Shown here: positions 1-64,000 of the stretch, piece by piece
Numbering within the stretch: position 1 is the first letter of the stretch
Layout: each line of letters opens with the position of its first letter
Assembly: GCA_027604705.1 (NCBI GenBank)
Contig: JADHYV010000001.1
Location: 186,001 to 250,000 of the forward strand
Origin: Allomyces arbusculus
Taxonomy: Eukaryota; Blastocladiomycota; Blastocladiomycetes; Blastocladiales; Blastocladiaceae
Direction: 5' to 3'
DNA: 64,000 bases
Program-made: the position numbers and the translations under genes
The notes under the pieces: generated by a model
Seen by the model: the letters and a program-made list of their open reading frames with translations, nothing else
Databases searched by the model: none
Told to the model about the DNA's origin: nothing

Positions 1-85
1 CAAAACGGAACCGGGATCACCGACCGCCGTTGTCGCTCGTCGATCTTGGTCCCCGTCTCATAACCAACGCGAAAGGCGCGGCATC

Positions 86-2734
86 TTAGCTCGGCACCGG
101 TTTCACGGCATAGTCGCCCGGATGATCGAGGTACTTGTTGATCGCACTGAGCGCCCACACGAGTGCCGCCTGCTTGCGCGCCTCGCTCACGAGCACGACG
201 ACGTGCGCCTTTTCCTCGGGCCGCAACAGCACGCCCATGCGCATCCAGTCGCGGTAGGTGAGCGTGTGCGGCGCGCACGCGACCTTCTTAACAAAGGCTT
301 TGGTGCGTCTAGTCAATTGCGACGGGGATCCCAGTCAGTTCTTCTCGTCCCACATCCTCGCCCCACACTGAAAAGAAACCAACGTACTTGTTCACAAAAT
401 GGTTGACGCGCGAATAATTGTAATCGTCGTGCGACATGCCAAACAGCCGCAGAACATAGTACCAAATCGCTTCGCGGAACGGCGCCGTATCGATCCCCGC
501 GGCGCCGCGCGTTGAGGTGCTGCACACACTGCGCGAATCCGTGGGTGTCGGCGCCGGCGGGACGCGCAACGCCGCCAAATCCACTGGCGGCGCCGGATAC
601 GGTGCGGGAGACGCGCCACGCGCCGCATCGTCGCGCCACGCGGCCCACCGCGCATCGCTGTGATCCTCGTGGTCCTCGCTGTGGTAGTTTTCGTCGTCGT
701 CGTCGGACCCAAGCACGCCATCGTGTAAATCCTCGCCGTCGTCGTAGTCGTCATCGCCGCCGAAATCGTCCATGTCCTCGTCGGCGACAAACACGCTGCT
801 GTCGGTCATATGCTGCGCCTCGGCAAACGCCTCGTCAAGCAACTCGCCCACTTCGTGCCCGAGGTACTTCGAGACGAGGCCGAGCCCGTGCTCTTCCCAG
901 GACCAGTCGCCGAGACGGAAGACCGTGTAGTCGGCGGCCTTGACGTCAAAATCGACGTGGTGTGCGACGAGCGACGTGTCAGCCGGGTCGGTGAAGTGCG
1001 TTGCCATGCACGCCAAGTCGGGCGCAACGAGGGCCGGGATTGTGCCGGGCCGCGCCCACCACGTCGCGCAGTGCCGCAATGTCGCAGCGTCGGCGTCCTG
1101 CGGGACGTGCAAGTCCGTGGGTGGTGGTGGCGGTGGGATGCTTGCGAGGAACGTGGCGCCGTCGTAGGGTGTGGGCAATGTCTGCTCGGTTTCGCTGTCG
1201 GACCAGACTGGGACAAGCAAAGGATCACGTCAGTCGTTGGCACCTAGAACACCCAGGTTCTCCCGTGAAGCAACCGAAATGCATGCGTACCGTCCGTCCC
1301 CGTTTCGACACGCTCGAATGCGGCGCGCCGCGCCTGCTCGGCCTCGATAAACGACGACGCGACCGAATTCGGCGCCGACTCGACTGCAACCGCACCACCG
1401 GTTGCCAGCTCTTCCTCTGAGAACGATGCCGACTCCTTAAGCCGCGCGATCAGCTGGTCTGTCAACGAAGCCTCGGCGGGGGACACGACCTGCGCAGCAG
1501 CAGCCGCATCAGCGACCGTCGCCATGACACTCGCAGTGCTCACGGGCACCGTGCCCACCTCGGCGACCAAGTCTTCGTGCACAAGCACGGCGCCACCGAC
1601 CGTATCTGGTTCGGGCACAACCCCCGTCCCGAGCGCGAGTGAGCACTGGGCATGCACCGTGACAAGCACCGTGACCGCATGCACGATCTCGGCGACCGTC
1701 CAGGCATCCGGCGACGTGGCGCCCATCCCCGCCGGATCCACGAGCGCAGCAATCAGAACCGGCGTGACCCGCCACGGCTGGTGCGCGAGCGCCGCATTCA
1801 GTCCCGCCAGAGCCGCCAGTTTCCGCGGCACCCCGGCCCGCCCGAGTTCTAGCCACGTGGGATCCCCACCGGCTTGCAAGTACTCGGAGCGCATGAGGGC
1901 CGCGACGGGCAGGCACCGGAACTGCGACGCGGCCGCGACCGCCAGATACAGCCGCCACGCACGTGGGACGGGGCCGTTCGTGTCCCGCAAGACGGCACGT
2001 GTCGCGAGCCGCCATTTGGTCAGGTACGTGGGGAAGTAGGCGAGGACGCGGTCGAGGTGCATCACACGGCCACCGCCGGACGAAGGGTCGGCGAGGTCCC
2101 GTAGCGCGGACCAGGCCGCACGAGGGGTGCCGTACCCGGGGAACTTGCGCCGTGGCGGGAGCGGCAGGTGCAGCGGTGCGCCGCTTGGAAGGGTGGTACT
2201 GGGCGATGCCGCGTCGGGTGTCGTGGGCGCGTGCGACGTTAAGCCGTCGGGCAGCGGGACCAAGTCGCCTGGTGCGAGAAAGCACGACGGGGTCGGGTGT
2301 GCGGGCCGCGGGATCGGCACACCCGACGCGCGCAAGTCGCGCAATAACGCAGTCAATGGCGCGCGCACGTCCGGGTACGGGCACGACGTGGCGATGCGGA
2401 TCAGCGTCAGGACGTGCAGGTGCAGCAGCATGCGCGACTCGGCCGGGTCGTCGTTGGGTGCTGCCGAGGCCGGGCCCGACGGAGGAGTCGTCGCGGTCGT
2501 CGGGGACCGCGGCAGGGCCACCGTGCCGGACCCGCGCCGCGTCGCTGGGTCGTAGCATGCATCGGCCCAGGACCGTGCGATCGAGACGACGCTTGCGAGC
2601 GCTTGCGACCGCGCCGCGCGCGAACGAGCGTGCAGGCCGGCAAAGAGCGCGGCGCGGTACCGCGTCGACGACAGGTACTGCGCCTCGACGGCGAGCGTCG
2701 GCGCCGCGAGCAGGACAAGGTCCGTGTCGGTCAT
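86..2734 (-). CDS. SESN: Sestrin (PA26 family), leucine-sensor/antioxidant protein
   Basis: In animals sestrins bind leucine and GATOR2 and so control TORC1; the N-terminal half is an AhpD-like antioxidant fold. The model has three exons (2734-1291, 1207-388, 308-86), giving 828 aa. The introns are 83 and 79 nt with GTACGC/GTACGT donors and CTGAC branch points. The N-terminal domain, from about residue 215, shows QAGGDPTWLE, LAHQPW and EIVHAV as in animal sestrins. The C-terminal domain shows DYTVFRLGDWSWEEHG, IDTAPFREAIWYY and a closing EARKQAALVWALSAI. Positions matching human SESN2 T374, T386, R390, W444 and E451 appear kept (T616, T722, R726, W776, E786/787); T377 is Ser619. An acidic insert of about 100 residues, rich in D/E, splits the loop between the leucine-lid threonines. 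Animal sestrins are about 480-550 aa, so this one is long at the N-terminus too. Start chosen at MTDTDLVLL, where coding bias begins; an in-frame upstream Met at 3019 is less likely. Confidence 0.9.
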
Positions 2735-4268
2735 CTGGAGGAGTGCGAGGGTCGCGTGGATGGATAGGTTCGTGTTGCGAGTGCGGGAAGCGGGCAAGCC
2801 GGGCGAGATAAGGCGGCTGGGAAGGCGACCTGGAGAACGGAGGCAGCAGTAGCGCGCACAGACGCGCGCGTTAGTCCCGGGGCCTGCGGGACATAAGTAG
2901 CCGGCGGGTGCGTCGCGTCGCGGGCGTCTCGGTTCAGTGTGTGCGCGCCCTTGGCAGCCGATGGTGGTGCCATGGTCCCGACCAGGCAGCTGCCCTGTCG
3001 CACGCGATCTCGACACCACTCAGGTACCCGAACGCGCGAGCATGGGCGCTCAACGAGACATGCACGATGTCGCCACGCCCGTGCCGCGCGCGCACCGCTT
3101 GCACGCGCGCCCGGTCGGCGTGGAGGGAGGGAGCCACGGCGGACGCGACGCCCTCGGCTGGCGCGCGATTCAGTGTTCCATCTCGCCTGCCAGCACGCAC
3201 GCACACGTTGGGCCCTCCCCTTGCAGCCCATGCATGTTCGGGTATTTCGAACCACGGACACCAACCACCAGGCCCAGGCAGCAAGCCGGTCAGGGGTGGG
3301 ACGGTCGTGGGCGTGATGGACGAGACGGCGCGGGACCGGCTTGCTGGCGCCGGGGGTTGCCCACCCAGAAGCGTCTGGCGCGAACCACGGGCCATGCAGC
3401 ACGCCTGCAGCATGTGCATGTGCCAGGTTGCGGTCGCGGGTTGCGGGGAATCATTGGGCCGGCATCCACCCGACCGTGGGCGAGCCGTTCTCGAATGTTT
3501 CCAGGTGTGGACTTGCTCCACTCGGAAGACCTGGTCGCCACGGGAGCACCGATGACGCCAGCGACAGCGGCGCCGAGAGAATGGCACAGGAAGAACAAGA
3601 GAGCGGGATCGACGCACCCTGTCGGTGTTGAGAGGTCTTGACCTGGCCGACTGGCGCAGGAAAGTTTGCTAGCAGGAATGGGGACCAATCGCGGACACGG
3701 GGGCCCGTCGTCGGACAGTGAACCGTGGTCCACAGGACGGCCGGGCTCGCAGCAGTGGTAGCTTCGCGGTGGAGCTGGACAAGGTGGCGTCCTCGATCGG
3801 TTGCAGGCAGTCGCTGGCGGTGCCGATGCCGTGGTGCAGCTTGGGTTGGCCAGGATGATTGATGGCAACCAACCACGAGACGAGAGCAGCGTCGAACAGC
3901 ACGCCAAGCGGGCGCGGACAAAGTGATCACTGATTACGGCCAGAGCTGCCAGTTTGCTGGCGGCGAAGACTGTCGTGGGCGCACAAGATCTCGGTGAGAC
4001 GGGCGCAGACGTTGCGCGCGTTGCGCTGGCAGAAGCAGAGGAGTGGGAGACAGCGACTCCCAGCGCACCTGACCGCGGAGTCGCGAGCCGTCGCATCTGT
4101 CGGCGTCTCCTGACCGCGCGTTTACCGCAAGAGTCCGCGCTGTGCTTCATTTCTGTGTGCCGCAAGCCAGAGCCGCCGCGCGATCACCTTCTGTCAAATC
4201 TTTTCTTTGGCCGACCAGCAAGCGTGGCCGCGGCTCTCCGACCACCAACCCCCCCCCCCCCCTCGACC
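2735..4268. other. Divergent intergenic region, SESN/NARS promoters
   Basis: About 1.5 kb between two divergent starts. Several open frames cross it on both strands, but they lack recognisable domains and overlap each other, as expected at this GC content. It ends in a pyrimidine-rich tract just before the NARS start. No RNA gene or repeat family recognised. Confidence 0.6.
4249..4262 (+). repeat. C14 homopolymer abutting a start codon
   Basis: A run of 14 cytosines ends 6 bases before the NARS ATG. It is a pyrimidine tract in the presumed 5' leader and is likely length-polymorphic. Confidence 0.85.
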
Positions 4269-6162
4269 ATGGCCGGCAAGAAGATCTACGTCGACGAGCA
4301 GGCCGGCAACGACGCCAAGACGGGCCTCTCGGCTGTCGACGCCCTCGCCTCGGCGCTGCGTGCCCTCGAGCTGCACGGTAACGACGCCGCCAACGAGCTG
4401 CTCGTGCGCAAGGCCGGCGAAAAGGACTTCAAGCCGATCGCCGCGTCGGCCCTGAAGAAGGTCCAGAAAAAGTATGAGGCCGACCAGAAGAAGCTCGCTG
4501 CAAAGGCTGCCAAGCAGGCGGCCACCGCCGATGCGGCCAAGGCCAAAGAGGCCGAGGAAGCGCGCCGGCTCGAGGAGGCCAAGAAGATTGTGCTCGTCGA
4601 GGACAAGGCCCTGCCGCAGGCCATGAAGGTCAGTCAGTTTCTGCGTGGTGGTCGCTGGTTAAGATGTGGTCTCGGTGGATTCGAGCTGACGAGCACCCGT
4701 TTCAACAACAGATCAAGATCGGCAAGGCCACGTCGTCGCGCGACATGCGCGTCACCGTCTCCGGCTGGGTGCACCGCCTGCGCGTCCAGGGCAAGGACAT
4801 GATGTTCGTCGTTCTGCGCGACGGCACCGGCTTCCTGCAGTGCGTGCTGACGGGCCGCCTGGTACGCGTTTTGTGATCTTTCAAGGCCACAGAATGCTTT
4901 GATCTGACCGTCGAACTCTCTCGCAAAAGTGCCACACCTATGACGCCCTGACGCTCTCGACCGAGTCGACGATCCAGGTCTTCGGCACCATCAAGAAAGT
5001 GCCGGCTGGCAAGAACGTGCGTGCTGTTGCCATACCGATGCTTCTCGACCAAATTTGCTGACCTTTTGTTCTATCGCTCAATTAGGCTCCGGACGGCCAC
5101 GAGCTGATCGTCGACTACTGGAAGGTGCTCGGCAAGGCGCCGTCGGGCGACGATGCCTTTACCAACAAGCTCAACAAGGACTCGAACCCTGACGTGCTGC
5201 TCGACAACCGCCACCTGACGATTCGCGGCGAAACGGCCTCGGCCGTCCTCAAGATGCGTGCCCTGGTCCTGCAGGCCTTCCGCGCCTTCTACCAGTCGAC
5301 GGGCGTCACCGAGGTGAACCCGCCGCTCATGGTCCAGACACAGGTCGAGGGTGGGTCGACGCTCTTCAGCTTCAAGTACTATGGTGAGGATGCCTACCTC
5401 ACGCAGTCGTCGCAGCTCTACCTCGAGACGGTGCTGCCGTCGATTGGCGACGCCTACACGATTTCCGAGTCGTTCCGTGCCGAAAAGTCCCACACGCGCC
5501 GCCACTTGTCGCAGTACACGCACATTGAGGGGGAGCTCGGGTTCATCACGTTCGACGACCTGCTCGACCATCTCGAGCAAATGATCACGTTTGTGCTTGA
5601 CTACGTGTTTGCCGACGAGCTCGGCAAGACGCTCATGGCCGAGCTGAACCCGGACTTCCAGCGGCCCAAGACGCCGTTCCGGCGCATGAAGTACGTGGAC
5701 GCGATCGCGTGGCTCAAGGAGCACAAGATCACCAAGGAGGACGGCACCAGCTACGAGTTTGGCGACGATATCCCGGAAGCGCCCGAGCGCCGCATGACCG
5801 ACACGATTGGCGAGCCCATCTTGCTCACGCGGTTCCCTGCCGAGATTAAGGCCTTCTACATGAAGCGGTGCGGCGACGACAAGCGGGTCACTGAGTCGGT
5901 CGACGTGCTCATGCCCGGCGTCGGCGAGATTGTTGGTGGGTCGATGCGTATTGCCGACCACGACGAGCTGATTGCTGCCTACCACCGCGAGGGACTCGAC
6001 CCGGCGCCCTACTACTGGTACACGGAGCAGCGCAAGTTTGGCACGTGCGAGCACGGCGGGTACGGACTCGGCCTCGAGCGGTTCCTCGCCTGGCTGCTCA
6101 ACCGGTACACGGTCCGCGAGTGCTGCCTCTACCCGCGGTTCATGGGCCGCTGCACGCCGTAA
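4269..6162 (+). CDS. DED81: Asparaginyl-tRNA synthetase, cytosolic (class II)
   Basis: Charges tRNA-Asn with asparagine in the cytosol. Four exons (4269-4628, 4712-4861, 4930-5016, 5086-6162) encode 557 aa, close to yeast Ded81 (554) and human NARS1. The order is an N-terminal lysine-rich eukaryotic extension (about residues 1-120), an OB-fold anticodon-binding domain starting near VTVSGWVHRL, then the class II catalytic core. The core shows motif 2 (ESFRAEKSHTRRHLSQYTHIE, split by no intron), GEIVGGSMR and motif 3 GYGLGLERFLAW. It ends in CLYPRFMGRCTP, typical of AsnRS. All introns are phase 0 and 69-83 nt. Start at ATG 4269 directly after a C14 tract; it gives the expected MAGKKIYVDE-type N-terminus. 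No lesion seen. Confidence 0.96.
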
Positions 6163-6559
6163 GTGTCCTGTGCGTCCGTTCAGCACGATCAGGGAGCAGG
6201 TAGCATGGGTTATCGACGAACCGTGTGCTCCCGTTTTGTGTGTGCAGTTTTGCAGAAATACACCCCCGCATTCTCGAAATGCTTTTTTGACTTGAAAACA
6301 GAGATTCCAGCTCGAAAGGACATCTACGGCAAGCAGCTCCAAGAGGTCCACGTCAGTGACATGTGCCGTCACGACGCGACAGGGTCTTCGCGCTCCCCCG
6401 CTCCTTTGGCTCGAGCGATCAAGGCAGCGTGTGTCTAGGTCAACCAGTCTTCCCTCTCCACCACCAAATCGCTACCACGACCAACCAACCCGACTTGGGC
6501 CCGTGCCATACTCGCCGACAACTCGGCCAAGCACGCCAGATTTGACCACACACACCGCC
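6163..6559. other. Intergenic, DED81 3' end to TRA1 5' end
   Basis: About 400 bases between co-oriented genes. It carries the 3' UTR of the synthetase and a C/A-rich stretch that probably forms the TRA1 leader. No further gene seen. Confidence 0.6.
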
Positions 6560-9500
6560 ATGTCGGCCAACGCGGCTGGCGCGGCACCCGCACCCACGGC
6601 GCCGCCACCAGCAACGGCCGAGGCGACCACTACGCCAGTTCCAGCCACTACCACAAACACCACGACCAATTCCGACGCAATGGATACCGACCCACCCGCC
6701 ACGGCCAGCGCAACCGACCCTGCGCCCGCTGGCGATGAACCGCCCGCCGCGCTCGTCCAGCTCGCCGAACGATTGATCCAAGCGACCGACGGTGCGTCGC
6801 GTCGCGCTCCCGTCGCCGCATCCCCCCAGAATGAATTCCAAGTGGCTTTGCGAATCCTCTCCACCGGATGATTACGACCTGACGCGACCGACACACCACT
6901 GTGCGTTGCGATAGTGTCCGACCGGTTGCCGCTCGTCGCCAAGCTGCGCGACGAACTCGACACGATGATACAGGACCACCCGCAGCACTGGGTGAACCTC
7001 ATGGTTCCGGCGCTGATTCACGTCGTGAACACGACCGAACCCGTCATGGAGGCGCTCGCGCCCGTGCAGGTGTGTTCGGGTCCGGAACCGCTACTGCGAC
7101 GAACACCGCGCGGGTTACTGACCCGTTCGTGTTCTGGATTCTCCAGAGACTGCGATCACACTGCCTTGACGTCCTGCAGCGCGTGCAGCTCACCGAGGCG
7201 TTCCGCCCGCACGTCGAGAACCTGATGCAGATGCTCTTTGGCGTGCTCGAGCGCGACAACGAGGAGAATGGGCAGACGGCGCTGAAGGTGGTCATGGAAA
7301 TTAGCCGCATCTTCAAGTCGGTGTGTGAGCCGCAGGTGCGTTGATTGCTCGTCGTTGCGCTTTCCGATCCGCCGTTTTGACGTGGTCGCTGACATTGGCC
7401 GAACTACATCGTTGTCATCAGGTCGGCCCGTTCCTGCAACTCGTCACAGCCATGTACGCGAGCATGCAAGCCACGGTCGCGCGCGTCTTTGACAATGCGA
7501 CGTCGAGCGAGGAGGCCGCACAGGAATTCGACCTCGACGCGGCCATGAGCGGTGCCGCGAGCGACGCGGCGTCGGCCGCATCAATCCCCGCCGTCACGCG
7601 CGCGCCGCGGTCGGAACCGCCATTATCGCCCAAAGCCGCGAGCTCGAGCCGGCGCAAGTCGAGCGCAAGCACAACGCTCATGCCGGCGCTCAACAGCTTC
7701 AAGGTGCTCATGGACTGCCCAATTATTGTCGTGATGCTCATCCAGACGCACAAAAAGTTTGCGAAAACCGACTTGCCGCAATTATTGCGCGTGGCGATTG
7801 ATGCATTGCAAGTGCAACCGGCGGCTCAAGCCGCGGCGCACGCGGCCGCGCAGGCCGGGCACACCGAACCGCGGTACCATATTGGCCGCGCCAAGGCGAT
7901 CACACAAGTGCAGCAGTTTACCGACTTGATTGTGTGCCAGGTCAAGACGGTTTCGTTCCTGGCCTACATTGTGCGCGGGTACGAGGCGCTCTGCACCGAG
8001 TACATGGACCGAATCCCGCCCATCATCATCCAGCTGCTGTGCAACTTGCCGTCGGACGCGGCCAGCACGCGCAAGGAATTACTCGTGGCCACACGGCACA
8101 TTTGGTCGACCTCGTTCCGCGCTCCGTTTGCCGCGCACGTCGACCAGCTCCTGTCCGAGGAAATCATGATTGGGACGGGTATGACGGGCCGCGACCTATT
8201 GCGACCGATTGCCTGGAACATGGTCGCCGATTTCTTGCACGGCGAGCGCGACAAGCTCACGATGCGGCAAATCCTCGCGGCGATCGAGCTGTTTTGCAAG
8301 AACTTGCACGACCCAAGTTTCACGCATACGGCCCTCGCCATCAGCGTCAAGCTGCTCGTCACGCTGCAGGAGGCCGTCGTCTCGACCATGACTGACCGGT
8401 CGCAGGCACGCGTCATTGTCTTGCACATATTGTCCGTATTTTGCGCGAAAATCGTCTCGCTCTCGCACTACCTCGCCAAGTTCCGCGCACCGCACCGCGT
8501 CACGCTTTCGTCGACGACACGCGTACGCACCTTGTCGGCCGGGCCGGCCTCTGCGGCGGACCGGTCTGACTCGCCCGCCGCAGCCGAGAATGCTGCACGC
8601 GCTCGATCCCCGGGCGAAGCGCACGAGGCCGTGCGCCCGCTGTCATCGCCGTCGCCGTTCCAGAGCATGGCGGGCATGAACTCCACCGGCGCAGCACCAC
8701 CGCGTGCGGGATCCGTGTCGAGCAGTGTACCACGGTCGTCGCCAGCACCACCCTCGTCGCTGGGTAATGGCGGCACCGACTTGCCGCCCGCTGAGCCTGC
8801 CGACTTGCCCGAGCACCCGTGGGAGATTGATTTTGAGGCGAGCCGGCCGATCAAGACGTCGCGCATGCCGCAGCAGACGCTTGCGCAAATGGCACCGCCC
8901 ACGACTCGCGAGCAGGACCTGCAGCAAGAAAAGACGGAGATTCGGTTTTTGCTGCGACACTTGATTGGCCACTTGCGGTACATTGTGCACACGCTGCGGC
9001 TGTGCTCGACGCCGCCGGTGCCGCCCATGGGTCAGCCGCAACCGGCGACGCTGTTGCGTGCGCAGTCGCCCGCCGAGGTCAACCTGTTTCGCACGCTGTT
9101 GCGCGCGTCACTGCAGTGCTTCGAGTACTATTGGATGGACATTCCCAACAACAACCTCGGCGCACCCGGCCAGGATATCATCTTTACCAAAATGGGCACG
9201 TCGGCCAAGGAGGAAAAGGAGATTCTCGACCAGCTCAGCTCCGTGTTTGTGCTCGTCGACCCGGCGCTGTTCCACGAAGTGTTTGCGTCGCAGATTGACT
9301 TTCTGTTCGAGTGCATGACGCACGACACGTCGCTCGTGGCCGTGCCGCAGTTTTTGCTGAGCGTCGAGCATTTCAGCGCCAAGTTCAACAGCCTGTTACT
9401 CGGGTACTTGATGTCGCGGCTCGAGGACCTCGGCAAGGGCGACGCGCTACTGTCGGCAATTCACTTGCGCCAGTACAAGCTCGTCTTCAACGCCGTCACG

Positions 9501-12500
9501 CACTACCCGGACCAGAACGAGCGCGTATTGCACCCGCATCTTACGACCATGATCTTGCAGTGCCTGCAGCTCAGCACGACGGCCAAGGAGCCGAGCAACT
9601 ACTTTTTGCTGCTGCGCGCCATGTTTCGCGCAATTGGCGGTGGCCGGTTCGAGCTGCTATACAAGGAAGTGCTGCCGCTGCTACCGGTCCTGCTCACGCA
9701 CCTCAACCACTTCCTCACGGTCGCGCACACGCCGCAAATGAAGGAGTTGTTTGTCGAGCTGTGCCTGACGGTACCCGTTCGACTGTCGGTGCTCTTGCCG
9801 CATCTCTCGCACTTGATGCGGCCGCTCGTGCTCGCACTGCAGTCGGGCCCGGAACTCGTCAGCCAAGGCCTGCGCACGCTCGAGCTCTGCATCGACAACT
9901 TGACGCAAGAGTTTTTGGATCCAATCATGGCCCCCGTCATTGACGATCTCATGCAGGCGCTCTGGCGGCACCTGCGCCCGCTGCCGTACAACCAGCAGCA
10001 CGCGCACGCGACCATGCGCATCCTCGGCAAGCTCGGCGGCCGCAATCGCAAGCGCATGAAGTGGGCGCTGCCGTCGCCCGAGGGACTGCGACACCTCGAG
10101 CCACTCGGGTTCCAGGTGCCCGTTGCCATGAACGGCGGCATGATCACGGTCAAGGTCGACATGGGCGACTTGGTCATGCACGCGCTCTCGATACTCGACG
10201 ACGCGACGGCCAACGACCCGGATCGCGAACATGTCTTCCAATTTTTGCGGCACGTGGTTGAGGACGCACAGCTCGACGTGGACGCGCGCATTCTCGGTGG
10301 GATTTTCCGCGCGGCGTATCGCGGCGTCGCGGACGCGAAAGAGTACTTGCGGGACATGACCGTCCGGTACCGCACGCACGCAAAAGTGGGTCACTTCCTC
10401 GACGCCGTCGTGACGGTCATGGCCTCGGCCAACCACGAATTGCGTCCGGTTGGGAAAGCTGCCGTCGAGCATTTTTTCGAAGGCAATACCGACTCGGACC
10501 ACGCCGCTGCCGCGTTCCAGCAGTTTGCGCTCAAGTTTTGCTCGTGCTGTTTCCGCGACGGGTGGTACGGCCAAGGCGGCGGCAGTTTGGGAATCGCGAC
10601 GTGTGTGCGACTGCCAGTGCCAACGGCCTGGCTCGTGCGGTTCGAGTTGGATTTCATTCGCGCGCTGCTCTACATGCTCAAGTCGCCCGACACAATTCAC
10701 GAGACGCCGCGCGTCCAGGAAACGCTCAACCAGCTACTCAAGATTTGCAACCGGCCCGACGCGGATGCCGATCGCATGGACGTGGTCGTAGAGGCCGCGT
10801 CAACGGGCGAGGTCGTGACGCAAGGGACAAGCAGTGGAGGTGCTGAGTCGCCCACGGGCGGGGCCGAAAGTGGCGCAGGGTCGCAGGTGAACGGCGAGCA
10901 AAACTCGACGACGACCGAGCCCATGGACGTGGATAGAGCAGCGACAAACGGCATGGTGGCGCCCGGCGGCGACGCGGCATCAAGCACGCCGACCAACGCC
11001 AACGGCGCAGTGTCCGAGGCGCCCGAACCAGCGTCCAAGAGTCGGTTCCAGGCGCTCATATCGCTGCTGATTCTCGAGCTCGCGAGCAGTTCCAAGCAAG
11101 TGCGCGAGACGGTGCAGGCCGCTTTGCAGCTCTTGGCCGACTTGACGGGCAAGGAAGTCACGGAGCTGCTGCTGCCCTGTAAGGACCGGCTGCTCGAGCC
11201 CATCTATTCGCGCCCGCTGCGCGCCTTGCCGCTGCCCATGCAGATTGGCAATACCGACGCCATCAAGTACTGTCTGTCGCTGCGCCCACCGTTGCTCGAA
11301 TTTACAACTGAGCTGAACCGCATGCTTACAGAGGCACTTGCGCTCGCAGACGCAGAGGACTCGGTGCTCGTTCACAAAATTCTTCCTGTCAAGCACTCGG
11401 CGTCGCCCGTCGACCTGCGCATCGTGTGCATCCAGCTGCTGTCGGCGGCCATGGCATGCAGTGAGTTCCAGTCGCAGCGGCAGAGCACGATGCGCACCCG
11501 CATTATTGCCGTGTTCTTCAAGCGGCTCTACCACAGATCGCAGGACGTGGTCGATGCCGCCAACAAGGCCATGCATCAGGTGCTCTCGCAAGGGTCGAAG
11601 CTGCCCAAGGAGTTGCTGCAAAACGGGCTCAAGCCAATACTCAGTACGCTCGCAGACCACAACCGGCTCTCGGTCCCCGCGCTGGAAGGGCTCGGACGAC
11701 TGCTCGAGCTCCTCACCAACTACTTCAAGGTCGAGATTGGCCGCAAGCTGCTCGACCATTTGCGTGCGTGGTCGACGCAGGCCGTACTTGAAGCGTGCTC
11801 GATTCACGCACTCGCCGACGTCAACGAGATTCGTATCATCACGGCGCTGCTCGACGTGTTCTCGCAACTGCCGCCGCAGGCCAATGTGTTCATGGACGAC
11901 CTCGTCAAGGAAGTGACGCGGATGGAGACATTGCTGCGGCGCAGCCAAGCGAGCCCGTTCCGCAAGTCGCTGGCCAAGTACATGGTGCGATACACGGTCG
12001 ATGCCGTACCTTACTTTTTGGCGCGCGTACACGAGCTCGACACGCTGCAGTTGTTTGTGGGATTGCTGCAGCTCGAGCAGAGCACGGCGCTGCGCGCGGA
12101 AACAGCAAAACATGTCGACCAGCTCGTGACGCTGGTCGGGCCCGATGGGCGGTTGCGGCCGGAAGTGTGCGAGATTTTGCACGTTTTGCACCGGCACGGC
12201 ATGGACGTGCTCACCGAGTCGGTCTTTGCGGTGCTCGCCAAGCTGCCCGTCAACCACACGCACACCTACACGCAGACGAATCAGCAAGTCGTCGAGCTCT
12301 ATTGCGCCTTCTTTGCCAAGCCAACGCGACGGCTCGAGGCCATGCTTACCGTGTGCGCGTGGATGACCAAGTTCCCCAACAACTACTTGAAGGTTTACAT
12401 TCAGCAGCAGCTCACGGCCACGGCGTTCAAGTTGTCGTGGGCCGAACTGGACGCGATTCTGTTCAAGGTGATTGAGCAGCTCGACGACCCATGTACGGTC

Positions 12501-15500
12501 GTGATGCGGCACGTGGTGCTGCCGTCGTTTATGGTCCTGGTCATCAAGCACCGTGACGCGCCGCAGCTCAACGAAGAGCTCTGGAAAAAGCTCGTCGAGC
12601 TGAAAATGGAGCAGATTCCCGAACTCTTGGCGCTCGAGTTTTACCAACTGTTTGCGTTTGCGATCAAACTCATGCCCGAGCACATTGCCCCGCACTGGCG
12701 CACGCTGTTGCGCAGCGTCTGGCCCAATGCCAAGTCAAGCGAGTTGAGCCTCAAGCACGCGACCCACGTCTTGATTGCCGTCATCACGGCCGCCTACCGC
12801 GTGCCGTCGCGCGTCGTCTACCAAATCTTTATGTCGTTGATCAAGGCGTACCAGGTTGAGACACGCGTTTTGGTTCGGCAAGCGCTCGACACGGTCGTGC
12901 CCGTCCTGCCGCAGCGCATTGATGGTAGCGACGATTGGGTCCGCGCGCTGAAAAAGTCACTGACCGAGGATGTGACGATCCCGCACCTGGCCCACTTGCT
13001 GCAGACTATGACAACACATGTCGATATTTTCTACCCAGACCGCGACCAGTTTTACCAAGGGGTCGCATCGGCGCTGCCCAAACTCTCGGCGTCAGCAGGC
13101 GCGAGCCCAGAGACGAGGCACATGGCGCTGCAAGTCGTGCGCATGATCATCCAGTGGGAACAGCGGCGACTGCAGCCGTCGATTCTGCCGCGCAAGCGGT
13201 CGGCCGACGACATGGAAGTCGACACGGACGTGGTCCCGCCACCGGCCGACCCACACGGCGGCTTGTCGCAAATGGCCAAGGATTCGGTCATGACAAGCCT
13301 GCTGCGCATTTCGTTCTTACCCGAGACGGCCGCTCAGCGTGGTGGCGCAAGCGGAGCAAGCCGCGCCGTCGAGCTGATGCGCGAGATCATGGCGCTGATC
13401 CCGGACGCGACCATCAGGCTCGCGTTGCTCGAAAAACCCATCACGCAGTACCCGATCCAAGAGGAGACGATTCCAATCTTCATGCGCGCGACAGAGATAT
13501 TGGCGCTGGTCATCGAGTTTGGCCACGACCCGACGTTGGGGGCTGAGACCTACCGGCTCGCGACGCGTGCGTTCAAGTCGGACGCAGCGCTCGTGTTCCT
13601 CCCGACCTTGCAAACCTACTTTTCCCAGCTCTTCAAGATTGATGGCCTCGACCCGGTCATTGTGCAGGACATCACGGCGCACTTGCACGACCTGCTCAAC
13701 AGCGGCGAGCGGCTGCCATTGGCCGTGGCCGTGCTCGACATTTTGGTCGGAAAGGACGCGTCGGTCCTGCCGCCATTTTTGCCAGACCTGGTGCGCAACT
13801 TGCAAAAGCTCGTGGTCGGACACTTGACGGCCGAGCGCAAGTGGTCGCAGCGCGACAATGACACGTGCCTCAAGACGACCATCAAGCTCTTGAACATGAG
13901 ACTGCCACAATTGCCGTCCGACCAGCGACGGTCGTGCGTCGGCATGCTCGTGCAGCTTGTCGAAAAGTCGGGGGACGTGGACTTGTGCCGGTTCCTGCTC
14001 GACCTGTGCCGCGAGTGGGTCTTGACTGACTCGCTCTACCCGTCGGTCAAAGATAAGAGCACGCTGCTCGTCAAGATGATGGCGTTTGAGCACAAGGGCA
14101 GTCCCGAGCTCATGAGCGACTACCTGCGGCTCGTCGCGGCGGTGCTTGTGCAAAAGAGCGAGGTGAGCTCGCGGCTCGAGCACGCGTTCCTGCTCGGCAC
14201 GCGCGCGCCCACGGCCGAAGTGCGCAACCTCTTCATTGACATTCTGAACGAGTCGTTGCCTGCCGACTTGATGACGCGGCTCGACTACATTTTCTCGAGC
14301 CAAAACTGGGAGCCGCTCGCGACCACGTACTACATTCATCAAGCGCTCGACGTGCTGCTCGGCGCCATGGACATGCCGGCGCCCGTGCATGCGGCGCTCA
14401 GTGCGCTGCACCACCACCGGCCCGACTTTGCGCACACGCTCTGGACCAAGCTGTTTATCGCAGCGTGGACGGCGCTGGCGCCCAAGGAGCGTCAGGAAAT
14501 GTCTAAGTCGATGCTGAGTCTCTTGACGCGCGACTACCACCACCGGCAGAGCGAGCTGAACCCAAACATCATCTCGACAGTGCTCGACGGGATCGCGCGG
14601 TGCCGTCCACTGCCCAAGCTCGCGCCGCACGTGATCAAGTACCTCGGCAAAACGTTCAACGCGTGGCACTCGGCGACCGAGATCTTGACCGTGAGCCAGC
14701 TCAACTTGGGTGGGACGAAGGAAGAGGACCGGTTGCGCGACTCGACGCTCGACGCTTTGGCCGAGCTGCTCACGGAGCTCAACGAGACGGACCTTTGCAC
14801 GGGCCTGTGGCGGCGGCGGTGCCAGTACCCCGAGACCAACGCGGCGCTGTCGTTCCAGCAGATCGGCTATTGGCAGCGTGCGCAGGCCATGTACGAGCAG
14901 GCGCAGGCCAAGGGCCGCACCGGCACGCTCGCGTTTACTGAGAGCGAATACTGCTTGTGGGAGGAGCAGTGGGTGCGGTGCTGCCAGAAACTGCAGCAGT
15001 GGGACGTGCTCGAGGAGGTGGGCAAAACAGAGAACCGGCACGACTTGATTCTCGAGGCTGTATGGCGACTCGGCGACTGGACGAGCGGCGGGAAAGACAA
15101 GGTCGAGGTCGAGTCGCTGCTGCAGCATTTGCCCGAAGACCCGCGGTCCAAAGTCTTCCGCGCGTTCGTTGCGCTCAACAAACTAGCCGACCGCAAGGAG
15201 CTCGAGGACAAGATGCGCGTGCAAGAGTTCCAAAACATTTGCGACGAGGGCGTCCAAATGGCTCTGAAAAAGTGGTTTTTGCTCCCGCACGCGATTGGCG
15301 ACTGTCATTTGCCGCTGCTCGCGCTCTTTCAGCAGTTTGTCGAGCTCGTCGAGGCGCTGCAAATCTACACGTCGCTGAGCAACACGACGTTGCAGAACCA
15401 CGAACAGCGGTCGCAGGAGCTTAAAGCAATTTTGCAAACGTGGCGCGAGCGGCTGCCGAACGTGTGGGATGACATTGACGTGTGGAGCGACTTGGTTGCA

Positions 15501-17942
15501 TGGCGGCAACACATTTTTGGCGCCATCAACAAGGCCTACTTCCCGATCCTGACGTCTATGTCGAACACGACCAACAACTCGTCGCCGTACCGCGGGTACC
15601 ACGAGACGGCGTGGATCATCAATCGGTTTGCGCACGTGGCCCGACTGCACGACTTGACGTCGGTGTGCATCCAGTACTTGCCCAAGATTTACGCACTGCC
15701 AAACATTGAAATTCAAGAGGCGTTCCTCAAGTTGCGCGAGCAGGCTAAGTGCTACCTGTCCAACCCGGACGACTACAAGACGGGCCTTGACGTGATCACC
15801 AACACGAACTTGGTTTACTTCAACCCGCAACAAAAGGCCGAGTTTTTCGGGCTCAAGGCCAAGTTCCTCGCGCTGCTCGGCAATGAGGTCGAGGCCAACA
15901 AGGCGTTTGTCACGGCGGTAACCACCGACCACCATCTCGCCAAGTCGTGGGCCATGTGGGGCGAGTACCACGAGCAGCTCTTCCGGCAGAGCGGTGAAAA
16001 GGACCTGGAAATGTCGTGGCACACGCTCAACTGTTACCTGCACACGATTGGCCTGTTCAAGTCGGGCAAGGCGCGTCGGTACATTGCGCGCGTTCTGTGG
16101 CTGCTTGCCAATCAGGACAAGACCAACTACCCGCTCACCGAGAACCTTGAGGGCCACAAGAACGACCTGGCCATTTGGTATTGGGTCACGTTCATCCCAC
16201 AGCTGCTCAACATGCTCGTCGACCCGCACCAAACGAGGCACGCACAGTTCATTTTGATGCAGATTGCGAATTTCTACCCGCAGGCGCTGCACTTTTTGCT
16301 GCGCACGCAGCTTGAAGAGGTCGGGTCGCACCAAGCCGTCGAGGAGGTCATGGCCAAGCTCAAGACGGTGCACCCGCTCTTGGCTCTGTCAATGGAGACC
16401 ATGGTCGACCAAATGATTGCGCGACTCAAGCCACTGCCGCAAGAGGAAATGTACCGCTACGTGGTCGCGTGTCTCAACGAAATGATCGATCACGTCTGTT
16501 CGACGGTCGGCGCCAATGGCGAGCTCGCGGGCGACGCGGCATCGCTGCCGACTAAGTCGCTCAACAAGCTGTCAGAGCACTTTGCGCAGTCGCCAGCTCT
16601 CAAGCAATATCACGATCAGTTCAAGCGCGATTTCATTGACGGCTCGCCCGACTTGTTGACGATCATTGACCGGTTCCGCATTTGGCGCGATGCGCTGCAG
16701 CGCGAGCTCGACGAGTACCGCGTGCCCGAGCATCTGACGCACTACTTGATCGAGTTTGAGCACCAGCGGCTCGACGACATTGAGATCCCGGGCCAGTACC
16801 TTGCGCTCGTCGACTCGCCGCAAAACTTTGTGCGTATTGCGCGGTTCCGGCCCGAGATTGAGCGCATCCGGCTCGACGGCACGTCGCACCGCGGTATCCA
16901 GATCATTGGGCACGACGGGTCGACGCACGCGTTCTTGGTCCAGCAGCCGGCGCCGTCCATGTACCGGCGCGAAGAGCGCGTCGTGCAGCTGTTTGGGTAC
17001 CTCAACTCGATCCTGGACCGGTCCAAGGAATCGAGGAAGCGCGGGATCCAGTTCCATTTCCCGACCATGGTCCCGCTGGCCCCGAACGTGCGCATGATCT
17101 CGTACGATCCGAGCTATACGTCGCTCGAGCAAGTGTGGGCGAGCCACTGCCAGCGCATCGGCATCCCCAAGGACCACGCCATCATGTACTACTTGACGCG
17201 GCTCCAGGACAAGCAGTCGAGCGACCTCACGACCAGGATGGCGGTGCTCGACGAGATTCGGCGGCAGTTTGCGCCGGCCGACCTGCTCGAGCGGCACTTA
17301 CTGGACCAAGTGCACAATTTCACGGACCTGTGGATGCTGCGCAAGCAATTTACGCAGCAAATGGCGACCGTCTGCTTCATGTCGTATGCCATGGCGATTG
17401 CGCTGCGATACCCACAGTCGTTGCACATTTCCACGACCACGGGCCACATATGGATGTCCGAGGCGCTGCCGAGCGTCAACCAGCACACGTTCACGCATTT
17501 CGAGCGCGTCCCGTTCCGGCTCACGCCGGTTCTGCAGCATTTCATGACGCCGCACGGCATGGACGGACCGTTCTCGGCGAGCATGCTCGCGATTGCCAAG
17601 GCGCTGTGCCTCGACGGCCACAACCTCGAAATTGTGCAGGATTTTATGCGCATTATTGTGCGTGACGAGCTGCTCTACTGGGCCAACTGCACGCAGCAGC
17701 CATTTGCGTCCGACGAGGCATTGCGCAGCAAAGTGGTCGAGAACTGTGCCGAGATTACGGGCCGCATGCGCAAGCTGGTTGAGGAGTGTGCGGTCGGGTC
17801 GTCGTCAAGTTCAAGTGCGAACGCAGCCGCAAACACGGATCGTGTTGACCCAGTTAACCGGCAGCTGCTCGAGCTGGTCGGGCGCGCGACGAACCCGCAG
17901 TGTTTGGCCGAAATGAGCATCACCTGGATGCCGTTCTTGTAA
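6560..17942 (+). CDS. TRA1: TRA1/TRRAP, SAGA and NuA4 scaffold pseudokinase
   Basis: Tra1 is the activator-binding scaffold of the SAGA and NuA4 histone acetyltransferase complexes, in the nucleus. Four exons (6560-6791, 6915-7069, 7147-7335, 7422-17942) encode 3698 aa; yeast Tra1 is 3744. The first three exons rebuild the conserved N-terminus: RLRSHCLDVLQRV followed by ENLMQMLFGVLERDNEENG, which in TRRAP/Tra1 reads LLF.LLE.ENEEN. Most of the length is HEAT repeats, then a FAT domain (roughly 2600-3150), a PI3K-like pseudokinase domain and a FATC tail ending ITWMPFL. I see no HRD- or DFG-type catalytic motif, as expected for this inactive PIKK. Low-complexity inserts occur near residues 400-480 and 1170-1220. 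Introns are 123, 77 and 86 nt with CTGAC branch points. Long antisense open frames inside exon 4 are GC shadows. Confidence 0.96.
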
Positions 17943-18320
17943 ATTGTTTCTGTTCGTAGGCCGGGCGGTGGCGCCCCAGTGAGTTAGAGGGGGTCGAGTT
18001 TTGGCTTTGCTGATGTGGTTGCGGTTCATCACTGCTGTGCGTACAGGCGCACGGCGGGCGCGACTGCAGCAGCACGTCCTCGGGCTCACTACTGCGGCCA
18101 CGGCGAGTATCCGCGAGTACGACGCGCGCCGTGTCTACCGATGCGACGCGCGTCAGGCCGGGCAGTTTTGGTCTGGTTGTGTTTGTCGTTACTGTTCAAT
18201 AAAGACGGCCGCCCGCGCCTGTCGCGGTCGGCAGCTATTACGCTCAAACCCGACCATTTGTGGTGCTTGATGACTGTCGTTTATGTATACATTGGCAGGC
18301 AGGCTTCAAACCTTTGATTT
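17943..18320. other. Convergent 3' intergenic region
   Basis: 378 bases between the TRA1 stop and the stop of the minus-strand APH-fold gene. Contains a canonical AATAAA on the plus strand; no gene seen. Confidence 0.7.
18198..18203 (+). terminator. AATAAA polyadenylation signal, TRA1
   Basis: Canonical AATAAA about 255 bases past the TRA1 stop codon, in the right orientation. Use not proven. Confidence 0.5.
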
Positions 18321-19631
18321 TTATTCGCTCGCAGCTGCAAGTGATGAGGACGACGGCGACGACACGCCGCAGAACAAATTCTCCAAGAACTCGGCCGACT
18401 CGGCAATCGCGCGTGCCGCGTTGGTGATTCCAAAGTGATTAAACTGCGACAGGTACGCGACGTATCGCAGTGACATGGCAGCGTGGTCCCACGTCGTGTC
18501 GAGATACGGCCGTGCGGCGGCGAGCAACTCGGCGATCATGGTCTCCACCGCGCCAAGGTCAAACGTGCCGGTGGTTTGCCGGGTCCCCGCTCCCATCGTC
18601 ACCAAGTTGCCGACCATTTGCACGAAATCTTGGTCCGGGTGCCCGAGACGCGAACACTCCCAATCAATCACGGACATGGCCGTTGGCACGCCGTCGCGGC
18701 TCGCGGCCTCGGTATCGGTGGTAGGCAAGTGCAACAAAATACTGTTGGGCCAGAAATCGCCAAAGATCTGGCCGGCTCGCGCATGTGGATGCTTGCGTGC
18801 GGCAGTAATTCGGTCGACCCAGTGTGCCCTTTCTTGGTCACCAAATGCAGAGCACTTGGCCACCATTGCGAGCATCTGCGGCTCCGTCGACGTTTCAAAC
18901 AGCTCAGTCATGCCTTGGTTCCACTCGGTGCCATTACCGTGGCAAGGCGCCAGCGCGACGGGAACGGTTCGGGTAAAATCGACCAGCGCCTTCGCCAGGG
19001 GCGAGAGCTCGCTACGCGTGTGCGGCGACCGCAAAAAATCGAACATGAGCACCGACGATAAAGTGGCAGCATCTTCCATGATCACGGCGTGGTGCGTGGG
19101 ACAAAAGTGAAATGGCGTCGGGACCGACCACAACAAACTTTCGCTCATCGACGCGGCGCGCATCCTCAAGGTGCTACCGCTGAGCGCGGTCGACATGGCG
19201 GCCAAAGCCGAGTACTCTTTCGCAGCGCGATCCTGCGACAATTCGACGCCAGGCAACGCCCGAATTTGAGGCGCAAAGTACTTGAGGACGAGCGAGCTGG
19301 TCGAGCTTGGAACTGTGATCGTGGCGCCTGTTCGTGTACTGCGGCGTCGGCGACGGTGCGAACGGCCCGACATTGGTGCGGGGACGGGGGCGAGCGTGAC
19401 GCGCCAGACATGATTGGTAAACCCGCCCGATAACTGTTCGACGCGGTGGACGCATTTGTGCAGCCCCGGATCGAGGAGCGAGGCGACATAGCGCGCCACG
19501 CCGCCGGCCGTCGTCAGGTCGTGCGTCAAGGCTGGGTCGCTTGTGCCCTTGGATGGTGCGGCAGCGACGGGTGCTGAATCGGGGACCATGCTCATGTCGG
19601 GTGAGAATGAGGGGTGCCAGATCGGGTGCAA
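18321..19631 (-). CDS. APH-fold phosphotransferase (aminoglycoside/choline kinase-like)
   Basis: An intronless 436-aa protein of the APH/choline kinase superfamily, which transfers phosphate from ATP to small molecules. Visible motifs in order: a glycine-rich loop GGFTNHVWRV near residue 70, an ATP-binding lysine in LVLKYF, a hinge-like HAVIMED, the catalytic Brenner-type motif GDFWPNSILL, and a metal-binding VIDWECSRLGHPDQDF. The catalytic Asp, the Asn five residues later and the later Asp are all kept. The HGD-type histidine is replaced by Phe-Gly. The substrate cannot be told; resemblance to methylthioribose-kinase-like fungal proteins is general. Two further methionines (residues 13 and 15) could be the real start. 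It is convergent with TRA1, and the 2 kb upstream is empty. Confidence 0.85.
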   Translation of the reverse strand: MHPIWHPSFSPDMSMVPDSAPVAAAPSKGTSDPALTHDLTTAGGVARYVASLLDPGLHKCVHRVEQLSGGFTNHVWRVTLAPVPAPMSGRSHRRRRRSTRTGATITVPSSTSSLVLKYFAPQIRALPGVELSQDRAAKEYSALAAMSTALSGSTLRMRAASMSESLLWSVPTPFHFCPTHHAVIMEDAATLSSVLMFDFLRSPHTRSELSPLAKALVDFTRTVPVALAPCHGNGTEWNQGMTELFETSTEPQMLAMVAKCSAFGDQERAHWVDRITAARKHPHARAGQIFGDFWPNSILLHLPTTDTEAASRDGVPTAMSVIDWECSRLGHPDQDFVQMVGNLVTMGAGTRQTTGTFDLGAVETMIAELLAAARPYLDTTWDHAAMSLRYVAYLSQFNHFGITNAARAIAESAEFLENLFCGVSSPSSSSLAAASE

Positions 19632-21665
19632 GTAGCGTGCGCGTGGAGCAGACTGTGCACGGAGGGCCGAAGAACGGGATATCCGCCGAGCAATGCCAAA
19701 GCGATGCGTCAGGGCTCGCGGGCGGAGCAGGAGAAATGCAAGGTGCGGAGAGAAGTTATCAATAACCCGGTGTCGTTTGCTGGTCCTTTTATTGTTTGAC
19801 AGAGGGGGGAGGAGTTGCGGCCGGTGGGGACCAAGAGAAAACAGCTGGCGGACTCAACTGCATGGAAAGCGGCAGAGGCGCCACAAGTGCGTGTCAGACG
19901 TGCGACTGCGTGCGTGCACGGCGATGCGATGGATGGGATCAAAATGATTTTTTACCGACCGGAGTGACAACCTTTCGCAGAGCCTGCAGCATGCTCGAAC
20001 GTGCTGGAGAGCTCATTTTCTAAGGGAAGGTCGATAGTATCGGATCTCAACGCATCGGGATGAGAGGCGGCTCTCGGGCGTGGGCAAACTTTCAAAGGCG
20101 GGCATGTCGATTCCCAGCAGGCAGCGAGCCAGCAGGATTTACACAAAAGTAAGTACGTTCACACGTTGCATCGCGGATCATTTGCCGCGCATCGCCGCCG
20201 TTCAGCGTGCGGACTTGGACGGGAAGCGGACAACGGCACATACGCTTGCAATATCTATCTGTCTTGAGCCTGTCACAGGGAGGGAATCGAGACAACTTCA
20301 GCACTGCAAGCGATTCACCCAGGCTGCTGACCTTGCCTGGTGCTATGCGCTGCCGCATCTGAGTTTCGGCTGGTCCATGTCTGGATCATGGTTTCCATCA
20401 TGTACGGCCCGGGCCCCGATGATTTCAGTCAGATGCACGCGTCTTGAGGGCGTGATGGTACGCGATCCCAAGCGTGATCCACAAGGGTCGTGAAGGCCGA
20501 AACAAAGGCGATCGCGAGAATGAGCCAAACGACGCGGTGGCTTGTGACAACGCATCATGTGAGATGCAAAACTCCTTCAAAACTCTCAGTCCACGCCTGA
20601 GTGTGTTCCTTAGCTTTATCAATCTCTACCCACCTTCTGCCCCCGTATGATGCAGCAGTGCAGGGAATGCGGGGTCCTGGTTGTGGGTTAGACTCGAGGA
20701 TTCGAGCATCTCAATCCACTGAGGATGGGGCCGCTGTGCTTCAAATCTCAACTAAAGTTTGATGCAACAGTACTCTGCTAGATTTGTTTTGGTTCCCCTG
20801 CTCGAAGAAGGCCGCAGACGATTGGTATCTCAGAAGTTGGCGGACTTAATTACCTGAGCCTTGGACCTGAAGACGACGTCTCCCTACACATCCAGATGTG
20901 TCCCCAACAGCGTTTCCCACTTCGACAGCCTCTTGCCAAGCGCCGCCTGGAACAGATGGAGATGCGCCCGCTTGAAGAGTGTCAGCAAGGTTGCCAACAA
21001 AGACATGGTCCTGGCAGAACAAAGAGTTGGAATCGTGCTCATTAAACCTCTGCCCAGAGTCACATTTGTGCATGTTTAAGACCAAACCAAGCTGTGAACC
21101 ATCTTACACTTCAGGTTGCCCCACGATATCCTCAAGAGTTGACATCTGGGTGGAGGGTGCCATGGGCTCATAAATAGCACAGCCACGGCCAAATTCTTAG
21201 CTCTTGGCCGTGCTGCGTGTGCGTCGTGAGCGAGATGAAGGAAAATGGACTGCAAAATACGCGGCCAATGAAATTTTGGCCAGCTCGCTGCGCTGGTGCA
21301 ACGGCAGAAACGGCCGAGGTGGCGAGCAACCACACCAGACCAACCACCAAGACCCCTTCACCACACAGCGGCCCAGCCCTTGGCAACGCCATCGTTTGTC
21401 AACGACACCGACAAGACGATTGCTCTCGTTTGCATTTCACTTACCCCCGCTGCTGCCCTTCGCAACTTGCCGCATAACACAGCCATCAAAGCTCCGGCCC
21501 CGCTCGCCCTCCCTCAGTTGCCGGCGTCGCGCTCGGTGCAAGGAAGCAACTCGCTCCAGTCGTATCCAACATCTGCAACGACCACCACCCGACTCGACTC
21601 GCGTGCCTGTTCAGCCCATCAACTGGTCGCCCGTTTTCGTTCCGCATCGTTGAACGTTCTCCACC
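19632..21665. other. Intergenic region of 2 kb, no gene recognised
   Basis: Lower GC than the flanking genes. Open frames up to 137 codons exist but show no domain, biased codon use or plausible splice chain. No tRNA B-box or repeat array seen. It contains the divergent promoters of the APH-fold gene and SPA2; the last 300 bases are pyrimidine-rich, like a leader. Confidence 0.55.
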
Positions 21666-22395
21666 ATGTCGTCCCTCGGTGCCGCATCGCCGGCGCACCC
21701 GAGCCCGAGCATGTCGCCAGCGCCACCACCCGGTTCCCCGCAGTTTGAGCTTGCGCTGCAGTATTACCAGGGTCTCGGCCAGTTTCTCGAGCACTCGGAC
21801 CGATGTACGGCGGCATCTCGTTGGCAAAATCCGTCTTTTCGATGCCAGGATGCGATTTTGACGGTGCTTGTTCCCTGGATATCCAACAGCGCAGCTCTCG
21901 ATTTCGCAGCAGCGCCAGAGCGCTCGCGATAAGCTCTCGCGCCTGTCCAAGCAGCAGTTCCAGGAGCTCAGTACTGATGTCTACGACGAAATGTCGCGCC
22001 GCGTGCGCAACGACCCAAACGAGCCCTTTTTGCCCGTGCGCAATGACCTGCACCCGAAGCGCAACCAGGCGCGCCAAAAGCTGGTCCGATTTCCCTCATG
22101 CTAGCACGCATGTACTGCCCAATGTGATGCTGACTCGTTTGGTTCCCTATTTCCCCTTGATAATTCAGGCCACGCTGCCCAAGAACCGGTTCAAGGACCT
22201 GGCAGCCGATGTGTTTTTCCAGCTTGAGTACCGGTACCCGGGGCTCATGGAGGCAGCCGATGCCGCTGCGTCTGGTGCCGCGCCGCAATCCATGTCGCGC
22301 GGCATGAACGTCGACAAGCCGCAGCCACCGACGCCTTCACTGCAGCGCCAACCGGCCGACGATCTTGCGGGATTTTTGCCATCGTCGACGGTCGG

Positions 22396-22436
<41 letters not shown>

Positions 22437-24053
22437 CCGACAATGTGTCGGCGGATCCGAGCTCGACCGTCGTCGCAGCCAATGGTCCTGTGACCGAGGG
22501 CATGCGCATCGAGTATGAGGAAAAGCTGCTCAACATGTCCAAGACGATCACGCAACTGGAGACCAACTTGAGGGTATCTTCGCCAACTCGTTTTGATCGA
22601 GTTTCGTTTTTCGCTCAACCCATCTGACCCGACCGTGCTTTTGTCTTTGCTGCAGAACATCGAGCAAGAAAAAATCCGCCCGCTCAAGCAGCAACTCGAC
22701 GACCTGTCCGTCAACAACCACCATCTCGACCTGGCGCTGCAGGCCGCACGCGACGAAGCGCGCCAGGCGACTGCTGAGGCCCAGGTCAACCGCGACCGCG
22801 TGCAGCAAATGCAGTCTGACGCCGAGCGGCTCGTGGGCCAGCTCAAGACCATGCACGCCGAGAACGAGGATTTGCGCCGCCGGCACGACGCAGACCAGCA
22901 GCTCATTCGCGACCTGCAAGACCAGTTGCGTCGCGCACCTCAACAACAACAGCAGCCACAGCCGCAGCAGTCGCAGCAACCTCAGCAACTGCAACAGCAA
23001 CCGACCCCGCCGCAGCAGCCGTACCAGCAGCAACCGCTGCCGCCAATGCCGCAGTACCAGCCGGCACCGCCGCAATCACAGCCGCCCACGGGCGTGGTTT
23101 CGCCGCGCATGGGGCCATCCGGGAGCCCGCCCTCAGGCCCAGCTCCGCCGCAACCGCGTGTCGGTGGGATCGACGAATCGCGCATCGACACGTTTCGTTC
23201 GGCCATTGACGCCCTCATGATGGCACGCGCGTCCGATTACCGCGCCAACGTGCTCATGTCGATGAAGCAGATTGTTTTCGCGTGCAAGGGCATCACCGAA
23301 GCCATCGAGGTGCACGAAAGCCAGACTTCGAGCATGACGGTGCCCGAACGCGAGCGGCTGCTGGCGCTCAAGACACAGCTTACGGCCGCGCTCACCAACC
23401 TGATGTCGGCCGCTAAGGCGCACGCGACGGGTGCCGCGCCATCCAACGTGACGGGCCGCGACCTGGATGCGGCTGCGCAAACCCTTTCCGACACGATGAT
23501 GGCCATGGTCGATCTCGTGGGTGTGCGGCGCGACGGCGCGCTACAGCAGCAGCCACTGCAACCGGGCCAGCCCGAGGCGTCGCTTTCGCGCGGGTCGCCC
23601 GCGCCGCCGTCGACGAGCGACCGCGCACAGTCGCCGCTGCCACCGGGCGACGCCGACCACGCGCTCGATCTCGACGACCTCAAGCAGTTTCTCGAGCACC
23701 AAACGGACTTGATCGTGCAGGCCATTCAGGCGCTCCTGCAGTCGATGCGCACCGGGTCCATGGATACCGAGTTCCAAACGACCGTGGCCACGATCACGAC
23801 GATTGTGCGGCAGTTGACGGGTGCCTGCCGCGGCACGTTTGCGCAGGCGGCTACGCCGCCTGCCGTGCGCGAGCGCGGCATGGACGTGCTCTACCGACTG
23901 ATTGCGAGTAACCGGCACCTGAACGACCTTGGTACGGCCATGGCGTCAGACCCGTCCTTTACACCGTCGAAACAGAACCTTGCGTCGGCTGCGTACGAGG
24001 TCGCGAAATACACGAAGGAGCTCGTCAGTTTGCTCGACGAGGTGCAGGCCTAG
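21666..24053 (+). CDS. SPA2: Spa2/GIT-like polarity scaffold
   Basis: Spa2 organises the polarisome at sites of polarised growth and tethers MAP-kinase and formin partners. Four exons (21666-21804, 21890-22083, 22169-22573, 22656-24053) encode 711 aa. Two tandem Spa2-homology (GIT-SHD) repeats are split by introns: [20 protein letters not shown], then NQARQKL joined to [21 protein letters not shown] 13-Gln run (CAG repeat) follows, then a coiled coil from about residue 245, then a Q/P-rich linker. A C-terminal helical domain begins [14 protein letters not shown] and resembles the GIT1 C-terminal/Spa2 homology region. There is no ArfGAP zinc finger, so it is the fungal Spa2 rather than the animal GIT architecture. 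The second donor, GTCCGA, is non-standard; the reading frame supports it. Confidence 0.88.
22397..22435 (+). repeat. (CAG)13 repeat, polyglutamine in SPA2
   Basis: Thirteen uninterrupted CAG units, read in frame as 13 Gln between the SHD region and the coiled coil. Likely length-variable. Confidence 0.95.
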
Positions 24054-24266
24054 TCCAGCGTCACACCGTCGAGGTACATTTTGGCCGCTCTCTTGCGATT
24101 TTGAATTATATAGATGACTTGTTGCTCTCAGCCTGAATCCTTTCCACTTTCAACCTCGGCCCCGTCAGTCAATCGGTAATTCATCTCTGATAGCCGTCGT
24201 GTCGTCAAGTATCAAGATATAGAAAGGGAACGGCCCCGCAAGCTATAAAACAAACAGCCATCGCTC

Positions 24267-26554
24267 TCAAGGTTGATAAACCTTGCAGAAGGCCGTCACG
24301 GGGCGACGGCACGTCGGACACGTCTTGAACCGGCGTGCCGCCAGCGCCTCGCGGCACTCGTCGCACACAACCAGACAGTTGCACGGGCGCAATACAATCG
24401 CGCGCGGGTTAGTCTGGCACACGACGCACATGCCGAGCGCCGTTGTCAGGACAAGCTGGTCCTCGTCCTCGTGGTCGCTCTCAGCAGCTGCCGCAGTCGC
24501 GCCGTTCGACGGTCGCGGGCTCAGTTGGTCCATGGCCCAGGCAAATGTTTGCGACCGGGTCCGTGGACGAACGCGCGGGGTCGGCGCTTGAGCGAGTGGG
24601 GGCGCAACGGGGGTCGCGGGCGATCCTGACGACGACGGCCACGTGATTGCGCGCGCCGGCGTTTGCGGCGGTTCTGGTGGTTCAGGAACGACGACTGGGA
24701 ACTGGAGGTCGTGGGCGAGGTGAAACACCTCGCGGTACAGCTCGCCGTCGTCGTCGTCGTCGTCGTTGAGGTCCGTTTCGTCCGACTCAGAATCCAAATC
24801 AGTCTCGGGTTCGGAGAGCAACAGCGCGCCATCCTCGTCCACTTCCACCTCATCGCACGAATCGCGCTCGTACTCGGACGGGACATACGTCTCGTCGTCC
24901 TCGTCGTCACCGTCAAGAACCGCTGCAACGCGCTTTGCGAGCTCGTGGCTCGCAGCCACATCCAGCTCCAGCCCGAGCGCGCGTGCCGCATCCGCTGGAT
25001 CTGCACTCTGCCTGCTACCGCGACCACGTCGCGGAAAGCCGAGCTGGTGTGCGAGCCGCGCGACCAACCGCACGACCCGTGTCGCGAGATGCACGACCAC
25101 ATCCAACCGCACCAGCCGCACGACTTCCACGACCGCCTCGAGCAAGAGCCGCGGCGTGCGCGGCCGCGTGCGCCTTCCGACGGCGACTTGCGCGCGTGTC
25201 GGTTCATCATCGTGGTTCATCTCCTCGGCGCGGCGGAACGCGGTCCCCGGGGCGTCCGCGGCTGTGAGGACGGCGTCGGACCACTGCGAGAGAACGGCCA
25301 CGACCGGGTCCGCGAGCAGTGCCGCCGACGATGCTGTGAGCGGATTGCCCGACCGAGTCGATGGCGGTGCAACAAGGATCACGGGCGGTTCCTCGTTACG
25401 CAGCGGTGCCGAGCCCGCGGCGTCGAGGCACGCGCCGCCGATCTTGAACACGGCGACCGAGTACGAGTCCGCCAATGTCGGGAGTGCAGCCATGGTCGGT
25501 GTCGCGGGCCGCTGCCGCAACCGGCCGCGCGTGGCCACGTGAGCGCACAGGTAGACGGTCGCGACGATCCCGGAAATGACGATACAGAAAAGTTCAGGCC
25601 ATTTCGGAATTGCAACGAGCGCCGGGTAAGTGGGCGCGTCGTACCGCGCGACAAAGTGCGCGAGTGCGAGAAGGCCAGTGATGGAGGTTGGGATCAGTCG
25701 GAACTTGTTGTCCCAGCCGACGAGCGCCATAACTTGCAGGAGCATTGTCTCGATGCAGTGCAGCAGCGTGATCACGAGAATGTCGGGGCCGCGCACGTAG
25801 AGGTGCGTCAACAGACCCCATTCGAGTAAGCTGTGTCGGTCGCTCGAGGCCGAGCTGCGATCACCGCTCGTATTGCGCTCGAGACATTGGAAAAACACGT
25901 CGAGATTGGCGGCAACACAGATCAGTCGGAAGCCGTTGTAGAGCGTGTCGGCAGCGGGTGCAGCGAGCGCGTCAGCGAGCGCCTCGGGGGTTGGCCACGT
26001 GCCCGTCGCCCACGCATGCACGGCATCGAGACGCCATTGGTGGCCGAGGTCCGTAACCACGAGCCGCGTCCACAGGTCAATGGCATTGAGCGCGAGCAGT
26101 ACGAGGAGCGGGCCGCGCAGGGCGAGGTGCGCCCATTGTGGGAGCCGGCGCGGGCGACGAGGGGCTATATTTGGCGCATACGAGCATCAGTATTCGTCTT
26201 CGAGCTGCGATTAAACTTGTAGCGAGCCATCAAAAAGACGACGTACCAGCGACGTCGCGAATCCTATTGACGGCAATCGCCTGCAACACCAGGAACTGCA
26301 CAGTCCGCGACGTGATGAAGTCGACGAGCGTCGGTTGTGAGGCCATCGCCGATGCCAAGAGCACAGGCGGCGGGGTGTTGCGCGCCATCGTTGCTCCTGC
26401 CTCATGTCCCGCGGTCACGGCCGTCAAGGTCGCATCGCTGGAGCCAGCGCCAGTCACAGCGGCTGCAGCCTCCTTGAGAAATGGTAACACCAGTGCTGAT
26501 GCTCTACTGGCCATGGTCGCGGTTGGAGATGCGATGAGGCCAGCGTGGCCGGTC

Positions 26555-26589
<35 letters not shown>

Positions 26590-26778
26590 ACTGGCACCCG
26601 TGGCTGCGGCTCCTGGTCCCTTAAAACTTGCCGACGCTGCGCTTGAAAGGGTCGCCATCGTCGTTGCGGCCGCGGCCGTCGTCGCGGTTCCCAGGTTCGT
26701 GGCGGCGGTCGTGCTTGCTGGCGCGCTGTTTGCAACCCATCGACCGGCGCGCGCGGCAAAGTCGCGAGCAATCTCCAT
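24267..26778 (-). CDS. Multi-pass membrane RING E3 ligase, Asi1/Asi3-like
   Basis: Probable membrane ubiquitin ligase. Two exons (26778-26247, 26164-24267) give 809 aa; the 82-nt intron has a perfect GTACGT donor. The N-terminal half has several hydrophobic segments, for example HLALRGPLLVLLALNAIDLW, VITLLHCIETMLLQVMALV and LFCIVISGIVATVYLCAHVA. A long acidic cytosolic/nucleoplasmic region rich in D/E follows. The last 55 residues are a RING: CVVCQTNP, PCNCLVVCDEC, then FKTCPTC. The usual Cys-x-His pair is Cys-x-Cys, as I recall for yeast Asi1/Asi3 at the inner nuclear membrane. That homology is inferred from RING type and topology, not proven. An alanine run from a CTG/CAG repeat lies in exon 1. 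Start may instead be an upstream in-frame Met at 26943. Convergent with SPA2 (213 bases between stops). Confidence 0.78.
26556..26588 (-). repeat. (CTG/CAG)11 repeat, polyalanine in RING gene
   Basis: Eleven CTG units on the plus strand; the minus-strand gene reads them as GCA, giving a run of about 11-12 alanines. Likely length-variable. Confidence 0.9.
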
Positions 26779-27164
26779 GATGACGGCGGACAATACAAGT
26801 GCGGCGAGTTGCGGGCTGATTGTGTTTGTAGATGGGAGTGTTTTCTTGTCGGCCACGGGCGGGCAGCAGCCATGGGAGTGGGCTCGCAAACTTGCAGACT
26901 CCCTCCCGATCCCGAAGTTCGATGCAAAATGGCGCCCTGGCAAGCGTCAAGGCGCGTCGCGTCAACAGGCTGAACATCGTCGAGAGACAATTCTTATCGG
27001 CAGCTGACGCAAACCGGCCGTTTTGCGGTCCGTTGCTGGGACGGCCTCGTAGTACTGTACGAAATGAGAGGCAGAGCAACTTATTCAGCGACAAGAAATT
27101 GACATTGTTGGCCACCAGAATTCTCGACAGCGACATTCAACGCGTCGTGAGAGGCAAACGAGAC
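26779..27164. other. Intergenic, RING gene 5' to ARP10 3'
   Basis: About 390 bases between co-oriented minus-strand genes. It holds the RING-gene promoter and the ARP10 3' UTR. If the RING gene starts at 26943 the spacer shrinks to 221 bases. No other feature seen. Confidence 0.6.
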
Positions 27165-28743
27165 TCAGACAGAAATGCCGCCAAACGCTTTGGTGTGCAC
27201 GACTGACGCCCCGCCCGCATCAAATTCATCGCGCAGCACAAAGCTCTTGGTGTCCGGGAACATGAGCTAGAAGCAGGAAACAAGCAAGCCATCGGTCAGC
27301 CTGCCCGCGTCACGCCAGCGTGCCTAATCACAACGCACCTTGGCCAGCAGTGACCCGCCGAGGTACGCGGCCCATTCCGCGTGGTCCTGGTAGGCCTCCA
27401 GGTATTCGGGCAACCCTCGGAACGTGACTTCGCGCGGTTGATACTCGCCGGCGCGCGTCGACACAGGCAAGTACTGCTGCGCGTACTCAAGCTGCACGCG
27501 CTCCTTGAGGTTGGCGATCAGAGCGCCACCACCGCCCGTTAAAAGCACCGCGTCCAAGACGCTCGCGCGCGCCGAGGGCTCGACGGCAGCGACGGCAGCG
27601 GCCATTGCGTCGACGAGCGATTTTGGTGCACCGGTGAACAGAACATCGTCGACGGCCTGGCGGCGCAGAATCGGGTCGACCTTAGCCGCAACGCTGGCGT
27701 GGTTCGGGCCAGACTCAGCGGGTGACGACGGTAGGCTCGTTTGGTCGTCGGCCGACGACGATGCACCCACCGAGTTGGACGACGCCGTGAGCTCGGCAAG
27801 GAGCGAGCCGGTCGTAGGTGGTCCGGCCTTTTTGCTTGCCGCTACTGTCGACGGTGCCGTCAGCGGGGCGGATGGCGGTGTCGCGTCAAAAAGCTTGCCG
27901 TTCAAGGCGGCAAGCGCGACGGCCGCGTCAACGTTCAGTTCCGGCTGCTTGCTCGCACACAAGGCCTGGAGCCGCGCAATCATGTCGCTGGTCCCGACAG
28001 GCACGATTTGGGCGGCATGGCGAATCGCATTAGTCTCGACGATTGGGGTCACGGCTAGGCGACGACGCAAGTCGTGAGCAAATGATCCGCGCCCTAAATG
28101 GATCTCTCTGACAATGAATATGCGTACTGGTCGTGGTGAATCCAATGTCCACCACCAGACCCGTTACGGCGTTGGCTCCCAAGAGCGCAGCGACGGGTTC
28201 GGGCGCGAGGGCGAGACCTGGGATGCGGTATGTCTCAAACAAAAACTTGGCCGCACGCTCGACGTCCGATTTTTTCCAGGCCATTGGCACGAGCAAAAAA
28301 ATCGGGTGGTCACCCTGTGCCTTGGAAATGCCGAGATGTTCCGTAAGTACCGATGACCTGCGAGGTCGCGCACAAGTTGGTCAGCGGTCGGTTCAGTGCT
28401 CAATCAGTAGGTTGGCAAAAATAAAGACCGACCAGTGCTGGCCAAGAGCGTCCCAGTCTTGAACAAGCCCTCGATCGATTGGTGCTGGCCGGTCCTCGCT
28501 CCGGTCAAACGGATATTTCTGGGATCAATGCCGATGTCAAGGCTGGGATCAGGGCGTGGTCCCATGGTCTGAACTTTGCGGGGGACCTGGTTCATGTCGC
28601 GAACAGCAGATCACTGTCGAAATCATGGTTGGTCGGTGCTGGTCTACCTTGCATTTGGGTTCGAGCGCGCTGGTTGGGCCGGCGAGCGTGCCCGCCGAGC
28701 CAGGCGAGAGGAAGACGTAGCGCTCCTCCTTGTTCAGCGCCAT
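27165..28743 (-). CDS. ARP10: Actin-related protein 10, dynactin pointed-end subunit
   Basis: Arp10/Arp11 caps the pointed end of the dynactin mini-filament and links dynein to cargo. Best model, five exons: 28743-28648, 28518-28400, 28357-28128, 28093-27339, 27266-27165, giving 433 aa (human ACTR10 417). Actin-fold blocks run in order: KYPFDRSEDRPAPIDRGLVQ then DWDALGQHW, HPIFLLVPMAW, KFLFETYRIPGLALAPEPVA, GLVVDIGFTTT, LGRGSFAHDL, AVLLTGGGGALIANL and AAYLGGSLLAK. Introns 1 and 4 are ordinary (129 and 72 nt). Intron 2 would be only 42 nt with a GC donor, and intron 3 only 34 nt. Around each, the reading frame must change, so either these are unusually short introns or small frame-shifting indels are present. 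A Ser/Thr-rich insert of about 60 residues lies in the middle of exon 4. Confidence 0.8.
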
Positions 28744-29276
28744 GGGTAGCTGAGGTTGGTCTTGCTGAATGCACGAAGTCGGTGCGGCCCGGACTGCAGC
28801 GGCTGGAGTGGAAAAGCGATGCAGTTTGGCAGCAGCGTCGCGGCCGACGCGAGGCACACCAAGAAGCACCAAGTTGCACGTGCCTCAGCCGGGCCACCCT
28901 GCCCATTTCCTCATCAGATCGTCGTTTGCGTCAGACCCCCTTCACAAAAATCGGCCATGTGCGATTTCTTTCTTCTCTCGCGCGGCCAGGACGTTGCCGT
29001 AAGCGGGGCTGAATCACAAACCTGCTGATCCGCAGAGTCTGGTGCGCGCCGCCAACGTTTTGTCGGCATCGACGGCCGACCTCCCCAACCCCCCTCTCTC
29101 CCCTCGCCACCGACTGCCAGCCAGGTGCAAGCAACACAAAGGACGAGAGCTCATCTTCTCAGCAAGGTCACTTGTCAAGTCGAGCTCGCGCCCGCCTACC
29201 GTGTCCCTCTGTGCTGCGATCCTTGGACGCCAACACGCATCTCTTCTCGAACCTACACTCCAGCACCGCCACGATC
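28744..29276. other. Divergent promoter region, ARP10/TRP
   Basis: 533 bases between divergent starts. The TRP side has pyrimidine-rich stretches, typical of a leader. I looked for a Gcn4/Cpc1-type TGACTCA site and did not see one. Confidence 0.6.
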
Positions 29277-32200
29277 ATGGTTTGTTATTGTCACCGGCAT
29301 TTTTTCATGGGGCAGGATCAAGTGAAGTGGTTGCTGACCGCACCAACATGACGGTTTGCTTCGTCTCCAGTCCGTCCAGCTGCAACTGTCACCCGCCGAG
29401 GTGGTCGATCACATTCGCCCTGCACTTACGCGCGTGCGCAGCGACCCGACCAAGAAATCCGTCTACCTGCCCGTATTTGCGACACTGTCGGCCGACCTCC
29501 TCACGCCCGTCACGGCCTACCTCAAGGTCGCGCACCACGCCGACTACTCGTTCCTGCTCGAGTCGGTGCAGGGCGGTGAAAAGCTGGGGCGATACTCGTT
29601 TATTGGCGCCAACCCGTACGAAATTTTGATTACGGGCGACGGCCCGGCGTATCGCGTGCACGGAGACCCGCTGATCCCGCTCGAGCGCGAGCTGAGCGAA
29701 GTCGAGTTTGTGCCGGTGCCCAACTTGCCGAGTTTTACGGGTACGCTTGTTTGTGATGCTCGCCGTGCTCTACTGTCTCCACCCAGTGTGCCGACCGTCT
29801 CGAACAACGTGACTAGGCGGCGCCGTCGGCTTTGTCACGTTCGACTGCATCCAGTACTTTGAGCCAAGGACGCGCCGCGACCTCGAGGACCAGCTGGGCT
29901 TGCCCGAGGCCGTGTTCCTGTTCTGCGACTCGCTCGTTGTCTTTGACCACCTACACCATGTCATCAAGGTCGTCACGCACATCAAGGTCCCGGCCGCCGA
30001 CGTGCCCGACGCGCAGCTCGAAGCGTACATTGAACTCAAGCACGCCGACGCGCGAGCGCGGCTTGGCCACCTGGTCGCGACCCTCACACGCGACTTTGTC
30101 CCATTGCCGCCGCAGCCGCCTATCCCGCCGCGTCACGCGCGCGCCGAGCCCGTGTCGAATGTCGGCAAGGACGGGTACATGAGTTTTGTCAAGTCGCTGC
30201 AGCACCACATTGTCGAGGGCGACATTTTCCAAGCCGTGCCGTCGCAACGCGTGGCCCGCCCAACGGCACTGCACCCGTTCAACGCTTACCGGCAGCTGCG
30301 GTCCTTCAACCCGTCGCCCTACATGTTCTACCTGCACATGAAGGACTTCCAAATTGTCGGCGCGTCGCCCGAGATGCTGGCCAAGGTGGACGACCGCAAG
30401 GTCTACACGCACCCGATTGCCGGGACGCGGCGCCGCGGGCGGTCGGCCGAGGAAGACGATGCGTTGGCCAAGGACTTGCTCAGCGACGAAAAGGAGCGTG
30501 CCGAGCACATTATGCTCGTGGACTTGGGCCGCAACGACGTGAACCGTATTTGCGATCCGGCGACGGTGCAAGTCGAGTCGCTCATGCACATTGAAAAGTA
30601 TTCGCACGTCATGCATATTGTCTCGGTCGTCTCGGGCCAGCTGCGCCCGGAACAGAACCAGTTTACGGCGTTCCGGTCGATTTTCCCGGCGGGCACCGTG
30701 TCTGGGTCGCCCAAGGTCAAGGCAATTGAACTGATTCGCGACCTCGAAAAGACCAAGCGCGGCATTTATGCGGGTGCTGTGGGCCACTTTGATTACTCGG
30801 GTGGCATGGACACGTGCATTGCGATCCGCACCATGGTCTTCAAGGACGGGTGCGCCTACCTGCAGGCCGGCGGTGGGATCGTCTATGACTCGAATCAAGA
30901 GGACGAGTACGTTGAGACGATCAACAAGATGAAGTCGTCGATCACGGCGCTCGAACGTGCTGAAGACTACTACTTTGACCTGCAGCAGCAAGGGTCGGCG
31001 CTCGTCGGGCCCATGGCCGTGACCAATGGCAGCGGCAGCGCCGACGCCAACGCCAAGGCGCCTGCACCCGTCGTCAAGACCTACACGAACCTGCCGACGC
31101 TGCAGTCGGCCAATGCTATTTACAATTTGACGCCCGCCAAGTGGACCGACGTGACGCTGCTCATCGACAACTACGACTCGTTTGTGTTCAACGTCTATCA
31201 GTACCTGTGCCAGGAGGGCGCCAACGTCGTCGTCTATCGCAACGACCAGGTCACACTCGACGAGATCAAGAAGTTGAATCTCAAGAACATTGTCATTTCG
31301 CCCGGTCCGGGCCACCCGGCCGATTCGGGCATTTCACTTGCCGTCATCAAGGAATTTGCTGGCAAATTGCCAATTCTCGGCGTGTGCCTCGGCGAGCAGG
31401 CCATGTTCCATCTTTACGGCGGCACCGTCACGTACGCTGGCAGTATCGTGCACGGCAAGACGTCGACCATCACGCACGATGGCAAGGGCCTCTACGCGGA
31501 TCTGCCGCAGAACTTCGCTGTGACGCGGTACCACTCGCTCGCGGGCGACAAGGCGACGCTGCCGGACTGCCTTGAAGTCACGTCGTGGACCGCCGACGGG
31601 CTCGTCATGGGCGTGCGCCACAAGGAGTTTACCGTTGAGGGCGTGCAGTACCACCCAGAGTCGGTCATGTCACAGCATGGCCACGCCATGATCCGCAACT
31701 TTATGCAGATGCGCGGCGGCAAGTGGAGTGAGCAGGACGCACGCATCACGCGCGGGATCGTGCCGTCGTCGCCCGACGTGGCTGAGGCCGCGACGTCGCG
31801 CGCCCTGCCGGCGGCAGAAGCGGCGGTGTCGGATGCCATGGACGTGGACCAGGCGCCGAAACCGAATGGCGCCGTGTCGGCCAAGCCCAAGCCCAAGGAA
31901 ACGATTCTTGAGCGTATTTACCGCCAACGGCGCCTGGACGTTGCCGCCGCGCAGCAGCGTCCCGGGCAGTCGCTCGCGCAACTGCGTCAGCTCGTGGCTG
32001 TGGGCGCTGCGGCGAGCCCCGTCTCGTTTTACGACCGGCTGCGGAACCCGCCGCACGCGCCGGCCGTCATGGCTGAAGTCAAGCGTGCGAGTCCTTCCAA
32101 GGGCCTCATCGACGGTACGGCCAATGCGCCGCTGCAGGCGCTCGAGTACGCGCGTGCGGGCGCGTCGGTTATTTCGGTGCTCACGGAGCCGACGTGGTTC

Positions 32201-33526
32201 AAGGGCGACCTGGCCGACTTGCAGGGTGTGCACAATGCGCTTTTGACGCAAATGGGCGACCAGCGGCCCGCAGTCCTGCGCAAGGACTTTGTATTTGACG
32301 AGTACCAGATTCTTGAGGCGCGACTCGCGGGTGCCGATGCGGTGCTGCTGATTGTGGCCATGCTCACGGACGCGGAACTGCGGCAGCTGATCACCATCAC
32401 GCGCGTACTCGGTATGGAGCCGCTGGTCGAGGTCAACAGCAAGGACGAAATGTCACGCGCGCTTCAGCTCGGTGCGCGAGTCGTCGGTATCAACAACCGC
32501 AATCTGCACACGTTTGATGTGGACATGGCCACGACCACGACTGTCGCGCAGGGCGTGCCCAAGGACGTGATTGTCTGTGCGCTCAGCGGGATCTGGGGCC
32601 GCAAGGACGTGGAACCGTACTTGGCCGGTGGTGTCCAGGCCGTGCTTGTCGGGGAGGCCCTGATGCGGTCAAGCGACAAGCGCGCATTCGTACGCGACCT
32701 GTGGGGCCTGCCGGCGGTCCATGTCCCGGCGAGCCCGCGCCCGCTCACGTTCCCGCTCGTCAAAATCTGTGGTGTACGCACAGTTGAGCATGCCGTCGCA
32801 GCCGCGCGTGCAGGTGCTGATTTCGTCGGCATCATCCAAGTGCCGGGCACCAAGCGGTACGTGGATATCGCCACGACGCGGTCGATCGTGCAGGCACTTC
32901 ACCCGAACCCGCCAACCCTTCCGCCCGTCCCGCGCCGTGCTGATCTTGTGGCTGCTGCCGCGGGCGCGACCAATGCCGAGACGGACGCAGCGGCATCGCC
33001 AAGCACCTGGGCGCGCGTCGCATCCGAGGCACTTGCGGGCCTGCTTGCCGCCAAGCGCCCGCTGGTCGTGGGTGTCTTCCAGAACCAGCCGCTCGTCGAG
33101 ATCGCGCGCGTCGTCCGCGAGACTGGAATCGACGTTGTGCAACTGCATGGCGACGAACCCGTCGAGTACGCTACCTACCTGCCCGTGCCCGTGATCAAGG
33201 TCACGCGCGTCGATACCAGCAAGCCTGCGGCGGTGCGTGACGGGCCGCATCATCTCGCGCTGCTCGATTCGGCGCACGGTGGCAGTGGAAAGACGTTCGA
33301 TTGGACTGTGGTCCCGTCGCTCGTCGCGCATGGCGAGGGGTCGCCCGCGAGTGAGCGGCTGCCGTTCCTCTTGGCAGGTGGACTCAATGTCAATAATGTG
33401 CAGCGCGCGATTGCCGCGACGCGGCCGTTTGGCGTGGATGTGAGCAGCGGGATCGAGGTGGACGGCGTCAAGTCGGTCGAGTTGATCACGCAATTTGTGG
33501 ACCGCGCGAAGCGTAGTGAAATGTAG
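29277..33526 (+). CDS. Tetrafunctional tryptophan enzyme TrpE-TrpG-TrpC-TrpF
   Basis: One reading frame carries anthranilate synthase I and II, indole-glycerol-phosphate synthase and phosphoribosylanthranilate isomerase. Exons: 29277-29279 (ATG only, tentative), 29371-29740, 29817-33526; 1360 aa. TrpE (about 2-510) has the Trp-feedback LLES in FLLESVQGGEKLGRYSF, then GDIFQAVPSQR, PIAGTRRRG, LVDLGRNDVNRI and GTVSGSPKVKA. A roughly 55-residue Ala/Thr-rich linker precedes TrpG (about 568-760), with nucleophile motif GVCLGEQ and HPES. TrpC (about 820-1090) shows EVKRASPSKG, LRKDFVFDEYQILEA and INNRNL. TrpF (about 1103-1360) shows VKICGVRT, VVQLHGDEP and LLDSAHGGSGKTFDW. All catalytic signatures are intact. 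Fungi usually fuse only G-C-F and keep TrpE separate. No stop or splice signal interrupts the 3.7 kb exon joining E to G. The first exon is uncertain: ATG at 29277 or 29314 both have usable donors. Confidence 0.93.
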
Positions 33527-33984
33527 GCCGTGGATCGTTTTGTGGTTTGCGGGTGTTGCGAAAGGGGCCATTTTGTTCGTGAGAAAGCAATGACAAACAT
33601 TTTTGAATTCGAATTTGTTTGATCGTGCACTGAACAGAACGTCTAGACCGCACGGAAAAAAACAAGAACAACTCATTTTTGAGCTGTTTCCAAGCGGTCC
33701 CAATGAGCAGACGCGCTATGAAAAAAAGACTAAGAGACGTCCGGCCTTGGCCAGGGGTGCGAGCGTGAGGAAATCATAAACTTAAACGGCAACACGGAGA
33801 GGGAAGCACAAGAGAGATCCAGAACAAAAACCAAAACGCCAACGCAAACTTCGTCCATCTCAGATTGCCTGTACACGGTTGCTGCAGCGTGCAAGACGAC
33901 ATTCGACCCAGTCCGCTTCTTGATCTGCTCTATCTCGACCACTTCGTCCTTCTTCGTCTTCTCGACAAATGACAGCTCGAGGCA
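33527..33984. other. Convergent 3' intergenic region
   Basis: 458 A/T-richer bases between the TRP stop and the stop of the small minus-strand gene. No gene or canonical AATAAA seen. Confidence 0.6.
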
Positions 33985-34554
33985 TTAGATTTGGATGGCA
34001 ACAAGCGCACTGCACGGCTCCGACATGTCCGCGCCCGAATCGGCGGGAACGAGCGCGGGCAGATTCTGGTTCTCCTCCTCGCGAAGCTCAGCAGCAACAA
34101 TCTCATTGCCCTCGCATTCTGCCTCCACTTCCGACAACAGCTCCGTATCCAGCTCGCCGACCACGACGGTGCCGACGACACTCTCCACTACTTCTTTCTT
34201 CTCAACGGGCGCAGTGAGCACCTCGGCGACCCACTCGGTCGCAGTAACAGACTTGACGGTAGGAACGATCACGTTCGCGGCAGCAGCAACAACGGAAATG
34301 GGTACCGAAACAGCGGCGGTCGCGGCAGCGCGCTCGCAGCTTATCCAACGCGCCTTGGTGTTGAGTAAAACACTATCGAGGCCCTCCTGGCCGTACTTGC
34401 ACACCCACTCGACCTGGTCGCGAATCTCCTCAAACGAGCGCACACGCACACGAGCGATCCACGTCTCGTCGTACTTAACCACACCCGGGTACTTGTGCGC
34501 GATCTTCGTGAACGCCTCGGAAATCAACTTCTTGGCGGGGACGTTGAGCGCCAT
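33985..34554 (-). CDS. Small acidic protein, unrecognised
   Basis: A single-exon frame of 189 aa that I do not recognise. The first 75 residues look globular and basic (ISEAFTKIAHKYPGVVKYDE, TWIARVRVRSFEEIRDQVEW). The rest is valine/alanine- and glutamate-rich, predicted disordered or helical, and ends SALVAIQI. No signal peptide, membrane segment or catalytic motif. Coding is supported by third-position GC bias in the N-terminal part and a clean ATG (ACGCTCAACGTC codons follow). Convergent with TRP. Could be lineage-specific. Confidence 0.6.
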   Translation of the reverse strand: MALNVPAKKLISEAFTKIAHKYPGVVKYDETWIARVRVRSFEEIRDQVEWVCKYGQEGLDSVLLNTKARWISCERAAATAAVSVPISVVAAAANVIVPTVKSVTATEWVAEVLTAPVEKKEVVESVVGTVVVGELDTELLSEVEAECEGNEIVAAELREEENQNLPALVPADSGADMSEPCSALVAIQI

Positions 34555-35958
34555 GGTTTATGGGTTTTTTTGGTTGGGTTGGTTCCGGTTAAAAATCGGT
34601 ATAAATGCGAGCACAAGACGACGCGCACCAAAGAGAGTGATGGTGGTAGTGGTAGAAGTTGATCGTTTACGAAGTGTTTGCGAATGCTAGTTCTGGTGAG
34701 CGGGAGGAGAAATGGATGGTCAGTTTCTCGTGTTCATGCAACATCGAAGTGGCATCGCCATCAATGGCGCGCCGGCTCTGGTCACGGCCAGAGCAGGTCG
34801 AGTAGCGTCGCAATAGGGTGGAGAACGTAGTGTACTTTATCAAGAGCAATGCTCGAGATGAAGGGCCAGAACTGCTTGCTCAATTCAATCCATCGCGTTC
34901 ATGGGCTTGATTCATTTTCAGCTTCCGAGAAAACGGTGGATGCGACAAGTCGTTGATTCATTTTCTTGCAGGTTTTGGGATTGACTATCTTCTGTTGCAA
35001 GTGACACCCTCTCCTTGCGAAGGGGCAGTCGCCTTGGAGTGCTGCGCTGCGTATTGCATTCGCCCAACCAAACCCACAAAAACTCCACGGCATCAGATAA
35101 AATTGAGATGCCCGTGCTCATTCGGCCCCACTGCACGGACATGGAAGCGATCAGGGCATGAGATGCGTGCAACGTAATTTCATCGTGGGCGGAGGGCATC
35201 GGCGAGGGAGGCTCGTGCAGCAAACTGCATGAAACCTTCGTGAAGACTTGACAGCGCAATCATGATGCAGGAACGCCAAAAAAACATTCTGACATCTGTT
35301 CCAAAACGAAACGTTGGCTGAAATTAGCCATGGGTGTGCCGCCGATACATTACGAAACCGGCTGAGAGATATCGGCCCCTCACAACGCTGGACACATTGA
35401 TTTGTGGGTGGTTTTCAGACCGGTGGACGAACCAGCTGGAATCAATGCCACAGCATTATCCCTGCCCTATTTCTGGAGGTGCTTGAAATTCATGGCCGCG
35501 GGAGAGTGCAGCCGTTCCCAGACTGACGACCATAACGCCCTTTATACCTGGCCGAAGGCTTTGGTTTCCCGCCCTTTATGCCTGGTTAAAGGCTCTAGCA
35601 ACAATGCAGCCCAGTCTGGCACATGTAAGGGCGCGTGTTGTTACATGCAACAAACACCGCCTGATGCCGTGAGGAAGCCAGGTCATGTCACGGAAAATGT
35701 GGGGCCGTGACGGTTCAATTGCTCCTTCTGGTTACCGAATCTGGCGTTGATGTGAGTGGGAATAAAAGTGTGTAGACAACGAACACGCCAACCTCTGGAT
35801 GGAATTTATTTGCGATTTATGGCGAAATGAATCGTATCTTTTCGCGACGAATCTGCATTTCCAGACTGTGGACAGTGGCGTGCATGAAGAATACATCTTT
35901 GTTGTCACGGTCGCTGCTCCAGGCCCGTCCACGCCAGACGTCAAACTTGCTCACAGAC
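34555..35958. other. Intergenic region of 1.4 kb, no gene recognised
   Basis: Lower GC than the genes. Short open frames only, none with a recognisable domain. It carries an imperfect direct repeat (separate entry) and the presumed promoter of the 189-aa gene. A plus-strand AATAAA near 35761 has no matching gene upstream. Confidence 0.55.
35536..35594. repeat. Imperfect 25-bp direct repeat, hairpin-prone
   Basis: Two copies, 35536-35560 and 35570-35594, of CGCCCTTTATRCCTGG followed by YYRAAGGCT, with about four mismatches. Each unit contains a short CCTTTA/TAAAGG-type inverted repeat, so each could fold. Confidence 0.7.
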
Positions 35959-37775
35959 CTACCCACGACGCTTGAACATCGCCTCAACGCCGACCATCTG
36001 CATCAACCCGCCGCGCGTCGTGCGCGGCATTCCCTTCATCGCCTCCGCGTCCCCGACGATCGTCCACTCGTACCGCGCGAGCAACAAGGCCAGGACGACG
36101 CGCTGCTCCATTACCGAGAACGACTGTCCAAGGCACACGCGTTGGCCCGCACTGAACGGCACCCACTTGAAACCGTGCGCGCCCGCGTGCATCTTGTCAG
36201 CATCCACTTCCAGGAATCGTTCGGGTCGGAATTCGTCGGCGTCGTCGCCCCACAGCGCGGGAGATCGGTGCAGCGCCATGGTCGACGCAACGACGCGGGT
36301 CCCCGGCGGTAGCACCGTGCCGTCCTGCAGTGTCACGGTCGTCGTCGTGACGCGCGGCGGGATGCTTGGGATGCTCGGGTACAGACGGAGAGATTCCTTG
36401 ATGACAGCGGTCACGTACGGCAAGAGCGTCACCTGCTCGTTGGTGAGGTACGGGAACGTGTTGGCGGAGCACATGGGGTGGACGTCATCGAGGACAGAAA
36501 GAACCTCGGCACGCGCACGTTCTTGGAACTCAGGGTGCCGGCCGAGGAAGTAGATGGCGGCGGTGAGGGCGTTGCTCGTCGTATCGTGGCCCTACAACAA
36601 CGAATGAGCGGGAAGGGTCAGACATCGCATCGCGAATCAATGAGCTTAAATGAAGCCGTACCCCGACAAAGAAAATGACCGTGTCGCTGCGCAAATCCTC
36701 GCGCGTGTACTCTGTATCTCCATCGGCCGCCTCGACCATGAAATCCAACAGATCCATATCCTGCTCGTTCGCGACGAGTCCCGCAGCTTTGCGCGCCTTG
36801 AGTGCCGCCAATTTCCGGTCGACGAGGTCGAGAATAAACGCGTTGAACTTGTTCATTTGGCGTTGGAGCCGCTTGTACATGGGCGTCCACTGCACAAACG
36901 TCAGGTCGAGCGCAATAGCAGGGCTAAGAGCGGCCTCCATCATGGTCTCGAAATCGTTAAAGAGCGTCGAGTCCGGGTCGGTTAGGCCGTTAAATGACTG
37001 GCCAAACGCGCCAAGCGCAATCGCATCCAAGGTGAGCCGGCGCATCCAATGATCGACCACGACGGGGCTGCCGCGCGCTGCTGCGTCGTCGAGATGCACG
37101 AGCAGCTGCCGCCCGAGATTGCCAAAGAGCTTCGTCGACCACCCGCGCCTAAACGCTGGGTTCACGACCTTGCGATGATGCTTCCACTCGCGCATCTACA
37201 TGTAAGTCGATTGAAAGTATCAGCGCGCGAACCACCGCGGCCCTCGTCGTGAACACCAGTAAACGTACCGGCGAGAAGACAATATTGGTCTTCCCGAGGA
37301 GCTCGGGAAGCGGCGAGAAGACAGGCTTGTCGAATGCATCGAGTTGCGTCACGATCGCACGCACGTCAGCCGGATTGGCCACGACCACCGACCAATCGCC
37401 AAACACCCATGACGCCCACACCGGCGGCACGGCTGCATCTTTGCCGGAAAGCAAAATGCCACGATCGCGTGCGTTCTGAACGGCATCCACAATTTGCTTT
37501 TGCAGGGCCGTTACGAGATCCGTCGACTGCGTGAGCGAACGCAGTGACTGCCACGCCGTGACGCGCGGTAGATGCCGCATCGCGGGCGGTACGCAAATGA
37601 CCGACCAGTAGAAGCGCGCGGCAACGTAAATTACAGCGGCGATCAGCGTCGCCGGCGCGGTAGTGCGCGCGATCCAAGACCAGGGCGCATTGGCGACGTA
37701 GCGGGTGATGATGTTGCTGACGGCGAAAGCGCGGTGTGACGTGGCGAGAAGGCTCGTCGTCATTGTTGTTGACAT
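35959..37775 (-). CDS. Cytochrome P450, tandem copy A
   Basis: Heme-thiolate monooxygenase, presumed ER-anchored. Exons 37775-37269, 37195-36662 and 36591-35959 encode 557 aa; introns are 73 and 70 nt. An N-terminal hydrophobic anchor (APATLIAAVIYVAARFYWSV) leads into a proline-rich hinge. The C helix is WKHHRKVVNPAF. The I-helix motif GHDTTSNALTAAIYF starts exactly at exon 3. The K-helix ExxR is KESLRLYP, followed by a PERF-type DEFRPERFLE. The heme loop is FSAGQRVCLGQSF with the Cys ligand. Introns, exon lengths and most of the sequence match the P450 at 38520-40323, so the pair arose by tandem duplication. The substrate and CYP family cannot be assigned from sequence alone. Confidence 0.93.
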
Positions 37776-38519
37776 GGCAATAGCGTTGCGGGCAGGAACT
37801 TGGACACGAGGATGGTGTTGAGCTCAACGGTGGTGCCCTCGTTTTGTGAGTGTGGCCAACCCTGGATCTGCTCGGCTGCTTCGATCTGTTGCGCTTGGAT
37901 CGTCGTTAGCTCCACTTGACACTTGTCAGGACAGGCAAGTTTCCCAGTCAGCCTGGTTTTGGTGCTCTTTGCATCTCACCTCAGCGACAGCTTCTCTGCA
38001 CTCAGCAGCATCTCAGCAACACGTTCAGAGGAAGCTCTTTGGCATCAGCTTGGGGCGCCTGCAATTCGAAAGCAGAGGGACGCCATAAGCCTGCCATTCG
38101 CGAGGAGATCACTGTGCCCTACTGTGAACGCTCTGAGGACGGATTGTGAGATATGTGAGATATGTTTTTAATTGTGATCTTGAAGTCGAGTTGATTGAGT
38201 GGAGAAAACTCTACTTTCTCACTTTTTATCGGAAACGTTCAAGCTGGCGATCCTTCGTAAATGTGCAGCTGCGCGCTCACCCGCAACTTCAATCTTTCAT
38301 ATTATTCAGCATGGGAATGACCGCGGGCATAGTGAAGGTTTTGGGCATAGTGAAGGTTTTCGTAATAACAGTCAGGAGAGAACCGGCGAAATCATATCAG
38401 CCTTCATCAACCTTGCATCTGGTAGAGCATGGTGCACGATACAGGCCCGATACAGACCTGCATTCTTCTCCTCGGCGATCCATCCACTCAAATTCACTGA
38501 TCGCCTACACTCTCGCCCT
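37776..38519. other. Spacer between tandem P450 genes
   Basis: 744 bases holding the promoter of copy A and the 3' UTR of copy B. It carries an 18-bp tandem repeat (separate entry) and is relatively A/T-rich in the middle. No gene seen. Confidence 0.65.
38325..38360. repeat. Perfect 18-bp tandem duplication
   Basis: GGGCATAGTGAAGGTTTT occurs twice head to tail (38325-38342 and 38343-38360) with no mismatch. Recent slippage or minisatellite seed. Confidence 0.9.
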
Positions 38520-40323
38520 TTATGCACGCCGCTTGAACACGGCCTCGATACCCATCATCTGCATCAACCCTCCGCGCGTCGTGCGCGGCGTTCCCTTCAT
38601 CGCCTCCGTGTCCCCGACAATCGTCCACTCGTACCGCGCAAGCAACATCGCCAAGACGACGCGCTGCTCCATGATCGAAAACGACTGTCCGAGACAGACA
38701 CGTTGGCCCGCGCCAAACGGGACCCACTTGAAGCCGTGCGCGCCCGCGTGCATCTTGTCAGCATCCACTTCCAGGAATCGTTCGGGTCGGAATTCGTCGG
38801 CGTCGTCGCCCCACAGCGCGGGAGATCGGTGCAGCGCCATGGTCGACGCAACGACGCGGGTCCCCGGCGGCAGCGACGTGCCATCACGCAGCGTGACCGT
38901 CGTGGTCGTCACACGGGGAGGGATAATGGCGATACTCGGGTAGAGACGCAGTGTTTCTTTGATGATGGCCGTCAGAAACGGCACGCGAGTCGCCTGGTCG
39001 TTGGTCAGGTACGGGAACACGTCGACTGGACACGTCGGGTGGACGTCGTCGAGGACCGAAAGAACTTCGGCACGAGCGCGCTCTTGGACCGCCGGGTAGC
39101 GCCCGAGAAAGTAAATGGCCGCGGTCAGGGCATTACTCGTCGTGTCATGCCCCTACACGTTTGGGAAGAGTCAGTGAATGCAGAGTGATGAACGAAATGC
39201 CAATCTCCAACGCACCGCGACAAAAAAAATAACCGTGTCGCTGCGCAAATCCTCGCGCATGTACTCCGAATCCCCGTCAGCCGCCTCTACCATCATATCC
39301 AGCAAATCCATGTCCTGCTCGCTCGCGACGAGGCCCGCCTCTTTGCGCGCCTTGAGCGCCGCCAATTTCCGGTCGACGAGATCGAGGATAAACGTGTTGA
39401 ACTTGTCGACCCGGCGCTCGAGTCGAGCGTACATGGGCGTCCACCGCAACAATGTCGGGCCGAGCGCATTGATCAGAGGGTTCAGAGCACCTTCCATCAT
39501 GGCCTCAAAGTCGTCGACAATCGCCGACTCCTGGTCCGTCAGACCATGGAACGATTGCCCAAACGCGGCAAGCGCAATCGCGTCCAATGTGAGCCGCCGC
39601 ATCCAGTAGTTGACGAGAACGGGCGTGCCACGTGCGCCAGCGTCGTCGAGGTGCACGAGAAGCTGTCGCCCGAGGTCGCCAAAAAGATCTGTCGACCATC
39701 CACGCCGAAAAGCCAGATTGACGACATTGCGATGATGTTTCCACTCGCTCATCTGGGTGTGTATGTCTCACGTGTCAGGCAAGGGCACCGTTGCCGTCGC
39801 CGTTGCCAAAGAGCATAAACAAAATACGTGCCGGACTGAACACAATGTTGGTCTTCCCGAGCAAGCTTGGTATAGGTGTGAAGATGGGTTTGTCAAACGC
39901 GTCGAGCTGCGTCAGAACCGCACGGACGTCGTCGGGGTTGGCGACGATGACGGCCCACTCACCAAACACCCACGACGCCCACGCCGGCGGCACGACAGAA
40001 TCCTTGTCGGCGAGCGGAAGACTGCGACGATGCGCGTCTTGAACGACAAAGGTGAGCTGCTTGCGGAGCGCCGTCACGATATCCGTCGACTGCGTAAGCG
40101 CGCTCAGCGACTGCCAAGCCGTGACGCGTGGTAAATGGCGCAGCGCTGGCGGCACGCGAATGATCTTGCGGTAGACGCGCGCGGCAACGTAGAGCACGGC
40201 AGCGAAGACGGTCGGCGCGGCGGCGCGGGCGATCCACGACCAGAGCGTGTCGGGGACGAGGCGTACGAGGGCGTTTTTGGCAGCAAGAGCACGGTGCGTA
40301 GCAGAGAAAGCGGTCGAGGACAT
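38520..40323 (-). CDS. Cytochrome P450, tandem copy B
   Basis: Paralogue of the P450 at 35959-37775. Exons 40323-39832, 39752-39216 and 39152-38520 encode 553 aa; exon 3 is the same length (633 nt) in both. The anchor is APTVFAAVLYVAARVYRKII, the C helix WKHHRNVVNLAF, the I helix GHDTTSNAL, the ExxR KETLRLYP and the heme loop FGAGQRVCLGQSF. Intron 1 (39753-39831) starts GCACGT where copy A has GTACGT: a GT-to-GC donor change, with the CTGA-type branch and CAG acceptor kept. Without splicing, the frame runs into a stop, so splicing must still occur for a full protein. Otherwise all catalytic motifs are intact and the gene looks functional. Confidence 0.92.
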
Positions 40324-40635
40324 TGTAGCTGAATTGGTCTCTCGAGCACGTCAAGTTGGGTCGAGCGCGCTGTTAATCAAATCGGGCACAGAGGTGGTCG
40401 CTCCTTGGTTTTGCTTGATCGGGAGCCTTGGGTGGGTGTGCTGGAGGATTTCCGTAAGCCGTGCGAGCTGTTACAGGAGCAAGTTCCCACAGAAGCGAAC
40501 CGCTCGCTTCAGCGACATTTGCGGGCTAACAGATCTGATGACGGCCAAGCGCCAAGTCCCGCGCGAAAGTTCCGACGCGGCAAGCAGTGCAGATTGTTAT
40601 TGAATTGACAAAGACTCTGCTCGCTGGCTCGCTCG
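40324..40635. other. Short intergenic region
   Basis: 312 bases holding the promoter of P450 copy B and the 3' end of the coiled-coil gene. No further feature seen. Confidence 0.6.
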
Positions 40636-43600
40636 CTATCCGAGATACTCAGGCGCTCTCTCATACACGCGCACCCACCCGTTCAGAAACCCGAGCGGAC
40701 CGTCCCAAATAAATAAATACGGCACATCAACGGCGGGGGGACGGCCCACCAAGGCGGCCGAAGGGGGCCACGCGGCCATGGGATCCCGTGGCTCGAAAGT
40801 CGTGGTACCGCCCGATAACAGGATCGCACCTAGTAGCGTGCCAATGGCGAGCGCGACTGCAAGAACAACGAGGTTGGATGATGTTGGCAGGAATGCATTG
40901 AAAAGACGCGCGGCGATACGGTCCTTGATCGACTTGGATACCGGCGCGCTTGGCACCAGGTCTTGAACTGGTGCAACAACAACGTTTCGGTACGCCGGCA
41001 ATCGACGTGCGGTTCCAGCAGGAGCATCGTCCACCGGCTTTGGTACGTCGTCAAGGGGTGGTAAAGATGCACCTTCTCCACCCTCGCCATCGTCATTATC
41101 GTCAACGGCATCCGCAGACGCACCAGTCTGGACCTCCATCTCGAACCTCGGCTTGACCTCGTGCTCCAACTCGTCGACGCGGCGCTGCGCGACATCCAGC
41201 TGGTGATCGACGCGCGCGACCTCGACCTCGTACGCGCGCGTGCGTGCCTCGGCCATTGCCAGCTCGCGCTCGACCTCGAGCACGCGGTCGCGCCAGACCT
41301 GCGCGTCAGCCCGTGCCGCATCGGCCTCGCCCTGCGCCTCGAGCACATGTTCCTGGAGCACGATCCGCTCGCGCGAGAACACGCCCGCGTCGTCGCGGAA
41401 CACGGTCAGTGCCTCGAGAATCGCGTCCATGTCCTCGGCGCCGATCTCGGTCTGCGCGTCGCGGTCCTCGCCGCGGTCGGGTGACTCGGCCCAGCTGTCG
41501 AGCAACGTGCACTGTGTCGACTGCGCGCGCGGCCGCGGCCGCGGGTCTGTCTGGCAAACGGCGTGTCGCACGGGGACCGTGTCACGGACGGGCACAGTGG
41601 ACGCGCGCCGTAGGGCCTGCGCCGACAATTGCGCCTCGGACGCGCGCGCCGATTCAAAGGTCTTGAGCCGCGTGACGAGCACTTCGACGCGCACGTCAGC
41701 GTCGCGCGCACGCGCCTCGGCAGCCGTCACGCGCGTCATCATGACTTGGAGTTGGTCCTCGGCGGCAGCCTGCAGCACCTCGGCATCAAGCAGCTTTTCT
41801 TGAACGTCATGCAGGTCCTGCTGCACGGCAGCAAGATCGGCCGCGGCCTTGTCCTGGATCTGCTTGACAATCTCGGCGTGTTCGGCGCGCGACATAGTGT
41901 CGATCGGTGGCGGCGGGTGCTCAAGCATAAGCGCCTTGGCCAGCTCGTCCGACAACGTGCGGCCCTCGGTCAAACCTGTGGACCCTGTGCCCTGGTCGGC
42001 ATCGCGCGACTTGGCCCGAGTGCGTGATTTGCTCTTGTCGCCGCGCTTCGCGTTCGGTTTCGGGATGCGCGAGGGACTCGGTGCCGACTCCCTCGCCGCT
42101 CGTTGTAGCGCCGCCGGGAACGGTGCCTCTGGGTATGGCAGGGTCGCGACGGTCGTGGCCGTCATGTGCGGCGATGCCGGTCCGGGCGAAACGCGGCCCG
42201 TGACGGGCGACTCGGCCGCTGCCGCTGCTGCGGCCGCTGCAGCAGCAGCAGCTACGGCCGCCGACGCCGTGCTCTGCGCGACCTCGAGGTCAGCGCATGT
42301 CGTCTCGAGCTGGTCGCGCAAGACGGCTTCGGTGCGTTGAGCCTCCTTGAGCGCAAGCTGGTGTGCGTCGGCGTCTTCGCGATACGCTTCGGCGCGTTGA
42401 AGCGCGGCCTCAAGATGCTGCTTGAGCTCGGCTGACTGGCCACGAGCATTGCGCAGCTGCGCGTCCGCAACCGCGCGTGCTTCGAGCGCCGCATCCCGCT
42501 CACGCTCGGCCTCGGCGCGCACCTTTCCCGCGTCGTCGACGGCACGTCGCGCAGCCGATATGGCCGTCTTGAGCGCATCGCGCTCGTCCGTGAGCTCGTG
42601 CACTTTGGCCTCGTACGCGGCCAAGTCGGCCAACTGCTGCTTTTCGCGCGCGAGGAGCTGCGCAATCTGGTCGCGCGCGGCACGATGCATGGCCATCATT
42701 TCCTCGAGCTTGCGATGCAATGCATCGACTTCAGCGAGATCGTCGTCGTCGCGATCCGTGGCCGAGGCTGACGTGCGCGGCGACCAGCCGGGACTCGCAC
42801 GCACGCCGAGCGCTGGGGACGAGTGGTGATGCCGAAACGCGTCGAGCTGGAGCGCGCGCACGGGCGGCACGTCGAATCGCGACGCGTGGTCGCCCGCAAC
42901 CATCCATGACTTCGGGCGCCGGCCGGGCGGCGTGGTCGGGATCCGCGCTCGTTGTGGTGGCATGTCGTCGTGGGGATCGGGCACGTGCACGTCCTCCTCT
43001 TCTTCCACCACCTCGCCGTCATCGCTCCCATCGCCAAAGACCTGCTCGCGATCACTGTGGTGCGTAAACTGTGGTGGCGACGAGTATCGGTCCTGCGGGC
43101 GGCGAAGGCGGCGGCGGCGCGGCGGCAGTGGGAACGCATCGGAATGGCCGTCCGAGTCGTCGGTGGTCGTATCGTCGATGCTCGGGTTGTCGGCATTGGA
43201 CGGGAGCAGGGGTGGAGACGTTGGGGCAGCGGCGGATACGAGTCCACCGGCCATACCGAGGAGCCGCGACTTGCGTGCCGAGTTGGACCGCCGCGAAATG
43301 GCTGCCATGATGCGCGACTGGGTCTGTGATGGCGTCGCGGCCACAGGAATGTCCTCTTCCGACTTCGATCCGGCGGTTTGACCGCAGTGCGCACCGTTCT
43401 CGAGCGAGGACGGGCTGTGCCGGTCAGGACTTGACACAATCGCTGGCTCGGCCGGACGCACCGTCTCGGACAGATCCGGGAAAGAATTAACAGATGTGGT
43501 GACATCTGCGTCGTGACCATTGGTGCGCGAATCGGCGGGTAGCGACGACGACGTAGCAGCTGTCTCCGCTCCATTCCGCGTCCAAACCGTCGTCAAGGCG

Positions 43601-44670
43601 AGCGTCACGGGCGACGGCGACCTCGTCGCCATGGCGCGTGCGTGCGCCCATGCTTCAAACGGCGACTGCGGCCGATTCTCAGGTGACAAGGGCGTAGCAG
43701 CGCGCGGCGAGGCGCGATCCACTAGCGAAATGAGCACGGGTCGAGTTAGAGGTGTGTCGAGCCCATTTTGCGCCTGCGCGGCCGTGAGAAACGCCAAGAG
43801 ATCGTCATGCTGGATGAACCACTGATTGGTCGTCTGGCCATGGTTGAGGACATGACCCAAGAACTCGCCCGTTGAGATTTCGTCGCGGTCGTGCAGGACC
43901 TGGTTGATGAATTGCGCGACCGTGAGGACGGGCGTCGTCATCCCCGCCGATCCAGGGCGAGCCGCTGTTTCGGGTGCGGGTGCGGGCGGGTGCGGCAATG
44001 CGGTGGAGACGCTGGGTGGGGACGTGGAAGTCTTGATGCGGGGAGCGCGGAGACGCGACGGTGCCGTCGGGGCCGGAATCGAACTGGGTCCCGGCGACGA
44101 GGGGGTGGGTGACGGTGCTGGATGCTGAAACCGCAGCCCGACCATGCCCGCAGACCCGGCCACACGCGGTGGAGTCGATGGCTGCAGGACAGGTGCCACC
44201 GAGACCGGCCGTGCCGCCAAGGAATCGTCGTTGGTGGGCGAGTTCGCGTCGGGTGCCGTGGTCGGACGCGTCGAGTCAAGTGTTGGTGCTGTCTTGCGGG
44301 AGTGCAAAGCAGGTGGCGAGGCAGCGGGTGACGGCGACCGACTGGCACGGCCGGGCGCGACCGCCGCCATCGAGGGACGCGCGCGCGTATGTTTCGGCGA
44401 GGTTGGTGTCGGAGATGTGGGTGGGGATGGGGATGAGACTTGTGCGGGCGGTGATGGCGCGCGTGGACGCGGTGGCCACGAGGAATTGGCCGCGTGCACG
44501 ATACGGCCAGCGGCGGGCGCGCCAGTACTGCGGTGGACAGACGTGGGCACGAGCGCCGCACGCGCTGCCACGGTGCCATGCCGCGGAATGCCCGGCTTGG
44601 TCGGCGCGGAGCGCGGGAGAGAGTTGCTGGCCGTGGACGGCGGGGCCGTGATCGCCGCGGCGGGCATCAT
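40636..44670 (-). CDS. Coiled-coil protein with C-terminal membrane anchor
   Basis: An intronless 1344-aa protein that I cannot name. Residues 1-240 are Pro/Ser/Ala-rich and disordered. A small ordered segment near 245-330 contains LTVAQFINQVLHDRDEISTG. A second disordered stretch follows. Long heptad-rich coiled coils cover roughly 640-860 and 940-1180, broken by an alanine run and a basic Lys/Arg patch. A single hydrophobic segment (NLVVLAVALAIGTLLGAILL) lies about 75 residues from the end and is followed by a Pro/Trp-rich tail of about 55 residues ending RVYERAPEYLG. This layout fits a golgin-type tether or a KASH-like nuclear-envelope protein; neither is shown by sequence. The high GC3 and absence of stops over 4 kb support coding. 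Confidence 0.8.
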   Translation of the reverse strand: MMPAAAITAPPSTASNSLPRSAPTKPGIPRHGTVAARAALVPTSVHRSTGAPAAGRIVHAANSSWPPRPRAPSPPAQVSSPSPPTSPTPTSPKHTRARPSMAAVAPGRASRSPSPAASPPALHSRKTAPTLDSTRPTTAPDANSPTNDDSLAARPVSVAPVLQPSTPPRVAGSAGMVGLRFQHPAPSPTPSSPGPSSIPAPTAPSRLRAPRIKTSTSPPSVSTALPHPPAPAPETAARPGSAGMTTPVLTVAQFINQVLHDRDEISTGEFLGHVLNHGQTTNQWFIQHDDLLAFLTAAQAQNGLDTPLTRPVLISLVDRASPRAATPLSPENRPQSPFEAWAHARAMATRSPSPVTLALTTVWTRNGAETAATSSSLPADSRTNGHDADVTTSVNSFPDLSETVRPAEPAIVSSPDRHSPSSLENGAHCGQTAGSKSEEDIPVAATPSQTQSRIMAAISRRSNSARKSRLLGMAGGLVSAAAPTSPPLLPSNADNPSIDDTTTDDSDGHSDAFPLPPRRRRLRRPQDRYSSPPQFTHHSDREQVFGDGSDDGEVVEEEEDVHVPDPHDDMPPQRARIPTTPPGRRPKSWMVAGDHASRFDVPPVRALQLDAFRHHHSSPALGVRASPGWSPRTSASATDRDDDDLAEVDALHRKLEEMMAMHRAARDQIAQLLAREKQQLADLAAYEAKVHELTDERDALKTAISAARRAVDDAGKVRAEAERERDAALEARAVADAQLRNARGQSAELKQHLEAALQRAEAYREDADAHQLALKEAQRTEAVLRDQLETTCADLEVAQSTASAAVAAAAAAAAAAAAAESPVTGRVSPGPASPHMTATTVATLPYPEAPFPAALQRAARESAPSPSRIPKPNAKRGDKSKSRTRAKSRDADQGTGSTGLTEGRTLSDELAKALMLEHPPPPIDTMSRAEHAEIVKQIQDKAAADLAAVQQDLHDVQEKLLDAEVLQAAAEDQLQVMMTRVTAAEARARDADVRVEVLVTRLKTFESARASEAQLSAQALRRASTVPVRDTVPVRHAVCQTDPRPRPRAQSTQCTLLDSWAESPDRGEDRDAQTEIGAEDMDAILEALTVFRDDAGVFSRERIVLQEHVLEAQGEADAARADAQVWRDRVLEVERELAMAEARTRAYEVEVARVDHQLDVAQRRVDELEHEVKPRFEMEVQTGASADAVDDNDDGEGGEGASLPPLDDVPKPVDDAPAGTARRLPAYRNVVVAPVQDLVPSAPVSKSIKDRIAARLFNAFLPTSSNLVVLAVALAIGTLLGAILLSGGTTTFEPRDPMAAWPPSAALVGRPPAVDVPYLFIWDGPLGFLNGWVRVYERAPEYLG

Positions 44671-46087
44671 CGTGCAATTTGGTTGGTCTGAATGCCGGGG
44701 CGGGCGCCGGCACGGGGCCGAGACCGTTGTCTGAGACAGGCGAGTGCGACAGCGGGGATCAGAACGCGATCACGCAGGCGCGGTGGTGACATGCGTTGGT
44801 TGCTGCAGGTGGCGGGTAGGCGGGCAGGTGCCAAAGGCCGGAGGGGAGGCGCGAGCTCGAGCTCCAAATTCGGTGCGAGGCCACCGCGACGCGCGCCTGC
44901 CGAGACCGTACAGATGAAGGTGCGGCCGGTCGGTCCGCTGCAGCGCCTTGCCGTCGTTGCCGTGCGCGCTCGTCGTTGCTGCTGTCGCCGTCGTTGTCGT
45001 TGTCGTTGTGGAGGTGCGTTGGTGATCGTGGTGCATGTGCAGCTGCAAGGTGTGTGGGAGCAACCTCGCATCCGCGGCGCGCGTCGTTCGCCGCTGGCGT
45101 TTGCCTTTTCGCATTTTCGCACTGCCGTCCGCACTCAACCAACCCCGCGACTGCACGTGACGCCGTCAACAAGGCGGTGGCCCATCGTTGCTGCCGAGAT
45201 CAGCAGCAGGCGATGCGCTCCTCATGTCACGCGCGACTGCACCCACTCCCCGCGTGGTGGTCACCCAAGATGAACGCGGCTCGACCACGACAGAAGTGGT
45301 CGACGTGGGCCGCCTGTTTTACCAGGTCGTGGCAAAGCTGTATTCCTTCGACAACAGCGCGCGTGGGATGCTCAAAACAAGCGGCCTGACGCGCGTCGTT
45401 GGCCCTCACTGCACGACCCTTATTACTCACCTCCTCACCCTACTCAGGCCCGGCTCACGACAATATCCCTTCCCATAATTACCGCAAAACAGCCCACACC
45501 AGACTCGCGCGACAACTCGCGCAATCACCGCTTTTCCTCTCGTCCTGCCCACGCTACCCGGCCCGGACCCTGCGCAAGCTGCAGTGCGCCGCCTCCCGGG
45601 ACCTCACGAGCCGCCGACGGGCCCACAACGGCGTGTCCAAATTGCCTGCTAGCGAGTGCCACGCAACCAACTTGTCGCCAAGCCGAGAACCGGCTTTTTG
45701 GATTTTCCACGGCATCCGGCCCCTGCGAACGAGCACCTCCACTCCCCGTCTGCCCCGCATTCGTGCGCTGCAGCCCTCCCGAGCAACAGCGACGGACAGC
45801 AAGGCTGGCCTGCCTCCTCACGACCAACCTGCGCCTGCCCAAACGTTCCAACTGATCAATCCGCTCAACGACAACAACAACGACCATCCGTTTGGTCTCC
45901 TACCAGGCCGAGCACACGCTACAACACATTCAAGCGCACCGGATTAACTGAGCACGACGCTGGCCTGCTGCTTGTTTGCCGACCGGCCATCTACCGCACG
46001 GGCGCGCCAACGTTGCCGCAGCACCCATCTTTGCCACACTGGGTTGGGCGCCCGATGTAATTACCTGTTTGCCGCGCGCCATCTCTC
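44671..46087. other. Divergent intergenic region of 1.4 kb
   Basis: Lies between the starts of the coiled-coil gene and the permease. The plus-strand half is C/A-rich, like a long leader. One weak candidate small frame at 45224-45478 is listed separately. Nothing else supported. Confidence 0.55.
45224..45478 (+). CDS. Possible 84-aa small protein (weak)
   Basis: ATG-initiated frame whose middle part (EVVDVGRLFYQVVAKLYSFD) has protein-like composition and strong GC3 bias. The ends look random and no homologue comes to mind. It may be an exon of an unrecognised gene, an upstream frame in the permease leader, or chance. Confidence 0.2.
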   Translation: MSRATAPTPRVVVTQDERGSTTTEVVDVGRLFYQVVAKLYSFDNSARGMLKTSGLTRVVGPHCTTLITHLLTLLRPGSRQYPFP

Positions 46088-48598
46088 ATGCTCCCGCTGT
46101 CCGACGACCAAGCACGATATCTCGCGCGGCGGCGCCTCGGCGATCCCTGGCTTGGTCCATGGCACTTGGCCGCCGCTACTATTGGCATTGTCATTTCCGG
46201 ACTGTTCTTCGGCTGGAACGCCGGGCTCCTCAAGGGCTGGCGCAATATGGCCGTGGCCACGGCGCTCGCTGCAACCCTTTACGCCACGCTCGTGGCCGTC
46301 GTCACGGAAATGTGCTGTGCCCTGCCGTTTGCCTCGGGCCCAGGCGCGTTTGCTCACGCGGCATTTGGACCCGGTGCCGGCGCTCTCGCTGGCACGATTT
46401 ACGCGTTTTCCTACGTGTTGCTGTGCGCTTCGGTGCTCGTGGCGCTCGGCGACGACCTCGCCGTCACGTTCCACGATGTCAACGGCTCGGTCCCGGCCCC
46501 CGTTCTGTGGCTGCTCATTGCCGCTGTCGTACTGGCCCTGCACGCGCGCCCGCGATTCTACTTTCGCGTGGTCATGGTCCTCTCGGCGTTCTCTCTCACG
46601 CTGCTCGCGACGTACCTGCTCTTTGTCATTGTCACGCTCCCACCGCACGCACACGATGAACCTGTCCCAGACCCGCTGTTGCTCTCGCCAGTGACGGGCC
46701 CGTCCGCGCCAGGCGAGATCCCCGTCACGTTTGCGTCCGTGGTCGCGTGTTTCCCGTTTGCCGTCTGGTTCTTCATGGGGCTCGAAGCGTTTCCAACGAC
46801 CGCCGAGGAGGCCGTCAATATCCCCAAAACTGCGCCCAAGTCGGTCCTGTGCTCGTCGCTGGTGCTATTGTTTCTCGCCGTCTCGCTCCTCGCTGTGGTA
46901 CCCGACGACGGACCCAGCTCGATGTTTGCGCACTCGAGCTACCCGCTGCTCGACAATGTACTGCACATCCTGTGCACGAACAACAACAGCGCGGGGGCGA
47001 GCAGTTCGAGGGACACGGCGAAAAATCTGGCCGTGGATTCACTTGGGGCTGCACCGCCCATGGCTGAGGCACTCAGTCTCACCACTGTGTGCGGTTCCCC
47101 CGCCGCGGCTGCGCAGCACGGTGTCGTGCGCGCACTCGTTGGCACATGCCTCGTCCCGCCGCTCTTTTTGTCCCTCGCGACGGGCACGTACGCGGCCGCG
47201 CGGCACGTCTACACGCTAAGTCGTGCCGGTGTGCTCCCGACGGCGCTCGCACGGACGTTGCGACACCACGGCGCGCCGCTTCTTGCGACGGGCACGGCAC
47301 TTGGCGCCAGCGTCATTGTGGCGGGCCTGCTCAAGGCCGTCGCGGCACTTGGGCCCGCACCGGTGGCCCAGGCGTCGCTGGCCATGTTCACGAGCCCGAA
47401 TGCTACTGTCTCGCAGTCGATTCTGAAAGTCGCCGTCTGGATCATGTGCGTCGGGTACGTCATCGAGGCCGCGTCGGCACTCGCCGTGACCCGCCGGTGG
47501 CCCAACTTGCCGCGCCCGTTTGTCTCGCCGCTCGGCTGGCCCGGTGCGGTCGTGGCGCTTGTGCTCTCCGCCGGAATGGGCCTTGTCGCACCACTCGTCA
47601 CGAACCCTGGATTCTACGTTCCAGTGCTCGGCGGATTGTTTGGCATGCTGCTCGTCGCGTGGCCGTACTATGCGTTGATCGCGTCGCGCCGGATGGTTGC
47701 ATCGCCCGAAAAGATTTTCATGCAGCGACAGATATTGCATCTGTACGGCCGCCGTCGGCAACAACCAGACCCAACGACCACGTCGTCCATGTCGGCATTC
47801 GCGCGACGGACCGCGGCGGTGCCCCAAGGGCCTCCTGGTGCCATGCCACGAACACTTCACGACGATGGAGGAGCGCCGACCGTGCGCGTCACGACGGTTA
47901 CGGCCGTCCTTCCACGACGCGGATCGGCCACGACCATTTCGATCACGTCCGACGACCCGAACGACGACGACCTGGTTTTGACAACACGGTCCCGTGTCGA
48001 GCGCATCATGCGATTATGGGACGCACTGGCGTCGGCGGTACCAAGCTGGACGCGGTCCGCGTGGCTGCGGTGCAACCCGGGCAACAGCCAGTGGTTTAGC
48101 CTCAGTCGAGCCATGGCGCCGTTGGAAGGGGGTGGAGCCGGTGGCGGCGGGACACGGTGGGACCCGAACGGCACGGCGCCGACTGTCGGGCTCGTCCCCG
48201 ACGAGACCGGCGTTGACGTCGTGGAAATGGACTGGGTCCAGTTTCTGCAAGCGCATGCGGCCCCGCCACCCCCGCCGACACCGCCGCCCGCGTCGCTCGA
48301 GCTGGCCGCGTCACCAAGTCCAGGACTGCACTCGTTGTCGACGTTGCTCGCGCCCGCCGTTCCACCAGGTCGACGCGCGTCGTCGGCCGACTTGACCGAC
48401 ATGCTGCCGCTCCATGGCGGGAAAGACAAGCCGCCGACTGGCGCACTACCACGACCGCGGTCCTGGCCATGTCCTGCGACACCGACAACGACCGGGTCGC
48501 AGTCGAGTGCAGGGCGCATATCGGCTGCGTCGGCGACGGCCTATTCGGTCGTGGTCGTCGCTGAGGACGGTGTCCACGTTGGCAGCGAGTTGGCATGA
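46088..48598 (+). CDS. APC-superfamily permease, ethanolamine-permease-like, long C-tail
   Basis: An 836-aa plasma-membrane-type transporter in one exon. About 12 hydrophobic segments fill residues 25-545. Family signs are GLFFGWNAGLLKGW in TM1 and VWFFMGLEAFPTTAEEAVNI before a cytosolic NIPKTAPKS turn, as in ethanolamine/amino-acid permeases of the APC family. An extracellular loop near residues 300-345 is enlarged and has NNNS/NSAG sequons. The last 290 residues form a long Pro/Ser/Arg-rich cytosolic tail with VEMDWVQFLQ and no known domain. Bacterial relatives lack such a tail, so it may serve regulation or endocytic sorting (inference). The substrate is a guess from the family. Start ATG 46088 gives a short N-terminus ahead of TM1. 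Confidence 0.85.
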   Translation: MLPLSDDQARYLARRRLGDPWLGPWHLAAATIGIVISGLFFGWNAGLLKGWRNMAVATALAATLYATLVAVVTEMCCALPFASGPGAFAHAAFGPGAGALAGTIYAFSYVLLCASVLVALGDDLAVTFHDVNGSVPAPVLWLLIAAVVLALHARPRFYFRVVMVLSAFSLTLLATYLLFVIVTLPPHAHDEPVPDPLLLSPVTGPSAPGEIPVTFASVVACFPFAVWFFMGLEAFPTTAEEAVNIPKTAPKSVLCSSLVLLFLAVSLLAVVPDDGPSSMFAHSSYPLLDNVLHILCTNNNSAGASSSRDTAKNLAVDSLGAAPPMAEALSLTTVCGSPAAAAQHGVVRALVGTCLVPPLFLSLATGTYAAARHVYTLSRAGVLPTALARTLRHHGAPLLATGTALGASVIVAGLLKAVAALGPAPVAQASLAMFTSPNATVSQSILKVAVWIMCVGYVIEAASALAVTRRWPNLPRPFVSPLGWPGAVVALVLSAGMGLVAPLVTNPGFYVPVLGGLFGMLLVAWPYYALIASRRMVASPEKIFMQRQILHLYGRRRQQPDPTTTSSMSAFARRTAAVPQGPPGAMPRTLHDDGGAPTVRVTTVTAVLPRRGSATTISITSDDPNDDDLVLTTRSRVERIMRLWDALASAVPSWTRSAWLRCNPGNSQWFSLSRAMAPLEGGGAGGGGTRWDPNGTAPTVGLVPDETGVDVVEMDWVQFLQAHAAPPPPPTPPPASLELAASPSPGLHSLSTLLAPAVPPGRRASSADLTDMLPLHGGKDKPPTGALPRPRSWPCPATPTTTGSQSSAGRISAASATAYSVVVVAEDGVHVGSELA

Positions 48599-48909
48599 TG
48601 GGTGCGTCCGGTTGTTTGGCGTTTTTGGTCAGTCTTGTTTTCTTCTTTATTGTTTGAAGGCAGTTTTGCCTGCAGTTTGATGTCCCCTCACTCCACTTAC
48701 TTTCATGATGTCCTTTGGCGCAAGTTACCCCGCGAACCGAATAAACCATTTGCTGCCCGTGATCTTTTTGTTGTCTGCTTCATGTCCTGACGGTTGGACC
48801 AGCGTGGGCGAGCAAAACAAGATGCATGGTTGCCTAGGTAGGTATGGAGATCACAAACACAACGACTCGCTGCCCACGCTCATCATCCTCAGCCGTCCAC
48901 CACATTAGT
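48599..48909. other. Convergent 3' intergenic region
   Basis: 311 bases between the permease and subtilisin stops; T-rich, with one AATAAA in permease orientation. Confidence 0.65.
48740..48745 (+). terminator. AATAAA polyadenylation signal, permease gene
   Basis: Canonical AATAAA 142 bases past the permease stop. Use not proven. Confidence 0.5.
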
Positions 48910-50600
48910 TCACCCCGACACATTCGCATCCGAAAACGCGAGCAAATTACTCGCCCCCGCGCCGGCATCCACGACCACCCCACGCGTCGCTGTCGTCGTC
49001 AAATGCGCGCGCACCTGCGCGGGCGTCCACTCTGGATGATTCGCCAACACGAGCGCCGTGATCCCGGCCACCGCAGGCGCGGCCATACTTGTGCCCGACA
49101 ACGTGCGCGTGTCCGTCCCGAGCCACAACGACGTGACGGCCACGCCCGGCGCAAACGTGGCAAGACACGAACCCGTATTCGAAAACGCGGCACGCGTATC
49201 GGACAAGGACGTTGCACCGACCGCGATCGCAGACGCCGCACCAGACGGACTGTAGTTGCATGCCGAGTCGCCGTTGGCGTTGCCTGCGGCGACGATCACG
49301 GGGACGCCCGCAGCTTCGACGGCAGCAACGGCGGCGTTCACAGCGGGTGAGACGGGGCCGGCAATGGAGAGGTTGGCGACGCCGCGGACGGGTGGGGTAC
49401 CGGAGCGCGAGTTGAGGGACTTTTGCTGCTGCACGACATAGTTAAGGCCGGAGATCAGGTCGGCCGTGTTGCCGGTGCCGTCGCTGTCAAGGATCTTGAC
49501 GGCGACCACAGTCGCGCGTTTGGCGACGCCGTCTGGTGAAGAAATTTCGTGCAAGTCAGTTCTTGATGAGTTTGAGGAAAGTGATAGAGGAGGTGGTGCG
49601 TACAAGTCTTGGAGGCGACGATTCCGGCAACGTCTGGTCAACAGTGAAGAGAGTGTTACACAACCTCGTCAGCCCGGTGTCATTCATTCAGCCGGCATTC
49701 AAAAGAAAGAGAGCCACACGTACGACTACCATGTCCGTGATCGTCAATCGCCGCCGTCACTCCTGTGCACGATGAGCAAAACACGCCGCCGAGTGCCGCG
49801 CGCCCTTCGAGTTGCGGGTGCTGCGCGGTTACGCCCGTATCGAGAATATAGACGCGCACACCAGTGCCCGCCGATCGCGGATACGAGTAAGGCTGTACGA
49901 CGCTGCGTTTCCGCTGTGAAATACGCGCGAGGTGCCACGGCGCATTCACTTGGAGCAGGCCTGGCGCGACCGCAGCTTCCACCTCTTGGGTCGCCACGGT
50001 AGTGGTTGGGACGGGTGTGGCCGTCACAGAACTGGTGGCCAATCTGATCCGGGCCACGGGCTCAACCGCCGACACATTCGGGTGCTGCTGGATGCGCGGA
50101 AGTACGTCGGGTGCCAAAGTGCCCGCGAGCCCACGGAATGCCGGGCCGAGGTCAAACGTGCGGTCGAGGTTTGACATGACGACGTGCGCGTCGGGGTTTT
50201 CGGCGGCAATCGAGAGCTGCAACATGTTGATTTCGTAGAGCGTGCGCGAGACGTTGGTCTGGAAGTCGTTCACGTCACAGCCGCGCTTGAGCATGATGAT
50301 GTAGCTAGGCGCAGCCACACAGACTTCGTCAGAGTAGGCGCGGTCGGACACGAATCGGCATGCGTCTGGGTGGAGAAGAATGAAATCACGCATCGGGAGG
50401 CTTACGTACGTGTCGGGGATCGGGTCAAAGCCCGACGCGTTGGGAGCCGGGGTCGCAGTGGACGAGCCAGCCAATCGGTCAGACGCTTGCACGAGAGGGG
50501 GCAAGGCCGCGACTCGATTATGGGCCAAAGTCAATGCGCAGAGGACTGCAAGGGCCACGGGCACCCATCTGAGGGAGTACGCGAACATGACGCACTTCAC
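48910..50600 (-). CDS. Secreted subtilisin-like serine protease (S8, proteinase K type)
   Basis: Preproprotein of about 510 aa. A signal peptide (hydrophobic core WVPVALAVLCALTLA) is followed by an I9 inhibitor-type prodomain: SYIIMLKRGC to VSAVEPVARI. The catalytic domain carries Asp in VYILDTGV, His in DDHGHGS, the oxyanion Asn in VIVAAGN and Ser in LSGTSMAAPAVAGITALVLA. The gene has one intron just after the catalytic His. One phase-consistent solution is exons 50600-49720 and 49561-48910 (158-nt intron); a GTACGT a few bases earlier is an alternative donor, and the exact junction is unresolved. Downstream of it the frame rejoins the family at GVAKRATVVAVKIL. Likely a nutritional or host-tissue-degrading extracellular protease. 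Confidence 0.9.
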
Positions 50601-51606
50601 GGCTACGGACGAGGACGGGGGAATGGAGAGGGAGAGGGAGCACGCGGGCCCTCAACTTCATTTGAACTGCGAACGAAGCGGCAACAGCAAGTGCAGGGAG
50701 GTAGTTGATCCCGCATCACGGCAACCTGCGCATCGACCAGACGCGTCAAATGGAGCCGGGCGACCATCAAGTTGCACGATTGTATCCGCCGCACCATGGC
50801 CCGGTGGCCCACGGCGGCTTGTTCACGGTCTTGCTAGCTGCAACCGTAGTGTCGAAGCAGGGGGGCGGGTCTCTGGCACGCGTATGCGCGCCGGGGAGAC
50901 TCATCAAGGAACGGGAGATCTGGAGGTGCAGAGCGGAGCGTTGCGTGCTGCCGTCCATTTGCGGCCCACTCGCGCCCATGACCGGCAAGTTGATCTAATC
51001 GCTCGGAGGTTGTCGAGGCCAGACAGGGCAAGCCAGCTTGTCTCCTCGGCTTGGGGCGTGAAGAGTAATCGGGGGGCCAAAAACACGGGTGGATGCACAA
51101 CCGAGTCCTTCGGCGACAACGCGGGCCAGCGCGTTGAACACGCCCGCGACGGTGCTAGCATCAATCAAGGCCGTGATCACAACTGACAGATCACGAACGA
51201 ACGACAAGACGAAGGCCACCCGTCGACGGAGACGTGTTGCAAGCAGGCGTCTTGACCACGCCATTTGCACGTGTGGCGTCAAGGTTGCCTTTGCACGCCC
51301 TCTGCGCGCAAACGTTCTCCATCGCTGGCCGAGTGTCCGCAACGCCGTCGTGGGCGACCAGCCGACGACAACGTCGGCTTCCGGCTTGTCCTCCCAGCCC
51401 GCCACGAGTCTCCGTCCATGGGCACTGCGCACGACGAACCGACTCGGCTCTCGCTCTCTATCGCTGATCTCAAACCGCACTTGCCGCAGGCCGACTTGTC
51501 ACAGAGCGCCACTGGCAACAACTTTCACGCCGCCGACTTGTTCAACTCCATCGCAAATTCTGCAACAACGACCCTGATCCAACCTCCTCAAGTCCCGCGA
51601 TTTTGC
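50601..51606. other. Divergent promoter region, subtilisin/AGC kinase
   Basis: About 1 kb between divergent starts. Open frames here lack domains. The kinase side is C/A-rich. No RNA gene or repeat seen. Confidence 0.6.
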
Positions 51607-53639
<2,033 letters not shown>

Positions 53640-54335
53640 GTCGCGGCTGCCGTGCGTGCTGGAGTGGGTGAGGTGGGGTGAGAAAGGTGCCGTTTGCACG
53701 TTTATTTGTGCGCAGTCGTAGTTGTTGGGTTTTCAGGAAAGACGAGACTTTGCTATCGCTGGGCGTGCGCTTGCTTGGTGTACCAATAAAAGTTTGCTTT
53801 GCGAGCTGTGTTTTTATTCGCCGAGGAGACAAACGAGAGCTAAGGTCGAAGAGTGGGACTGGAACCATTCGTGGGGCCACATGCAGCAAAACGATGGATT
53901 GTATATAAAGTGTCGTCGAAATCGAGAGAGTTCTCCACAATTGAGTCCACCTTCTTCTGGCAGGGCGGGCACTCACTTCCGTCCACGGCGACATGAGCCG
54001 CCTGGGGCGCGGGTGGTCACGAACCGAGTCCGTAGAAACGGTCCCCGTCCCGGCCGGCACTCTCCTTTATCAACCACTCGATATGCTTGTGCAGCGTGAG
54101 CAAAGCGAGCCCGGTGCGTCAAGCCTCGCCGTCGCGCAAGTGGATGGGTTCGAGCAAAGGAGTGACGCGAGAGTGTAGGCTACAAAGCGCGCAAGGGTGC
54201 GAGCGAGCAACGTCGATGCTGGAAGGGAGAGCACAGCAGCAGTCAGAATCGGGTTTCTGGCACACCAATCTCGACCGCAGGAAGTAGACGCATACCCACA
54301 CCGATTCATGCCCAACGGGGCGTGTCACACTCAGT
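53640..54335. other. Convergent intergenic region
   Basis: About 700 bases between the kinase stop and the 3' end of the decayed F-box/LRR gene. Contains the kinase poly(A) signal; no gene seen. Confidence 0.6.
53785..53790 (+). terminator. AATAAA polyadenylation signal, AGC kinase
   Basis: Canonical AATAAA 146 bases past the kinase stop. Use not proven. Confidence 0.5.
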
Positions 54336-56030
54336 CTAAGACCACGTCGCAGACCTGCCGGAGGCCCGAATCACGCCTTCACTGATGCGGTTCCCGCCCA
54401 TGTAGAGCCGCAGCGGCCTCTTCGGCTTCCTGCGCATGACACGTGTCCACGTCCCGAACTTGGGCTCGAGCCAGCGCGCAAACACACCATCTTCGAGCGC
54501 GCAAGACTGCAGATCAATTGACTTCAGCGGTGCGGACCAGGCACCATCAAGCAAGATCGACCCCATCGACCTGAGATCGACATTCGACCGCAGGCTCAGG
54601 CGCTCGAGCGCGCAGCGCAACGTGAACTGACGCGAGCTTATTGTGGCTGAGGTCGAGCGTGCACAGCGACGGGCAGTTTTGCAAGAGCAAAGGGCTCAGC
54701 GACAGCGCGTCGAGTCCGTTCCTGTCCAGGTTGAGCTCGCGGAGCGTGCGTGGCAGGTGCGCGGCGAGCGTCGCGAGTGCAGGCGTGCGGTAGCAACCCG
54801 AGAGATGCAGCGACTCGAGCGTGGCAGGCAGTTGGGCGACGAACCAGTCGATGGGGAACTCGGCATTCTGGTGCACGACATCAAGGTGCCGGAGCGTCAG
54901 GGAAGGGCTGAGACAAATTTGGTCGATTTCGACCTCGGCCCAGGAAAACTGTGGCGGCAAAGTCAGGGTAAACGAGCGCGTCGAGAGTGGAAAAGCCTCG
55001 AGCAGGACGAGCAGCACAAATGCCACCATATGGGCCATGTGTCCGTGAAGGGCGACCTCGAGATTGGGAATTTCCACGTTGGCCATGTGAATGTCGTCAA
55101 GATCGGAAATGGACCTCAAGCAATCGTCGTCAGAGATCACGACGTGCAAGACGAACTTCTGCAGACCGTTCTGCGACAGCGCGCCGAGCAGCAACGGCAA
55201 GTCAGTCATGTGGCATCCGGTGTGCACAAACGTGGTCAGCGCCGACAGGCGCGGGAGCGTCGTGTGCAGAGCAACGTTGCTCAGTCGTTGCTCAGTCCTC
55301 TGAGAAGAGCGCGGCCGGGCATGCCCATGTCCATTTCGAGCACTGTGATAGACACGGGCAATTGGTCGAGCAACTCGCACGCGGTCATATCGCGCTGCAA
55401 CCCTTTGATCCGGAACTTGTGCAGTGAGCGGGGTAAATGATCGGCCAAGGTGCACGCCTTATCAGGACTCAGCGCCAAGTCGGTAAGCGTGAGCAAGGCA
55501 ACGGACGCGGGCACGTCAGCCCACGACGACAACCCCTCACCACGACACTCAATCGAGTCGAGTGTCAGAGAGCAACTCTTGGGCGGATTTGCTCGACGCC
55601 AAGTCGCACCAGTCGTCGTTAACGACAGGGAGCGACGTGCGCTGCAGCCAGCGTGCAGGGAGGACCATGTGCCAGATGCCTGACTGACTCTTGCGGAGGA
55701 GCGCAAATGTGTGCGTACTGCGGTCTACCCGTCAGCGACACGAGCTCGCCATTGTCGTGGTCGACGACGATTTCGCCCACGTCAGAATTGGCCCGATGGT
55801 CAGCAAGCGCGTCGGCATGCCGGATAACGGTCCGTATTGCGGGCGCGTAGAATGCGGGGGCGGCGAGAGAGAGCGAGCAGGTTGGCGGGCAGAGTCGCGC
55901 GGATCAGGTGCTCGCAGACGGTCGGGAGCACGTCGATGGGCACCGTGGTCAGCGACGGCACGCGCAAGTGAGGATCAGCCTTGTTGTGCTTGAATTGCAG
56001 CAAGTTGTGAGAGCATAGCATGGCGGTCAA
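54336..56030 (-). pseudogene. Decayed F-box/leucine-rich-repeat gene
   Basis: The minus strand retains an F-box-like N-terminus (VPIDVLPTVCEHLIRATLPA) and several LRR segments: LPRTLRELNLDRNGLDALSL, CTLDLSHNKL, LESLHLSGC and LKSIDLQSC. An intact protein would be an SCF substrate adaptor. The pieces lie in changing frames with no GT-AG pair to bridge them. One break is plain: a perfect 11-bp tandem duplication (55275-55285 and 55286-55296) shifts the frame in the middle of an LRR; with a single copy the flanking frames join. Other shifts fall near a CT-repeat just after the F-box (about 55875), near 55715, near 55580 and near 54625. At least four or five lesions make a pseudogene more likely than sequencing error, since neighbours are clean. 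Residual GC3 bias indicates recent decay. Confidence 0.75.
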
Positions 56031-56760
56031 GTGGAAAACTGGGTGATCGCGGCGGAGTCAGCGAAAGGTGTTCAACATCTGTTGACAAGGCTCAACTGAG
56101 ACGCTCGAAGTGGTGGACCGCAACTGCACTCAAAGCACGCACGCTCCTGCGAGGACAGCACTTCATATGCCTTGTTGCACAAGTCGACCGGACTGGAGCA
56201 GTCATGCGCAGGTGGACAACGTAAGGTGTACTTTAAATATCTCGATGGTGAGCTGATTGTTGTCGCTGGGTTATAGTGCGACCGTTGCTCATTGCTGTGA
56301 CTTGCACGTTCGACTTGCCCGCTCGCGCTGATGTGGCTCTTTCGCATCTGTGACCGGTCAAGTGTGCAAGGATTGGACAATATTGGCTAAATACAGCTGC
56401 ATGTTGTGTGCAGCTGTGGCAGAGACCCGAACGCGAGACGCGTTGTCGGGCGATCAGTTCAACATCAAACGCCGACGAGCAAAACACACGCGCATCGGCC
56501 ACGGCACTTGCCGCGCGTACTTGCCACGCGCCTGCCCGGCACCAAGCAGGATCCATCGCCACCCTCGTTGTTAGCGTGGCCTCGGAACAAGGGCCCTTGC
56601 ACCGCGTAGCACCGACCGTGTGCGCCCATGGTAGGCAGCCCTCGGCCACGACCGAACGCGGCGCGACCACGCGTCGCGTTCCTCACCAAGCTCGTCGTCT
56701 CTCCTCTCTGCTCCCAACCCCGCAGGACCCCGCTCCTCCGCTGCAAACGCTGCTGCTGCC
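56031..56760. other. Divergent intergenic region
   Basis: About 730 bases between the 5' end of the decayed gene and the proline-rich membrane-protein gene. No gene, RNA or repeat recognised. Confidence 0.6.
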
Positions 56761-59052
56761 ATGTCGACGCCCGTCCAACCAGCGGCCGGTGCTCCTGTCG
56801 TCCCGCCCGTGCCGCCCGTTCCCGTCCCACCCGCGCCGCCCGCTCCCGTCCCGCCCCCACCGCCCGCCCCCGTCCCTGCCGCAACTGCTGCGCCAGCACC
56901 CGTTCCAGCACCCGATCCCGGCGCCGTTTCTCCCACAGTCGCAGCGGTGAGCGTCGTCGATGCAGGCGCGACGGCCGCATCGCCTGACGCATCGTCTACT
57001 GTGCCTGCCGATCCGCCGCTGCCCACGGTCGTGTCCTCCACGGCCTCGCCGGCACCAAATTCAGCGATATCGGCTGCGTCGCGTCGCCCGCGGCCGACTG
57101 CTCGCACGCAAGCTGCAACGCCCCCTGCATTGCCGACACCTACCGTCGTTGACAGCGCTGCCAACGCCGCGTCGGTCGACCCCAAGCGCAATATGGTCGG
57201 AAATCTCCCGCTGTACGCCGTGGTTCTTCTCGGCATCGGTATTGGTCTGCTCCTGCTCGGCGCGACGGGTCTGTTCGTCTGGTGCCGCGTGCGCCGCAAG
57301 CATCGCGACGCCGTGCGACGCGCCAAGGCCCCGATTGCCGCCGCGCCCACGATTCGCGCTGTGACCCCGCCCAGCGCACCGACCGTCAAGCATCCACGCG
57401 TCGCGGCGGCACCACTGCTCTCCGAGGCCATGCTCGTGCCCGACCACGAGTCGGCAGCGGTCGAGGAGCGGCGCCGGGCCGAGACCCCGGCGTTCATGCC
57501 GCGCGCCGCGGGTGGGGCCCCGCCGGTGGCCATCCCTGACGTGCGCATCACGGTCCCGACAGCCGATCGCTCTGCCGTCGCGCCGACGAAATCGGGCAGT
57601 CCGCCGACATCGGCGATAGGAGGCTTGGTCACGGCGTCGCTGACGCTCTCAAGTGCTGTGCCGCCCGCCGCCGCGCGGTCGAGCTCGAGCACGAATGTGG
57701 CGCGAGTGGAGCCATTGCGCTCTGGGCCACAGGCGCGTCCAGAAAGCGGTGCGGCCGGATCCGGGCGCTCCGTGCCGCGGCCGCGATCGGTGGGTCGTGG
57801 CGCCAGGAGCCATCCGAGCATGGGGGTCGTCGCGTACGTCGGCGCGCTTATGATGAGGGGCATGCCCATGCGCCCGCCCAACCCGCCGAACCTGCTCCGG
57901 CTCGTCGCGGATCTCTATCTCCACCTGTTGACGGAACTCGATGCCGTCGTGATGGACGCGCTCGACCTGCTGCGGCCGGGCACGGTAATTGATCCGGCGC
58001 TGCTGGCCGTCGTGTTGCGCGACCGCGCGCCACCAGATCAGGGCAAGCGCACGACACTGCTCGTTGCGCGGCTCGCCGTGAACCGGTACCTGTTCCAGCA
58101 AGCCGTCATCAACGCGCTCCTGCCCAAACTCGCCGCGACGACGGCGGGTACCACGCCAACCAACCCGGCCGCCCCACCGCCGCGCGCCTGGCCAGCGACG
58201 CTCCCAACAGCATTAATCCCGCTCGTCACGGACCCGGACCCGCGACCCAGTACCGCCGCGCCCACGACCGCGCCGTGGCTCCCTCGCTTACTTGCAGCGC
58301 TCTTCGCTGACCGCGACCGCGCGACCGCGACGATCGCCGCGGCCCTTCGTGGGTCCCCACCCGTCACGGCCGCGCGCGACGCGGCGTACGCGGCGCTCTC
58401 GCACTGGACTACGCCGTTACCCGTGACCGCCACACAAGTCGACGGAGTCGTTGCGGCCGCGACCGCTTGGGCCGTTGCTGCCGCTGCGACGACCGCCGTC
58501 CTGCTCGGCCCGAACGCCGCGTCGGACCGCCCGTGGTGGACGATGTGGCTCGTGTGGCCGGAGCCGCCCTCGAGCAATACCACCGCGCCGCGCGCGCCGT
58601 TCGTACCCGCACAGATGCTGGATGCCGGGAAGCACCCGGGGACGAACCCGGACGTGTTGGCGATCACAGGCCCGCCTGCGGCCACGGTGGCTGCCGGGGC
58701 TGCGGATCGTGCGGTAGTCTGGACGGTCGTGACTCCCGCGCTCGTCGCACCGGCACCGCAGGGGCGCGGGCGACCGGCGTCGGCGGTGGACGGGCCCGCA
58801 ATGCGCGGGCCGCAGCTGCGGCCAGCGAGTGGAGCTGCAGGGATGCGTGGGCCAACATCGCGGCCGGCGAGCGGGGCCGCGGGGATGCGAAAGACATGGC
58901 TCGTCAAGGCCCGCGTCTGGACGGTGCCTGGAGGGAGTCCACGCACGCGGCCGTCGATGCCGGCCGCCGCACCGGTGCAGGTGCAGGAGGTGGAGGTGGA
59001 GAAGCAGCTGGACGCGGCGGGCGAGGTTCAGGAGCGGCTGAGTTTCCTGTGA
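56761..59052 (+). CDS. Proline-rich single-pass membrane protein
   Basis: An intronless 763-aa protein, unrecognised. Residues 1-125 are a Pro/Ala/Val-rich stalk (repeated PPVPPVPVPPAP-like units) with no cleavable signal peptide. One membrane segment, LYAVVLLGIGIGLLLLGATG, lies at about 148-167, followed by WCRVRRKHR, a positive stop-transfer that suggests the long C-terminal part is cytosolic. Residues about 360-640 look folded (alpha-rich: LLRLVADLYLHLLTELDAVV and FQQAVINALLPKL). Three copies of a GPxxRPxSGAAG motif occur, near 320 and twice near 690-715. Layout resembles wall-stress or surface sensors of fungi, but no family was recognised. Long antisense frames are GC shadows. Confidence 0.75.
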   Translation: MSTPVQPAAGAPVVPPVPPVPVPPAPPAPVPPPPPAPVPAATAAPAPVPAPDPGAVSPTVAAVSVVDAGATAASPDASSTVPADPPLPTVVSSTASPAPNSAISAASRRPRPTARTQAATPPALPTPTVVDSAANAASVDPKRNMVGNLPLYAVVLLGIGIGLLLLGATGLFVWCRVRRKHRDAVRRAKAPIAAAPTIRAVTPPSAPTVKHPRVAAAPLLSEAMLVPDHESAAVEERRRAETPAFMPRAAGGAPPVAIPDVRITVPTADRSAVAPTKSGSPPTSAIGGLVTASLTLSSAVPPAAARSSSSTNVARVEPLRSGPQARPESGAAGSGRSVPRPRSVGRGARSHPSMGVVAYVGALMMRGMPMRPPNPPNLLRLVADLYLHLLTELDAVVMDALDLLRPGTVIDPALLAVVLRDRAPPDQGKRTTLLVARLAVNRYLFQQAVINALLPKLAATTAGTTPTNPAAPPPRAWPATLPTALIPLVTDPDPRPSTAAPTTAPWLPRLLAALFADRDRATATIAAALRGSPPVTAARDAAYAALSHWTTPLPVTATQVDGVVAAATAWAVAAAATTAVLLGPNAASDRPWWTMWLVWPEPPSSNTTAPRAPFVPAQMLDAGKHPGTNPDVLAITGPPAATVAAGAADRAVVWTVVTPALVAPAPQGRGRPASAVDGPAMRGPQLRPASGAAGMRGPTSRPASGAAGMRKTWLVKARVWTVPGGSPRTRPSMPAAAPVQVQEVEVEKQLDAAGEVQERLSFL

Positions 59053-59367
59053 TGCGACGAGAGCAGGAGATGGCTGAGTGGGTGGAGTGACGGGCCGCCC
59101 AACAGGACTCGTGTATTCAAAGAGAATGCTCGCGCATCATTCTTTTGATCACAATAGGGTAAGTACCCTTGATTCCTTGTTTGTGATGTTTTTGTGAAAC
59201 TATATCCTGAATATACAACGACCCGACTGCATCACCGTGGAGCTCCACCCTCCCACCTGTTTGTCTGCTCATCAAAAATATTTTCTCCCTCCCTCCCCCC
59301 CCCCCAAACAACGTTCATCACTCTTGGCTTGGCCCAGGCACGGCCCAGCTCGCTTCGCACAGCCGGT
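59053..59367. other. Convergent 3' intergenic region
   Basis: 315 A/T-rich bases between two convergent stops, with a C12 tract near the end. No gene seen. Confidence 0.6.
59295..59306. repeat. C12 homopolymer in polypyrimidine tract
   Basis: Twelve cytosines preceded by a CTCCCT-rich stretch, in the 3' intergenic region. Confidence 0.8.
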
Positions 59368-62300
59368 CTACATAGTCCATCCGTCAGCTTGCATCGCCTC
59401 ATACGCGAAAAAAAGCCACAACGCACCCTCGCACCACGCCCGCCGCGCCTCATCCCACGGTTTGATGCGCAGGCCCGACACGGCCGCGAGACGCCCTCCT
59501 GCCTCTGCGCCCAGTCCACGCGTCACTCGATCGAAAATCGTGTCCTGGCCGCGCGGCCCAAAGCACGTCATAACGCTCACGAGCAGGTCGGCGAGGGCTG
59601 GGTCGGTAGCGTGGAGGTTGGGCATGTTCCTTTGAATCTGCCCATGCACCATCTCGGGGTCATCGAGTTCGGGCAGTTTCTGGCCGTGGCGAGTGAGCGC
59701 GTGTGAGTTGGTGGACAAAGAGCGCGCGTGGGGATAGCACTGATCGGACGCACGCTGAGCACGGGCGCGCGCAGGTCTTGATCAAACGCATCGGCCAAGA
59801 CCTCAACGACAAGATATAGTGCTTGCAGGATATGAGCGGTGAGCGGGCTCAACATGGCCACGTCGCGGAACGCATGCGGCCGCATAGTCGGGTCTACCGC
59901 GCACCGACACCGCTCGAGGTCGAATCGCCCATCGGGGAACAACTACAGCAAATCTCGAGAGTCAGCTGTCTCAGTGCCTCATCGGTCAGCGTAACCAGTT
60001 TCTTGAACGCACCAGCAGCCTGTCACTCGCAATGTCTCCGATCATGACCACCGACATGACGTCGAGCGCCTCGGCCACCGTCGCGAGCACGTACTCGACG
60101 AACGTGCGAATCATATGCCTACCCGGCATCCCACGCGACCCTCCAGACGAGGTCCACAGCTGTTCACGAGCGACCACCTCACGCACGCGCCAATTGACAA
60201 AATCTTTCACGGGAAGCCCACCGCGGGGTCGCGCCGTGCCGACAAACGGCCGGTCCATGTTCATGGCGCCGATGAACACACCCTTGGCACCCGTGCGGTC
60301 AATCAGCTTGCGCAGCGCTTCGGCGAGCTGGTCGCGGTTGCGCAATACCGTCGCGAGCGCCGCATCGGTGCGCGGCGCGACGGGTAACACGTCGCGCTGC
60401 ACCATGTCGAGATCCTGCATCACACCGTTACCATCGTCGATCCGCGGGTACACGCCAGGCCGGTCCGCGTCCTCGCGGCCAAACACGACCATGACCGGCG
60501 GTGCATTCAGCGGCAAAAACTCGCGCGCAGCCACTTTTTTGATGTCGGCCGCGACGTGGTCCTCAGCGACAGCCACACACGCGCCCGCGTCCACAGCCGC
60601 CGCGAGCCACGCGGTACCCAGTGGGACCGCTGCGGGCGCAGGCACCGCGCGGTTCGACCCGTTTAAAACAGCTGCAGCCGTGGCCGGGTCAAGGTAGGTC
60701 GTGTGCCGCGCAATGAAATGCAGCGTTTCCTCGGGGGACATGACCATCGAACCGATCCCGCCGGCAAACGTACGGTCGGACGAGACCTTCTCGAGGAATG
60801 CACGCCGCTCGCGGGCAAGGTCGCGCGCCAGGTCTTCTTCCGAGTGCAGGACGGAGATGCCGGACGTGCCGGGCGCCGCAAACTCGTCGCCGCCGTCGGG
60901 CGCAAAGGACTCGAACACGTGCGCATGGGTGGAGAGTGGAATGTGCGGCGTGGCCGCGAGCAGGGTGCGGGCAGGTGGATCGTCGCGGTCGTCAAGGGCG
61001 TCAAACCCGGCCATGGCGGGCGAAGGGTAGAGGCCGGCCATGTCGAGGACCATGAACTGCGGCTTGGGCTGTATCACGAAGTCGTAGAAGATTTTATCGC
61101 GGTAAAACTCGTTCTTGGTGCCGTTGACGTGGTCTGGCAGGACCAGGATCGTGGCCATGCGGAAGTCGTCCGCTAGTGGTGGTGGCGGAAGACGACGAGA
61201 CGCGTCAGGGTCTCACTCATAATCCAGCCTCCATTTGCACAATCACCACCCAAATCACGCACGCACCTGTGGGCGGGAACATGCGCTTGTCGTTGCGCCT
61301 CTCGTCAATGGTCGAATAGACGTTGGTCAAGTTGCGCACGAGCGTCGGCACGTCCTCGGGCCTGCGCTTTTGCGACCCGAGCATGCGCAGGCCGTTGTAC
61401 CCCCGGTCCACGACACGCTCCCACTCTCGTCCATCGTTCGCACCGGCCTGCGAGTTTTCAATGTCGCCGTAACGCGTTTTGAGCGCGTAGAGCACGTGAG
61501 AGTGCAGGTAGAGCGCAGCGGCACGGTTGACCTTGAGTCCGAAAAATGAAATGTGCTGGTTGTTCTGGTCTTGCTGCTTCATGGCGGCCGTCGACTGCCG
61601 GCGCAGATAGTCGACGGGCGCGCCGTCGGGCAAGGCCGAGAGGACGGCGTCGCGCAGCAGGCGTCGCAGTTCGGCCGGGTGCGGCTTGATGTTCGTGTCG
61701 AGGTTGTTGAAGTCGATGTCCTGCAAGTGAAGCCGCCGTCAATACTGATCAGCAACTCTCGGAGCTTCACCTGGCGCAATTAGGGGCAAACGCAGGCGCT
61801 GGGCTACGCGCATCCAGGACGTACGACGTGGAAATGAAACTGCTGGTGCGGGTCGTTCATGTCGATACGCTCGCACAGATCCACAACGTCGGTGGGCGGG
61901 AATGGCCGGTCGTCGTCGGGGTGCGGCTCGACGCCCGTGCGCAACACACGCTCGTCGCGCTCCCAAGCGACGTGGTAAAAGTGCGCGAGCTGCTGCAAGA
62001 ATTTGCGGTCATAGGTCTCAAAGGGCGCGTAGACTTTGCCGCCGTGCAGGCCGTTGAGCGACGTGTGCGAGATCGGGCGCTTGGGGTGGTCGGGCCGGCA
62101 CAGTTTGGAGATGAACCATGGCGGGCGCGCGCGCGGGCCCGAGTAGGACACGTTCCCGTTAATGTTGGGCGGTGTGGCGCTCGCGGTTGCCATCATGGTG
62201 CTGGTGGTCGCGGAGCGGGGTGGGCTGCTCCCGTTGGCGTTGCGTTGGGCGTTGTCGACGATGACGAAGGAGTGGGCGCTGAGTCGATGGAGTTGGCGGA

Positions 62301-62493
62301 GGGCGGAGAGCCAAGTCGCGAGCCACCACAAGTGCACGTGCTGAGCGCCAAAAAGCGGACAGCGCTCGGACACGATCAAGCCAGGCAGGAACAGCCTGCC
62401 ACACCTGTCCACAGCAAAACCCTGTGGCTCGGGAGGTTTGGAAGCCAACAAACCAAGGCCACCGCAGCCCGCTTGATCGCCTCCTCCTCCCAT
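59368..62493 (-). CDS. Large five-exon protein, unrecognised
   Basis: I do not recognise this family. A phase-consistent chain of five exons (start-61825, 61720-61267, 61172-60013, 59942-59754, 59679-59368) joins frames of matching GC3 bias; introns are 104, 94, 70 and 74 nt with GTACGT/GTGCGT donors. From a start at 62493 the product is 927 aa. No membrane segment or signal peptide is evident in the conserved-looking core. Distinct stretches: HTSLNGLHGGKVYAPFETYD, DIDFNNLDTNIKPHPAELRR, TILVLPDHVNGTKNEFYRDK, GAMNMDRPFVGTARPRGG and LALFFAYEA-like end ALWLFFAYEAMQADGWTM. Composition is soluble, mixed alpha/beta. The first exon is unsettled: coding bias is clear only from about 62340 inward, and candidate Mets are at 62529, 62493 and 62196. 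The 5' end nearly overlaps the divergent RPL5 start. Confidence 0.7.
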
Positions 62494-62514
62494 TCTCAAC
62501 GTCGACTTGGCAAA

Positions 62515-64000
62515 ATGGTACAGGCCCATCTCAACACCCTGCGCAACCTCAACCTCGACCCGACCCCACCGCGACGCTGCGAAACGGACGACCGTCACCA
62601 CGCACGAATCGCTCGCAACTGCGTCTCCCACGCGCACGACATGATTCTGCGCGAGAAATCGCCCGCACCGTGTCGAAATTGCGACCGACTGCATGGTGGC
62701 CACGGCGGTCCATCCGTTTCCGCACGGCGCGCTTCCCGCCTCATCACCTTCCCGCGACCGCCCACGCACCCCCGCACACGCACCGTGTCTGATCGCGCTT
62801 TGCCAGTCCTGACTCGACTCGCTGCTGCCGCTGCCGCCTCTGGCGCTTCGACCATAATCACCACCAGGTCTTCGTCAAGGTCGTCAAGAACAAGGCGTAC
62901 TTCAAGCGCTTCCAGGTCAAGTACCGCCGTCGCCGCGGTACGCACCAATTTTTGCTTTTGCGAAAGTCGGCACTCACGCTGCTTTTTTTGCTCGACCCGA
63001 AAAACCCGCTGCTGGAACGGCGCACGAAACGCATTTCCACGGCCTTCCCGCGGCCAGCATCCTGATGACTCTAAAGTGCATAGTTCAGCTGAATCGTCCA
63101 TGTTGAACTCAACTTCCAAATGTCTTTCGCTCCTATCTGATGCTATGCTGCCGCCGCGGGATTTTGCGTTTGGGTTCATTTCGGGGATACCGACGAGAGC
63201 AGCAGCGTGGAGCGTTGTGCCGGAACAAAATTGTGCAGGAAAGCGACGGTTGCGCTGACGCGGCAATTGTTCGATTCTTCTAGAGGGCAAGACCGACTAC
63301 TACGCTCGCAAGCGTCTCGTGACGCAGGCGAAGAACAAGTACAACTCGCCCAAGTACCGCCTCGTCGTGCGCATCACGAACGCCGACGTGATCTGCCAGA
63401 TTGTCTACTCGAAGATTCAGGGCGATTTCGTTCTGACGGCCGCTTACGCGCATGAGCTGCCCAAGTACGGCATCAAGGTTGGTCTGACCAACTGGGCTGC
63501 GGCCTACGCGACGGGTCTCCTTGTCGCCCGCCGCGCGCTCAAGAAGCTGTCGCTCGACGACAAGTACGAGGGTTTCGTGAACCCCGACGGCACGATCGCC
63601 GAGGTCGAGCCCCTGGACGATGGCCCGCGCCCGTTCAAGGCTTTCCTCGACACTGGTCTCGCTCGCACGACGACCGGTGCCAAGGTCTTCGCCGCCATGA
63701 AGGGTGCCTCGGACGGTGGTATCTTTGTGCCGCATTCGGAGCAGCGCTTCCCGGGCTACGACCGCGAGGCCAAGGAGCTCGATGCCGAGACCCTGCGCTC
63801 GTACATCTTCGGTGGCCACGTTGCCGAGTACATGCGCTACCTCGAGGAGGAGGACGAGGAGAAGTTCAAGCGCCAGTTCTCGCGCTTCCTGGCCGAGGGT
63901 CTGACCGCCGACTCGCTTGAGGACATGTACGCCTCGGCGCACGCTGCGATCCGTGCCAACCCCGAGCACGTCAAGTCGAACGTTGTCATTGACGTTGCCA
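62515..64000 (+). CDS. RPL5: 60S ribosomal protein L5 (uL18), 3' end beyond window
   Basis: uL18 binds 5S rRNA in the large subunit. Exons: ATG-only 62515-62517 (tentative), 62868-62937, and 63284 onward, cut by the window end at about residue 263 of roughly 295. The middle exon gives [20 protein letters not shown]; the next continues [51 protein letters not shown] and [15 protein letters not shown]. These are near-invariant in eukaryotic L5. Introns are about 350 and 346 nt, much longer than elsewhere here, as common in ribosomal protein genes, and the second carries a box C/D snoRNA candidate. The ATG at 62515 follows a CTCCTCC pyrimidine stretch and is directly followed by GTAC; another ATG|GT candidate is at 62693. 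No lesion seen. Confidence 0.93.
63055..63148 (+). ncRNA. Candidate intronic box C/D snoRNA in RPL5
   Basis: Inside RPL5 intron 2. Box C TGATGA at 63063-63068, D' CTGA at 63089-63092, C' TGTTGA at 63101-63106, D CTGA at 63137-63140. An inverted repeat brackets the unit: CCCGCGGCCAGCAT (63047-63060) against ATGCTGCCGCCGCGGG (63145-63160), forming the terminal stem. The D guide GTCTTTCGCTCCTAT pairs over 15 nt (one G-U) with the conserved LSU rRNA motif ATAGGGGCGAAAGAC. The D' guide GCATAGTTCA pairs over 10 nt with TGAACTATGC of LSU rRNA; the fifth base upstream of D' faces the A I place at yeast 25S A649, the U18/snR18 methylation site. rRNA sequences and numbering are from memory. In vertebrates RPL5 introns also host a C/D snoRNA (U21). 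Confidence 0.72.

What the first reader, a model, noticed from the sequence alone, without database searches (positions are those of the whole stretch)
29277..33526. Four tryptophan enzymes fused in one polypeptide (TrpE-TrpG-TrpC-TrpF)
The sequence shows an unbroken 3.7 kb exon running from the TrpE active-site region through TrpG, TrpC and TrpF, with all catalytic signatures. Fungi are known for a G-C-F fusion with TrpE encoded elsewhere; TrpE-G fusions are known mainly in bacteria. Joining both anthranilate synthase halves to the next enzymes would fix their stoichiometry and may allow channelling from chorismate to indole-glycerol phosphate. I do not know this arrangement as a described fungal enzyme. 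The linker of about 55 residues between E and G looks like a genuine interdomain spacer, not intergenic DNA.
Basis: partly seen in the sequence, partly recalled or inferred. Interest (0 to 1): 0.82.

Follow-up and report, generated by a model that had tools for sequence, protein, structure and literature searches.

The report
Four tryptophan enzymes in one protein
In the aquatic fungus Allomyces one gene encodes four enzymes of tryptophan synthesis as a single long protein, one enzyme more than the textbook fungal fusion; it is real and shared by close relatives, but the enzyme for the second step is still made separately.

Summary
Confirmed. Window 29277-33526 (+) holds one gene with two small introns and a 1360-residue product ordered TrpE-TrpG-TrpC-TrpF. 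A public Allomyces arbusculus protein is identical. No other trpE, trpG, trpC or trpF was found in the assembly; the only other chorismate-binding gene is PabA-PabB-like. The E-G spacer has coding-type codon bias and a motif shared by Allomyces, Blastocladiella, Sorochytrium and Catenaria, so it is translated spacer, not intergenic DNA. The TrpE part is fungal, not bacterial (AU p 0.008).

The same order is listed for Blastocladiella, Sorochytrium, Synchytrium, some other chytrids (several of which may be merged gene models) and environmental proteins. Unnamed proteins carry longer versions: E-G-D-C-F-B, E-G-C-F-D.

A channel from chorismate to indole-glycerol phosphate within this chain is not supported: step 2 (TrpD) lies on another contig, head-to-head with a fused TrpA-B. 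The likely role is a fixed 1:1 glutamine-dependent anthranilate synthase tethered to the usual fungal C-F pair. Ten paper searches showed no account of the fungal four-domain protein. New variant of a known kind.

The parts
29277..29279 (+). exon 1 (start codon only) of the trpEGCF gene
   Evidence: splice model gives 1360 aa without internal stop, identical to public protein P0001
29280..29370 (+). intron 1 (GT...AG)
29371..29740 (+). exon 2: N-terminal part of TrpE with the LLES motif (29554-29565) of the tryptophan feedback site (meaning of the motif recalled)
   Evidence: Anth_synt_I_N 44.7 bits; motif place
29741..29816 (+). intron 2 (76 bases, GT...AG)
29817..33526 (+). exon 3: rest of TrpE, TrpG, TrpC, TrpF and the stop codon, unbroken
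29467..30958 (+). TrpE (anthranilate synthase component I) domain, residues 34-505 (interrupted by intron 2)
   Evidence: HMM envelope, coordinates; Chorismate_bind 302.8 bits; aligned with solved TrpE 7bvd and 5cwa
30968..31150 (+). E-G linker, residues 509-569, with the conserved motif SANAIYNL at 31106-31129
   Evidence: GC by codon position .56/.49/.85, like the flanking domains and unlike upstream DNA; motif shared by four named genera
31151..31720 (+). TrpG (glutamine amidotransferase) domain, residues 570-759; GVCLGEQ at 31379-31399, VQYHPES at 31643-31663
   Evidence: GATase 185.6 bits; alignment with solved PabA and TrpG chains
31721..31894 (+). G-C linker, residues 760-817
   Evidence: between the domain envelopes
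31895..32701 (+). TrpC (indole-3-glycerol phosphate synthase) domain, residues 818-1086
   Evidence: IGPS 289.9 bits; AEVKRASPSKG, LRKDF, LVEV, INNRNL, LSGI motifs; alignment with 1pii
32756..33511 (+). TrpF (phosphoribosylanthranilate isomerase) domain, residues 1105-1356; KICG at 32762-32773, LLDSAHGGSG at 33260-33289
   Evidence: PRAI 161.6 bits; alignment with 1pii

Best explanation
The locus is a single nuclear gene of Allomyces arbusculus for a tetrafunctional protein, TrpE-TrpG-TrpC-TrpF. TrpG hydrolyses glutamine and passes ammonia to TrpE, which turns chorismate into anthranilate; TrpE keeps the LLES motif of the tryptophan feedback site, so the first step is probably inhibited by tryptophan. 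Anthranilate then goes to the separate enzyme TrpD, and the product phosphoribosylanthranilate comes back to TrpF and then TrpC at the C-terminal end. The gain is most likely a fixed 1:1 ratio and co-localised assembly of the two anthranilate synthase halves, not a continuous channel. Shown: gene structure, order, absence of second copies in the assembly, motifs, translated linker, fungal origin, same order in relatives. Inferred: enzyme activities, feedback, assembly, absence of processing.
For: Gene model and identity with the deposited protein. Five Pfam models over cut-off. No second trpE, trpG, trpC or trpF found. Linker codon bias and cross-genus motif. Same order in Blastocladiella (two species) and Sorochytrium, which group with Allomyces in the TrpE tree (100/99) and the G-C-F tree (100/99). 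AlphaFold2 model of the E core plus G: mean pLDDT 88, pTM 0.86; confidence falls under 50 in residues 523-539 and lies between 50 and 70 over the rest of most of the linker.
Against: No transcript or peptide of Allomyces was available to me. The A. macrogynus model (P0002, 968 aa) starts in mid-TrpE and the Catenaria model (P0018) starts inside the linker, so two close relatives are not annotated as full fusions. Paraphysoderma has separate E (P0140) and G-C-F (P0021) models. No enzyme assay. The assembly is in 197 contigs and may miss genes.
Confidence: 0.9

Rival explanations
1. Two neighbouring genes, trpE and trpG-C-F, whose models and frames happen to run together.
For: Paraphysoderma and Polychytrium have separate E and G-C-F models on contigs of the same length (571150 and 481823), so close linkage without fusion may exist; the same holds for Cokeromyces (2298495, a long contig), but in other species in both lists that I compared, such as Rhizophlyctis, Zopfochytrium and Radiomyces, the lengths differ. 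In Phlyctochytrium planicorne and Nowakowskiella the linker contains MTT(I/L)LIDNYDSF, the usual start of a separate G-C-F protein, which looks like merged models there.
Against: In Allomyces the frame is open across the spacer, its third-position GC is .85 as in the domains, none of three poly(A)-signal words is in it, and the spacer motif is kept in other genera. The G domain has no start methionine of its own; the one in-frame ATG of the spacer (31013-31015) is valine in A. macrogynus.
Confidence: 0.04
2. The chain is translated whole but cut in the disordered linker into TrpE and G-C-F, so the mature enzymes work like those of other fungi.
For: Residues 523-539 are predicted disordered (pLDDT under 50).
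Against: No cleavage site was looked for by any tool and none is evident; a motif of the linker is conserved across four genera, where the model puts a short helix at residues 556-560 with modest confidence (block mean pLDDT 62).
Confidence: 0.05
3. The E-G part came from a bacterial trpE-G fusion by horizontal transfer and was joined to fungal C-F.
For: E-G fusions exist in bacteria (PMC2395257, passages).
Against: Blastocladiomycota TrpE groups with fungal TrpE, apart from the 10 bacterial TrpE that I took of the 80 fetched; holding it with those bacteria is rejected, p-AU 0.008. The bacterial fused family TIGR01815 scores 358.9 against a cut-off of 739.15 (exon 3 only).
Confidence: 0.01
4. 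The four-domain order is the remnant of an older eukaryotic fusion (E-G-D-C-F-B or E-G-C-F), and the textbook fungal G-C-F plus separate TrpE arose by fission, rather than E being added to G-C-F in Blastocladiomycota.
For: Unnamed proteins with E-G-D-C-F-B or E-G-C-F-D keep the same relative order of E, G, C and F; in the TrpE tree, rooted on bacteria, they branch outside the fungal part. E-G-C-F is also listed for Synchytrium and for P0013, P0014, P0019.
Against: On the TrpE tree, fused-at-the-root needs 19 fissions against 11 separate fusions without loss (9 against 7 after dropping P0127 and four doubtful chytrid rows). Separate TrpE occurs in Lithocolla, Nk52 and Colp12. The G-C-F tree was rooted by me on the long fusions, so it gives no independent test. 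My outgroup is biased: it came from searches with fused queries, so separate protist TrpE were hardly sampled.
Confidence: 0.3

Closest known systems
Fungal trifunctional TrpG-TrpC-TrpF protein (TRP1 type)
   Same: Same C-terminal order G-C-F; this protein's G-C-F part groups with fungal G-C-F
   Different: Here TrpE precedes it in the same chain
TrpE-TrpG fused anthranilate synthase (several bacteria, PMC2395257; Symbiodinium, PMC3942023; passages)
   Same: E before G with a linker
   Different: Continues into C and F; its TrpE is fungal, and exon 3 is below the cut-off of the bacterial fused family TIGR01815
Euglena multifunctional tryptophan-synthesising enzyme (five catalytic domains; cited in PMC2395257, passage)
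   Same: Several steps of the pathway on one polypeptide of a eukaryote
   Different: Recalled to carry the steps from TrpD on, without anthranilate synthase; not compared by sequence here
PhzE (ADIC synthase, 3r74-3r76)
   Same: Chorismate-enzyme domain and glutaminase domain in one chain, aligned over both parts
   Different: Makes ADIC, not anthranilate; superposition over both domains gives about 30 A rmsd, so the domains are placed differently within one chain
Pentafunctional AROM protein of fungi (recalled)
   Same: Several steps of aromatic synthesis on one fungal polypeptide
   Different: Shikimate pathway, other domains

Membership tests
Fungal trifunctional G-C-F protein | GATase, IGPS and PRAI domains in this order in one chain | tested here: met
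   tree of G+C+F
Fungal trifunctional G-C-F protein | TrpE encoded by a separate gene | tested here: not met
   TrpE is in the same chain and no other trpE was found in the genome
Anthranilate synthase component I (TrpE) | Chorismate_bind and Anth_synt_I_N domains over cut-off | tested here: met
Anthranilate synthase component I (TrpE) | NCBIfam TIGR00564 over its cut-off | tested here: inconclusive
   471 bits against 517.7, but only the exon 3 frame was scanned, without the N-terminal part
Anthranilate synthase component I (TrpE) | Activity with glutamine and chorismate, inhibition by tryptophan | not testable with these tools
   only motifs seen
Bacterial-type fused TrpE-G (TIGR01815, TrpE-clade3) | Score over the family cut-off | tested here: not met
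   358.9 against 739.15 bits, exon 3 frame only
Aminodeoxychorismate synthase, fused PabA-PabB | Glutaminase domain before the chorismate domain | tested here: not met
   Order here is E then G; a gene with the other order is at G000 C2
Euglena-type multifunctional Trp enzyme (definition recalled) | TrpD and tryptophan synthase domains in the chain | tested here: not met
   TrpD and TrpA-B are on contig C75

The most novel reading that the evidence does not exclude
E-G-C-F is a surviving stage of an ancient eukaryotic tryptophan multienzyme whose fuller forms (E-G-D-C-F-B) persist in uncultured eukaryotes; the classical fungal G-C-F protein is then a fission product, and the conserved linker motif docks the E-G unit onto the C-F half.
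Probability: 0.25. Interest if true: 0.7.

Novelty: new variant of a known kind. Interest (0 to 1): 0.5.

Why it matters
Fungal tryptophan genes are a classical case of enzyme fusion. A four-domain form in Blastocladiomycota, beside three-domain forms in many other fungi and six-domain forms in unnamed sequences, makes it testable, with sequences and simple enzymology, whether such fusions grow or break apart. As far as found here, the pathway of this fungus needs three polypeptides (EGCF, D, AB) from two loci. Some public names of these proteins are misleading.

Tried and rejected
Channelling from chorismate to indole-glycerol phosphate within one chain: rejected, because TrpD is elsewhere. 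Bacterial origin of the E-G half: rejected. Second trpE: the C2 gene has the GATase-first order and reads PIKGT and FPPGSMTGAPK, recalled signs of PabB; rejected. Whether E and G pair within or between chains: the model has pTM 0.86 but is a monomer, and the comparison with PhzE only shows that the in-chain placement differs; undecided. Counting gains against fissions did not favour an ancient fusion. P0010: inside Blastocladiomycota in the G-C-F tree, but unresolved among fungi in the TrpE tree, so its kinship is unsure. Papers: ten searches; one search returned none; the listings were cut (20 of 50; 12 of 14; 20 of 155). I read passages only of PMC11528492, PMC3942023, PMC2395257 and PMC4921024, and of the other hits the listing alone; none seen describes a fungal TrpE-G-C-F protein. 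The library lacks most subscription journals.

Samples: one search scored 7992 candidates and listed 120; one search scored 7998 and listed 120. Into the TrpE tree went 31 of the 120 listed hits, 25 fused proteins, and 10 of the 80 bacterial loci. Into the G-C-F tree went 20 of the 94 listed rows without PF00425 and 24 fused proteins; P0127, P0081 and P0095 were left out of it, P0034, P0124 and P0125 out of both, and P0063 and P0074 out of the TrpE tree.
Full report
What is there. The + strand of the window carries a gene from ATG 29277 to the stop at 33526 with introns at 29280-29370 and 29741-29816. The spliced product has 1360 residues and no internal stop. A public protein of Allomyces arbusculus, P0001, is identical over the full length and is named 'bifunctional tryptophan synthase trp1'. 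Pfam places Anth_synt_I_N and Chorismate_bind (TrpE), GATase (TrpG), IGPS (TrpC) and PRAI (TrpF) in that order, each above its cut-off (exons 2 and 3 scanned apart). Allomyces, Blastocladiella, Sorochytrium, Catenaria and Paraphysoderma are Blastocladiomycota, Synchytrium is Chytridiomycota; placements of other genera are recalled.

Are the domains whole. Motifs lie where expected: LLES, NPSPYMF, PIAGTRRRG, FPAGTVSGSPK, QAGGGIVYDS in E; GVCLGEQ and VQYHPES in G; AEVKRASPSKG, LRKDF, LVEV, INNRNL, LSGI in C; KICG and LLDSAHGGSG in F (places). Their catalytic or regulatory meaning is recalled, not tested; alignments with solved chains are (TrpE 7bvd and 5cwa; PabA and TrpG chains; IGPS chains and the TrpCF chain 1pii).

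Is the linker real. The E-G spacer (residues 509-569, 30968-31150) has GC of .56/.49/.85 at the three codon positions; the TrpE part of exon 3 has .64/.39/.82, TrpG .59/.37/.83, the DNA upstream of the gene .59/.63/.60 and downstream .42/.50/.52. In the alignment of seven sequences, five named ones reach across the spacer from E to G (A. arbusculus, A. macrogynus, B. emersonii, B. britannica, Sorochytrium), and the motif SANxIYxL is kept in these and in Catenaria (six of seven); the environmental P0010 lacks it. The one in-frame ATG in the spacer (31013-31015) is not methionine in A. macrogynus, B. emersonii or Sorochytrium. An AlphaFold2 model of residues 126-774 has mean pLDDT 88 and pTM 0.86; residues 523-539 are under 50, and a short helix at 556-560, inside the motif, has a block mean of 62, so its shape is unsure.

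The rest of the pathway. In the 25.9 Mb assembly IGPS and PRAI are each found once, at this gene. Chorismate_bind is found here and at C2, where a GATase piece lies before it and the sequence reads PIKGT and FPPGSMTGAPK, as in PabA-PabB (recalled). Only this TrpG passes the trpG/pabA cut-off, and a search with the whole protein finds this gene and the C2 gene alone. TrpD is at C75:44851-45718 (+) and TrpA at C75:43326-44075 (-), the latter in an 862-residue open frame that also holds the PALP (TrpB-type) domain; the start codons that I presume stand head-to-head with 460 bases between (44099 and 44560). So three polypeptides, EGCF, D and AB, can cover the pathway. Because TrpD, the second step, is separate, the fused activities are steps 1, 3 and 4, and a continuous channel from chorismate to indole-glycerol phosphate cannot lie within this chain alone; a complex with TrpD is not excluded.

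Who else has it. Of the 120 proteins listed, 26 carry the TrpE core domain PF00425: 15 as E-G-C-F or pieces of it (P0001-P0014, P0019), nine with TrpD as well, one E-G (P0081) and one E-G-D (P0095). Named holders of E-G-C-F models are Allomyces, Blastocladiella (two species), Sorochytrium, Thoreauomyces, Borealophlyctis, Phlyctochytrium planicorne, Nowakowskiella and Synchytrium (two species). I distrust some of the chytrid cases: P0008 and P0009 have in the spacer MTT(I/L)LIDNYDSF, which is how separate G-C-F proteins such as P0101 and P0064 begin, and P0007 lacks the start of TrpG. In the TrpE tree P0006 to P0009 each stand beside a close relative with separate TrpE. The database has separate E and G-C-F models in Paraphysoderma (P0140, P0021) and Polychytrium (P0182, P0106), in both cases on contigs of equal length, which suggests neighbouring genes or split models. 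Catenaria's G-C-F model starts within the conserved spacer, and no protein named Catenaria is among the 120 listed hits.

Longer relatives. P0015, P0016, P0017, P0020, P0063, P0074 and P0121 are ordered E-G-D-C-F-B (P0020, P0063 and P0074 lack the start of E), P0026, P0027, P0123 and P0125 E-G-C-F-D (P0125 with part of E), P0095 E-G-D. Their sources give no organism names; that they are eukaryotic is inferred from their place in the trees.

Origin. In the TrpE tree of 66 rows (25 fused, 31 separate eukaryotic, 10 bacterial) four Blastocladiomycota fusions and the separate Paraphysoderma TrpE form one group (100/99) within the fungal part, bacteria apart (99/99); the longer fusions, with P0081, P0095 and the very long branch P0127, form another branch (90/85). 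In the G+C+F tree of 44 rows, which I rooted on the long fusions, the Blastocladiomycota are again together (100/99), with P0010 and Catenaria inside; in the TrpE tree P0010 is unresolved. Keeping Blastocladiomycota TrpE with the bacteria is rejected, p-AU 0.008. Whether E was joined to G-C-F late or was lost from it in other fungi is open: 11 separate gains against 19 fissions from a fused root, or 7 against 9 without P0127 and four doubtful chytrid rows, with an outgroup sampled mainly through fused queries.

How it probably works. TrpG feeds ammonia to TrpE, as in other anthranilate synthases; the fusion fixes their ratio at 1:1 and keeps them on the same chain as TrpF and TrpC. The feedback motif suggests that tryptophan inhibits the first step. 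These are inferences from established enzymology. PhzE has the same two domains in one chain, but superposition over both gives about 30 A rmsd, so I do not claim the same in-chain pairing.

Known or new. A five-domain Euglena protein and bacterial E-G fusions are cited in PMC2395257 (passages); a fused anthranilate synthase in Symbiodinium in PMC3942023 (passages). Ten searches of the open-access library, several with cut listings, showed no account of a fungal E-G-C-F protein. The kind (fused Trp enzymes) is known; the four-domain fungal variant seems undescribed, though its sequence is public.

Noticed in passing
L102 (G000 C75:40500-47500): TrpD (+) and a fused TrpA-TrpB frame (-) stand head-to-head, presumed start codons with 460 bases between: a small divergent tryptophan cluster in Allomyces.
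   Followed up: partly
P0124 (2250 aa, unnamed source): One predicted protein with all seven tryptophan domains in the order E-G-A-F-B-D-C; its E-G part scores best with fused bacterial-type models, below their cut-offs. If real, a whole-pathway enzyme from chorismate to tryptophan.
   Followed up: partly
P0015, P0016, P0017, P0020, P0063, P0074, P0121: Six-domain fusions E-G-D-C-F-B, no TrpA domain found, in unnamed sequences; P0122, from a transcriptome set, carries D-C-F-B.
   Followed up: partly
P0008, P0009, P0007: Chytrid E-G-C-F models that look merged or damaged: the spacer holds the usual start of a separate G-C-F protein, or the start of TrpG is missing.
   Followed up: partly
public names of P0001 and P0004: 'bifunctional tryptophan synthase trp1' and 'ADC synthase' do not fit these four-domain proteins.
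   Followed up: no
window 27327-28145 (-): Frame with a weak actin-family match (30.7 bits, cut-off 27), perhaps an actin-related protein.
   Followed up: no
window 35962-36474 (-): Frame with a cytochrome P450 match, 130 bits.
   Followed up: no
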